Made by a program: the position numbers and the translations under genes
Source: Acidobacteriota bacterium
Lineage (GTDB): Bacteria; Acidobacteriota; Thermoanaerobaculia; Thermoanaerobaculales; Thermoanaerobaculaceae
Assembly (NCBI GenBank): GCA_016213675.1
Contig: JACQZW010000040.1
Coordinates: 1-43,413, forward strand
Length of the DNA stretch: 43,413 bases
Reading direction: 5' to 3'
Shown: in pieces, positions 1-43,413 of the stretch
Position numbering within the stretch: position 1 is the stretch's first letter
Layout of the letters: every line of letters begins with the position of its first letter
Notes under the pieces: generated by a model
Told to the model about the DNA's origin: nothing
Databases searched by the model: none
The model's input: only the letters and a program-made list of their open reading frames with translations

Positions 1-712
1 GGAGGTCGATGGCCAGGTTGATCGTGCCGTTTGCGGCGTTGACGACGCCGATGTTGGCGCGGTAGTCCTTCTTGTTGTTGACGTCGTAGTTGGTGTGGGA
101 GAGTTGGATGAGGCGGCCTTCCTCGGTGGAGGTGATCGCGTTGGTATCGGCGAAGGCGGGGACGAACTGGCCGAAGGTGGAGCCGACCGGAAGGTTGTAG
201 GGGTTGCCCGAGCCGAGCTGGTTGTAGGTGCGGGAGGTAACGAGGATGGTCCCCGAGGTGGCGGTGATCCGGAGCGCGGCGGCACCGGAGAAGTGGAAGA
301 CGGCGTCGATGATGTCGGTGTAGCGAGCGCCGAGGCCGGGGTCGAGGGTGAAGCTCCTGGTGGCATCGGCGGGGAGCGAGCCGTTGTCGTTGTCGCGCTT
401 GAGCAGGGTGATGGAGTAGGCGGCCTGCGTGGCGCCAGGATTGTGCACTTCGACGTCGGTCCGCCAGTTCGTCCCACCCGCACCCGTCGCGTGTGCCCCG
501 GTGGGGATGCAGGTGAGCGAGCTCCCTGCAGCGAGGAGCGTGGCGCCTCTGGGCACGGCTAGGCTCGGCCCGGGACGCGCTGAGGGCGGATTCGAAGGGC
601 TCTCCCACTCGACGGCGAAGGAGATCAAGGCGACTCCGAGCCCGATAGCCAGGAGACCCGCGAGAGACCCGAGTTGCCCCTTCTGGATTCGGCGGATGGT
701 CGAGAGCGTCAT
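1..712 (-). CDS. Secreted hypothetical protein, C-terminally truncated by the window edge
   Basis: An open frame runs on the minus strand from an ATG at 712 off the left edge (about 237 codons). The start is supported by a purine-rich AGGGGGG a few bases upstream. Residues 14-33 form a hydrophobic stretch that fits a signal peptide or anchor. The exported part contains GGTNWRTDVEVHNPG followed by a beta-rich stretch with YSITLLKRDNDNGS and later TSRTYNQLGSGNPYN. From memory, similar stretches occur in secreted proteins of Acidobacteriota annotated as hypothetical, probably Ig-like or beta-sandwich modules. No catalytic motif is visible. The function is unknown and the C-terminus lies outside the window. 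It is co-directional with the quinone oxidoreductase gene but separated by about 160 bp. Confidence 0.75.
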   Translation of the reverse strand, partial: MTLSTIRRIQKGQLGSLAGLLAIGLGVALISFAVEWESPSNPPSARPGPSLAVPRGATLLAAGSSLTCIPTGAHATGAGGTNWRTDVEVHNPGATQAAYSITLLKRDNDNGSLPADATRSFTLDPGLGARYTDIIDAVFHFSGAAALRITATSGTILVTSRTYNQLGSGNPYNLPVGSTFGQFVPAFADTNAITSTEEGRLIQLSHTNYDVNNKKDYRANIGVVNAANGTINLAIDL

Positions 713-875
713 GATTACCCCCCTGCCTCGTCGGCCCATCCTACAACACAAGGTGGACAAAATGCCCAGAAGTGTCAGCATTGTGTCGTCAGAATCAGCA
801 ATCGACGGAATCGAGACGTCGTGACCTCGGCGGGAGGGCGACCCGGCTGCCGGCCCCGTCTCGCAGTTTCGGCGA

Positions 876-1862
876 TCAGGCTCCGGTGACAGTCAGGACG
901 ATCTTGCCGAAGTGCTCGGAAGCCGCCATGGCCCGGTGGGCCTCGGCGACGCGCTCGATGGGCAGCACCCGGTCGATCACCGGTCGCAGCCGGCCGTCGG
1001 CGAGCATCGGCAGGAAGCGCTCGCCGAACGACGCCACGAGCTCCGCCTTCTCGTGCACCGGGCGGGCGCGCAGCGTCGAGCCGATCAGCGACAGCCGCCT
1101 CTTCATCAGCGTCGCCAGGTCCGCCTCGACCTTCGCCCCGCCCATCAGCGCGATGAGCACGAGCCGGCCGCCGACCGCCAGCGCGGCCAGGTTGCGCTCG
1201 AGGTACGGCGCGCCGATCGAGTCGAGGACGACGTCGACGCCGCGCCCGTCGGTGGCCTCGAGGGCGGCGGCGCAGAAGTCCTCGGTGCGGTAGTCGACCG
1301 CGCGGTCGGCGCCCAGCTCGATGCAGCGCCGGCACTTCGCGGGCGTGCCGGCCGTGACGATCACGCGGCCCCCCGTCGCCTTGACCATCTGGATGGCCGC
1401 CGTCCCGATGCCGCTGCCGCCGCCGTGGATCAGGGCCGTCCCGCCCGGCGAGAGTGCCGCGAGCCGGAAGACCGTGAGGTGGACCGTGAGGAATGCCTCG
1501 GGGACGGCGGCGGCCTGGACGAGCGAGAGGCGCGCGGGCACGGGCATGGCGCACGGGGCCGGCACGGCGACCTCCTCGGCGTAACCGCCGCCGGCGAGCA
1601 GGGCCATCGCGCGGTCGCCGCGCCGCCAGCCGTCGACGCCGGGCCCGACCTCGACGACCTCGCCGGCGCATTCGAGGCCGAGAATGTCGGACTCGCCGGG
1701 AGGTGGCGGGTACTTCCCCTGTCGTTGCAGCAGGTCGGCGCGGTTGAGAGCGGTGGCGGCGACGCGGAGCAGCAGCTCGCCCGGTCGCACCTCCGGGCTG
1801 GGAACGTCGGCGAGTCGCAGTACGAGCTCGTCGCCAGGACGATCGAAGATGACGGCGCGCAT
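876..1862 (-). CDS. NAD(P)H-quinone oxidoreductase, PIG3/zinc-independent MDR family
   Basis: This 328-residue protein matches the medium-chain dehydrogenase/reductase superfamily in length and order. An N-terminal GroES-like domain (about 1-120, with LGLECAGEVVEVGPGV at 61-76) is followed by a Rossmann fold with the glycine-rich nucleotide motif GGGSGIG at 147-153. DSIG, LALALGG-type and FGKIVL segments near the C-terminus match the TIGR02824-like PIG3 quinone oxidoreductases. The zinc-ligand pattern of alcohol dehydrogenases is not apparent, as expected for this subgroup. The predicted role is cytoplasmic NADPH-dependent reduction of quinones or other enone electrophiles. The start at 1862 gives the canonical MRAVIFDRPG beginning; no strong ribosome-binding site is visible. 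It is divergent from the downstream YvlD/holin-like gene, with about 65 bp between the starts. Confidence 0.9.
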   Translation of the reverse strand: MRAVIFDRPGDELVLRLADVPSPEVRPGELLLRVAATALNRADLLQRQGKYPPPPGESDILGLECAGEVVEVGPGVDGWRRGDRAMALLAGGGYAEEVAVPAPCAMPVPARLSLVQAAAVPEAFLTVHLTVFRLAALSPGGTALIHGGGSGIGTAAIQMVKATGGRVIVTAGTPAKCRRCIELGADRAVDYRTEDFCAAALEATDGRGVDVVLDSIGAPYLERNLAALAVGGRLVLIALMGGAKVEADLATLMKRRLSLIGSTLRARPVHEKAELVASFGERFLPMLADGRLRPVIDRVLPIERVAEAHRAMAASEHFGKIVLTVTGA

Positions 1863-1896
1863 GAACGTCAGCCTAGCACGACGACCTGTGGGTTCC

Positions 1897-1904
1897 GCTA
1901 GACT
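1897..1904 (+). promoter_or_regulatory. Candidate -10 element (GCTAGACT) for the YvlD/holin-like gene
   Basis: The octamer GCTAGACT ends 23 bp upstream of the ATG at 1928 and belongs to the recurrent GCTANNNT motif described in the findings. A GGGAGG ribosome-binding site at 1917-1922 lies between it and the start. No convincing -35 box is visible. Confidence 0.4.
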
Positions 1905-1927
1905 AATACTCAGTTCGGGAGGCGCGC

Positions 1928-2296
1928 ATGAAGCTCATCGTCCGCTGGCTGATCTCGGCGCTCGCGTTGTTCGTTGCCGCACTGGTGGTCCCGGGCATCA
2001 CGGTTTCGGGCAATGCCTGGATCGCCTACGCCGTCATGGCGGTGGTGCTCGGCCTGGTCAACGCGATCATCAGGCCGCTGCTCAAGCTCCTCACCTGTCC
2101 GCTGATCATCCTCACGCTCGGGCTGTTCACACTGGTGATCAACGCCCTGATGTTGCTGCTCGCCTCGAGGATCGCCCAGGCGTTCGACATCGGCTTCAGC
2201 GTCGCCGGCTTCTGGCCCGCGTTCTTCGGCGCCCTGATCGTCAGCGTGGTGACGATGCTGCTCTCCCTGTTCGTCACGGACGAGAAGGAGGGGTAG
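1928..2296 (+). CDS. Small integral membrane protein, YvlD / phage holin 4 superfamily (PF04020-like)
   Basis: This is a 122-residue protein made almost entirely of hydrophobic helices. Four membrane segments are predicted at roughly 2-24, 32-52, 57-80 and 92-116, with NAIIRPLLKLLTCPLIILTL in the middle. That central NxxxRPxLxxLxxPlxilTlG pattern is the hallmark of the YvlD/phage-holin-4 family. Despite the name, most chromosomal members are not phage genes, and their function is unclear (envelope-stress links are known for Bacillus YvlD). The short charged tail DEKEG should face the cytoplasm. GGGAGG at 1917-1922 gives a good ribosome-binding site 5 bases from the ATG. The stop codon is followed immediately by the large 26-bp repeat hairpin. 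No phage genes are nearby. Confidence 0.85.
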   Translation: MKLIVRWLISALALFVAALVVPGITVSGNAWIAYAVMAVVLGLVNAIIRPLLKLLTCPLIILTLGLFTLVINALMLLLASRIAQAFDIGFSVAGFWPAFFGALIVSVVTMLLSLFVTDEKEG

Positions 2297-2653
2297 CCCC
2301 CGCCCCTCCGCCCAGGGTTGCCCAACCCCCCAACCACCCAGGGTTGCCCTCCCGACCCTCCGCCCAGGGGTGCCCACCCGACCGACCGCCCAGGGGTGCC
2401 CCTCCACCCTTCCACCCAGGCTTGCCCACCCGCCCAACCGCCCAGCCTTGAAGCTCCGAAGCAGAGACAGGCAAGGGCCTTTTCGTTGCTGCCTTTGCTT
2501 CAACCCTGGGCGGTTGGGCGGGCGGGCACCCCTGGAGGGGTGGGTGGTGGGGCACCCCTGGGCGGGTGGTTGGGAGGGCAACCCTGGAGGGGTGGGCGGC
2601 AGGGCACCCCTGGGCGGGCGGTTGGGAGGGCAACCCTGGGTGGAGGGGGGGGG
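2297..2653. repeat. Giant imperfect inverted repeat built of 26-bp tandem units
   Basis: The left arm holds a partial unit (2297-2320) and five full 26-bp units (2321-2346, 2347-2372, 2373-2398, 2399-2424, 2425-2450), each ending in a variant of CCCAGGGGTG. The right arm holds the reverse complement: five full units (2501-2526, 2527-2552, 2553-2578, 2579-2604, 2605-2630) plus a partial one to 2653, each starting with a variant of CACCCCTGGG. The 50-bp spacer carries its own inverted repeat (2458-2474 against 2486-2501). The element fills the gap between two convergent genes. It could act as a bidirectional terminator or be a selfish repeat; no open frame here looks real. Confidence 0.9.
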
Positions 2654-2704
2654 AAAGAGAGGGGGGCGTCGCCGCCCCCCTCGTGGACTGCGGTGGGATG
2701 AGGC

Positions 2705-5638
2705 CTAGAAGTCGTAGCGCAGCGCGAACTGGTACGTCCGCGGCGTGCCACCGTAGGTCTCGGTGCCGAACGAGGCGGACGGCGTCTGGCCGGTGCCCCA
2801 CGTCGTGTTGGAAACGTAGAAGTACTGCTCGTCGGTGACGTTGAAGCACTCCGCGATGAGCGAGACCTGACCGGGGCCGAGCTTGATCTTCTTGGCCAGG
2901 CGAAGGTCGAGCGTCCAGAACTCGTCGTTGGTGAAGCTGTTCCTCTCCAGGTGGACGCCGTCGATGGTCGGACGGTCGGTGAAGCGATCGCCGTCGGCGT
3001 TGAAGTCGGAGTTGGTGTACGCCGTGTACGGGGTCCCCGTCGCGTACTTGAACATCCCGGAGAGGTCGATGCCCCAGAACGCGTTCCAGGTGCCGTTGGC
3101 CGCGATCTTCCACCGCTGGTCGCGGTTTGAGTAGCCCCAGTTGGCCTCGAGGTCACGCTTGTCCTCGAGGTTCAACCCGGCGTAGTTGCGCTCGTTGGAG
3201 TCGTGGTCCTTGTCCTTCGAGTAGGTGGCTGCTAGGAGGCCGGAGAAGCGCTCCGCGAAGCGGCGCTGGATCGTCGCCGTGAACCCCATGTACTCCGACT
3301 CGGCGCCCGAGGCGATCACCGAGATGCGGCCGTAGTAGGGGTACGGCTTGGTCGTGGAGTACTTCGGCATGCCGTTGGCGCCGAGCGCGGGCTCGCAGTC
3401 GAGGCCGACGGTGCCGTCCGCGCATGCGTACTGCAGGTTGGCATCGGTGATGTACTCGAGGTCGGCCGACTTGGCGTAGGTGGCCCCGAGGGTCACCGAG
3501 GTGTTGGCCATGACCTCCTGCTGGTACTCGAGGGTGAAGCGGTCGGTGTGGGCGTTGGTGTAGTCGTCGGCGACCGTGAACACGCCCGGCTTGGCGACCG
3601 CGCCGAGGCCGGAGAAGGGGATGCGGGCAACGCCCTCGGGCACCCACGTCGAGCCCCAGCCGACGTAGCTGGCCAGCGGGTCGGTCGGGCCGGAAGCGCC
3701 GGCGGTCATGATGTACTGCGTCGCGCGGTAGCCGTTCGCGGCGTTGGCCTGGGCCCACAGCAGGCCCGGGGTGCGGCTCCAGAACCGGCCGGCAGAGAAG
3801 CGGACCGCCGTCGTCTGGTTGGGCGCCCAGGTCACGCCGAGGCGCGGCGACCACTGGTTGTTGGTGTCGGGGATCTGGCTCGTCAGGTTGAACGACCCGT
3901 TGGTGTTCTGGTCGTTGATGTTGAGGATGTCGATGTCGGGGTTGTCGAGCTTCTCCCAGCGCAGGCCGGCGCTCACGGTGAGAGTCGGCGAGACGTACCA
4001 CTGGTCCTGGATGAAGAGCGCCGTCTCCTTCTGCGCGAACGCCGAGCGCCCGGCCTCGTCGGCCGTCAGCCCGTTGAGCCCGCCGAACTGCCGGTACTCG
4101 CTCCACTTTCCGGCGATCAGGTCGGCCTTGCTGGAGAAGATGAAGACGCCGCGCCAGTTGCCCTTGAACACCTGGTCGATGTCGGTGTCGTTGTAATCGA
4201 ACCCGCCCTTGAGCACGTGGTCGCCCATGACGTACGACAGCGAGTCGGAGATCTGGGTGCGGGTGTTGGTCGAGTCGATCGGCAGGAAGCCGACCTCGCC
4301 GTAGCGGAGGCTGCCCGAGGTGATCTGGATCTCGGGGAGGCCGAGGCCCTTGTCGGCGCGCGGGGTGTCCTCCTTGAGGTACTGGAGGTTGAGGTCGTTG
4401 ATCAGGTTCTCGCCGAACACGGCCGAGTAGTTGCCGACGTACGAGCGGGAGAACATCGCCTCGAGGCCGTTGAAGCTCTCGGTCCGGGTCGAGGCGCCCG
4501 AGGTGCCGTTGACGCCGTCGTAGTCGGCGTAGTTCAGGCGGGCCATGACCCGGTGACCGTTGGCCGCCATCCAGTCGACGCGGCCGAACACGACGCGGCC
4601 ATCCTTGGTCTGGGTGTACTGGTCGGGCGAGCCGAGGACCGGCCACTTGGCGAAGACGGCGGCGTCCAGGACGGCCGCGCTGATCGGCACCGACTGGCTC
4701 TGCTTCTGCTCGTCGTAGGAGGCGAAGAAGAACAGGCGGTCCTTGACGATCGCCCCGCCGAGGTTGGCGCCGTACTGCTTCTTCACGAAGTCCTGCGGCG
4801 GCGCGTAGCCGGCCGGGAAGTCGCCGACCATGCTCTCCGGCTGGTAGTAGTAGAACGCCCCGCCGTGGAAGTCGTTGGTCCCGCTCTTGGTGATGACGTT
4901 GACGAAACCGCCGCCGGAGCGACCGAACTCGGCGGAGGCGCCGTTGGTGATGACGCTGAACTCCTTGATCGACTCCTTCGACATCGACAACGGCGCACGG
5001 CCCTCGGCGTCGCCGGTGGTGCCGCCGAAGAACGCGTTGTTGTTGTCGACGCCGTCGATCATCACGTTGGTGTTGACGCCGCGCTGGCCAGAGATCGAAA
5101 TGTAGTTCCGCTCGTTCCTGTTGCTCGTCTCAGGGGTGAGGTAGACGAGGTCCGAGAAGTTCCGGCCGTTGAGCGGGAGGGAGTTGATCTGCTCGGTCAG
5201 GATCGTGGTGTTGGCCGTGGTGTTCGTCACCTCGACGAGCGGCACCTGGGCCGTGACGGTGATCTGCTCGGCGACCGACGCGAGCTGCATGTCGAAGTTG
5301 ACGGTGGGCGCCGATCCGAGGGTCAGCCGCAGGTCGCGGCTCGCCTTGGCGAAGCCCGAGAGGTCGGCGGACACAGTGTAGGTGCCGATCGGCAGGTTGA
5401 GGATCTTGTAGCCTCCCTGGCCGTCGGTGACCGCCCGCATCACGAGTCCGGTCTCGGTGTTGCGAGCCTCGACGGTGACGCCGGGCAGGACCCCGCCCTC
5501 GGCGTCCTTCACCTGGCCCGAGATCCGGGCCGTGGTGACGTCGGTCTGGGCCAACGCCGGAATCGCACCGATGACCGCGAGGGCCAGGGCGATTGCGGTG
5601 AAGGCCATGAACGTGTTGGACTTCCGTGGACGTGGCAT
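2705..5638 (-). CDS. TonB-dependent outer-membrane receptor, Oar-like, with carboxypeptidase-regulatory domain
   Basis: This is a 977-residue outer-membrane protein. It has a signal peptide (about 1-30, ending ALAQ). A carboxypeptidase-regulatory-like beta-sandwich follows (about 36-120, ISGQVKDAEGGVLPGVTV), then a plug domain with SLPLNGRNFSDLVYLTP and GVNTNVMIDGVDNNNAFFGG. The remainder is a long beta-barrel ending in the aromatic-rich YQFALRYDF expected for BAM recognition. Family members import or sense large substrates and need TonB energy; the substrate cannot be read from sequence. The layout matches the Oar/CarboxypepD_reg receptors that are abundant in Acidobacteriota. The start at 5638 follows AAGGAGGAAC, a strong ribosome-binding site. 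It stands alone and is divergent from the ABC ATPase gene. Its 3' end faces the 26-bp repeat hairpin. Confidence 0.93.
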   Translation of the reverse strand: MPRPRKSNTFMAFTAIALALAVIGAIPALAQTDVTTARISGQVKDAEGGVLPGVTVEARNTETGLVMRAVTDGQGGYKILNLPIGTYTVSADLSGFAKASRDLRLTLGSAPTVNFDMQLASVAEQITVTAQVPLVEVTNTTANTTILTEQINSLPLNGRNFSDLVYLTPETSNRNERNYISISGQRGVNTNVMIDGVDNNNAFFGGTTGDAEGRAPLSMSKESIKEFSVITNGASAEFGRSGGGFVNVITKSGTNDFHGGAFYYYQPESMVGDFPAGYAPPQDFVKKQYGANLGGAIVKDRLFFFASYDEQKQSQSVPISAAVLDAAVFAKWPVLGSPDQYTQTKDGRVVFGRVDWMAANGHRVMARLNYADYDGVNGTSGASTRTESFNGLEAMFSRSYVGNYSAVFGENLINDLNLQYLKEDTPRADKGLGLPEIQITSGSLRYGEVGFLPIDSTNTRTQISDSLSYVMGDHVLKGGFDYNDTDIDQVFKGNWRGVFIFSSKADLIAGKWSEYRQFGGLNGLTADEAGRSAFAQKETALFIQDQWYVSPTLTVSAGLRWEKLDNPDIDILNINDQNTNGSFNLTSQIPDTNNQWSPRLGVTWAPNQTTAVRFSAGRFWSRTPGLLWAQANAANGYRATQYIMTAGASGPTDPLASYVGWGSTWVPEGVARIPFSGLGAVAKPGVFTVADDYTNAHTDRFTLEYQQEVMANTSVTLGATYAKSADLEYITDANLQYACADGTVGLDCEPALGANGMPKYSTTKPYPYYGRISVIASGAESEYMGFTATIQRRFAERFSGLLAATYSKDKDHDSNERNYAGLNLEDKRDLEANWGYSNRDQRWKIAANGTWNAFWGIDLSGMFKYATGTPYTAYTNSDFNADGDRFTDRPTIDGVHLERNSFTNDEFWTLDLRLAKKIKLGPGQVSLIAECFNVTDEQYFYVSNTTWGTGQTPSASFGTETYGGTPRTYQFALRYDF

Positions 5639-5693
5639 CCGTTCCTCCTTGGACTCGGGTCGTGAATGACCCGATCACGAGCGCACGAGAGCA

Positions 5694-5723
5694 TATATTC
5701 ACATGACTTTGCCTCCACGTGAA
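5694..5723 (-). promoter_or_regulatory. Weak candidate promoter for the TonB-dependent receptor
   Basis: In the only AT-rich patch of the divergent gap, the minus strand reads TTCACG (5718-5723), an 18-bp spacer, then AATATA (5694-5699) within a TATAT-rich run. This fits a sigma-70-like promoter only loosely. It would give a leader of about 50 bases before the start at 5638. Confidence 0.3.
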
Positions 5724-5861
5724 GGGGGGGTGACGATTCTTCGGTCCGGATGCGCTCCTGGCGCCGCAAGGACCGTTGACATAGAGTTGGGAGGGCCGGT
5801 TCCGTGAGGGCTGAGCGGCGCTACACGGGCAGGGAGCGGGACTGGCGGAGAGGGTGGTCCG

Positions 5862-6956
<1,095 letters not shown>

Positions 6957-7018
6957 TCCCGGCAGGCCGGCGGCGACAGGCAGTTCTCAACCGGGCCGCG
7001 GGTGACATACCATGGGCC

Positions 7019-8560
7019 ATGCGATTCCAGCGGGCGTGCGGTGTCCTGCTCCATCCCACGTCGCTCCCCGGACCCTACGGCATCGGCGGTCTCGGCTCCG
7101 AGGCCCGGAGGTACCTCGAGTGGCTGGCGCAGGCCGGCGTGTCGTGGTGGCAGGTCCTGCCCCTCGCCCCGCCCGGGCCGGGCAACTCGCCGTACGCCGC
7201 GACCTCCAGCTCGGCGGGCAGCCCGCTGCTCCTCAGCCTCGGCGAGCTTGTTGCCGACGGGCTGCTGGGCCCTGAGGACCTGCATCAGGCGCCCGCGCTT
7301 CCTGACACCTACGTCGACTTCGAGTCGGTCCGGTCGTTCAAGGGGGCGATGCTCCAGCGCGCCTGGACCAGGTTTCGAGACGGCGCCGTGACGAGCCTGA
7401 TCGAGGAGCTGCCCGCATTCCGCCTCGCCCAATCGGCCTGGCTCTCCGACTACACGCTCTTCGCGGCGATCCGGCGCGCCCACGACGACCGACCGTGGTG
7501 GGAGTGGCCGCTCGAGCTCGCGCTGCACGACGATGCGGCGGTCGCAGCATGGCGGCGCGAGCACGCCGAGCACGTCGCGTTCGAGGAGTTCTGCCAGCTC
7601 CTCTTCGACCGCCAGTGGAAGCAGTTGCGGGCCTACGGCGCGTCGCTCGGGATCCGGATCCTCGGCGACCTGCCGATCTACGTCGCCGAGGACAGCTCCG
7701 ACGTCTGGGCGCACCGCGACCTGTTCGAGCTCGACCAGTCCGGGCGGCCGACGGCGATCGCCGGAGTTCCGCCCGACTACTTCAGCGAGGACGGCCAGCT
7801 CTGGGGCAACCCGCTCTACGACTGGGAGGCGAACGAGCGGTCCGGCTATCGCTGGTGGATCGAGCGGATGCGCCGCGCCCTCGACCTGATGGACGCGGTC
7901 CGGATCGATCACTTTCGCGGCTTCGCCGGCTACTGGGCGGTCCCGGCGGGAGCGAAGTCGGCCAAGGTGGGTGCCTGGCTGCCGGGCCCGGGGCGGGCGT
8001 TGTTCGACGCGCTGGGCCGCGAGCTCGGCGAGCTCCCGCTCGTCGCCGAGGACCTCGGGGTCATCACTCCCGACGTCGAGGCCCTGCGCGACGAGCTCGG
8101 CCTGCCCGGCATGGCGGTGCTGCAGTTCGCGTTCTCACCGGCGCCGCGCAGCACGTTCCTGCCGTACTCGCATCGCTCCGACATGGTCGTCTACACGGGT
8201 ACCCACGACAACAACACCACGCTCGGCTGGTACCTCGGCGACGCGTTCGAAGGGGAGCGCGACTTCTTCCGCCGCTACGCGGTCACCGACGCCCACGAGC
8301 CGCACTGGGACATGGTCCGCCTCGCCCTCGGCTCGGTGGCCGATCTCGCGGTGATCCCGCACCAGGACGTCGCCGGCCTCGGCACGGACTGCCGGATGAA
8401 CACACCGTCCGAGCCCGATGGCAACTGGCGGTTCCGCATCACCGACTGGATGATGTCCGACTGGCACGCCCTGCGCCTCGGCGAGCTCGTCGAGCTCTAC
8501 GGCCGCAGGCCGACGCCCGCGGCCGAGCCGGAGGAGGCACCGATTCCTCAACCGGTGTGA
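7019..8560 (+). CDS. malQ: 4-alpha-glucanotransferase (amylomaltase)
   Basis: This 513-residue GH77 enzyme moves alpha-1,4-glucan chains between acceptors (disproportionation) in maltodextrin or glycogen metabolism in the cytoplasm. Family marks are the opening ACGVLLHPTSLPGPYGIG, the GNSPYAATSSSAGSPLL segment, LPIYVAEDSSDVWAH, and DAVRIDHFRGF, whose Asp is the catalytic nucleophile. LVAEDLG carries the acid/base Glu and GTHDNNTT the third catalytic Asp. Length is normal for bacterial MalQ of the Thermus type. The frame is open further upstream to 6953, but family similarity starts at MRFQRACGV, so 7019 is preferred. TACCAT at 7008-7013 just upstream could be a -10 element for a leaderless mRNA. 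The preceding ABC ATPase gene ends 62 bp away. Confidence 0.95.
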   Translation: MRFQRACGVLLHPTSLPGPYGIGGLGSEARRYLEWLAQAGVSWWQVLPLAPPGPGNSPYAATSSSAGSPLLLSLGELVADGLLGPEDLHQAPALPDTYVDFESVRSFKGAMLQRAWTRFRDGAVTSLIEELPAFRLAQSAWLSDYTLFAAIRRAHDDRPWWEWPLELALHDDAAVAAWRREHAEHVAFEEFCQLLFDRQWKQLRAYGASLGIRILGDLPIYVAEDSSDVWAHRDLFELDQSGRPTAIAGVPPDYFSEDGQLWGNPLYDWEANERSGYRWWIERMRRALDLMDAVRIDHFRGFAGYWAVPAGAKSAKVGAWLPGPGRALFDALGRELGELPLVAEDLGVITPDVEALRDELGLPGMAVLQFAFSPAPRSTFLPYSHRSDMVVYTGTHDNNTTLGWYLGDAFEGERDFFRRYAVTDAHEPHWDMVRLALGSVADLAVIPHQDVAGLGTDCRMNTPSEPDGNWRFRITDWMMSDWHALRLGELVELYGRRPTPAAEPEEAPIPQPV

Positions 8561-8591
8561 CGCGGCGGCGGGCGCGCCGCGGGAGGTCGTG

Positions 8592-9893
8592 ATGATCGAT
8601 CGGCGTGAGTTCCTCGGTACCTCGGTGGGCCCGGTGGCGGCCGCCGCCGCGGCGGTCCTCCTCGACCCGTTGCGGGGCGCGCGCGCCGTGGAGGCGTTCG
8701 CGTCGGTCACCACGCCGCCCGGGGAGGCCGCGGCCGACGAGCTGCTGTGGCGCGAGGTGCAGCAGGCGTTCGCCGTCGACCGCTCGCTGATCAACCTCAA
8801 CAACGGCGGCGTGAGCCCGTCGCCAGCCGTCGTCGAGGAGGCGATGCGGCGCTACCTCGAGTTCTCCAACCTCGCCCCGGTGCGGAACATGTGGGTCGTG
8901 CTCGAGCCGGAGCGGGAGACGGTGCGGTCGGCCATGGCGCGCGCCTTCGGCTGCGACGTCGAGGAGATCGCGCTCACCCGCAACACCTCGGAGGGGCTCG
9001 AGACCGTGCAGCTCGGCCTCGACCTCGGGCGCGGCGACGAGGTGCTGTGCACGACGCAGGACTACCCGCGGATGATCACGACCTTCCAGCAGCGGGAGCG
9101 GCGCGACGGGATCGTGCTCAAGCAGTTCCCGATCCCGACGCCGTGCGAGGATCCGACGGAGGTGGTGCGCCGGTACGAGGCCGCCATCACCGCGCGGACA
9201 CGGTTGATCCTGGTGTCGCACATGGTCTTCCTCACCGGGCAGGTGCTGCCGGTGCGGGAGGTCGCCCGCCTGGGCCGGTCGCGCGGGATCCCGGTCGTCG
9301 TGGACGGCGCGCACTCGTTCGCGCACCTCGCATTCACCCAGGGCGACCTCGAGTGCGACTACTTCGCCACCAGCCTGCACAAGTGGCTGCACGCCCCGCA
9401 CGGCACCGGCATGCTCTTCGTCCGCCGCGACCGGATCGCCGGGGTGTGGCCGCTGATGGCCGCGCCAATCGAGAAGGACAAGGACATCCGCAAGTTCGAG
9501 GAGATCGGCACCCACCCCGCCGCCAACTGCCTCGCGGTCGGCGCCGCGCTCGCGTTCTGGCAGGGGATCGGTCCGAAGCGCAAGGAGGCGCGGCTGCGCT
9601 ACCTGCGCGACCGCTGGGCGCGTCGCCTCGCCGCCCGGGACAGGATCCGCCTGCACACCAGCCTCAAGCCGGAGCTGTCGTGCGGCCTCGGGCTCGTCCA
9701 GGTCGAGGGCGTCGACTCCGGCAAGCTCGCCGACCACCTGTGGAAGGAGCACCGGATCATCGTCGCGGCGATCAAGCACGCGGAGTTCGAGGGGGTCCGC
9801 GTCGCGCCGAGCGTCTACACGACGCTCGAGGAGATCGACCGCTTCTGCGACGTCATGGAGGGGATCGCGCGGTCGGGCCTGGGTGCGGTCTGA
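8592..9893 (+). CDS. Tat-exported class V aminotransferase-fold PLP enzyme (isopenicillin-N-epimerase-like)
   Basis: This is a 433-residue protein. The N-terminus carries a twin-arginine signal DRREFLGTS followed by an Ala-rich hydrophobic stretch, so it is probably folded with its cofactor before export. The mature part is a class V aminotransferase/cysteine-desulfurase fold. It has a nucleotide-like LINLNNGGVSPSP entry, TRNTSEGLETV phosphate-binding segment, VVVDGAHSFAHL with the PLP-pyridine Asp, and ATSLHKWLHAPHGTG with the Schiff-base Lys. From memory, close family annotations are isopenicillin N epimerase or selenocysteine-lyase-like; the true substrate is unknown. GTG at 8589 is an alternative start; ATG 8592 is favoured by GGGAGG at 8581-8586. 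It lies 31 bp after malQ and may be co-transcribed. Confidence 0.88.
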   Translation: MIDRREFLGTSVGPVAAAAAAVLLDPLRGARAVEAFASVTTPPGEAAADELLWREVQQAFAVDRSLINLNNGGVSPSPAVVEEAMRRYLEFSNLAPVRNMWVVLEPERETVRSAMARAFGCDVEEIALTRNTSEGLETVQLGLDLGRGDEVLCTTQDYPRMITTFQQRERRDGIVLKQFPIPTPCEDPTEVVRRYEAAITARTRLILVSHMVFLTGQVLPVREVARLGRSRGIPVVVDGAHSFAHLAFTQGDLECDYFATSLHKWLHAPHGTGMLFVRRDRIAGVWPLMAAPIEKDKDIRKFEEIGTHPAANCLAVGAALAFWQGIGPKRKEARLRYLRDRWARRLAARDRIRLHTSLKPELSCGLGLVQVEGVDSGKLADHLWKEHRIIVAAIKHAEFEGVRVAPSVYTTLEEIDRFCDVMEGIARSGLGAV

Positions 9894-9951
9894 ACCGGGC
9901 GGGAATCTCCCAACGCGCTACTACGTCATAAAGGACACGGAGGAAAAGGAC

Positions 9952-10554
9952 ATGCGGAATCGCAAGCTCGTATTGATCGTAGCCCTGCTCGTCGCGGCCG
10001 TGGCATTCGTCGCCGAGGGTCAGCAGGAACCGCAGAAGATGTCGGCCGAGCAGCAGGCCGCGATGGACGAGTGGATGAAGGTCGCCACTCCAGGTCAGCC
10101 GCACAAGATGCTCGAACGGCTGGCCGGCAGCTACACCGTCGCCGTGACGCAGTGGGAGCAGCCCGGAGCGCCGCCGTCGAAGTCGGCTGGATCGTCGGAG
10201 TCCCGGATGGTGCTCGGCGGCCGGTTCGTCCACGACAGCTTCAAGGGCGAGTTCATGGGCATGCCGTTCGAGGGGATCGGCTACACCGGCTACGACAACT
10301 ACAAGAAGCAGTACGTGTCGGTGTGGATGGACAACTTCGGCACCATGATGATGACCATGAAGGGCACCTGCGACGCCGCCGGCACCACCTGCGAGTTCAA
10401 GGGCGACATGGACGACATCATGACGAAGAAGACCGTCACGATGCGGTCCGTGACGAAGGTCGTCGACGCCAGGACGCACACCTTCGAGATGTACTACCCG
10501 GGCCCGGACGGCAAGGAGTTCAAGATGATGGAGATGGTCTACACGCGGAAGTAG
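9952..10554 (+). CDS. Secreted DUF1579-family protein (copy 1)
   Basis: This 200-residue protein starts with a signal peptide (about 1-24, VALLVAAVAFVAEGQ). It then shows the DUF1579 pattern: an initial LERLAGSYTVAVTQWEQPG strand, a central SRMVLGGRFVHDSFKGEF, GYTGYDNYKKQYVSVWMD and a C-terminal FKMMEMVYTRK. The fold is probably a lipocalin-like beta-barrel and the function is unknown. The ATG follows AGGAAAAGGA, a good ribosome-binding site. A divergent paralogue lies at 40891-41484. The gene is 58 bp downstream of the PLP enzyme and ends just before a clear hairpin terminator. Confidence 0.88.
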   Translation: MRNRKLVLIVALLVAAVAFVAEGQQEPQKMSAEQQAAMDEWMKVATPGQPHKMLERLAGSYTVAVTQWEQPGAPPSKSAGSSESRMVLGGRFVHDSFKGEFMGMPFEGIGYTGYDNYKKQYVSVWMDNFGTMMMTMKGTCDAAGTTCEFKGDMDDIMTKKTVTMRSVTKVVDARTHTFEMYYPGPDGKEFKMMEMVYTRK

Positions 10555-10581
10555 GCGTGTCGGCCGGCGGCGACGATCGGC

Positions 10582-10604
10582 AGGGCGGCGTCCGACGCCG
10601 CCCT
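10582..10604 (+). terminator. Hairpin terminator after the DUF1579 gene
   Basis: A perfect 10-bp stem AGGGCGGCGT / ACGCCGCCCT with a 3-base loop (CCG) lies 28 bp after the stop codon. There is no U-tract, which is common in very GC-rich genomes, so termination efficiency is uncertain. Confidence 0.6.
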
Positions 10605-10640
10605 CGACGTGCCGGGGTGGGGGAGCGGGGCGGTCCGGCT

Positions 10641-10648
10641 GCTACACT
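10641..10648 (+). promoter_or_regulatory. Candidate -10 element (GCTACACT) for the HD-GYP gene
   Basis: GCTACACT ends 10 bp before the ATG at 10659. No Shine-Dalgarno sequence is visible, so the mRNA may be leaderless or have a leader of only a few bases. The identical octamer stands upstream of the kinase gene on the other strand (38039-38046). Confidence 0.45.
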
Positions 10649-10658
10649 CCGGCACGAG

Positions 10659-12260
10659 ATGTCGCGACCACCCGCCGAGGGGTCCGGCCGGATCGGGACC
10701 GTCACGATCCGGATCATCGTCTGTGCCGCGACCGCGGCGCTCTTCGCCCTGCTCAACCGGGCCGGGGCGTTCTTCGAGGTCGCCGAGGGCGTCTCGCTCG
10801 TCTTCCCGGCCTCGGCGCTCGCCCTGGTCGCGGCGGCCCTGTCCGGGTGGTGGGGGGTGGCGGCGGCGTTCGTGGGCTTCATGGTGTCGCCCTGGGGCCT
10901 GCAGACCGACCTGTTCCGCCTCGTCTTCTTCTCGGTCGCGGTGACCGTGCAGGCGGCCGTCCCGGCGCTCGCCCGGTTCCGGCCGGCCGGCACCACGACG
11001 GCCCGCGTGCTTCGCGTCGTGTCGTACGGCGCCGTCCTCAACACCCTGCTCTCGGCGGTCGTCGCCGTCCCCGGCGTCGCGCTCCTCGCCAACCCGCCGT
11101 TCGACCTGCGGCAGACCGGCCTCGCGTTCGCGAGCTGGTTCCTCGGCGACATGACGACGATCGTCCTGCTCGGCGTGCCGGCGCTCCTGCTCCTGCGCCC
11201 GGCGCTCCTCCTCGACGACGTGCAGCTCGCGATCTTCCGGCGGTGGGCCGGCCGCTGGCGCCTGCACGTCTCGATGGCGGCATTGGTCGCGGTGGTGGTC
11301 GGCGCGATGCAGGTTTTCGGCGGGACGTGGCCCCTGCGCGCGCAGTGGATCGCCGTGTTCCTGCTCGTCCCGGTGCTCGTCAACGCCGCCATCGGGGCTG
11401 TCGGCGGGGGTCTCCTCACCAACGGTCTCGTCGGGATCGTCTACGTGACCGAGGTCCTCCACCTCGCGCGGCCTGCGACCCGCCCGGAGATGTTCCAGCA
11501 CGTGTTCTCGTCCTACCTGAACCTCGCGGTCTTCGCGGTGGCGGCGATCGTCGCCGGGCTGTTCGCCGGCCGCTCCCGCGCCTTGCTGGCCGAGCTCGAG
11601 GATCACCGGCGCCAGCTCCAGGACGGCTTCGAGCGGGTCGTGACCGCCCTGGCCGCGGCCATCGAGGCCAAGGACAGCTCCACCCAGGGGCACGTCCAGC
11701 GGGTCGCGCGGCTCGCCGTCGCGGTGGGTCGCCGGCTGGGCCTCAGCGGTCGGCGCGCCGAGATGCTGCGCTACGCGGCGATCCTCCACGACGTCGGCAA
11801 GATCGGCATCCCCGAGGAGGTGCTGAACAAGCCGGGACCGCTCGGCCCCGACGAGCGCCGGCTCATGGAGGAGCACGTCCGGATCGGCGTCGACATCCTG
11901 AGAAGCGTCGACGTCCTGGCGCCGGCGATCCCCTTCATCCAGTACCACCACGAGCGCTGGGACGGCCGGACCGACGGCGCGCACGCCGCCTACCACGGCC
12001 TCAAGGGCGACGAGATCCCGCTCGAGGCGCGGATCATCGCGGTGGTCGATGCCTTCGACGCCATGACCTACGAGCGCCCGAACCGGACGGCGCAGACCAA
12101 CGAGGACGCGATCGCCGAGCTCAGGCGGGAGGCCGGCGCCCAGTTCGATCCGGTGGTGGCGCAGGCGCTGATCGACGTGGTCGAGGGGCGCTCGGACGCC
12201 GAGAGCTCGGGCCGCTGGCCGGTCCTCGGCGGCACCGCGGACCCCTGGCATCCCTCGTGA
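10659..12260 (+). CDS. Membrane HD-GYP-type phosphohydrolase with MASE1-like sensor and altered GYP motif
   Basis: This is a 533-residue protein. Residues 15-305 contain about eight hydrophobic helices resembling a MASE1 integral membrane sensor (FPASALALVAAALSGWWG near 49-66). A short linker leads to an HD-GYP domain (about 322-520). The metal-ligand positions are present: H345, H377-D378 in ILHDVGKIGIP, H406, H430-H431 in YHHERWDG and D464 in VVDAFDAMT. Family members hydrolyse cyclic di-GMP or cGAMP-type dinucleotides. The GYP signature itself is absent: after HHERWDG (430-436) the sequence is RTDGAHAAYH and then GLKGDEIP, instead of the usual TGYPxGLKG. Activity or substrate may therefore differ. 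The gene follows a terminator and a candidate -10 element, so it is probably monocistronic. Confidence 0.88.
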   Translation: MSRPPAEGSGRIGTVTIRIIVCAATAALFALLNRAGAFFEVAEGVSLVFPASALALVAAALSGWWGVAAAFVGFMVSPWGLQTDLFRLVFFSVAVTVQAAVPALARFRPAGTTTARVLRVVSYGAVLNTLLSAVVAVPGVALLANPPFDLRQTGLAFASWFLGDMTTIVLLGVPALLLLRPALLLDDVQLAIFRRWAGRWRLHVSMAALVAVVVGAMQVFGGTWPLRAQWIAVFLLVPVLVNAAIGAVGGGLLTNGLVGIVYVTEVLHLARPATRPEMFQHVFSSYLNLAVFAVAAIVAGLFAGRSRALLAELEDHRRQLQDGFERVVTALAAAIEAKDSSTQGHVQRVARLAVAVGRRLGLSGRRAEMLRYAAILHDVGKIGIPEEVLNKPGPLGPDERRLMEEHVRIGVDILRSVDVLAPAIPFIQYHHERWDGRTDGAHAAYHGLKGDEIPLEARIIAVVDAFDAMTYERPNRTAQTNEDAIAELRREAGAQFDPVVAQALIDVVEGRSDAESSGRWPVLGGTADPWHPS

Positions 12261-12289
12261 GCGCGGGACGACGGATCAGGAGCGCCTGA

Positions 12290-12910
12290 TCACTCGACGC
12301 CGAGGTGCAGCAGCTCGACGGGCGTCGTCCCGACGGCAGCAAGGTAGAGGTTGTCGAAGTTCGCGGTGTAGGTGCCGGTCGTGTCCTCTTTGGTGATGTA
12401 CCCGCGCACCAGCGCGCTCACCGCCCCGGCCGGCGCGGCGAACCCGCCGGCGATGGTCCCCTGGCTCACGGTGAGCCAGGTGCCGCGAGGGTCGGTCGAG
12501 GGGTTGACGCTGTTGGTCGTGGTTCCACCGACGTTCGTGCCCGTGCACCCGGCGCCGTCATAGAATAGGACGGGCATGTGGGAGTTGCCGACGGTCGTCT
12601 CGCCGGTGCGCAGCATGACCTTGCCGCCCCAGTAGTACTGCGTGCCGGCCGAGATGCCGCCGACGCACTGGTACATCATGATCGAGCCGAAGGCAATGGT
12701 CGCCGCGTTCGCCAACGCCGCCGAGCCGGAGCTTGGCGACCCGTCCGCGTCTCGTGTCGGGTCGAAGGTCAGCGACCCATCCCCGCCGCCGAACGTCCAG
12801 CCCACCGTGCCGCTGGCGAAGGTGTTGTTGGTGAGCAAGTTCTGCGCGATCGCTGCGGGCAGGAAACACGTGAAGCTCAAACAGACGAGGACCACGATTC
12901 GTCTCATCAC
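12290..12910 (-). CDS. Secreted hypothetical protein ending in a PVEL-type C-terminus
   Basis: This is a 206-residue protein with a signal peptide (about 1-22, ending AIAQ). The mature part is beta-rich. It begins NLLTNNTFASGTVGWTFGG, typical of carbohydrate-binding or jelly-roll modules that describe a lost or trapped ligand, and continues with TANFDNLYL near the end. It resembles CBM-like Ig/jelly-roll domains, but no enzymatic motif is visible. The last residues are PVELLHLGVE, closely similar to the end of the metalloprotease at 18206-19651 (PVELMFLEIE), which suggests a shared C-terminal signature. Either GTG or the following ATG could start translation; GGAGGA lies just upstream. It converges with the HD-GYP gene, 29 bp apart. 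Confidence 0.75.
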   Translation of the reverse strand: MMRRIVVLVCLSFTCFLPAAIAQNLLTNNTFASGTVGWTFGGGDGSLTFDPTRDADGSPSSGSAALANAATIAFGSIMMYQCVGGISAGTQYYWGGKVMLRTGETTVGNSHMPVLFYDGAGCTGTNVGGTTTNSVNPSTDPRGTWLTVSQGTIAGGFAAPAGAVSALVRGYITKEDTTGTYTANFDNLYLAAVGTTPVELLHLGVE

Positions 12911-13033
12911 GTCCTCCTTGAATCTGAATGTCGTCTCTGGTCGTCAACTTAGGTTGAGGCGTACGAAAGCGCAAGGAGCTGCTGACCGGGCGGACTCCGG
13001 CGGGGCGACACCCGCGGCCGCCACGCGCTTAAG

Positions 13034-14101
13034 CTAGGCCCGGCGGACGGGGCCGACCAAGACGCCGGGAAGCTCACCGGCCAGGCCGGGCCCGAAGGCG
13101 CGGGCCGGCGTCCACGCACCGGGCGCGACGCCGCCGGCGAGCAGCCGCACGGCGCACTCGACGGCCGCCACCGCGGTGAACGCGTAGGCCTCCGGCGTCT
13201 CGATCGTGCCGACCACGGCCTCGCCCGCGTCGTTCCACGCCCGGCCCCAGGCGAACGAGCGGGCGCGAGCGTGGGCGGCCGCGTCGGGCCCCGCGACCGC
13301 TCGTCCGGCGAGCCGTTGCAGGAGGCGCTTGACCGGTCGCAGGCCGGCCAGCGGCAGGGCCAGGCGGAGCGCCGTGAGCAGTCGGAGCTGGGCGGGCGGG
13401 AAGGCCGCGAAGGTGCGGATGTTCGGAATCCCGGTGGTGTGAAACGCCGTCGAGACGTCGCCCCAGGCGATGGCGGCGCAGCGCCGCCGGCCGAACGGGA
13501 AGTCGACGTCGAGGCGTTCGGCGGCCAGCGGGCGCGGGACGATCTTCCCGTCCCGCCGCGCGGCGCATACGTACGGGAAGCTCTCGATCATGGTCTTGAC
13601 CGTGCCGGCGCTCCAGCTCCCGCCGCGACTCGTGAAGGCGAGGTCGAGGTGGGTCGCGTCGGGGAGCGCCTCGGCGAGCAGCGCCGCCAGGCAGTCGGTG
13701 GGCACGACGTCGAAGCCGACCCCGGAGACGAGCGCGACGCCGGCGGCGCGGGCCCGCGCGTCGAGCGCGATGGTGCGCTCGAAGACCGGGATCTCGCCGG
13801 TGATGTCGAGGTAGCCCGCGGGCGCCGCGAGGCACGCCGACTGCATCGGCTTCGCGGTGCGCACGAACGGCCCGGCGCAGTGCAGCACGGCGCGCGCGCC
13901 GGCGAGGCCCGCGCGGATCGCCTGCGGGTCGTCGAGGCCGAAGGCCCGGTGCGGCACGCCCAGCGACGCGGCGAGCGTGTCGATCGCCGCCCCGCCGCGG
14001 CCGGCCAGCACGGGGGCGAGGCCGCGCCGCACCGCCTCGGCGGCGACCAGTCGCCCGGTGTACCCCGTCGCCCCGTAGATCAGCAGATCGCGCCCGTCCA
14101 T
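13034..14101 (-). CDS. Saccharopine-dehydrogenase-like NAD(P)-binding protein (trans-acting enoyl reductase type)
   Basis: This 355-residue protein begins DLLIYGATGYTGRLVAAEA, a Rossmann dinucleotide motif (GATGYTG at about 10-16). It continues with the family segments AGRG, VLHCAGPFVRTAKPMQSAC, YLDITGEIPVFE and GVGFDVVPTDCLAA. This pattern is that of the saccharopine dehydrogenase NADP-binding superfamily, including trans-acting enoyl reductases and Lys2-type reductases. The precise substrate is unknown. The frame stays open upstream to 14530, but similarity starts at MDGRDLL. A GGCGGAGGCGAGAG ribosome-binding region and a TACAAT box (14119-14124) support the ATG at 14101. The neighbours are unrelated, and the gene is divergent from the VIT/vWA gene. 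Confidence 0.85.
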   Translation of the reverse strand: MDGRDLLIYGATGYTGRLVAAEAVRRGLAPVLAGRGGAAIDTLAASLGVPHRAFGLDDPQAIRAGLAGARAVLHCAGPFVRTAKPMQSACLAAPAGYLDITGEIPVFERTIALDARARAAGVALVSGVGFDVVPTDCLAALLAEALPDATHLDLAFTSRGGSWSAGTVKTMIESFPYVCAARRDGKIVPRPLAAERLDVDFPFGRRRCAAIAWGDVSTAFHTTGIPNIRTFAAFPPAQLRLLTALRLALPLAGLRPVKRLLQRLAGRAVAGPDAAAHARARSFAWGRAWNDAGEAVVGTIETPEAYAFTAVAAVECAVRLLAGGVAPGAWTPARAFGPGLAGELPGVLVGPVRRA

Positions 14102-14118
14102 CTCTCGCCTCCGCCTCG

Positions 14119-14124
14119 ATTGTA
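14119..14124 (-). promoter_or_regulatory. Candidate -10 hexamer (TACAAT) for the saccharopine-dehydrogenase-like gene
   Basis: TACAAT on the minus strand lies 17 bp before the ATG at 14101, with the ribosome-binding site between. A -35 element is not recognisable in the GC-rich sequence upstream. Confidence 0.4.
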
Positions 14125-14279
14125 GGCCCCTGTTCCCGGCCCCCCTCCTTCTCGAGTTCCGCGCCGCCGCCGACGCGTGTCCAAACCGCATGACGCGCCA
14201 ACCATCCCCCCGGGCCGCGGATCCGGAGGGAACCTTCCGTCCCGCGGGCGGTCCAACCACGACGAGAAAGGAGCCAGCC

Positions 14280-16724
14280 ATGACCACGACCCATGCCACG
14301 CCGATGAGGAATGAGACGCACGCGGGAGCCTTCTGGCTCCTGGCCGGTCTGCTCGGCCTCGCCGCCCTGCTCGCGGCGGCGCCGCCGTCGTTCGGGCAGC
14401 CGGCGGAGGGCGACGACCGCACGCTGTCGCCGTTCTTCTTCGTCCAGGGCGCCGACGGCGCGACCGATCGCCTCCCGCTCAAGTCGACCACCGTCGACGT
14501 GCGGATCGCCGGCGTCATTGCCGACGTCACCGTGACCCAGGTCTACGCAAACGAAGGCCGGCGGGCACTCGAGGCGATCTACGTGTTCCCGGCCTCGACC
14601 CGCGCCGCCGTCTACGGAATGCGCATGACCGTCGGCGCCCGCGTCATCGAGGCGCAGATCCGGGAGCGGGCGGCCGCGCGCGCCGACTACGAGCAGGCCC
14701 GTCGGCAGGGCCGGACCGCGTCGCTCCTCGAGCAGCAACGACCGAACGTGTTCCAGATGAACGTCGCCAACATCCTGCCCGGCGACGAGGTGCGGGTCGA
14801 GATGCGCTACACGGAGCTGCTCGTCCCCGAGGCCGGCGTCTACGAGTTCGTCTACCCGACCGTGGTCGGTCCCCGCTACTCGAACCGGACGGCGGCCGGC
14901 GCCGCCGACAACGACCGCTGGGTCGCCAACCCCTACCTCCACGAGGGCGAGGCGCCGAGGAGCGCGTTCGACATCTCGGCCACGGTGTCGGCCGGCATGC
15001 CGATCCACAAGGTCGAGTGTCCCTCGCACAAGGCCTCGGTCGTCTACGACGGCCGGTCGGTCGCCAGGGTCAGGCTCGACCGCGGCGAGCGGGCCGGCGG
15101 CAACCGCGACTTCGTGCTGCGCTACCGGCTGGCCGGCGGCGCCGTCGAGTCGGGGCTGCTGCTCTACCGGGGCGCGCAGGAGAACTTCTTCCTCCTCATG
15201 GTCCAGCCGCCGGAGCGCGTGGCTCCGGAGGCGATGCCGCCGCGGGAGTACGTCTTCGTCGTCGACGTCTCGGGGTCGATGCACGGCTTCCCCCTCGAAA
15301 CCTCCAAGGCGCTGCTCCGCAACCTGCTCGGCGGGCTCCGGGACGGTGACTCGTTCAACGTCCTGCTGTTCGCCGGCGGCTCGCGAGTTCTCGCCGAGCG
15401 GTCGCTCCCCGCGACGGAAGCCAACCTGCGGCTGGCCGTCGACGCCATCGACCGCGAGCAGGGTGGGGGAGGTACCGAGCTCGTCCCGGCGCTGCGGCGC
15501 GCCCTGGCGTTGCCCCGCGCCGCCGGCGTCTCGCGCACCATCGTCGTCGCCACCGACGGCTACGTGAACGTCGAGAAGGACGCGTTCGAGCTGATCCGCT
15601 CGAGCCTCGACGACGCCAACCTGTTCGCCTTCGGCATCGGCTCCTCGGTCAACCGCTTCCTCATCGAGGGGATGGCCCGGGCCGGGATGGGCGAGCCGTT
15701 CATCGTCGGCAAGCCCGAGGGGGCCGGGCTCCAGGCCGAGAAGTTCCGCGCCACGGTGGAGGCTCCGGTGCTGACCGACGTCGCCGTCGCGTTCTCCGGC
15801 TTCGAGGCCTACGACGTCGAGCCGCCGGCGATCGGGGACGTCTTCGCCGAGCGGCCGGTGCTGGTCTTCGGCAAGTGGCGCGGCGAGCCGCGCGGCACGG
15901 TCACGGTCTCGGGGTCGAGCGGGCTCGGCCCGTACCGCCGCCGGATCGACGTCGCGTCGGTCCCGCTGCCGCGCGGCAACGAGGCGCTGCGCACCCTGTG
16001 GGCGCGCCACCGCATCGCGTCGCTCGGCGACTTCAACACGCTGGACCCGAGCGACGAACGGGTGCGCGAGATCACCTCGCTGGGGCTCACGTACAGCCTG
16101 CTGACCGACTACACCTCGTTCGTCGCCGTCGACACCGTGGCGCGCAACGCCGGCGGCGAGTCGACCACCGTGCAGCAGCCCCTCCCGCTGCCGCAGGGCG
16201 TGAGCGACTACGCGGTCGGCAACTCGCAGGCGAAGGGGGTCGGCGCCATCGCTGCCTATGCGGCGCCGCCGCCTCCTCCCGCGCGGGCAGTCACGAGCAA
16301 GGAGGAGTCCAGGCGACAGGTCGCCGCTCCGGCAGCCGGCGACGCCGGCGGCGCGATGGGTGGGGTTGAAGGAGGGGCACCGGTGTTCGACGAACGCATT
16401 CGCCTGCAGGAGAGCCAACCCAGCGCGGTTCCGGCGGAGAAGGACAAGGCGATGTCGTGCCTCGAGGCGGCGATCAGGCGGTGGAGCGTCCCGGCGTCGA
16501 CCGGCCGGACGGTCCTCGTAGCCGACCTCGAGCTCGCCGGCGGGCACTGGAAGCTGGCGAGGCTGGTGCGGGCCGCCGGCCCGCTGCCGGTGGCCGACCT
16601 CGACAGGCTGCTCCGCGCCTCCATGGCCACGCTGACGTGCCAGCCGATGGGTTCACGGACCGCCGTGACCGTCGAGATCACCGTTGGCGCCGATGGAAAG
16701 GTGCTGTCGGTCGTGATCCGGTAG
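14280..16724 (+). CDS. VIT domain / von Willebrand factor A domain protein with TonB-like C-terminal module
   Basis: This is an 814-residue exported or membrane-anchored protein. A signal segment (about 17-40) is followed by a VIT (vault/inter-alpha-trypsin) domain (about 66-185, with VTVTQVYANEGRRALEAIYV). A beta region and a vWA domain (about 323-500) follow, with an intact MIDAS DVSGS (329-333) and the TDGY loop. Other sections include a Pro-rich low-complexity linker (PPPPPAR). The last 100 residues resemble the AgmX/PglI or TonB-type C-terminal fold (CLEAAIRRW ... VTVEITVGADGKVLSVVIR), often found in energy-transducing or adhesion proteins. The role is probably metal-dependent protein binding at the cell envelope; the partner is unknown. 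The ATG at 14280 has GAAAGGAG eight bases upstream. It is followed by a perfect hairpin terminator. Confidence 0.88.
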   Translation: MTTTHATPMRNETHAGAFWLLAGLLGLAALLAAAPPSFGQPAEGDDRTLSPFFFVQGADGATDRLPLKSTTVDVRIAGVIADVTVTQVYANEGRRALEAIYVFPASTRAAVYGMRMTVGARVIEAQIRERAAARADYEQARRQGRTASLLEQQRPNVFQMNVANILPGDEVRVEMRYTELLVPEAGVYEFVYPTVVGPRYSNRTAAGAADNDRWVANPYLHEGEAPRSAFDISATVSAGMPIHKVECPSHKASVVYDGRSVARVRLDRGERAGGNRDFVLRYRLAGGAVESGLLLYRGAQENFFLLMVQPPERVAPEAMPPREYVFVVDVSGSMHGFPLETSKALLRNLLGGLRDGDSFNVLLFAGGSRVLAERSLPATEANLRLAVDAIDREQGGGGTELVPALRRALALPRAAGVSRTIVVATDGYVNVEKDAFELIRSSLDDANLFAFGIGSSVNRFLIEGMARAGMGEPFIVGKPEGAGLQAEKFRATVEAPVLTDVAVAFSGFEAYDVEPPAIGDVFAERPVLVFGKWRGEPRGTVTVSGSSGLGPYRRRIDVASVPLPRGNEALRTLWARHRIASLGDFNTLDPSDERVREITSLGLTYSLLTDYTSFVAVDTVARNAGGESTTVQQPLPLPQGVSDYAVGNSQAKGVGAIAAYAAPPPPPARAVTSKEESRRQVAAPAAGDAGGAMGGVEGGAPVFDERIRLQESQPSAVPAEKDKAMSCLEAAIRRWSVPASTGRTVLVADLELAGGHWKLARLVRAAGPLPVADLDRLLRASMATLTCQPMGSRTAVTVEITVGADGKVLSVVIR

Positions 16725-16750
16725 CGCCAGGCGTGAAGAGGGAACAAGGC

Positions 16751-16776
16751 CGGGCGGCCCGTGCGCGGGCCGCCCG
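16751..16776 (+). terminator. Hairpin terminator after the VIT/vWA gene
   Basis: A perfect 10-bp stem CGGGCGGCCC / GGGCCGCCCG with a 6-base loop lies 27 bp after the stop codon. There is no U-tract. It opens a 277-bp convergent intergenic region that also contains a REP-like element and two heptamer arrays. Confidence 0.65.
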
Positions 16777-16852
16777 CGTCGTTGCGGCGCGGCCGCCCAT
16801 GCGGTCCTACGTAGCGGCCACCCGTCGGGCGGCCGGTTGTTTGCACATGGGG

Positions 16853-16892
16853 CCTGCAGGGCCGACGACGGCCGGCCACGGCCGGCCGCTAC
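16853..16892 (+). repeat. REP-like palindromic element, copy A
   Basis: The core runs from CCTGCAGG through GACGACGGCCGGCCA to CGGCCGGCCGCTAC. It is nearly the same as the reverse complement of 18041-18081, with about three mismatches and one indel over 41 bases. GTAGCGGCC at 16811-16819 and GGCCGCTAC at 16884-16892 form inverted ends, so a longer unit of about 80 bp may be the true element. Confidence 0.75.
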
Positions 16893-16913
16893 GTTCGCGG
16901 GTGCGTGGAGCAC

Positions 16914-16948
16914 CGTCCCCCGTTCCCCGTTCCCCGTCCCCCGTTGTC
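16914..16948. repeat. Heptamer tandem array, CGTYCCC type
   Basis: Four clear 7-bp units (CGTCCCC, CGTTCCC, CGTTCCC, CGTCCCC) and a decayed fifth lie between convergent genes. It is one of five heptamer arrays in the window. Confidence 0.8.
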
Positions 16949-16964
16949 CTGGGCGGGTGGGGGC

Positions 16965-16999
16965 CTCTTCCCTCTCCCCTCACCCCTCTTCCCTGCCTC
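16965..16999. repeat. Heptamer tandem array, CTCTYCC type
   Basis: Five 7-bp units (CTCTTCC, CTCTCCC, CTCACCC, CTCTTCC, CTGCCTC) end two bases before the stop codon of the ferritin-like gene on the minus strand. The reverse complement resembles the array at 31872-31899, which also abuts a ferritin-like gene. Confidence 0.75.
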
Positions 17000-17001
17000 A
17001 A

Positions 17002-17514
17002 TCATCCTGCTTCGAGGCGGAACTCCATGATGTCGAACCAGTACCCGTGGCCGGCCAGGGCGTCGATTTCCGCCTGCACGAGCGACACGTGGCCCTCCTC
17101 GATCTCGAGGAAGCGGGCGAACATCGGGCGGTCGTCGCCGGGCAGGGTGTTGACGAGCTCGCGGTAGAACGCGCTGGTCTGCTTCTCGAGATCGAGGGCG
17201 ACCTTCAGGAGGTCGAGCTCCTCCTTGATCGAGATCGAGTTCGCCGGGGCGGTCTCGACCTTCTTCTTGGCCTGGGCGATCCACTCGGGCGGCGGCAGGA
17301 TCGAGCCGAGCTCGGCGTTAGTGACCTTGCCGGTGGTCTTCCACTCCTCGACCCGGCTCTCCAGGTAGTCGACGTGACGCTGCTCTTCCTGCGCGAATAC
17401 CTCGAACAACCGCTTGCCGCGAGCGTCGAAGATCTTGGCGGCGCCGGCCGCGTAGTGGTCGCGCACCTTGTGCTCGAAGCCGATGGCGATGTTGAGCGCC
17501 TCGTGAACGTCCAT
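17002..17514 (-). CDS. Ferritin-like / rubrerythrin-type diiron protein (copy 1)
   Basis: This 170-residue four-helix-bundle protein has the paired carboxylate and histidine pattern of the rubrerythrin family. FEHKVRDHYAAGA and AQEEQRHVDYLE (ExxH) lie in the first half, and LEKQTSAFYRELV and EIEEGHVSLVQAEI (ExxH) in the second. No C-terminal rubredoxin Cys motifs are present, so it is a ferritin-like erythrin domain only. Likely roles are iron handling or peroxide removal in the cytoplasm. GGGAGG precedes the ATG at 17514. A perfect 17-bp hairpin (17524-17559) lies directly upstream in the presumed leader and may be regulatory. A second ferritin-like gene is at 31400-31867. It is divergent from the DUF1820 gene. 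Confidence 0.85.
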   Translation of the reverse strand: MDVHEALNIAIGFEHKVRDHYAAGAAKIFDARGKRLFEVFAQEEQRHVDYLESRVEEWKTTGKVTNAELGSILPPPEWIAQAKKKVETAPANSISIKEELDLLKVALDLEKQTSAFYRELVNTLPGDDRPMFARFLEIEEGHVSLVQAEIDALAGHGYWFDIMEFRLEAG

Positions 17515-17523
17515 CGCTCCCTC

Positions 17524-17559
17524 CCTGTGCCCCGCCGGCCTGGGCCGGCGGGGCACAGG
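17524..17559. promoter_or_regulatory. Perfect 17-bp palindrome in the 5' region of the ferritin-like gene
   Basis: Arms CCTGTGCCCCGCCGGCC (17524-17540) and GGCCGGCGGGGCACAGG (17543-17559) are exact reverse complements around two bases. It lies in a divergent gap, where a terminator is not expected, and stops 9 bp from the ferritin-like start codon. It could be a leader hairpin, a dyad operator, or a REP-type element; the sequence alone cannot decide. Confidence 0.6.
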
Positions 17560-17635
17560 ATACCGCAGGCCGGTGGTCCCGGGTACGCGGACTGCGCCCG
17601 CAGGCCCTGTGCTAAGGTCGTTTCGCGAGGTGGAC

Positions 17636-17983
17636 ATGGCTCGCCGGAAGGCGCCCGAGACCCGGATCTACAAGGTCATCTTCAACAACCAGGGCCAGGT
17701 GTTCGAGATCTACGCCCGCCACGTGAGCCCGGGCGGCCTGCTCGGCTTCATCGAGGTGGAGCACATCCTGTTCGGCGAGCGCTCGCAGCTCATCGTCGAC
17801 TCCTCGGAGGAGAAGCTCAAGACCGAGTTCGCCGGCGTCAAGCGGGTGTTCATCCCGATGCACGCCGTGGTCCGCGTCGACGAGGTGGAGAAGCCCGGCT
17901 CCGGCCGGATCCACGCTGGCGAGGCGGGCACGGGGAAGGTGACGCCGTTCCCGCTGCCGATCGTGAAGCCGCGCAAGGAGTAG
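17636..17983 (+). CDS. DUF1820 family protein
   Basis: This 115-residue protein matches DUF1820 across its length. RIYKVIFNNQGQVFEIYARH opens the domain, followed by GFIEVEHILFGERSQLIVDSS, EEKLKTEFAGVKRVFIPMHA and VVRVDEVEK. The family is small, cytoplasmic and of unknown function, best known from gammaproteobacteria, so its presence here is a slightly unusual distribution. The Pro-rich tail (TPFPLPIVKPRKE) is variable in the family. The ATG at 17636 has GCGAGG upstream and a GCTAAGGT box at 17611-17618. The stop codon is followed at once by a heptamer array. Confidence 0.88.
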   Translation: MARRKAPETRIYKVIFNNQGQVFEIYARHVSPGGLLGFIEVEHILFGERSQLIVDSSEEKLKTEFAGVKRVFIPMHAVVRVDEVEKPGSGRIHAGEAGTGKVTPFPLPIVKPRKE

Positions 17984-17984
17984 G

Positions 17985-18019
17985 GGACCGTGGACCGTGG
18001 ACCGTGGTCCGCGGCCCGT
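17985..18019. repeat. Heptamer tandem array, GGACCGT type
   Basis: Five 7-bp units (GGACCGT three times, then GGTCCGC and GGCCCGT) begin one base after the DUF1820 stop codon. On the other strand the unit reads as GTCCACG, related to the GTCCCGR array at 30811. Confidence 0.8.
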
Positions 18020-18040
18020 CTCCCAACCCCCGGAGACTAT

Positions 18041-18081
18041 GTAGCGGCCGGCCGCTGGCCGGCCGTCGTCGCATCTGCAGG
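18041..18081 (-). repeat. REP-like palindromic element, copy B
   Basis: This is the inverted counterpart of copy A at 16853-16892. Together they bracket the ferritin-like and DUF1820 genes. It contains GTAGCGGCCGGCCGC and CTGCAGG. Confidence 0.75.
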
Positions 18082-18160
18082 CTTGGTGTCGCGCGGGGAC
18101 AAGCCCTCCCCTGCGTCTTCACCCGCGGGCGCGGCATGCGGGATCAACGCCGAAAAGGCA

Positions 18161-18184
18161 ACGGCCGCCCGGGCGGGCGGCCGT
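18161..18184 (-). terminator. Terminator of the metalloprotease operon
   Basis: A perfect 10-bp stem ACGGCCGCCC / GGGCGGCCGT surrounds a 4-base loop. On the minus strand it is followed by TTGCCTTTTC, a modest U-rich run. It lies 21 bp after the stop codon of the metalloprotease gene and is the best intrinsic terminator in the window. Confidence 0.75.
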
Positions 18185-18205
18185 CTGAAACTCGGAGTTA
18201 CAGGA

Positions 18206-19651
18206 CTACTCGATTTCGAGGAACATCAGCTCGACGGGCACCGGGACGAACCAGCCGATGTCGCGGAACAGCTCGAGCGTGGCGTCGAGGGTGTGGTTGA
18301 GGTCGGCGTTGATTGCCGGCTCCATGAGCAGGTTCGGCGAAGCCGAGGTGTCCCAGTGCGACACCGACGAGCCGGACTGGTACGGGCTCGGCGCGTACAT
18401 CAGCATGCGGCCCGAGACGTTCATGCCGGCAAGCCGCGTGGCCGTCGTGCTGAGGTTGCCGGTCGCCGGCAGGTTGGCCTTGATCAGGGTGCCGTCGGAC
18501 AACGTGACGCGCACCGCCGGGATCGTGATCGACGGATCGGTGCCACCGAGTCCGGCCGGGGGTGGGACGCCGGCCGCGTTTTCGACGACGATCATGCCGA
18601 CTGCGCCGGCGGTCTGGCAGTTGGCCGCCTTGATCACGAAGGTGCAGGTCCCGCGGTCGACGACGCAGAGGCGGCCGGCGGTGAACCCCGTGAGCGCCGT
18701 GCACGCGTCGCTGTTCGGCGCGGTCCCGTCGTTGGCGACCTCCATCATCGCGGTCACGCCGGGGCTCGACAGCGGCGGACCGAACGACGCGGTCCCGACG
18801 TAGTAGCTGCCGTTGGCGGCGCCGTCACCCGAGACCACGAGCTGTGGCGCGTCGTCCATGTTCGCGACGCCGTACGCGTCGGCGTTGGCGCCGGTCCAGG
18901 TCAACCCGACGCCGGTGATCGCCGAGGCGACGCGCTGCGGGTTGGTCTCGGTCGGGTCGGACCACAGGAGCCCGGTGGTCCCGTCGAGCAGGAAGTGGTC
19001 GTACGCGGAGGGCATGGGTGGGATAGGTGGGATAGCAGTGGGGTCGGATAGCCACACGCCGCTGGTGCCACTCGTCGTCGTCGCGAAGCCGAGGCCGTGG
19101 CCCATCTCGTGGAGGAGGACCGCGAGGAAGTCGATGAGCGCGCCCTCGTTGCCGTCGAAGCCGTAGTACCAGCCGGACCCGGCGAGGCAGGTCGGGCTGC
19201 CGAGGTTGACGTTGAACCGGGCGCGCATGTCGTTGCCTGTCGGATCGAGGTCGGTCGTGGCGAGTCGATTCGCCAGCGCGATGAGGTACCACGTCGAGGT
19301 GAACGGGGCGTTCGCGAAGTCGAAGTCGACGGCGAGGGCGCCGCAGGAGCCGAGGACCGCCGAGCTTGCGTCGCAGGTGAGCGCTTCCCAGGTCGCCTGG
19401 ACGTTGATGGTCACCGTGGAGTCGAGGGCGGCGCCCCAGATGCTGGCGGCCTGGTTGAACACGTTGAGACGCTGCTGGCCGATGGTCGTACCTGGGTTGC
19501 CGCCGACGGGCGCGGCCGGGGTCGGGTCGTTGAAGCCGACGCCTGCCGGGTCGTTGTTGATGATGACGATCGTCGCGGCACCTTGCGCGGTCGCGGCGAC
19601 CAGGGCCATGACGAGGATCGCGAGGACGAGGCGAGGGGTCGTGCGTGTCAT
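18206..19651 (-). CDS. Secreted zinc metalloprotease-like protein with PA domain and PVEL-type C-terminus
   Basis: This is a 481-residue protein with a signal peptide (about 1-25). The first half contains the metzincin-like motif LLHEMGHGLGF, with zinc ligands H181 and H185 and catalytic E182. The third ligand position after GHGLGF is occupied by Phe rather than His, so it may be placed elsewhere or be absent. Residues about 300-400 form a PA (protease-associated) domain: GRLCVVDRGTCTFVIKAANC and AVGMIVVEN. The C-terminal part has DATLELFRDIGWF and ends PVELMFLEIE, like the secreted protein at 12290. The likely role is an extracellular protease with unknown substrates. It is 3 bp downstream of the small secreted gene at 19655-20110 and shares its terminator, forming a two-gene operon. 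Confidence 0.82.
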   Translation of the reverse strand: MTRTTPRLVLAILVMALVAATAQGAATIVIINNDPAGVGFNDPTPAAPVGGNPGTTIGQQRLNVFNQAASIWGAALDSTVTINVQATWEALTCDASSAVLGSCGALAVDFDFANAPFTSTWYLIALANRLATTDLDPTGNDMRARFNVNLGSPTCLAGSGWYYGFDGNEGALIDFLAVLLHEMGHGLGFATTTSGTSGVWLSDPTAIPPIPPMPSAYDHFLLDGTTGLLWSDPTETNPQRVASAITGVGLTWTGANADAYGVANMDDAPQLVVSGDGAANGSYYVGTASFGPPLSSPGVTAMMEVANDGTAPNSDACTALTGFTAGRLCVVDRGTCTFVIKAANCQTAGAVGMIVVENAAGVPPPAGLGGTDPSITIPAVRVTLSDGTLIKANLPATGNLSTTATRLAGMNVSGRMLMYAPSPYQSGSSVSHWDTSASPNLLMEPAINADLNHTLDATLELFRDIGWFVPVPVELMFLEIE

Positions 19652-19654
19652 GGC

Positions 19655-20110
19655 CTACCTCCCCTCGCCCTTGACCGGGGCCGGGGCTGGGCTGCCGGGG
19701 ACGAGACCGAGGAAGGCCTTCGCCGGTCCTGGCTCGTCGAAGCAGCCGATCTCGATGGTTCCGTCGGCGGTGCGGCGAGCAAGGACGCCGTGGTCGAAGT
19801 TACCCGTGTACACCGTCGACATCGAGCCGTCGGCGAGCCTCGACTGCTTCGGAGTCGCCGGTCCGCGGGCGAGCAACCGGTCGATCTCGGCGGCCATGCT
19901 CTGGAGCTCCTGCGCGGTGGCGAGGCGCAGCATGCCGGTCTGGGCGTCGCGGACGATCACGGCGCGCGGGGCGGCCTGGGCCGATGCCTGCGGCGTGTCG
20001 GGCGGCTGGGCGCCCGGCGTCTTCGGCTCGGTGGCGGTCGCCACGACGGCGAGCGCCAGGGCGCAGGCCATCACGGCGACGATGCGGAAACGGTTCGGGC
20101 TGTTCGACAT
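19655..20110 (-). CDS. Small secreted hypothetical protein, operon partner of the metalloprotease
   Basis: This is a 151-residue protein with a signal peptide (about 8-27, VAVMACALALAVVATA). A Pro/Ala/Gln-rich linker follows, then a compact C-terminal region with GSMSTVYTGNFDHGVLARR and DGTIEIGCFDEPGPAKAFL. From memory, proteins with this C-terminal pattern accompany PA-domain or matrixin-like secreted proteins in several bacteria, but no function is known. A chaperone, inhibitor or propeptide-like role for the protease is only a guess from the 3-bp spacing. The start is preceded on the minus strand by CAGGAGGTAACC, a strong ribosome-binding site. Confidence 0.78.
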   Translation of the reverse strand: MSNSPNRFRIVAVMACALALAVVATATEPKTPGAQPPDTPQASAQAAPRAVIVRDAQTGMLRLATAQELQSMAAEIDRLLARGPATPKQSRLADGSMSTVYTGNFDHGVLARRTADGTIEIGCFDEPGPAKAFLGLVPGSPAPAPVKGEGR

Positions 20111-20167
20111 GATCGGTTACCTCCTGGCGGCGCACGCGTGGGCGCTCGGCGCGCCGCGCCGGTCGTA

Positions 20168-20180
20168 GAGAAACGTTCTC
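20168..20180. promoter_or_regulatory. Near-palindrome upstream of the metalloprotease operon
   Basis: GAGAA-ACG-TTCTC gives 5-bp inverted arms about 58 bp upstream of the operon start, in a locally AT-richer stretch. It may be an operator. A clear promoter was not found beside it. Confidence 0.3.
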
Positions 20181-20270
20181 AATTCAACGACTTGGACGGG
20201 TTCGACACGTTACGAAGATAGCAGGCGCGAGGGGGAAGTCAAGGGAGTCCGCCGGCTCCCGGCCGGGTCG

Positions 20271-20780
20271 CTACGACTCAGGGCCGAGCAGGTCCAGCGC
20301 TTCGCGGACCTCGTGGTTGTTCGGGTCGTAGGCGAGGATCTTCTGCATCGCGCGGCGCTGTTTGTCCTTGTCGCCACGGACGCCCCAGTAGTTGGCGATG
20401 GCGAGCCACGCGCCGGTGTGGCGGGGCGACATCGCGACGGCCTTCTTCAGGCGGTCGAGCGCCTTCTGCCGCCACAGCGGGTTGGCCTGCTCGACCAGTG
20501 CGAGGACGACGAGCGAGTCTGGGTCGGGCGACACCTCGACGGCGGCGGACAGCATGCGGACCGCCACGCGGGCGTCGCCGCCGGAGTCGAGCATCCGGAT
20601 CGCAATCTGCTTGTCGGACTCGGCCTTGTCGAGGTCGGACGGGGTCGGGGCGTCCTGGGCGTCGAAGAGGTGATCGAACCCCGGCGAGGGAGCCAGCTCG
20701 CGCGGGGCCGTGGGCTCCGGCCGCGCCGGCGTGTCGGGGTCGGTGGGCTTGCCGCTCGTGTCGTCTCGACGAAAGAACAT
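20271..20780 (-). CDS. Tetratricopeptide-repeat protein
   Basis: This is a 169-residue protein, probably cytoplasmic. An acidic and Pro-rich N-terminal half (TDPDTPARPEPTAPRELAP) leads into alpha-helical TPR-like repeats: ARVAVRMLSAAVEVSPDPDS, QKALDRLKKAVAMSPRHTGA and QRRAMQKILAYDPNNHEV. Consensus small/large residues at TPR positions are visible, and the C-terminus is short (LDLLGPES). The role is likely protein-protein scaffolding with unknown partners. The frame is open to 20957, but MFFRRDD at 20780 is chosen because GAGGA precedes it and the extension has no domain features. A minus-strand TACAAT at 20858-20863 may be its promoter. It is divergent from the membrane protein at 20902. Confidence 0.75.
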   Translation of the reverse strand: MFFRRDDTSGKPTDPDTPARPEPTAPRELAPSPGFDHLFDAQDAPTPSDLDKAESDKQIAIRMLDSGGDARVAVRMLSAAVEVSPDPDSLVVLALVEQANPLWRQKALDRLKKAVAMSPRHTGAWLAIANYWGVRGDKDKQRRAMQKILAYDPNNHEVREALDLLGPES

Positions 20781-20885
20781 GTGGTCCTCGAGCGCCGGCT
20801 TCCGGCGGTCCGTCCGCGCCACCGCGACGCGTCCCGGCTGCCGATCCGGCGATCCGTATTGTATGCCGTTTCGGCGCGCACCGGT

Positions 20886-20893
20886 GCTAGCAT
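20886..20893 (+). promoter_or_regulatory. Candidate -10 element (GCTAGCAT)
   Basis: This GCTANNNT octamer ends 8 bp before the ATG at 20902, which has no Shine-Dalgarno sequence. This arrangement fits a leaderless transcript. Confidence 0.45.
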
Positions 20894-20901
20894 CCGCCGC
20901 G

Positions 20902-22767
20902 ATGTCCTCACCCATCGGCGCCCGGTCGCAATCCGGCCGCGACCGCCTGGCGGTCACCGCCGTCGCCTGCCTGTTGGTCGTCGCCGCCGTCCACGCCGGC
21001 TTCGTGACCTACTTCACCGGCGTCCTCGCCGAGCGGGAGTTCCTCTCCGGCTCGTTCGACTCGCTGGCCCGCCGCCTGCCGGCGTGGGACGCGAGCGTCG
21101 ACGAGGAGGCGATCGGCTGGGAGGGGATCAAGGACCACGGCAAGACGTTCCTGTACTTCGGTCCGTGGCCGGCGCTCGTGCGCATCGTCCCGCTCGGGCT
21201 GTTCCCCACGATGTACGGGCGCTGGGCCCGCTTCTCGACGCTGGCCGCCGCCTGCATCGCGATGGCCGCATTCGCCTGGCTCGCCGCCCGCTCGCTCGGC
21301 GCCAACCCGCGGCTGTCGCCCCGTGCCCGGCGGCTGTGGCTGGCCGGCTCGCTGGTCGGCTTCGGCCTCGGCACCCCGCTGCTCTTCCTCGTCTCGTGCG
21401 CGCGGGTCTACCACGAGGCGATGGCGTGGGGGCTCGCGCTGTCGCTGGCGTCGCTCGCCGCGTTCCTCGAGATCGTCCGTGGCGCCCCGCGGCGCCGCGC
21501 GGCGTTCCTGCTCTTCTCGACCTTCCTCGGCGCCACCCTGCTGGCCAGGCTCACCTTCGCCCTGCCGCTGTGCCTGATGGCCGTCGTGCTCGTCGCCGGC
21601 GAGGCGACCCGCGCCCTCCGCCGGCGGGCCGGGGCGCTGGGACTGGGCTCGCTGGCGGCGGCGGCGCTGCCGGCCGCGGCCGGCGCGGCCTACGCGATGT
21701 GGTACAACCTCGACCGCTTCGGCTCCCCGTTCAAGCTGTTCTCCTACGCGGGCTGGTACGCCGACCCGGCCAAGTTCGGCGGCGACTTCAACCTGATGCG
21801 GATCCCGTCGGCGCTGTTCAACTACTTCGCCGTGCCGGCGGCGACGTTCCTCGCGCACCCGCCGTTCGTCAACCTGGCGCACACGGTCTACTTCGACCCG
21901 GCGATCTTCTTCGACTGGCACGAGGAGACGCTGTCGTTCACCGTCGGCTCGCCGTGGCTCCTGCTCGGCGCGGCGCTCGGCGCCTGGGCGCTGCTGCGCG
22001 AGCGGGGCGCCTGGCAGGCGAAGGCGGCGCTGGCGGCGCTCGCGGTCCAGGCCGTGCTGATCTCGTCGTACTTCTTCGTCACCCAGCGCTATGCCGCCGA
22101 GTTCATGCCGCTGCTGGCCTTCGCGTACGCCGGGTGGTTGGCCCGCATCGACCACGGGACGCGTCTCGGCCGGGGGTTCGCCTGGGCGTTCGCGCCGCTG
22201 CTGCTCGTCTCGGTCCTCGCGACCACGGTCTCCACCGTGTACTGGAACCTGGCGACCAACGGCGACGTGCCGCTGGCCGGCCGCACGCGGCTGGCCTCGC
22301 TGTTCCGGCCCCGCGGCGAGGTCTCGGAGTGGAAGGGCCGGCGCGTGTTCCTGTCCGACGTGACGCCGGCCGAGCAGAAGGCGGGCAACATGGAGCTGCG
22401 CAACGACCAGAGCATCGCCGGCCGGCCGATCGTCATGGGCGGCCGGTACTACGCCCACGGGCTCGGCATGCACGCCCCCTGCGCGGCGACGTGGGAGGTG
22501 CCGGCAGGGGCCGTGGCGTTCGAGGCCGCCGTCGGCCTGCCGGACGAGGCGCGGCAGTGCGGCACGCCGGCGGTCGACTTCGCGGTGACCACCGACGACG
22601 GCCGGACGCTGGCCGCCAGCGGCACGATCGACAGCCTCGACCCGGCCCGGCCGTTCCGCGTCGAGCTCGGGGGCGCCCGACGGCTCACCCTCGTGCTCGG
22701 CGACGGCGGGAACGGGATCGACTGCGACCACGGCGTGTGGGGCGGCGCGGCGTTCCTGCTGCCGTGA
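20902..22767 (+). CDS. Polytopic membrane protein with C-terminal NPCBM-like carbohydrate-binding domain
   Basis: This is a 621-residue protein. About ten hydrophobic helices span roughly residues 15-470 (for example VTAVACLLVVAAVHAGFV and LLLGAALGAWALL). The arrangement of a first extracytoplasmic loop and later helices resembles GT-C/PMT-type glycosyltransferases, although the usual DxD or ExD loop motif is not obvious. The last 140 residues contain MGGRYYAHGLGMHAPCAATW and end in GVWGGAAFLL, matching the NPCBM (novel putative carbohydrate-binding module) pattern. The likely role is glycan handling at the envelope; direction and substrate are unknown. ATG 20902 is preferred over the longer open frame because the -10 element lies between them. 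sfsA follows after 22 bp and may be co-transcribed. Confidence 0.78.
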   Translation: MSSPIGARSQSGRDRLAVTAVACLLVVAAVHAGFVTYFTGVLAEREFLSGSFDSLARRLPAWDASVDEEAIGWEGIKDHGKTFLYFGPWPALVRIVPLGLFPTMYGRWARFSTLAAACIAMAAFAWLAARSLGANPRLSPRARRLWLAGSLVGFGLGTPLLFLVSCARVYHEAMAWGLALSLASLAAFLEIVRGAPRRRAAFLLFSTFLGATLLARLTFALPLCLMAVVLVAGEATRALRRRAGALGLGSLAAAALPAAAGAAYAMWYNLDRFGSPFKLFSYAGWYADPAKFGGDFNLMRIPSALFNYFAVPAATFLAHPPFVNLAHTVYFDPAIFFDWHEETLSFTVGSPWLLLGAALGAWALLRERGAWQAKAALAALAVQAVLISSYFFVTQRYAAEFMPLLAFAYAGWLARIDHGTRLGRGFAWAFAPLLLVSVLATTVSTVYWNLATNGDVPLAGRTRLASLFRPRGEVSEWKGRRVFLSDVTPAEQKAGNMELRNDQSIAGRPIVMGGRYYAHGLGMHAPCAATWEVPAGAVAFEAAVGLPDEARQCGTPAVDFAVTTDDGRTLAASGTIDSLDPARPFRVELGGARRLTLVLGDGGNGIDCDHGVWGGAAFLLP

Positions 22768-22789
22768 CGGGGACGACTGCGAGCCCCAC

Positions 22790-23491
22790 GTGCGATTCGT
22801 CACCCCTCCCGTCCAGGGAACCCTGCTCCGCCGCTACCAGCGCTTCATCGCCGACGTGCGGCTCGCGGACGGCCGCGTGGTCGTGGCCCACGTCGCCAAC
22901 TCCGGCGCGATGACCGCCTGCTCCGCGCCGGGCAGCCCCTGCTTCGTCACACCGGCTGCCGGCGCCCGGCGCAAGCTCGCGTGGACGCTGGAGATCGTCG
23001 TGGAAGGGGGCGTCCCTGTCGGCGTCAACACGTCGCGGGCCAACGCGTTGGCCGAGGAGGCGCTCCGGCTCGGCGTCGTCCGCCTGCCTGACTCGACCGG
23101 GCCGTGGTCGCTGCGCCGGGAGGTGCGCCTCGCGGCCGGGACCCGCATCGACTTCCTCGTCGAGGACGGCCGCGGACCGACGTGGCTCGAGGTGAAGAGC
23201 GTCTCCTGGGCCGAGGACGGCGTCGCGCTGTTCCCCGACGCGGTGAGCGCGCGGGCCGCCCGTCACCTCGCCGAGCTCGCGGCCCGGGTCCGCGCCGGCG
23301 AGCGCGCCGCGCTCCTCTATCTCGTCCAGCGCGGCGACGCCCGGGCGGTGCGCGCGGCGGCCGCCGTCGATCCGGCCTACGTCGCGGCGCTGGCGGCGGC
23401 CCGGCGGGCGGGGGTGGCGGTCCGGGCGGTCCAGGTCGCCGTGGCGCCGGGCGGCCTCGTCCCCTGGCGGGAGTTGCCCGTCCTGCCGTGA
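22790..23491 (+). CDS. sfsA: DNA/RNA nuclease SfsA
   Basis: This 233-residue protein matches SfsA throughout. An OB-like N-terminal part contains QGTLLRRYQRFIADV and HVANSGAMT. A PD-(D/E)xK-like nuclease core has RIDFLVEDG, WLEVKSVSW and LFPDAVSARAARHLAEL. SfsA was first named for sugar-fermentation stimulation in E. coli and is now viewed as a nuclease family. The start codon is the ATG at 22790, 22 bp after the preceding stop. The final 107 bp (23387-23493) recur exactly at 27600-27706, beyond the inserted repeat-protein gene. The gene therefore keeps a full-length copy while a 3'-end fragment sits 4.1 kb downstream. Confidence 0.93.
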   Translation: MRFVTPPVQGTLLRRYQRFIADVRLADGRVVVAHVANSGAMTACSAPGSPCFVTPAAGARRKLAWTLEIVVEGGVPVGVNTSRANALAEEALRLGVVRLPDSTGPWSLRREVRLAAGTRIDFLVEDGRGPTWLEVKSVSWAEDGVALFPDAVSARAARHLAELAARVRAGERAALLYLVQRGDARAVRAAAAVDPAYVAALAAARRAGVAVRAVQVAVAPGGLVPWRELPVLP

Positions 23492-23493
23492 CG
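23387..23493 (+). repeat. 107-bp direct repeat, copy 1 (3' end of intact sfsA)
   Basis: Identical base for base to 27600-27706 (offset 4213). It covers the last 35 codons of sfsA including the stop codon plus two bases. Mismatches occur immediately on both outer sides (23386 and 23494), so the borders are sharp. Confidence 0.95.
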
Positions 23494-23674
23494 ATGCAGG
23501 CCGGCAGTCGGCTCGTGGGTTCCCAGTCCCGACGAGAGGGCACACTCCGCGCACCCGCGCGAGGCACGCCCGGGTCGACACTCGCTGCCTCGATCTCCGG
23601 GTGGTAGGTCGGGGAGCCCTGGCGGTGGCCGACGGCGCCGGCTGCGACACAAGCGCGAAGGTGCGCACGAAGTG

Positions 23675-23680
23675 TATGAT
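23675..23680 (+). promoter_or_regulatory. Candidate -10 hexamer (TATGAT) for the repeat-protein gene
   Basis: TATGAT lies 70 bp upstream of the preferred start at 23751 in the 255-bp gap after sfsA. No good -35 is present. If real, the inserted segment carries its own promoter. No other feature was recognised in 23494-23747. Confidence 0.35.
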
Positions 23681-23750
23681 CTGCGTCAACGGCCACCGGG
23701 GCTTGGCGACCCCGATTTCGTCATGTCGAGACTAGCTCGGAGGGCTCATG

Positions 23751-26700
23751 ATGAGTTTCCATCGGTGTGTCGCGTCCTTCATGGCTATCCTGGCATCGAG
23801 CATGTTTGGAGCTCTGGGATGGGCCGGAGAGGGTCCTGTCGCCCCTTCAAGGGCGGAACGCGCCAGGGCGACCCTGGACGAGGCTTCCACCGACGTCGAG
23901 CGAGCTGCCATAGACCTAGAGACCTCGCGCCGGGTCGGTCAGGGGCCACCACGCCGCCTCCAACTGCAACTGGACATCGCAGAGGCACGGGTGCGCGAGG
24001 CCCTGGAATCCCTGTACGGCGTGCGGTGGAACGAGGTGCAACCGGACCTCGACTCGGCGTTCAGGCTTCTGGGCGGGCTGACGAGGCTCGAGGCCGGACT
24101 CCGAGATTGGCGGCGCGACCCGGGCAGCTCGCAGCCTGACGCCGATGCTGCAACGATCCTGTCGGGCAACGGCGCGATCTCCGGCACCGTGACCGAGAGT
24201 GTGACCGGGCTCCCGCTCGGCAGCGTCGAGGTCTCGGCGGTCTGCCTCCCGACGTACTCCAGCTACCTGGCGCGCACTGCGTTCGACGGGGTCTACACGA
24301 TTTCCGGACTCGGCAGCGGCACGTGCTACGTCCACACCAGCTCCACGAGTCACCTCAACGAGCTCTACGACGACATTCCGCTCGCAGGCTCCACCAGCTA
24401 CTTCACGGGGACGCCGGTGGCGGTCACCGATGGGGTGACGACCGGCGGGATCGACTTCGACCTCGATCGCTACGGGGTGATATCCGGGCGAGTGACGGAC
24501 TTCGAGACGGGTGAGGGTGTCGCCGGGGTCCAAGTCGGGGTGTATGACTGGGCTGGCCTCCTCAAGGGCTACGCCGCAACCGGCCCGAACGGCGAGTACC
24601 GGGTCGACACGCTCCTGCCTGGGATTAGCTACGCAGTCACGAGTTCACTCGACTACGGCGACGAGTTGTTCGACGACATTCCCTGCGAGGGCTCGTGCGA
24701 CGAGCGGCTCGGTACTCCGCTGGTGGTGCAGTCGGGGCAGGTCGTGCCCGATATCGACTTCGCGCTCCGGCGAGCCGGATCGATTGCCGGACGTGTGGTC
24801 GACGAGCCGACCGGATTGCCGCCGGTCGTCGGTTACTACTCCTTCGGGGTGTACGTCTACAACTCGGCCGGCGTACTGGTCGCGAGTGACGAGATCGACG
24901 CAGGCGGTGACTACGAGATTCGCGGGCTGAGGCAGGGGACGTACTTCGTTCGGACCGGCAACAGCTACGGCGGGTACCGCAACGAGCTCTACGACGACCT
25001 TGTATGCCACCCTTCGTGTCAGGTGCTGTCCGGAACGCCGGTCGCTGTCGAGTGGGGCGCGGAGACGAGCGGTATCGACTTCGCACTGGCGAAGCTCGGG
25101 AGCATCCAGGGCCATGTTGCGGATGCCGTGAACGGCCTCCCCCTCGCGGCTCAGATCGGGGTGTTCAACGAGAGCGGCGGGTACGTCGGGTATGGCACAC
25201 CTGACCCCAGCGGTGACTACTTCACCGGCGCACTGACCGACGGAGCGTACTACGTCGTCGCGTACCACGACGTGTATGTCGACGAGCTCTATGACGACCT
25301 TGCCTGCGAGGGCGTGTGTGATCCGACGACCGGCGATCCGGTTGCCGTTGCGACCGGATCTCCGACCTCGGGGATCGACTTTGCGCTCACGCTCGGGGGG
25401 TGGATCACAGGTGAAGTCACTGCGGCCCGCGACCGGGCGCCCCTGGAAGGGGTGACCGTCGAGATCTACGACGATGTAGGCGAGTCGGTGGCGTCGACGA
25501 CGACGAATCGGAACGGCCGCTTCACCGTCAAGGACCTCGCCGCCGGGACGTACTTCGCGGTGGCGGGTCCCGACCCGTGGGCAACCGCTCCAGTCTGGAT
25601 GCCCGAACTCTACCGGGAACTGCCCTGTCCGGACTCGTGCAACGTCACGGTCGGCACGCCCATCGCCGTGATCGCCGCGACTGGGACGAGCGGCGTCGAC
25701 TTCTCCTTGACCCGGCTGGGTAGAATCACCGGCCGCCTCACAGACGAAGCCACGGGTTCGGCGCTCGCTGACGGGTATGTCTACGCGTACGACAGCGCAG
25801 GTTCCTACGTCCAGTCGGATTGGATCGACGCGACTGGCCGATACACCATCTCTGGGCTCCAGGCCGGGACCTACTACGTCAGGACCTACTTCACGCACAG
25901 CTACGTGGACGAGCTGTGGGACAACCTACCGTGCCCGGCCTCATGCAGCGTGACCTCCGGAACGCCGATCCCGGTCGAGCTCGATGGCGAGGCCAGCGGC
26001 GTCGATTTCGCGCTGACGCGACTCGGCCGGATTCTGGGCGCCGTCTCGGACGCGGCAACGGGGTTGCCGCTTTCGAGTGTTCAGGTCGCTCTCTTCGACT
26101 CCGCCGGTATCGTGGTTGCTTCCGACTACACCGACGCGACGGGTCGCTACGAGCTGCAGGTGACATCTACCCAGACGAGCTGGTTCGTGGCGACGCAATA
26201 CAACACGAGCTACCTCGACGAACTGTTCGACGATCTTCCGTGCGACCCGACCTGCAACGTAACGACAGGCAAGCCGGTTCCGGGCGGCCCGGGCGTTCAG
26301 ACCGCCGGCATCGACTTCGCCCTGCAGGTGCTGGGCTCGATCACGGGGCGAGTGACCGACGCCCTCGGCGGCCAAGGGCTAGGAGGGTACAACGGCTCAA
26401 TACGCGTCTTCGACTCTGCGAGCACAGAGGTTGGATGGGCCTACCCCGACTCCCTCGGCGAATATCACCTGTCCGGGCTCCCGGCAGGTCAGTACTTCGT
26501 CGCGACGCGCGGCTGGACGGAGAACCGCGACGAGCTCTACGACGACCTGCCATGCGACCCTCAGTGCAACGTCACTGCCGGGACCCCGGTGGCGGTCGTG
26601 CTCGGACAGTCGACGCCGAACATCGACTTTGCGCTGAGCCGGCTGGGCAGCATCACCGGGCGGATCACCGACGCGAACACGTCGCTGGCGCTTGACTGGG

Positions 26701-27569
26701 TTTGGGTCGTGGCGCAGTGCGACGCGACAGGCGCCAACGGCTGGGGTTACTCCGACTCCTCTGGACAGTTCTCCGTCGAGGGGCTGCAACCCGGCTTGTA
26801 CCGCGTCTGGACCTACGGCACGGACGGATACGTCGACGAGCTGTTCAACGACATTCCGTGCGAGACGGGCTGCTCGGGCCGGAGGGGAACCCCGGTCCGC
26901 GTCGACCTGGCCTCGGTGTCGCCTGGCGTCGATTTCGCCCTCCGGCCCGAAGGGGGCATCGCCGGGCGCATCGTCGACGCACAATATGGGTTCGGCGTGC
27001 TCGCCAGCGTGCGAATCTACGACAGCGCCGGCACCTTCGTCGGGCAGGCTGAGGCAGAGGCCGATGGAGACTACTTCGTCCGCGGACTCCCGGCTGGCAG
27101 CTACTTCGCTGTGACCTCCAACTCCCTGGGATACCGCGACGAGCTCTATGACAACCTCCCGTGTGAGCCGGCGTGCACGGTGACTGCCGGCCGTGCGATC
27201 GGGGTGACGGTGTCGGCTACGACGACCGGGGTCAACTTCGCGCTGATCCGAGAAGGAGCGATTGCCGGGCGGGTGTGGGATGAGGTGACCGGACAGGGCG
27301 TTGGCAGCGGCTTCGTCCGCGTGTACAACGGATTGTCTCAGCAAGTGGCCGCCGCCGACCCCGAGGCCGACGGGAGCTATTTCATCCACCCGATGCCCGT
27401 GGGAACGTACTACGTTCGCTTCGAGCCGTTCATGGGGTATATCGGAGAGCTCTACGACAACATCCCCTGCCACCCGACGTGTCGGATCCTGCGTGGTACG
27501 CCGGTCGTCGTCAACGTGGGCTCGCCGACGACAGGCATCGACTTCGCGCTCACGCCCAGCGGGGACTAG
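23751..27569 (+). CDS. Large secreted protein with eleven carboxypeptidase-regulatory-like beta-sandwich repeats
   Basis: This is a 1,272-residue protein. A signal peptide (about 1-25) is followed by a charged, probably helical N-terminal region (about 28-130, RATLDEASTDVERAAIDLE). From about residue 145, eleven repeats of roughly 95-100 residues follow. Each opens with a variant of GxIxGRVTDxxTGxPL, contains YxISGLxxGTYYV, and closes with the signature DELYDDLPCxxxCxVTxGTPV before TxGIDFAL. Ten of the eleven keep both closing cysteines, which probably form a disulfide. Each unit resembles the CarboxypepD_reg / CNA-B-like fold, so a rod-like surface or secreted adhesin is plausible. No anchor, LPxTG or catalytic motif is seen. 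ATG 23748 is an alternative; AGGGCTC spacing favours 23751. Third codon positions look less G/C-biased than in neighbouring genes. The gene sits exactly between two sfsA 3'-end copies. Confidence 0.85.
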   Translation: MSFHRCVASFMAILASSMFGALGWAGEGPVAPSRAERARATLDEASTDVERAAIDLETSRRVGQGPPRRLQLQLDIAEARVREALESLYGVRWNEVQPDLDSAFRLLGGLTRLEAGLRDWRRDPGSSQPDADAATILSGNGAISGTVTESVTGLPLGSVEVSAVCLPTYSSYLARTAFDGVYTISGLGSGTCYVHTSSTSHLNELYDDIPLAGSTSYFTGTPVAVTDGVTTGGIDFDLDRYGVISGRVTDFETGEGVAGVQVGVYDWAGLLKGYAATGPNGEYRVDTLLPGISYAVTSSLDYGDELFDDIPCEGSCDERLGTPLVVQSGQVVPDIDFALRRAGSIAGRVVDEPTGLPPVVGYYSFGVYVYNSAGVLVASDEIDAGGDYEIRGLRQGTYFVRTGNSYGGYRNELYDDLVCHPSCQVLSGTPVAVEWGAETSGIDFALAKLGSIQGHVADAVNGLPLAAQIGVFNESGGYVGYGTPDPSGDYFTGALTDGAYYVVAYHDVYVDELYDDLACEGVCDPTTGDPVAVATGSPTSGIDFALTLGGWITGEVTAARDRAPLEGVTVEIYDDVGESVASTTTNRNGRFTVKDLAAGTYFAVAGPDPWATAPVWMPELYRELPCPDSCNVTVGTPIAVIAATGTSGVDFSLTRLGRITGRLTDEATGSALADGYVYAYDSAGSYVQSDWIDATGRYTISGLQAGTYYVRTYFTHSYVDELWDNLPCPASCSVTSGTPIPVELDGEASGVDFALTRLGRILGAVSDAATGLPLSSVQVALFDSAGIVVASDYTDATGRYELQVTSTQTSWFVATQYNTSYLDELFDDLPCDPTCNVTTGKPVPGGPGVQTAGIDFALQVLGSITGRVTDALGGQGLGGYNGSIRVFDSASTEVGWAYPDSLGEYHLSGLPAGQYFVATRGWTENRDELYDDLPCDPQCNVTAGTPVAVVLGQSTPNIDFALSRLGSITGRITDANTSLALDWVWVVAQCDATGANGWGYSDSSGQFSVEGLQPGLYRVWTYGTDGYVDELFNDIPCETGCSGRRGTPVRVDLASVSPGVDFALRPEGGIAGRIVDAQYGFGVLASVRIYDSAGTFVGQAEAEADGDYFVRGLPAGSYFAVTSNSLGYRDELYDNLPCEPACTVTAGRAIGVTVSATTTGVNFALIREGAIAGRVWDEVTGQGVGSGFVRVYNGLSQQVAAADPEADGSYFIHPMPVGTYYVRFEPFMGYIGELYDNIPCHPTCRILRGTPVVVNVGSPTTGIDFALTPSGD

Positions 27570-27599
27570 CGGCGCGACGGATCGATCCAGCCAAGGCGC

Positions 27600-27706
27600 G
27601 CGCTGGCGGCGGCCCGGCGGGCGGGGGTGGCGGTCCGGGCGGTCCAGGTCGCCGTGGCGCCGGGCGGCCTCGTCCCCTGGCGGGAGTTGCCCGTCCTGCC
27701 GTGACG
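27600..27706 (+). pseudogene. sfsA 3'-end fragment; 107-bp direct repeat, copy 2
   Basis: This is an exact copy of 23387-23493, encoding only the last 34 residues of SfsA and its stop codon in a frame that has no start. It lies 30 bp after the repeat-protein gene and just before the CpcT/CpeT-like gene. It is non-functional by itself and marks the right boundary of the inserted segment. Confidence 0.9.
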
Positions 27707-27712
27707 CGTCGT

Positions 27713-27720
27713 GCTAGCGT
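27713..27720 (+). promoter_or_regulatory. Candidate -10 element (GCTAGCGT) for the CpcT/CpeT-like gene
   Basis: This octamer begins 7 bp after the right-hand sfsA repeat and ends 6 bp before the ATG at 27727. There is no Shine-Dalgarno sequence, so a leaderless mRNA is plausible. Confidence 0.4.
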
Positions 27721-27726
27721 TGACCG

Positions 27727-28440
27727 ATGAAGTCACCAGTCGAAACATCCGTCCTGATGCTGCTTGTGTTGGCGGTGGCCGGGGTGGTTCAGGGGCAGCC
27801 GGCCCTCGCGCCGACGCCAACGCCGATCCCTGCCGACGGCGAGATGGTGCGCGTCGCGACCTGGATGACCGGCACCTTCGACACCTTCGAGCAGGTCGCC
27901 GCGGACGAGGCGGCGAAGGCCGACTACGTCCACATGCGGGTGGTGATGCACATCGTCCCGGCGCGGATCGCGGGCCTCTCGAGCCGCGACACGGTCACCC
28001 TCTACGTCGAGCAGGCGGCTGCCGAGACGCCGGACCAGCCGTACCGGCAGCGCGTCTACCACGTCATGCGGCGCGAGGGCGCGCTGGTCAACCGGACCTA
28101 CCGGCTGGCGGAACCTGCCGCGTTCGTCGGCGCTCACGCACGCCCCGAGATCCTCGCGAAGCTCACCGCCGACCGCCTCTCCCTCGAGGATGGGTGCGAC
28201 TTGGTGTGGACCCGGATCGACGACCACCTCTACTCGGGCATCGCGGGCCTCAACGGGACGTGCCGGACGAGCTGGCGGGGCGCCACCCTCGCTACCTCGC
28301 AGGTGCTCCTCACACCGGGACGCATCACGAGCCTCGACCAGGGGTTCGACGACGCCGGGGTCCAGAGGTGGGGACCGAAGCCGGGAACGATCGGCCACGT
28401 GTTTCGGAAGCGACCGGCCGGGCCGTTCGTCGCCCATTGA
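27727..28440 (+). CDS. Secreted CpcT/CpeT-family (chromophore-lyase-like) protein
   Basis: This is a 237-residue protein with a signal peptide (about 8-24, VLMLLVLAVAGVVQGQ). The mature part shows the CpcT/CpeT lipocalin-like layout: WMTGTFDTFEQVAADEAAK, YVHMRVVMHIVP, YRQRVYHVMRREG, LEDGCDLVWTR and a closing ITSLDQGFDDAGVQRWGPK. In cyanobacteria these proteins attach bilins to phycobiliproteins. Homologues in non-photosynthetic bacteria are secreted and of unknown role, probably binding a hydrophobic ligand. No phycobilisome or photosynthesis gene is present here. It was probably next to sfsA before the 4.1-kb segment appeared. Confidence 0.82.
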   Translation: MKSPVETSVLMLLVLAVAGVVQGQPALAPTPTPIPADGEMVRVATWMTGTFDTFEQVAADEAAKADYVHMRVVMHIVPARIAGLSSRDTVTLYVEQAAAETPDQPYRQRVYHVMRREGALVNRTYRLAEPAAFVGAHARPEILAKLTADRLSLEDGCDLVWTRIDDHLYSGIAGLNGTCRTSWRGATLATSQVLLTPGRITSLDQGFDDAGVQRWGPKPGTIGHVFRKRPAGPFVAH

Positions 28441-28456
28441 GGCGGCACCGCGCGAT

Positions 28457-28464
28457 GCTACGAT
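28457..28464 (+). promoter_or_regulatory. Candidate -10 element (GCTACGAT) for the unknown-fahA operon
   Basis: This GCTANNNT octamer lies 56 bp upstream of the ATG at 28521, in the gap after the CpcT/CpeT-like gene. No -35 was identified. Confidence 0.4.
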
Positions 28465-28520
28465 TCGCCGACACCGGAAAGGCCGGTCGCGACGCGGCCG
28501 GGGGCGGGTGAGCGAGCGTG

Positions 28521-29522
28521 ATGCGCGACGCCCTTCGCGTCCTGTTGGGACGTGCGATCGACTATGCGGGGCTGTTCCCGCCGGCGGAGTTGCCGATGGC
28601 GTCGGCGCTCGAGGGCTACGCCGCGGAGCTTCGCTCGCCGGAGCGCTGGCTGCTCGCCCGCTTCGTCTGCCCGGCGGCTCGGCTGGCCGAGGTCGGACCT
28701 CTCCTCGACGGCCTCCTTCCGCCGGGGCCGCCGCTCATGCTCGCGGCGCTCGGCGCCGGTGCCGCGGGCACCGACGCCTTCGTCGCCGGTCTCGCCGCCG
28801 AGGCCGCGGCGGTCGAGGAGTTCGTCGCCCGCCACCGCGGGCGCGTGGCGGCCGACCAGTTCGAGGTCTCCCTGCCGGGCGAGCTCATCGCTCGCGGCGA
28901 CCCCGACGCGGTCGCCGACGTGGTGCGCGAGGCGGGGCGGACGCTGGCCCGCCGCGGCGCCGCCTGGGTGCTCGTGACCCTCGAGGCGCCGGTGGCGGGC
29001 GCCGATCCTGTCGCGATCGAGGCCGTGATCGAGGGGATTGCGCGCGCAGGCGTCGGGCTCGAGATGGACGACGGCTGGGGCGCCTGCTTCAAGGCGCGGT
29101 GCGGCGGTGCCGTCGCCGCCGCCTACCCGACGTGCGAGGAGCTGGCGCAGGCGCTCGCGGCCTGCCGCGACCGCGACGTCCCGCTCAAGGCCACCCAGGG
29201 GTTACACCACCCGTTCCGTCACTTCAACCGGGTGGCCGGGGTGGCGATGCACGGCTTCGTCAACCTGCTCGCCGCCGGCGTCCTGGCCCGCGCCCGCGGC
29301 CTCGGAAGCGAGGAGCTCGCCGAGCTCCTGGCCGACGAGGAGCCCGGCCACTTCGAGCTGTCCGACGCGGGGCTCGCGTGGCGCGGCCACGCGGTCGAGA
29401 TCGCCGACGTGGCAGCCGGGCGACGGTACGCCGTGAGGTCGTTCGGGAGCTGCAGCGTGGTCGAGCCGGTCGCCGACCTGCGCGCGCTCGGCTGGCTGGA
29501 CACCGCCGAGGAGGGCGCATGA
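28521..29522 (+). CDS. Conserved hypothetical protein translationally coupled to fumarylacetoacetase
   Basis: This is a 333-residue protein with no signal peptide and no recognised domain. Notable segments are RAIDYAGLFPPAELPM near the N-terminus, GLEMDDGWGACFKARCGG, LKATQGLHHPFRHFN and HGFVNLLAAGVLA. The alternating hydrophobic strands and the clustered Lys/Arg/His motifs (K-x-R-x-G-G, K-A-T-x-G-L-H-H-P) suggest an alpha/beta barrel-like enzyme, but this is inference. Its stop codon overlaps the fahA start (ATGA at 29519-29522), implying coupled translation and a linked role in tyrosine/homogentisate breakdown. From memory, similar unannotated proteins sit beside fahA in other bacteria. GTG 28518 is an alternative start. 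Confidence 0.75.
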   Translation: MRDALRVLLGRAIDYAGLFPPAELPMASALEGYAAELRSPERWLLARFVCPAARLAEVGPLLDGLLPPGPPLMLAALGAGAAGTDAFVAGLAAEAAAVEEFVARHRGRVAADQFEVSLPGELIARGDPDAVADVVREAGRTLARRGAAWVLVTLEAPVAGADPVAIEAVIEGIARAGVGLEMDDGWGACFKARCGGAVAAAYPTCEELAQALAACRDRDVPLKATQGLHHPFRHFNRVAGVAMHGFVNLLAAGVLARARGLGSEELAELLADEEPGHFELSDAGLAWRGHAVEIADVAAGRRYAVRSFGSCSVVEPVADLRALGWLDTAEEGA

Positions 29523-30799
29523 ATACCACGCCGCGGACGTTCGTCGCCGTGCCGGCGGACTCCCACTTCCCGATCCGGAACCTGCCGTACGGGGTGTTCC
29601 GGCCGATCATGGGCGGTCCGCCCCGGGTGGGTGTGGCGATCGGCGAGTCGGTGCTCGACCTGGCGGTGCTGGCCGAGGCCGGCCTGCTCGACGGTCGGTA
29701 CCTCTCCGGCGTCGGTGTCTTCCGCCGCGCCAGCCTCAACGCCCTCATGGCCCTGGGCCGCCCGGCGTGGCGGGAGGCCCGCGAGCTCGTCACCAGGCTG
29801 CTGTCGGCCGACGAGCCGCGCCTGCGCGACAACCAGGCGCTGCGCGACGCGGCGCTGGTGCCGCAGGCCTCGGTCGAGATGCTGCTCCCCGCCGAGGTGG
29901 GCGACTACACCGACTTCTACTCGTCGCGCGAGCACGCCACCAACGTCGGGGTCATGTTCCGCGGGCCCGACGCCGCGCTGCAGCCCAACTGGCTGCACCT
30001 CCCGGTGGGCTATCACGGCCGGGCCAGCTCGCTGGTCCCCGGCGGCGTCGACGTGCGCCGCCCGTGCGGCCAGACCCGTCCCGACGACGGCGCGCCGCCG
30101 CTGTTCGGCCCGTCCCGGCAGATGGACTTCGAGCTCGAGATCGGCGCGTTCATCGGCCCCGGCAACACTCTCGGCGAGCCGATCGGGATCGACCGCGCCG
30201 AGGAGCACATCTTCGGGCTCGTGCTGGTCAACGACTGGAGCGCCCGCGACATCCAGAAGTGGGAGTACGTGCCGCTCGGCCCGTTCCTGGGGAAGAGCTT
30301 CGCCACATCGGTGTCGCCGTGGGTCGTCACCCTCGATGCCCTCGAGCCGTTCCGCTGCGCCGCGCCGGTCCAGGACCCGCCGCCGCTGCCGTACCTGCGG
30401 ACGTCAGGTCCGCAGGGGATCGACCTCTGCCTCGAGGTGTGGCTGCAGGGCGGGCGGATGGCGGCGCCGGAGCGGATCACCGCGACCAACGCCCGTCACC
30501 TCTACTGGAGCCTCGCGCAGCAGGTCGCCCACCACACGGTCAACGGCTGCAACCTGCGGACCGGTGACCTGCTCGCCTCTGGGACGATCAGCGGGCCGAC
30601 CCGCGAGTCGCGCGGCAGCCTGCTCGAGCTGGCGTGGCGGGGCGCCGAGCCGTTCGAGCTGCCGGGCGGCGAGCGCCGGACCTTCCTCGAGGACGGCGAC
30701 CGGGTCACGATGACCGGCTGGTGCCAGGGCGACGGCTTCCGCGTCGGCTTCGGCGAGCTGTCGGCTCGAGTGCTTCCCGCCCATCAAGCGGTGCCCTGA
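29519..30799 (+). CDS. fahA: Fumarylacetoacetase
   Basis: This 426-residue cytoplasmic enzyme hydrolyses fumarylacetoacetate to fumarate and acetoacetate, the last step of tyrosine/homogentisate catabolism. An SH3-like N-terminal domain (about 1-120, FPIRNLPYGVFRP) is followed by the FAH catalytic fold. The family marks are complete: DYTDFYSSREHATNVG, with metal ligand D132 and catalytic H139; VGYHGRASS; MDFELEIG with the two metal-binding Glu residues; NDWSARDIQKWEYVPLGPF; and TISGP near the end. Length matches eukaryotic-type FAH. The ATG overlaps the preceding stop by four bases. The other homogentisate-pathway genes (hmgA, hpd, maiA) are not in this window. A heptamer array follows the stop. 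Confidence 0.96.
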   Translation: MNTTPRTFVAVPADSHFPIRNLPYGVFRPIMGGPPRVGVAIGESVLDLAVLAEAGLLDGRYLSGVGVFRRASLNALMALGRPAWREARELVTRLLSADEPRLRDNQALRDAALVPQASVEMLLPAEVGDYTDFYSSREHATNVGVMFRGPDAALQPNWLHLPVGYHGRASSLVPGGVDVRRPCGQTRPDDGAPPLFGPSRQMDFELEIGAFIGPGNTLGEPIGIDRAEEHIFGLVLVNDWSARDIQKWEYVPLGPFLGKSFATSVSPWVVTLDALEPFRCAAPVQDPPPLPYLRTSGPQGIDLCLEVWLQGGRMAAPERITATNARHLYWSLAQQVAHHTVNGCNLRTGDLLASGTISGPTRESRGSLLELAWRGAEPFELPGGERRTFLEDGDRVTMTGWCQGDGFRVGFGELSARVLPAHQAVP

Positions 30800-30810
30800 A
30801 CGGCTGTGGC

Positions 30811-30852
30811 GTCCCGGGTCCCGAGTCCCGAGTCCCGGGTCCCCCGTCCTCC
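30811..30852. repeat. Heptamer tandem array, GTCCCGR type
   Basis: Six 7-bp units (GTCCCGG, GTCCCGA, GTCCCGA, GTCCCGG, GTCCCCC, GTCCTCC) begin 11 bp after the fahA stop codon. Confidence 0.85.
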
Positions 30853-30891
30853 ATCTTGAGCAGTGCAACCGGCTGGTGGGCGGGGAGTGCG

Positions 30892-30899
30892 GCTACAAT
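30892..30899 (+). promoter_or_regulatory. Candidate -10 element (GCTACAAT)
   Basis: GCTACAAT ends 6 bp before the ATG at 30906. Without a Shine-Dalgarno sequence this suggests a leaderless transcript for the small membrane protein. Confidence 0.5.
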
Positions 30900-30905
30900 C
30901 ACGGC

Positions 30906-31292
30906 ATGGACAACAAGGGCGCAGGCGGGACTCCCGGCGGTGTGTGGATGTTCTTCGGCGGGCTCGCGATGCTGGTGGTGGGCGGCTACCTGCTGCTCAA
31001 CCAGGTGCAGGTCCACTCCGGCTGGTGGTCGTGGTGGGGCGGCAACTCCTTCGGGCTGACGCTGCTGCCCCTGCTGATCGGGGTCGGTTTCCTGTTCTTC
31101 GACGGCAAGAGTAAGCCCGGCTGGGTCCTGACGGTGCTCGGTGGGCTGATCATCGTCGCCGGGATCATCGTCAACCTGCACATCTACTTCCAGCCGACCA
31201 GCCTGTACAACACGCTGCTCATGCTCGTCCTCATCGCCGGCGGGCTCGGGCTGATCGTCCGCTCGCTCAAGGGCGCGCCTCCGGAGGCCTGA
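30906..31292 (+). CDS. Small four-helix membrane protein of unknown function
   Basis: This is a 128-residue protein with four predicted transmembrane helices (about 13-34, 48-66, 72-90 and 99-116). The first begins VWMFFGGLAMLVVGGYLL, and a Trp-rich loop (HSGWWSWWGG) separates the first two helices. It resembles LiaI/LiaF-type or DUF5668-like small envelope proteins in size and topology, but I do not recognise a specific family. The Gly/Ala/Pro N-terminus is cytoplasmic by the positive-inside rule. The start at 30906 is chosen because the -10 element GCTACAAT lies directly upstream. The next gene, a ferritin-like protein, is 107 bp downstream. Confidence 0.7.
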   Translation: MDNKGAGGTPGGVWMFFGGLAMLVVGGYLLLNQVQVHSGWWSWWGGNSFGLTLLPLLIGVGFLFFDGKSKPGWVLTVLGGLIIVAGIIVNLHIYFQPTSLYNTLLMLVLIAGGLGLIVRSLKGAPPEA

Positions 31293-31309
31293 AACGGCCG
31301 CCGCGCCGG

Positions 31310-31336
31310 TTGACAGGGCGCGTGCAGACACTGCAC
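31310..31336 (+). promoter_or_regulatory. Possible promoter with operator-like dyad before the second ferritin-like gene
   Basis: A consensus -35 TTGACA (31310-31315) is followed by an inverted repeat GTGCAG-ACA-CTGCAC (31322-31336). A matching -10 is not clear (CACAGT at best). If real, the dyad would lie over the core promoter, as a repressor site would. Confidence 0.3.
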
Positions 31337-31399
31337 AGTGACGGTCCGCGGGCGGCAGGCCAGAGCGTGGTCCCGCCCGGACCGATCCCGGAGGACGAC

Positions 31400-31867
31400 A
31401 TGGGGCTGCCGATCGACTTCACCAAGCTCAAGGCGCACGACGCGCTGGACATCGCGGTGTACGCGGAGCAGGAGGCGCAGGAGCAGTACGAGCACTTCGC
31501 GAGCCTCATGGACGCCGATGGGAAGGCCGACGCGGCAGCGTTCTTCCGCCGTATGGCCAAGCTCGAGGACCGGCACCGGGCGCAGGTCGCCGCGCGCCGC
31601 GCCGAGCTGTTCCGCGATGTCCCGGTGTCGATCAGGAACGTCACGTCGTGGGGCGTCGAGGTCGCCGACCAGAGCAAGCTCGACGCCAAGCTCACCCTGC
31701 GCGACGCGCTCCTGGTCGCCCTCGAGGCCGAGGTCCGGGCCCGCGACTACTACAGCGAGGCGATGGAGCACCTCACCGAGCCGCAAGTGAACGAGCTGTT
31801 CGGGGAGCTGCGCGACTCGGAGATCGAGCACCAGCGCCTGCTCAAGGCGGAGCTGGAGAAGCTCTGA
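31400..31867 (+). CDS. Ferritin-like / rubrerythrin-type diiron protein (copy 2)
   Basis: This is a 155-residue helical protein. Conserved carboxylate and His pairs appear in AVYAEQEAQEQYEHFASLM, KLEDRHRAQVAARRAEL (ExxH), ALEAEVRARDYYSEAMEH and DSEIEHQRLLKAELEKL (ExxH), matching the rubrerythrin/ferritin-like diiron bundle. There is no rubredoxin domain. It shares the family but not close identity with the protein at 17002-17514. A role in iron storage or oxidative-stress defence is inferred. GGAGGA precedes the ATG at 31400. It converges with the DUF4199 gene, and a heptamer array lies between them. Confidence 0.85.
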   Translation: MGLPIDFTKLKAHDALDIAVYAEQEAQEQYEHFASLMDADGKADAAAFFRRMAKLEDRHRAQVAARRAELFRDVPVSIRNVTSWGVEVADQSKLDAKLTLRDALLVALEAEVRARDYYSEAMEHLTEPQVNELFGELRDSEIEHQRLLKAELEKL

Positions 31868-31871
31868 GAAG

Positions 31872-31899
31872 ATAGGTAAGAGGGGAGAGGGAAGAGGGG
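31872..31899. repeat. Heptamer tandem array, AGAGGGG type
   Basis: Four 7-bp units (ATAGGTA, AGAGGGG, AGAGGGA, AGAGGGG) start a few bases after the ferritin-like stop codon. It is the reverse-complement relative of the array at 16965-16999. Confidence 0.7.
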
Positions 31900-31960
31900 C
31901 GAGTCTCCTCACCCTCCCGACCGACCCACGCCCGACCTGGAAACCAGCGGCTCGGGCGGG

Positions 31961-32437
31961 CTACTTCTTGCGGCAGAAGGCGGCGATCACCAGCGAGGCG
32001 ACGAAGCCGGTCACGACCGTGCCGACGACGCCGGTGAGCGCGTTGATCAGCGGGGTCTGGAACGGTGCCGCCAGCGCCTGGACCGCGGCGATCTGGTCGT
32101 CGGTCTGACCCTTCGCCTTGAGCATCTCCGCCTGGAGCGTCCGTAGCTCCTCGAAGTACTGCGGGAAGACGAGCGAGGTGAAGACCATCGAGCCGCAGAA
32201 GATGAACGCCGCTGCGACCACCGCGGCCAGGGTGCCGACGCCGACCTGCGGCCAGTAGGAGTTGACCGCCGCGGTTTGCCGGAGCCCCCACACGAGGAAT
32301 CCGACCTCGATGGCCACGACCACCCAGAACAGGTTCAGTAGCGCCGGGTGCCGGTACCAGCCGGTGAAGCCCATGACGAAGGTCCAGACCACGCAGGCGA
32401 CGCCGATCAGGACGCCGGTCTTGACGGGAACGCTCAT
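31961..32437 (-). CDS. DUF4199-family membrane protein
   Basis: This is a 158-residue protein with four hydrophobic helices (about 5-27, 34-53, 66-91 and 132-153). The DUF4199 layout is visible: KTGVLIGVACVVWTFVMGF, then a pair of central helices, an extended acidic loop with YFEELRTLQAEMLKAKG, and a final helix ending CRKK. The family is of unknown function and common in Bacteroidota and Acidobacteriota. A GCTATACT box (32462-32469) and AGGAGGAGGC upstream of the start support the ATG at 32437. Confidence 0.8.
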   Translation of the reverse strand: MSVPVKTGVLIGVACVVWTFVMGFTGWYRHPALLNLFWVVVAIEVGFLVWGLRQTAAVNSYWPQVGVGTLAAVVAAAFIFCGSMVFTSLVFPQYFEELRTLQAEMLKAKGQTDDQIAAVQALAAPFQTPLINALTGVVGTVVTGFVASLVIAAFCRKK

Positions 32438-32461
32438 TGTCGGGTGCCTCCTCCTGCTCGA

Positions 32462-32469
32462 AGTATAGC
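32462..32469 (-). promoter_or_regulatory. Candidate -10 element (GCTATACT) for the DUF4199 gene
   Basis: The minus strand reads GCTATACT, with TATACT close to the sigma-70 consensus, 24 bp before the ATG. An AGGAGGAGG ribosome-binding site lies between. Confidence 0.5.
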
Positions 32470-32504
32470 CAGCCGCGGCCGCGCGGGACCGTCGCCGGAA
32501 TAGG

Positions 32505-33362
32505 TCATCGCTTCGCGGCCGCCGCCTCCCACTCCTTCTTGACCTTCGCGAGGCCGTCGATGTACTCCTGCGGCGCCTTGCCTGCTGCGTCGGCCATCGC
32601 CCGGTCGAGGAGCGGCAGGCCCTCGGCGGTCCGGCCGGCGCGGTGGAGCAGGCGCGCCTTCATCTCGAACGTCCAGAAGTTGGGCTTCTCCGCCATCGCC
32701 CGGTCGGCCCAGCCGAGCGCCTCGTCGGCGTGGCCGCCCTGGTCGAGGGAGTACTTCGCGGCGTAGAAGTAGTCCTCCCAGTCGGCGTCCTTCTCCGCCA
32801 GCTCGCTTGAGACCTCGCCCCACACGATACCGGCGACGTCGACCTCGATGGGGAAGGCGACGGCGAGCCTGTCCCAGTACATGGCGACCTCGGCGCTCGA
32901 CGGCCCGGTGGGGTCGAGGGCGAACACCATCCACTCCATGAACTCCGCGGTGCGCGGTGTGACGGTGAAGCGGAGCTGGTCCTCGGCTTCCTTGTAGGAA
33001 TACGCCCCCCACTGGTCGTGCGTGCGGTTGAGGATGATCGTCCAGGCGTCCTTGCCCGGGATCGCGAACAGGGCGTACGTGCCCTTCGGGACGGCATGCC
33101 CGGCAACCTTGACTGGGTCGTCGAACTCGAGCGTCGTCGCCTGGTTGGCCCCGAGGCGCCAGATCTTGCCGTAGGGCACGAGCTCGCCCCAGATCGTGCG
33201 TCCCTTGACGGCGGGGCGGTGGTACTCGAGCTTGACCTTCGTGGTGCCGATCGACAGGCCGACCGACGCGGCGGGGCTCGCCTGCGGCAGCTCGATGTCG
33301 GATCCGGCGGTCGCGCTGGCGGCGACGAGCATGCAGGTGGCGAGGGCCAGGGACGTGCGCAT
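32505..33362 (-). CDS. Secreted DUF2911-family protein with helical C-terminal region
   Basis: This is a 285-residue protein. A signal peptide (about 1-19) is followed by the DUF2911 domain (about 25-165): ASVGLSIGTTKVKLEYHRPA, IWGELVPYGKIWRLGANQAT and GTYALFAIPGKDAWTIILN. The C-terminal third is helical with TPR-like pairs (ALGWADRAMAEKPNFWTFEM and GLPLLDRAMADAAGKAPQEY). DUF2911 proteins are exported and of unknown function, abundant in Acidobacteriota and Bacteroidota. The start at 33362 has AGGAGGAAGAAG just upstream. It is divergent from the L,D-transpeptidase. Confidence 0.88.
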   Translation of the reverse strand: MRTSLALATCMLVAASATAGSDIELPQASPAASVGLSIGTTKVKLEYHRPAVKGRTIWGELVPYGKIWRLGANQATTLEFDDPVKVAGHAVPKGTYALFAIPGKDAWTIILNRTHDQWGAYSYKEAEDQLRFTVTPRTAEFMEWMVFALDPTGPSSAEVAMYWDRLAVAFPIEVDVAGIVWGEVSSELAEKDADWEDYFYAAKYSLDQGGHADEALGWADRAMAEKPNFWTFEMKARLLHRAGRTAEGLPLLDRAMADAAGKAPQEYIDGLAKVKKEWEAAAAKR

Positions 33363-33451
33363 GGTCTTCTTCCTCCTCGGGCGTACTGTCGGCAGAGTAA
33401 CGCGGCTCGGCGAGAGGTGATTCCGGGCACCTCCGAGCCACGGTCGACCTT

Positions 33452-33459
33452 GCTACCAT
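33452..33459 (+). promoter_or_regulatory. Candidate -10 element (GCTACCAT) for the L,D-transpeptidase gene
   Basis: GCTACCAT overlaps the in-frame ATG at 33458. If it is the -10, transcription begins after that codon, so translation must start at the later ATG (33485). Confidence 0.4.
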
Positions 33460-33484
33460 GCGCGGCTTGGGGAGCTCGGGAGCC

Positions 33485-34321
33485 ATGGGCCGGAAGGTGA
33501 ACGGGAGTCGGTTGGGCGTGGGCTGGGTCGCGGCGCTCGCCGTCGTGCTGGCCTGGTGTGCCCAGCCGGTGGCCCAGGCCCGGTCGGCGCGCGAGTTCGG
33601 CGACGGCGAGCTCGGCGCCAGCCAAGCCCGCTATGGCCGGGTGAGCGACGCCCGCCGTCGCCAGGGCGCCAAGCTCGATGCGCTGTTCGCCAAGGCGGGC
33701 CTGACCTATCCGGCGCCGCTCCTGGTGCGGGCGTTCAAGCAGGAAGGTGTCCTGGAGCTGTGGGGCCTGTCCGCCGGGACGGGCCGGTACGTCGAGGTCG
33801 CGAGCTGGCCGTTCACCGGCTACTCGGGCGACCTCGGGCCGAAGCGGCGGCGGTGGGACCGCCAGATCCCCGAGGGGTTCTACCGGGTGGCGGGGTTCAA
33901 CGGCGCGTCGCGCTACCACCTGTCGCTGCTCGTCGACTACCCGAACGCGTCGGACCGCATCAAGTCGCAGGCGAAGCACCTGGGCAACAACATCTTCATC
34001 CACGGCGACGAGTGGACCTCGGGATGCATCCCGATCGGCAACCGCGCCATCGAGCTCCTCTACCTTCCGGTGTTGGACGCGACCGACGCCGGGCACGAGG
34101 TCCCGGTGCACCTCTTCCCCTGCCGCTTCGGCACGCCGTCGTGCGACCGGCTGCTCCGCTCGGTCGCCAAGGGCAAGCCGAAGCTCGAAGCGTTCTGGGA
34201 GAATCTGCGCGAGGGCGCGGAGGTGTTCGAGCGCACCGGCCTGCCCCCCGCGGTCCACGTGGCCCCCGACGGCCGCTACCTCATCGACCCTCTCGCGCCA
34301 CAGGCGGCCGAAGCGCCGTAA
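33485..34321 (+). CDS. L,D-transpeptidase (YkuD) family protein
   Basis: This is a 278-residue exported protein with a signal peptide (about 10-32, VAALAVVLAWCAQPVAQA). The catalytic YkuD core runs about 75-210. FIHGDEWTSGCIPIG gives the His (H173) and nucleophile Cys (C181) of the HxxxxxxSGCIP signature. Enzymes of this family form 3-3 cross-links in peptidoglycan or attach proteins to it, in the periplasm. Residues after about 215 are not typical and may bind a partner. The frame is open from 33458, but the -10 element covering that ATG makes 33485 more likely. It converges with a small secreted gene 45 bp away. Confidence 0.9.
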   Translation: MGRKVNGSRLGVGWVAALAVVLAWCAQPVAQARSAREFGDGELGASQARYGRVSDARRRQGAKLDALFAKAGLTYPAPLLVRAFKQEGVLELWGLSAGTGRYVEVASWPFTGYSGDLGPKRRRWDRQIPEGFYRVAGFNGASRYHLSLLVDYPNASDRIKSQAKHLGNNIFIHGDEWTSGCIPIGNRAIELLYLPVLDATDAGHEVPVHLFPCRFGTPSCDRLLRSVAKGKPKLEAFWENLREGAEVFERTGLPPAVHVAPDGRYLIDPLAPQAAEAP

Positions 34322-34366
34322 CCCGCCTCGGGGAGTCGCTGTCCGGCCGAGTGCCTGCCTGTCGCC

Positions 34367-34870
34367 TCAGCGCCCCGGTCCGCCGACCCCTACCGCAGCA
34401 GGGCTGAACCCTGACAGGCCGCCGAGGCGCGTGAGCTGCCCGCCCACGACTTGAACGCTGACGCCGCCTCTGAGGTTGTAGGTTCCGTCCGGGCACAGGC
34501 GCCGTTCCGCCCCGGTTACGAGGTAGAGCCGGTTCTTGACCAGCTCGACCGCCTCGCCGCCGGCCAGCAGAGCGCGGAGGGCGATCCCCGGCGGTTCCGG
34601 TTGAGGATCGAACACTTTCCGCATCATGGGTGGCTTGACCAGCCTCCCCGCTTTCACCGAGAGCCGCCCGCCTGACCGGAGCGCGAAGCTCCCGTCGCCC
34701 GACAGGTGCAGGGCGCCGTCGGCGCCGGGCAGGTACAGCTTGCCTTCGAGGGCGAACGCCCGCGTTCCATCTGCGAGTGCGTATTCCTCGATGGTGATGC
34801 CCGCCGATGCGGAAGCTGCCACCAGCAGGACGGCCATGACGACGACCGGTGCCATTCGGATCCACTTCAT
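34367..34870 (-). CDS. Secreted hypothetical protein with FDPQPEPPG motif
   Basis: This is a 167-residue protein with a signal peptide (about 5-23, APVVVMAVLLVAASASAG). It has a repetitive beta-rich region (ADGTRAFALEGKLYLPGADG, GDGSFALRSGGRLSVKAG), then KVFDPQPEPPG, and later LCPDGTYNLRGGVSVQVVGG. I recall the FDPQPEPP stretch from small unannotated bacterial proteins, but no function. The short G-rich strands suggest a beta-solenoid or stacked hairpins. AAAGGAGATG precedes the start. The upstream gap (34871-35190) carries tandem repeats. Confidence 0.7.
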   Translation of the reverse strand: MKWIRMAPVVVMAVLLVAASASAGITIEEYALADGTRAFALEGKLYLPGADGALHLSGDGSFALRSGGRLSVKAGRLVKPPMMRKVFDPQPEPPGIALRALLAGGEAVELVKNRLYLVTGAERRLCPDGTYNLRGGVSVQVVGGQLTRLGGLSGFSPAAVGVGGPGR

Positions 34871-35040
34871 GGAGCATCTCCTTTCGCTCCCTCGCCGGTG
34901 CTGCGTCGTTGCCGACGGCCCGGACCGGACGGCCTCGGGAACACTCTATCCGGGCTCTCCAACAGCACCAACGTTACGGCTTCGGCCCATCGCACAGGCC
35001 AGGCGTCCATGGCCTCGCACGCCGCCCCCGGCCGTGTGGC

Positions 35041-35103
35041 AACGACAGCGACGACAGCAGCGACAGCAACGACAGCAAGGACAGCAAGGACAGGAACGGC
35101 AGC
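35041..35103. repeat. 9-bp tandem array followed by an inverted match
   Basis: Seven 9-bp units (AACGACAGC and close variants) lie in the 320-bp gap between the FDPQPEPPG-protein gene and the 3' end of the kinase gene. ACAGCAAGGAC inside the array (35072-35082, 35081-35091) is the exact inverse of GTCCTTGCTGT at 35114-35124, so a hairpin is possible. A short CTTCACAGC repeat follows at about 35129-35149. The rest of the gap shows nothing recognisable. Confidence 0.8.
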
Positions 35104-35190
35104 GCCGACGAAGGTCCTTGCTGTTTCTGCTTCACAGCTTCACAGCTTCAAAGCCTCAGGGTCGGGTGGGTGGGGTGCTGTCCCCGTCTT

Positions 35191-38019
35191 CTACTCCTTG
35201 ACTTGCTCGACCAGCCAGAGGTCGCCGGCCGTCTCGGCGCTCTCGAAGACGATCTCGTCGCCGCGCGGCGACCAGGCGGGGTAGCGCACGTAGCTGGTCG
35301 AGGGCTCGTTGTGGGTGAGCCGGCGACGAACGCCGCTGCGAACCGAGACCCACCACAGGTCCCAGGTCCCGTCGTGCAGCCGGACGTAGGCCACCTTGTC
35401 GCCGTCGGGCGAGAACGAGGTGGGCCAGTTCTTGCCCGGCTCGTCGGTGAGGCGGCGGACCTCGCCGCCGTCGGCGGACAGGAGCACGACGTGGTCGTCG
35501 TCGCCGCGTCGGAGCTCGGCGGCGAGGAGCCTCCCGTCGGGCGACCAGCAGGGGAACCCCAGCATCTCGGCGTCGAAGGAGACCTGGCGGGTGTGGGTGC
35601 CGTCGACGTCGGCGACCCACAGGTTGGCCGGCCCGCCCTTCACCGCGACGTGGTAGGCGATGCGGGTTCCGTCGGGCGACAGCCTGACGGCGTCGGCGCC
35701 GGGTTCGAGCGGGGCGAGCCGCGCCTCGCCGCTGCCGTCGGTCCTGACCGACCACAGCGACCACGGCCCGTCGCGGTCGGAGAGGAAGACGACCCGGCGG
35801 CCGTCCGGCGTCCAGCTCGCCCCGGTGTCGGCGTGGGGATCGACGGTGAGTTGTCGGAGGTCGGTCCCGTCGCGGCGCATCAGGAAGATGTCGCGGCTCG
35901 AGCCGATCTGCCAGCGGTCGAACGCCAGCCGCTCGCCGTCGGGCGAGAAGGCGGGGCGGTTGTTGCGGCCGCTGCCCTGGGTGAGCGGGCGAGGCGCGGC
36001 GACCGGCGCCCCGGTCCGCGGGTCGAGGGGCAGCGACCACAGGTTGGATGCCGTCGCGAGGGCGGTGTAGACCAGCCGGCGGCCGTCGGGCGAGATCGCG
36101 AAGTGACGCACCGACGCACCGCCGGCGGTCAGCACCTCGGCAGGCTGCCCCCTGGGCGTTCCGGACGACGGGTCGACCTCGATCCGCCAGACGCCGTAGC
36201 GCTCGCCAGCAGTCACCGCCGAGAAATGCAGCAACCGCCCGTCGGGCGAGATCTCGGGGTCGAACGCGACGAAGCCCTCCAGCACGACGGGCACGAAGCC
36301 GGAGCCATCGGCCGCGACCGACCACAGGCGGGACCGCTGGCGGTCGGAGGCGGTGAAGAAGAGTCGGTCGCCGTCGGGCGACCAGATCGGGGCGCCATGC
36401 CCGCCCGGCGGCTCGCCGGGCCGGGTGACCTGGCGCGGGTTCTGCCCGTCGGCATCGACGAGCCACAGGGTCGAGGGCGGCAGGGCCGCGGTCGCGTTCG
36501 CCGACAGGGTGGCGGTCGCGTCGGAGGAAAAGGCGAGCCGTCGGCCGTCCGGCGACCAGGCCGGGTGGGACCCGAACTCGGTCAGTTGCCGCGGGGTGCC
36601 GCCGAGGGCGGGGATCGCCCAGATGCCGCCGCGCCGGGCGGAGTAGAAGGCGATCAGCCGGCCGTCGGGCGACCAGGCCGGCTGGAAGTTCGACCCGCCG
36701 TCGGCGGTGACCTGCACCTCACGGCTGCCGGCGGCGAACTGCAGCACGAAGAGCTCGAACGAGCCGCCGCGGTTGGCCGCGAAGGCGAGCGAGCCGCCGT
36801 CGGGCGAGAAGCCGGGGTCGAGCTCGAGCCGCGGCCACGCCGTCACCTGGACGGGTCCGCCGTACCGCGCCGGCGCCGGCCGCGTGCTGCGCCACAGGCC
36901 GGCGGCCAGGGCCGCGGCGAGCAGCAGGGCGCCGAGCGCGCCGAGCTGCCACAGCCGCGTCCACCGTCGGACCATCGGTGTCGGGCCGATCCACGACAGG
37001 CTCGAGGCGGCCGTCGACGAGCCGGTGAGCGCGGCGACGGCGTCGCCGGCGCGCGGAACGCGGCGGGCCGGCTCGGGGTCGAGGCAGCGGCGGATGACCC
37101 GCTCCCACCGGCGGTCGAGCCCGGGGCGCAGCGACCGCGCCGACGGGGCGTCGTCGCGGATCCGCTTGAGCATCGTCGCCATCGGGGTGTCCGCCTCGTG
37201 CGGGCGGTGGCCGGTGACCATCTCGAACATCACGACGCCGAGGGCGTAGACGTCGGCGGCCGTCGTGACGGTCTGCCCCAACGCCTGCTCCGGCGCCATG
37301 TAGTCCGCGGTGCCGACGACGTTGTGCTCGTCGGTCAACTGCGGCCCCGACGAGTCGGCGGCCGGGTCCGGCATCGCCAGGCCGAAGTCGGTGACCACGA
37401 CCCGGACGCCGCCCTCGTCGGCGGGAGCGGGCTCCAGCGTTACGTTGGACGGCTTGAAGTCACGGTGGACGACCCCCGCCGCGTGGGCGGCGTCGAGTGC
37501 CGCGGCCATCTGCGCGACCAGCGGCAGCGCCTCGGCGGGCGACATGACCCCCACCGCCGCCAGGCGTTCGGCGAGGGTCTCGCCGTGGAGCAGCTCCATC
37601 GACAGCCCGGTGACCTCCTGCTCCCGGCCGAACGCGTCGGTCCAGCGGTGGCGGAAGACGTCGAAGATCCGGCACACGTTGCGGTGGGTGACCTGGCGGG
37701 CGAGGGCGATCTCGCGGCGCAGGCGGTCGAGGGCCTTCGGCGCGGCGGCGAGCTCGGGGCGGAGGATCTTCAAGGCGACGGCGGCGCCGAGCTCGAGGTC
37801 CTCGGCCTCGTAGACCTCGCCCATGCCGCCGTGGGCGATGAACCGCACGACCCGGAAGCGGCCGCCCAGGTCCTGGCCGCGCATCAGCGCCGGGCCGCGT
37901 TGGGCCGGTGAGGGCGTGCCCGGAGGAGGCATCGTGGTGCGGAGCTCCTCGTCGCAGGAACCTTCGTCCCGCGGGGGGGGCCCGGGTGTGTCGGGCGCGC
38001 CGTCGAGAGGATCGGCCAT
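35191..38019 (-). CDS. Membrane-anchored Ser/Thr protein kinase with WD40-like (PD40/TolB) beta-propeller
   Basis: This is a 942-residue protein. A Pro-rich N-terminus precedes a Hanks-type kinase domain (about 54-330) with G-loop GGMGEV (64-69), K84, catalytic HRDFKPSN (185-192), DFG (211-213) and APE (242-244). All catalytic residues are present. One membrane helix follows (about 357-377). The outer half (about 390-940) consists of many PD40/WD40-like blades, each with a SPDG or closely related turn (SPDGRRLAFSS, SPDGRLIAFYS), typical of TolB-like propellers. The kinase is cytoplasmic and the propeller periplasmic, so it probably senses envelope ligands and phosphorylates internal proteins. 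This fusion is characteristic of Acidobacteriota and relatives. GCTACACT at 38039-38046 is the likely -10. Confidence 0.93.
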   Translation of the reverse strand: MADPLDGAPDTPGPPPRDEGSCDEELRTTMPPPGTPSPAQRGPALMRGQDLGGRFRVVRFIAHGGMGEVYEAEDLELGAAVALKILRPELAAAPKALDRLRREIALARQVTHRNVCRIFDVFRHRWTDAFGREQEVTGLSMELLHGETLAERLAAVGVMSPAEALPLVAQMAAALDAAHAAGVVHRDFKPSNVTLEPAPADEGGVRVVVTDFGLAMPDPAADSSGPQLTDEHNVVGTADYMAPEQALGQTVTTAADVYALGVVMFEMVTGHRPHEADTPMATMLKRIRDDAPSARSLRPGLDRRWERVIRRCLDPEPARRVPRAGDAVAALTGSSTAASSLSWIGPTPMVRRWTRLWQLGALGALLLAAALAAGLWRSTRPAPARYGGPVQVTAWPRLELDPGFSPDGGSLAFAANRGGSFELFVLQFAAGSREVQVTADGGSNFQPAWSPDGRLIAFYSARRGGIWAIPALGGTPRQLTEFGSHPAWSPDGRRLAFSSDATATLSANATAALPPSTLWLVDADGQNPRQVTRPGEPPGGHGAPIWSPDGDRLFFTASDRQRSRLWSVAADGSGFVPVVLEGFVAFDPEISPDGRLLHFSAVTAGERYGVWRIEVDPSSGTPRGQPAEVLTAGGASVRHFAISPDGRRLVYTALATASNLWSLPLDPRTGAPVAAPRPLTQGSGRNNRPAFSPDGERLAFDRWQIGSSRDIFLMRRDGTDLRQLTVDPHADTGASWTPDGRRVVFLSDRDGPWSLWSVRTDGSGEARLAPLEPGADAVRLSPDGTRIAYHVAVKGGPANLWVADVDGTHTRQVSFDAEMLGFPCWSPDGRLLAAELRRGDDDHVVLLSADGGEVRRLTDEPGKNWPTSFSPDGDKVAYVRLHDGTWDLWWVSVRSGVRRRLTHNEPSTSYVRYPAWSPRGDEIVFESAETAGDLWLVEQVKE

Positions 38020-38038
38020 GTGCGGGTTTCCTGCCCGC

Positions 38039-38046
38039 AGTGTAGC
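38039..38046 (-). promoter_or_regulatory. Candidate -10 element (GCTACACT) for the kinase gene
   Basis: The minus strand reads GCTACACT 19 bp before the kinase ATG. It is identical to the octamer before the HD-GYP gene. The short leader could fold GCGGG with CCCGC. Confidence 0.45.
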
Positions 38047-38055
38047 CCGAACGAG

Positions 38056-39696
38056 CTACGGCGCCGGCGTCGGTGTCGGCGTGGGCGCCGGGGCCTTGAC
38101 CCGGTCGCCGGCGCCCTTGACGATCGCGCGGTACCACTCGTCGGGGTACTTCGGGTGCGTGACGTGGCCCTGGGCGTCGCGGACGTTGCCGTCGAGGTAC
38201 TTCCAGAGCAGGAACTCGCCGAGCTTGCGCCAGCGCGCCGTGACCATCTCGCCCTGCGTGCCCGAGTACGCCGTCAGGTAGTCCCGCCCGAGCTGCGGCG
38301 CCTGCTCGTACAGCTTGAGCGCCGCCTTCTCGACGTCGGCCTGGTCGCCGAGGAAGCGGCCCTCGAGCTCGCGCTGGACCTGCTGGATGTCGACGATCAT
38401 GTCGGAGTAGCGCGAGTACGCCCAGTTGGACACGAAGTTGAACGTCCAGAACGCCGAGCTCCACGAGAACTCGGAGAACTTCGCGGTGCCGGCGGCCCAG
38501 CTCTTCGGCGCCTCGCGGATGCCGCAGTAGAACGGCACGTAGACCGTCGAGTAGGTGTCGTCGACGCCGAACCAGAAGACGCCGCCGATCGGGTCGGGGA
38601 GCCTGTCGCGCGACTGGGCGACGAAGGAGAACCCGGTCTGCTGCGTCGAGATCGCCCGCTCGTGCACGTACGGCTTGCCGTCGACCTCCCAGGTCATCGG
38701 CCGCCACCGGTAGGGGCAGGCGAACGGGCCGGCGCCGACGTCCTTGGTCATGTCGAACGGGGTGTCCTCGAAGTGGTCGCGCATCAGCTCCATGACGTCG
38801 TGGACCGACAGCTTCTTGTCCGGCTTGACCCACAGTGGCAGGCGCTTGTCCATCGTGAAGCCGTCGACGTAGTCCGGGGTCAGCCCGGCCGACGGCGCGG
38901 CGCGGTTGAACACGCTCCACACCCGCGCCTCGCAGAAGCGCAGGGCGCCGAAGTCGAGCGGCGCGTAGGTGTCGGCGAAGGAAAACTCCTCGTCCTTGCC
39001 GGCAAACCACCCCTTGTCGCGGGCGAAGGAGATGACGTTCTTGGAGTACAGGCAGTTGGCCGGGTCGTTCTGCGGGAAGGTGCGGATCCGCGCCTGGTTG
39101 GCGTGGCCGGAGATCATCCCGTCGGGGACGCGGCGGGCGACCCACACCGCGCCCGTGGTCTTCTCGCCGGTGCCGATGATCTCCATGATCCAGACTTCCT
39201 TGGGATCGGAGATCGAAAAGGACTCGCCGGATGAGGCGTAGCCGTGCTCGGCGACCAGCCGGCCGATCACCTGGATCGCCTCGCGGGCGGTGGCGGCACG
39301 TTCCAAGGCGAGGAACATCAGCGAGCCGTAGTCGAGGATCCCCGACGGTCCCTCGAGCTCCTTGCGGCCCCCGTACGTCGTCTCGCCGACGGCGACCTGC
39401 TTCTCGTTCATGTTGCCGACCACCCAGTGGGTCCGCGCGGCCTGCGGGATGCGGCCGAGGAACTTGCCGGTGTCCCACTCGACGATGTCGCGCATCGCAC
39501 CGGGGCCGTACTGCCCGCCGGGGATGAGGACCAGCTCGCCGTAGAACTCGTGCGAGTCGGCGGCGTAGGTGATCATCGACGAGCCGTCGGCCGACGCCCC
39601 CTTGGTGACCAGGATGTTGGTGCAGGCGTCCGACGGGGCGGGCATGCCGGCGACGGCGGTGGCGACGACGAGCGCGACGAGCAGAGCCTTCCGCAT
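38056..39696 (-). CDS. Secreted C69-family dipeptidase
   Basis: This 546-residue protein belongs to peptidase family C69 (Ntn hydrolases such as PepD of lactobacilli). A signal peptide (about 1-24) ends directly before C25 in SDACTNILVTKGASADGS. In Ntn hydrolases the nucleophile must be the new N-terminus, and here signal cleavage would expose it. Further family blocks are MITYAADSHEFYGELV, HWVVGNMNEKQVAVGETTYG, SISDPKEVWIMEIIGTG and SGHANQARIRTFP. The predicted role is periplasmic hydrolysis of dipeptides. ATG 39696 is preferred over an upstream frame start at 39708 because GTGGAGGGAACC gives a good ribosome-binding site. The C-terminus is a (Thr-Pro)n stretch. A GCTACCAT box is at 39742-39749. 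Confidence 0.92.
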   Translation of the reverse strand: MRKALLVALVVATAVAGMPAPSDACTNILVTKGASADGSSMITYAADSHEFYGELVLIPGGQYGPGAMRDIVEWDTGKFLGRIPQAARTHWVVGNMNEKQVAVGETTYGGRKELEGPSGILDYGSLMFLALERAATAREAIQVIGRLVAEHGYASSGESFSISDPKEVWIMEIIGTGEKTTGAVWVARRVPDGMISGHANQARIRTFPQNDPANCLYSKNVISFARDKGWFAGKDEEFSFADTYAPLDFGALRFCEARVWSVFNRAAPSAGLTPDYVDGFTMDKRLPLWVKPDKKLSVHDVMELMRDHFEDTPFDMTKDVGAGPFACPYRWRPMTWEVDGKPYVHERAISTQQTGFSFVAQSRDRLPDPIGGVFWFGVDDTYSTVYVPFYCGIREAPKSWAAGTAKFSEFSWSSAFWTFNFVSNWAYSRYSDMIVDIQQVQRELEGRFLGDQADVEKAALKLYEQAPQLGRDYLTAYSGTQGEMVTARWRKLGEFLLWKYLDGNVRDAQGHVTHPKYPDEWYRAIVKGAGDRVKAPAPTPTPTPAP

Positions 39697-39741
39697 GGTT
39701 CCCTCCACAGTGGGACCGGCGCGACGGCCGGCCCGCCGCAG

Positions 39742-39749
39742 ATGGTAGC
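39742..39749 (-). promoter_or_regulatory. Candidate -10 element (GCTACCAT) for the C69 dipeptidase gene
   Basis: The minus strand carries GCTACCAT 45 bp before the ATG at 39696. It lies in the 73-bp gap after the selenoprotein gene. Confidence 0.4.
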
Positions 39750-39769
39750 AGGGGCGCTGCGAGTCGTGG

Positions 39770-40864
39770 CTACGACCCGGGGCGGGTAAGGCGGCGACGG
39801 ACCTGGTGGCCCGCGGGCGGCTGCGCAGCGAGCGCGGCCCGCACCGGGACCGAGCACGTCAGCGCGAGGCCGTCTTCGGAGGTGCCGGCGAAGGTGAGCG
39901 TGCCGGTCTGCGGCCCGGGCGGGAGGTCCGCGACGCGGACGGCGACGGTCGCCTCGCCGGGGAGCGCACCGGCGGGCGTGACCTCGAGCCACGGGACGTC
40001 GGCGGCGGCGGTCCAGGTGACGACGTGTGGGCCGGCCAGCGCGACGGTCGCGACGGCGCTCGCCGGCTGCCCGGGGACGACGGTGAGCTCGAGCGCGGCC
40101 GGCGTCGCGAGCAGCGCGGCCGGCGCGGCGAGGGCGGCCTGCAGCATGTCCCAGCCGCCGGTGTGGCCGAGCGGCCGAAAGTCCACGACGGCAACCGCGT
40201 GGACGGCGTCCCAACTCTCCAGGTCCAGCGGATCGGTGTCGAGGACGAAGCCGGCGGAGGCGCCGGGCGCGAGCGGCTGGAAGACGGCGATGCGCAGCGC
40301 CGCCCGGACCGCGCGGCCGGTGACGCCCACCTGGACGTTCTCCCACACCAGGGCGTGGACCGCGGCCTCGTTGGCCGCGACGGAGAGCGTGTCGTCGGCG
40401 AGGTTTGCGACGCGGGCGTAGATGCGCAGGGTGTTGCCGACGCGGCGCGACCACGCCTCCACCCGGGCCTGCGGCGGGCGGGCCAGCTCGGCGTCGACGA
40501 TCGACCGGTACACGCTCGCGAACGCGACTGCGCCGTTGCTGATGCGGGCGCCGCTGTCGGCCATGACGAGCGGCAGGTAGATGGTCGGAGAGCCGGTGTA
40601 CGCCGCGCGCCACTGGTCGAGCCGGGTCCCGAGCGGGTGGTCGACGTCGTGCTCGAGGAAGACGACCGGCCGATCCGCGTACTCCTGTGCGAGCTGCTCG
40701 ACCGCCTGACCGGCGGTCCGGCAGATCGGTCAGGTGGGCCGCATGAACTCCTCGAACACCACGAGCCGCGGCTCGACGGCCTGCGCGGCGCACGGCGAGG
40801 GGAGCAGCGCCAGCGCCGTCGCCACGATCGTCGCAAGCGTCGAGCCGACACGGAGTACTCGCAT
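39770..40864 (-). CDS. Candidate selenoprotein: secreted thioredoxin-fold protein (UPIC motif), Omp28-like, with BACON-like C-terminus
   Basis: Read through an in-frame TGA (codon 45, 40730-40732), this is a 364-residue protein. A signal peptide (about 1-28, ending CAAQA) is followed by a thioredoxin-like domain (about 30-130): LVVFEEFMRPT, then U45-P-I-C48, then RTAGQAVEQLAQEYADRPVV, with a candidate cis-Pro in GSPTIYLP (P93). A central beta domain (about 130-250) and a BACON-like module (about 258-342, VPWLEVTPAGALPGEATV) follow. Without read-through the upstream part would be a 44-residue peptide that ends exactly in a redox motif. The downstream part would lack both signal peptide and start context (first ATG at 40564). 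The TGA replaces the first Cys of CxxC, the commonest selenocysteine position, and a SECIS-like hairpin follows. The gene lies 26 bp after the DUF1579 stop. Confidence 0.82.
40701..40732 (-). promoter_or_regulatory. SECIS-like element directly downstream of the in-frame UGA
   Basis: Counting the U of UGA as base 1, bases 16-21 (ACCGCC) pair with 27-32 (GGCGGU) around a 5-base loop GGUCA (bases 22-26). This gives a 6-bp perfect upper stem. The loop begins with G, as bacterial SECIS models require. The GGUC sits at bases 22-25, the same place as in the E. coli fdhF SECIS as I recall its sequence. Hairpin coordinates are 40701-40717 and the UGA is 40730-40732. Confidence 0.78.
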
Positions 40865-40890
40865 GGCGGAGAGCTTACCGCACCGGCCTG

Positions 40891-41484
40891 TCAGCGGCGG
40901 CGGTAGGTGAACACGGCCGACCGATACTCGCGGCCCGAGGCGTCGGCGCGGAACGCCTCCATGGTCCAGGTCCGCTCGTCGACCTCGGTCTCCACGGTGC
41001 GGATCGTGCGGATCGTGCCGCCCACCGGGTCCGGGCTGTCGCTGGTGAAGGTCAGGACCTTGCCGGCCGGGTCGGCGCTGCCCTCGGAGTGGAGGATTGC
41101 GGTGCCGGAGTCGTCGATCCAGGTGGAGACGTAGCGCCGGCGAATCTTGTCGAACCCTGCGACGCCGACGGCCTGGTAGGTGCCGCTCGGGGAGGACACC
41201 TCGAAGCGCTCCTCGAAGTAGCGTCCGCCGAGGATCGCCTGCCACTCCGATCGGCCCGCCGACTCGCGCGGCGTCGCGCCCGGCGCCGACCACGAGCGCA
41301 CCGCCACGTCCCAGCTCCCGACCCGGCGCGCCAGGACGGCGTGCTCCGGCCCGGGCGTGCCGTAGGCGGCCCATGCCTCCGCCCTGGTCGGCGTGGGTGA
41401 CGGGGCTGGAGCTTCCTGCGCGAGGACCGGCGCGGCGACGATGGCGACGAGCGCGGCGAGGGAGGTGGTCGAGGCGAGGCGCAT
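40891..41484 (-). CDS. Secreted DUF1579-family protein (copy 2)
   Basis: This is a 197-residue protein with a signal peptide (about 1-23, VAIVAAPVLAQ). DUF1579 blocks are present: HAVLARRVGSWDVAVRSWSA, SEWQAILGGRYFEERFEVSS, GVAGFDKIRRRYVSTWIDDS and a closing YRSAVFTYRRR. It is a paralogue of the protein at 9952-10554. The ATG at 41484 has GGAGGAACCC upstream. The candidate selenoprotein gene starts 26 bp after its stop codon and probably shares its transcript. The frame is open far upstream (to about 43311), but that part is a shadow. Confidence 0.88.
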   Translation of the reverse strand: MRLASTTSLAALVAIVAAPVLAQEAPAPSPTPTRAEAWAAYGTPGPEHAVLARRVGSWDVAVRSWSAPGATPRESAGRSEWQAILGGRYFEERFEVSSPSGTYQAVGVAGFDKIRRRYVSTWIDDSGTAILHSEGSADPAGKVLTFTSDSPDPVGGTIRTIRTVETEVDERTWTMEAFRADASGREYRSAVFTYRRR

Positions 41485-41655
41485 GGGTTCCTCCGTGGCC
41501 GACATGATGACAGGGTCCCGGTTGCTCCTGGCCTGTCCGGCGGTGACAATGCCCGCCGACATGTCGACAAGCCTTCCCCCGCTGGGTGCGCCGCTGTGGG
41601 AGCCGGCGCCCGCGACCGGCGCAACCTCCCCGCGTCTCGTGGCGGGAGGCCCGGC

Positions 41656-42366
41656 GTGAGGCGCGCCGACCGGCTCTTCCGCCTGCTCCTCGAGCTGCGC
41701 CGCGGGCGAGTCGTCACCGCGGATCAGCTCGCCAGGAGGCTCGAGGTTTCCGCGCGCACCGTCTACCGCGACGTCGCCGACCTGTCGGCGTCGGGCGTGC
41801 CGATCTGCGGCGAGACCGGCGTCGGCTACCGCCTGGCCGGGTTCGAGCTGCCGCCGCTCATGTTCGACCGCGACGAGGTCGAGGCGCTCGCCCTCGGGGC
41901 GCGCACCGCCGAGGCGTGGGGCGACGCCGCCCTGGCCCGCGCCGCCCGCTCGGCGCTGGCCAAGATCGAGGCGGCGCTGCCGCGCGGGCGGGAGCGGCTC
42001 GTCGAGGAGACGCGCCTCTACGTCCCGACCTGGGGCGAGCCGCCGGGCGAGCGGCTGCCGCTGGCCGACCTGCGCCGGGCGATCCGCGAGCGCCACCCGG
42101 TTCGCCTCGACTACCGCGACGAGCAGGGTCGGGCGAGCGACCGCACGGTGCGACCGCTCGCCCTCGCCTTCTATCCGCCGCGCTGGCTCCTCATCGCGTG
42201 GTGCGAGCTGCGCGGTGACTTCCGCAACTTCCGGCTCGACCGCATCGCCGGCTGCGCCGTGGCCGACGGTGTCTTCCCCGACGAGCCGGGCACGACCCTC
42301 GCCGACTACGTGCGCCAAGTCGAGGCCGAGGCCGCCGCCTGGCAGGCCCGTCAGTCGTCGCCGTAG
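41656..42366 (+). CDS. HTH/WYL-domain transcriptional regulator (YafY/DeoR-like)
   Basis: This is a 236-residue cytoplasmic regulator. An N-terminal winged HTH of the DeoR/HTH_11 type (about 1-60) has ADQLARRLEVSARTVYRDVA and GVPICGETGVGYRL. A WYL domain follows (about 125-205), with PVRLDYRDEQG and RTVRPLALAFYPPRWLLIAW. The usual WYL tripeptide is replaced by WLL. WYL domains are thought to bind small ligands or nucleic acid, and many YafY members control stress or defence genes; the target here is unknown. GTG 41656 is favoured by GGGAGG at 41644-41649; an upstream ATG at 41596 gives a Pro/Arg-rich extension with no domain. It overlaps the DinB gene tail-to-tail by 16 bp. Confidence 0.88.
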   Translation: MRRADRLFRLLLELRRGRVVTADQLARRLEVSARTVYRDVADLSASGVPICGETGVGYRLAGFELPPLMFDRDEVEALALGARTAEAWGDAALARAARSALAKIEAALPRGRERLVEETRLYVPTWGEPPGERLPLADLRRAIRERHPVRLDYRDEQGRASDRTVRPLALAFYPPRWLLIAWCELRGDFRNFRLDRIAGCAVADGVFPDEPGTTLADYVRQVEAEAAAWQARQSSP

Positions 42367-42827
42367 GGCATCGCCGGCACCTTGCCGAGCAGCCGCGCGT
42401 AGACCGCCAGCGAGCCGCGGTGGTGCGCGGTGTGGTCGGCGATCCCGGTGACGGTGTAGGCGCGCGCCCGGGGTGGCAGGATCGGGTTCTCGGCGATCGT
42501 CTCGCCGAGCTTCGCCTCGGGCATCGCCTCGACGGCGGCGCGGAGGCGTCCCCACGCCTCGCCGAGCCACCGGCGCGCCTCGGCGAGCGACTGAACGCGC
42601 GCTAACTCGGCGGCCATCGCCTCCCAGTCCATCGTCCAGCGGTCCTCGAACCCGCCCGCGCGGAACCAGTCGATCGACTGCGCCACGTGGGCGATCTGGG
42701 CGGTGACGGTCATCGTCTCCGGCGTCGGGCTGAACCCCGCGTCGGCCTCCTCGAGCACACGGGTGGTGCGGTCGAAGAACTTCCGGGTCGCCTCGATGTC
42801 GGCCAGCGCTTCGGTCTTGAGGTCCAT
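42351..42827 (-). CDS. DinB-family (DfsB/YfiT-like) protein
   Basis: This is a 158-residue four-helix protein. Conserved His positions are IAHVAQSIDWFR (H47) and GIADHTAHHRGSLAVYARLL (DHxxHHRGxL), which together form the metal site of the DinB/YfiT superfamily. Members are damage-inducible or thiol-dependent transferases (bacillithiol or mycothiol type); the substrate here is not known. AAAGGAGACGACACC precedes the ATG at 42827. The 3' end overlaps the WYL regulator. Confidence 0.88.
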   Translation of the reverse strand: MDLKTEALADIEATRKFFDRTTRVLEEADAGFSPTPETMTVTAQIAHVAQSIDWFRAGGFEDRWTMDWEAMAAELARVQSLAEARRWLGEAWGRLRAAVEAMPEAKLGETIAENPILPPRARAYTVTGIADHTAHHRGSLAVYARLLGKVPAMPYGDD

Positions 42828-42908
42828 GGTGTCGTCTCCTTTCGCGGCGCCGCGGCGGTCCGCCGCGCGCCGGGAGGAGTATCGACGGCCCCTCCTGCCA
42901 CCGTCCTG

Positions 42909-43413
42909 TCAGGAGCCGTCGCCGCCCGGGCCGCCGATGTCGCGGTGGAGCGCGATCATCGCCTCGCGGACGTGGTGCATCAGGGCGTCGCGGTCGGCCT
43001 CGGCGAGGCCGGCGGTCGGGATCGGCTCGCCGACCTTGACGCGCACCGAGCCGGGCCGCAGCGTGAAGGTGCCCGGCGGCATGACGCCGGCGGTCCCCTC
43101 GACGGCGATCGGCACGATCGGCACGCCGGCCTCGAGCGCGACCACGAACGGACCCTTCTTGAACGGTTGGATGCGGCGGTCCCGGGCGCGCGTCCCCTCC
43201 GGGTAGACGAGGATGCTGGCGCCGGCGCGAATGTGCCGGCCGGCTTCGGCCAGGCTCTCGATCGCCGACTCGCGGTCCGAGCGGTCGACGAAGACCATCC
43301 CCGTCGCCCACATGTACCAGCCGAGGAACGGCGTGTACTTGAGCGAGTGCTTGGCGACGAAGCGGAGGTTCTGCGGGATGGTCGCGAAGGCGATCACGAT
43401 GTCGAAGAACGAC
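42909..43413 (-). CDS. plsC: 1-acyl-sn-glycerol-3-phosphate acyltransferase (PlsC family), N-terminally truncated by the window edge
   Basis: About 168 codons are present; the start lies beyond 43413. The visible frame begins SFFDIVIAFA. The Asp is probably the D of the NHxxxxD catalytic motif, with its His just outside the window. Following blocks are RFVAKHSLKYTPFLGWYMWA, GMVFVDRSD, ILVYPEGTRARD with the substrate-binding EGTR, and PFVVALEAGVPIVPIAVEGT. It acylates lysophosphatidate to phosphatidate at the inner membrane. The frame ends in GGPGGDGS. The membrane-helix N-terminus is missing from view. Confidence 0.93.
   Translation of the reverse strand, partial: SFFDIVIAFATIPQNLRFVAKHSLKYTPFLGWYMWATGMVFVDRSDRESAIESLAEAGRHIRAGASILVYPEGTRARDRRIQPFKKGPFVVALEAGVPIVPIAVEGTAGVMPPGTFTLRPGSVRVKVGEPIPTAGLAEADRDALMHHVREAMIALHRDIGGPGGDGS

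What the first reader, a model, noticed from the sequence alone, without database searches (positions are those of the whole stretch)
39770..40864. In-frame TGA at the first position of a UxxC redox motif: a probable unannotated selenoprotein
One continuous minus-strand frame from 40864 to 39770 is interrupted only by TGA at 40730-40732. On the 5' side it has a signal peptide and a thioredoxin beta-strand (LVVFEEFMRPT). On the 3' side the helix continues (P-I-C-R-T-A-G-Q-A-V) and a cis-Pro segment GSPT follows. The TGA takes the place of the first Cys in CxxC, which is where selenocysteine most often replaces Cys in thioredoxin-like folds. Standard gene callers would truncate this gene or start it at 40564.
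Basis: partly seen in the sequence, partly recalled or inferred. Interest (0 to 1): 0.95.

Follow-up and report, generated by a model that had tools for sequence, protein, structure and literature searches.

The report
New exported thioredoxin-like selenoprotein family
In a bacterium whose named relatives are Acidobacteriota, a gene is interrupted by a TGA codon that lies at the same active-site position in 15 genomes, followed each time by a similar RNA hairpin, so the TGA is predicted to be read as the rare amino acid selenocysteine in a likely exported, thioredoxin-like protein that gene callers cut short.

Summary
In detail: the minus-strand frame 40864-39770 has one internal stop, TGA at 40732-40730 (codon 45), just before Cys48 (UPIC). 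The genome has selA, selB, tRNA-Sec(UCA) and two selD, one with its own in-frame TGA at the U-x-x-K site. Codon 45 was read in 27 loci: 16 TGA (15 genomes: 14 of the order's 37 plus one from another class), 4 Cys, 7 Gly. The 15 distinct TGA loci form 7-8 of 8 stem pairs of a G-led hairpin 18-19 nt after the TGA, within the published bacterial SECIS limits, with compensatory changes; four Cys loci form 5-6 and seven Gly loci 4-7. The predicted fold is thioredoxin + Ig-like + BACON-like, nearest to HBP35. Not supported: GSPT as cis-Pro; P98 is invariant (80/80), P93 is not (3/80). No NCBIfam model reaches its cut-off, and no entry in a 2026 table of 119 prokaryotic selenoprotein families names it. 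A new family of a known kind; Sec insertion, export and redox activity are not shown experimentally.

The parts
39770..40864 (-). whole gene, 364 codons plus stop, read with TGA at codon 45 as Sec
   Evidence: single in-frame stop; 58 homologous proteins, 6 of which span codon 45
40778..40864 (-). N-terminal signal-peptide-like segment, residues 1-29 (by eye: basic start, hydrophobic run, A-x-A)
   Evidence: sequence; low model confidence, block means 43-61; no signal-peptide program was run
40475..40777 (-). thioredoxin-like domain, residues 30-130
   Evidence: family profile matches thioredoxin-1 at E 9.3e-5; strand 35-41, helix 46-61, strand 67-73, strands 99-110, helix 115-127
40730..40732 (-). 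TGA codon 45, predicted selenocysteine, first position of UPIC
   Evidence: 27 loci read: 16 TGA, 4 TGC, 7 GGC/GGT
40721..40723 (-). TGC, Cys48, second conserved residue of the UxxC/CxxC/GxxC motif
   Evidence: C in 55 of 55 rows that reach it; the other 25 of 80 rows are gaps there
40700..40718 (-). SECIS-like hairpin: 7-bp stem, loop GGTCA here (8-bp stem with 3-nt loop in 11 of 15 TGA loci); loop begins 18 nt after TGA
   Evidence: limits from PMC13188914 Fig. 2 legend
40571..40573 (-). Pro98, likely the cis-Pro facing the active site
   Evidence: P in 80 of 80 rows; directly before strand 99-102; the angle was not read
40121..40474 (-). Ig-like beta-sandwich domain, residues 131-248
39821..40117 (-). 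BACON-like Ig-type domain, residues 250-348
   Evidence: BACON_2 matches 74 of 80 members at E <= 0.01; the window's own at 0.0027, 18 bits, below Pfam's 25

Best explanation
The gene at 40864-39770 carries an in-frame TGA that is predicted to be decoded as selenocysteine, giving a likely exported thioredoxin-fold protein whose Sec45-x-x-Cys48 pair would work as a selenol/thiol-disulfide redox centre. Shown by sequence: TGA sits at the aligned codon in 15 genomes; this genome has selA, selB, tRNA-Sec and selD; each TGA is followed by a conserved, covarying stem-loop with a G-led loop. Inferred: SelB bound to that hairpin delivers Sec-tRNA to the UGA; the N-terminus sends the protein out of the cytoplasm; the thioredoxin domain is held by an Ig-like and a BACON-like domain, somewhat as in HBP35; Sec45 attacks disulfides and Cys48 resolves the Se-S bond. 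Substrate and electron donor are unknown.
Against: No protein evidence. The hairpin does not separate TGA from non-TGA loci cleanly: Gly loci L024 and L061 form 7 of 8 pairs, as many as four TGA loci; the rest of the non-TGA loci form 4-6. Two of the covariation measures are weaker (14 and 17 of 500 shuffles reach them), shuffles ignore relatedness, and partners slid by +3 still pair in 67.5% of cells. Single-sequence energies are unremarkable in this GC-rich DNA: over the 14 TGA rows folded, z ran from -3.14 to +0.14, 7-44% of windows of the same locus fold as well, and in 4 rows (L023, L052, L055, L062) the best 54-nt fold is a competing hairpin. Sec-form genomes G400 and G403 gave no selA (89% and 84% complete), though both have tRNA-Sec; G403's best selB match is below the cut-off; G062 was not searched for selA. 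Most full-length homologues have Gly at position 45 (83 of 113), so the pair is not needed by every member. No redox partner was seen among the 10 flanking proteins scanned.
Confidence: 0.88

Rival explanations
1. The TGA is a true stop: the gene is a decayed copy, or is made in two pieces, with translation restarting at 40564 to give a 264-aa protein.
For: The protein set searched holds exactly that 264-aa fragment (P0002); gene callers read TGA as stop.
Against: The same codon is TGA in 15 genomes while protein similarity runs on both sides; decay would put stops at varied places. The restart lies inside the thioredoxin domain and would remove its first strand and helix.
Confidence: 0.03
2. 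Sequencing or assembly error turning a Cys codon (TGC or TGT) into TGA.
For: Cys loci exist and differ by one base. Reads were not available.
Against: 15 separate genomes carry it, five of them matched to named public records (JAKAFI010000243.1, MEKI01000140.1, JALHTD010000477.1, JAHECW010000186.1, JAMOWA010000061.1).
Confidence: 0.01
3. TGA is read as another residue (Trp or plain readthrough) and not Sec.
For: Sequence alone does not name the residue.
Against: Full-length relatives have Cys or Gly here (2 of 113 a gap), none Trp; a full Sec system and a SECIS-like hairpin are present. A tRNA-Trp reading TGA was not searched for.
Confidence: 0.02
4. It is a selenoprotein, but residue 45 is not a disulfide redox centre; with Cys48 it binds a metal or ligand, or reduces peroxide.
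For: Most full-length relatives keep Cys48 and have Gly at 45 (83 of 113); no redox partner among the flanking proteins scanned.
Against: UxxC/CxxC at the start of helix 1 of a thioredoxin fold is the classic disulfide site (established knowledge), and HBP35's CxxC is active.
Confidence: 0.2

Closest known systems
HBP35 of Porphyromonas gingivalis (PDB 5y1a)
   Different: 12% identity; Cys and not Sec; binds hemin through its later part, which was not tested here; here a BACON-like domain follows.
AGR_C_4864 of Agrobacterium tumefaciens (PDB 2axo; a DUF1223 protein by recall)
   Different: 16% identity; the 222-residue chain has no counterpart of the third domain.
Known UxxC thioredoxin-fold selenoproteins (Trx, SaoT, HUIPC-motif Trx-like, DsbG-like and others)
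   Same: Sec at the first position of a CxxC-type motif (PMC13188914 Table 1).
   Different: Thioredoxin PF00085 scores 14.6 of 23.5 bits; NCBIfam: MJ0307-type thioredoxin 16.3 of 92.75, SaoT 11.4 of 65 bits, others not listed. No table entry names this three-domain make-up.
Omp28 family lipoproteins (NF033782)
   Same: Weak match over residues 30-68, E 0.021.
   Different: 14 of the required 150 bits; a search for Omp28 with selenoprotein gave no paper.

Membership tests
bacterial selenoproteins | in-frame TGA with conserved coding sequence on both sides, in several genomes | tested here: met
   15 genomes, same codon
bacterial selenoproteins | selA, selB, selD and tRNA-Sec in the same genome | tested here: met
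bacterial selenoproteins | bSECIS: loop 3-9 nt with G in the first two, stem 4-16 bp, spacing 16-37 nt, MFE <= -7.5 | tested here: met
   15 of 15 TGA loci when the 19-nt piece is folded alone; window 7 bp, GGTCA, 18 nt, -13.6 kcal/mol; limits from PMC13188914. In longer folds 4 of 14 rows prefer another hairpin
bacterial selenoproteins | Cys homologues at the TGA position | tested here: met
   4 TGC among 27 loci; 28 of 113 proteins
bacterial selenoproteins | selenium found in the protein | not testable with these tools
   needs 75Se or mass spectrometry
thioredoxin-fold oxidoreductases | thioredoxin fold with the motif at the start of helix 1 | tested here: met
   predicted model, strand 35-41, helix 46-61; thioredoxin match of the profile
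thioredoxin-fold oxidoreductases | cis-Pro facing the motif | tested here: inconclusive
   P98 in 80 of 80 rows; the angle was not read
thioredoxin-fold oxidoreductases | disulfide reductase or isomerase activity | not testable with these tools
   needs an assay
HBP35 | thioredoxin plus Ig-like architecture | tested here: met
HBP35 | hemin binding | not testable with these tools
   needs an assay
HBP35 | type IX secretion C-terminal domain (recalled feature) | tested here: inconclusive
   the Pfam scan to E 1 lists no such model for the window's protein; no dedicated test was made
a selenoprotein family already modelled in NCBIfam release 20.0 | score over a model's cut-off | tested here: not met
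   0 of 5 proteins scanned, the window's and P0004, P0032, P0034, P0047

The most novel reading that the evidence does not exclude
An undescribed family of exported selenoproteins, a thioredoxin domain on an Ig-like and BACON-like stalk, in Thermoanaerobaculia (Acidobacteriota) and at least one other class, in which one active-site position has switched repeatedly between Sec and Cys and in many relatives is Gly, with Sec, Cys and Gly paralogues side by side in single genomes and what may be SECIS remnants in some Gly copies; it puts selenium chemistry at or outside the cell envelope of these bacteria.
Probability: 0.78. Interest if true: 0.66.

Novelty: new member of a known kind. Interest (0 to 1): 0.6.

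Why it matters
Gene callers drop the active site of the Sec form: this gene and, for one, its NCBI-named relative P0033 are held only from after the TGA, and 56 of 57 short homologues begin there. The family would add to the 119 prokaryotic selenoprotein families tabled in 2026 (PMC13188914), gives Sec, Cys and Gly paralogues within one genome (G374, G396) for asking what selenium buys at one position, and points to envelope selenium chemistry in Acidobacteriota. In the passages seen, PMC12013277 counts three known selenoprotein genes in one Acidobacteriota genome; the other searches listed little else on selenoproteins in this phylum.

Tried and rejected
First genome-contig scan, with the single protein, found nothing; the allowed second, with alignment A4, used one peptide pattern and gave 12 loci, 11 of them identical at the site to loci already held and one new, with Gly, so spread beyond Acidobacteriota is barely tested. 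Rfam: no family in the window at gathering score; in four loci to E 1 one unrelated weak hit away from the site. Single-sequence hairpin energy was rejected as evidence. Foldseek's own top rows (protein 4.2, transglutaminases, TM about 0.2) fit poorly and were set aside. Neighbourhood: 10 flanking proteins from 6 of the 10 fetched regions were scanned; 8 hit families: MgtC/DUF4010 twice, alanine dehydrogenase, PHO4, a solute-binding protein, a LacI-type regulator, queuosine salvage and an ABC ATPase; 2 hit none; only MgtC/DUF4010 recurs, in two genomes of one genus. Co-occurrence of the Sec form with selA is uninformative, selA being matched in 34 of 37 genomes of the order, 33 over the cut-off.

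Not examined: three weak hits near or across the site (L051; G199 and G266 without locus; E 4.9e-4 to 8.8e-4) were not read at codon 45; of the 57 truncated proteins only P0001, P0002 and P0033 could be matched to held DNA (tried P0001-P0058; P0001 only over a shared stretch). One search folded 19 loci, before L067-L072 were known. A2 leaves out L062, identical at the site to L052; A3 holds the 9 non-TGA loci then known; L094 and L101 (6 of 8 pairs each) were counted only.

Papers: PMC13188914 (parts 1 and 2 of 3 of one section, and passages), PMC12013277, PMC2907840 and PMC4561486 (passages); the rest as search listings. Haft and Tolstoy 2025 is not held, so its families were judged by the table and NCBIfam alone. 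One search's one paper (PMC5579227) was judged off topic from the listing. That the family is unreported rests; open-licence papers only.

Full report
What is there. The minus strand from 40864 to 39770 encodes 364 codons and a final stop, with one in-frame stop inside: TGA at 40732-40730, codon 45, in the context FEEFMRPT-TGA-PIC.

The cell can decode it. The genome (95 contigs, 92% complete) has selB (304.8 bits), selA (458.3), two selD (367.9 and 356.8) and tRNA-Sec (74.9), each over its family's cut-off; ARAGORN names tRNA-SeC with anticodon tca. The stand-alone selD has its own in-frame TGA in CAG-TGA-ASK, which fits the UxxK motif tabled for Sec-SelD (PMC13188914).

Relatives. Six-frame searches of whole genomes matched, at E <= 0.001, 32 of 396 genomes drawn from the phylum, many only in the C-terminal BACON-like part, 12 of 17 of the family and 20 of 37 of the order. 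Codon 45 was read in 27 loci: 16 TGA, 4 TGC, 7 GGC or GGT. The 16 TGA loci lie in 15 genomes, 14 of the order's 37 and one (G062) of another class; L062 is a partial second copy. G374 and G396 hold Sec, Cys and Gly paralogues, G062 Sec and Cys. In another family of the order the Sec domain appears to be the C-terminal part of a longer frame (L027, L028, L067, L071).

Proteins. Among 170 homologues from two searches (the second listed the best 120 of 184), 113 reach at least 20 residues before the site: 83 Gly, 28 Cys, 2 gaps. The other 57 are short; 56 begin at query positions 49-101, after the site, and one at 27. P0033, an NCBI-named protein, reads from TGA locus L054/L085 and starts after its TGA. 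Cys48 is present in 55 of 55 rows that reach it. A quick tree of 50 rows with the site masked puts the 15 Sec rows in one supported half with 5 Cys and 1 Gly row (L024), and only Gly and Cys rows in the other; at least 5 Sec/non-Sec changes are needed. The root is not known, so direction is not claimed.

The RNA signal. In 15 TGA loci the consensus is an 8-bp stem (columns 15-22 with 26-33 counted from the TGA) with a small G-led loop 18-19 nt after the TGA: 11 loci form 8 pairs, 4 form 7. Pair 17-31 is seen as CG, GC, UA and UG, pair 18-30 as CG and UA; 96.7% of 120 cells pair; cells paired and covariation score were not reached in 500 shuffles, the two counts of changed pairs and types in 14 and 17 (shuffles ignore relatedness). 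The seven best of 203 windows along the TGA codon alignment all hold this stem, -14.05 kcal/mol, median 0. With the 19-nt piece folded alone, 15 of 15 meet the review's limits.

Results against a clean signal. In 9 Cys or Gly loci 69.4% of cells pair and the site's consensus energy is -0.84, rank 37 of 209. Row by row, Cys loci form 5, 6, 5 and (L101) 6 of 8 pairs; Gly loci form 4-7, with 7 in L024 and L061. So the stem is complete or nearly so in each TGA locus, weaker in Cys loci, and partly kept in two Gly loci; remnants of a former SECIS or shared ancestry with a GC-rich coding constraint could both explain the latter. Single-sequence energies are unremarkable, and 4 of 14 TGA rows prefer another fold over 54 nt, although the window's own 56-nt stretch is unusual (z -4.56). 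The weight of the case lies on the TGA at one codon in 15 genomes and on the Sec machinery.

How it would work. Shown: TGA, machinery, hairpin, conservation. Inferred: SelB-directed insertion of Sec at residue 45; export by the N-terminal segment (by eye only); Sec45 as attacking and Cys48 as resolving residue in thiol-disulfide exchange at the envelope. The Gly forms show that members can serve without residue 45's side chain, the main reason to hold the redox step less firmly than the Sec step.

Known or new. No NCBIfam model reaches its cut-off for 5 members. The 2026 table of 119 prokaryotic selenoprotein families lists many UxxC families but none named for this make-up; entries were compared by name and, where an NCBIfam or Pfam model exists, by score, not by sequence, so overlap with an entry lacking a model is not excluded. 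Searches pairing selenoprotein or selenocysteine with Thermoanaerobacul-, Omp28 or BACON domain gave one paper, off topic by its listing. I file it as a new selenoprotein family, a new member of a known kind.

Noticed in passing
L011 (own genome C28:80440-81360, open frame 744 aa): The second selD, a Cys form, is fused behind what looks by eye like a cysteine-desulfurase (NifS)-like domain; PMC4561486 reports two NifS-SelD fusions in prokaryotes (passage).
   Followed up: partly
L010 (own genome C18:63805-64728): Stand-alone selD has an in-frame TGA at its U-x-x-K site, a second likely selenoprotein in this genome.
   Followed up: partly
L027, L028, L067, L071: In another family of the order the Sec domain appears to be the C-terminal part of a longer frame that ends soon after D-x-LQA, without the BACON-like domain.
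   Followed up: no
L024, L061, L065, L068, L069, L070, L094: A GxxC form keeps the second Cys but has Gly at the Sec position; it is the commonest form among full-length proteins (83 of 113). L024 and L061 still form 7 of the 8 hairpin pairs, perhaps a SECIS remnant.
   Followed up: partly
38056-39708 and 35191-38019, minus strand: Downstream genes: a peptidase C69 family protein and a protein kinase with PD40 beta-propeller repeats.
   Followed up: no
40891-43311, minus strand: The 806-aa upstream frame has a DUF1579 domain only at residues 652-805, so the real gene may start far later than the frame.
   Followed up: no
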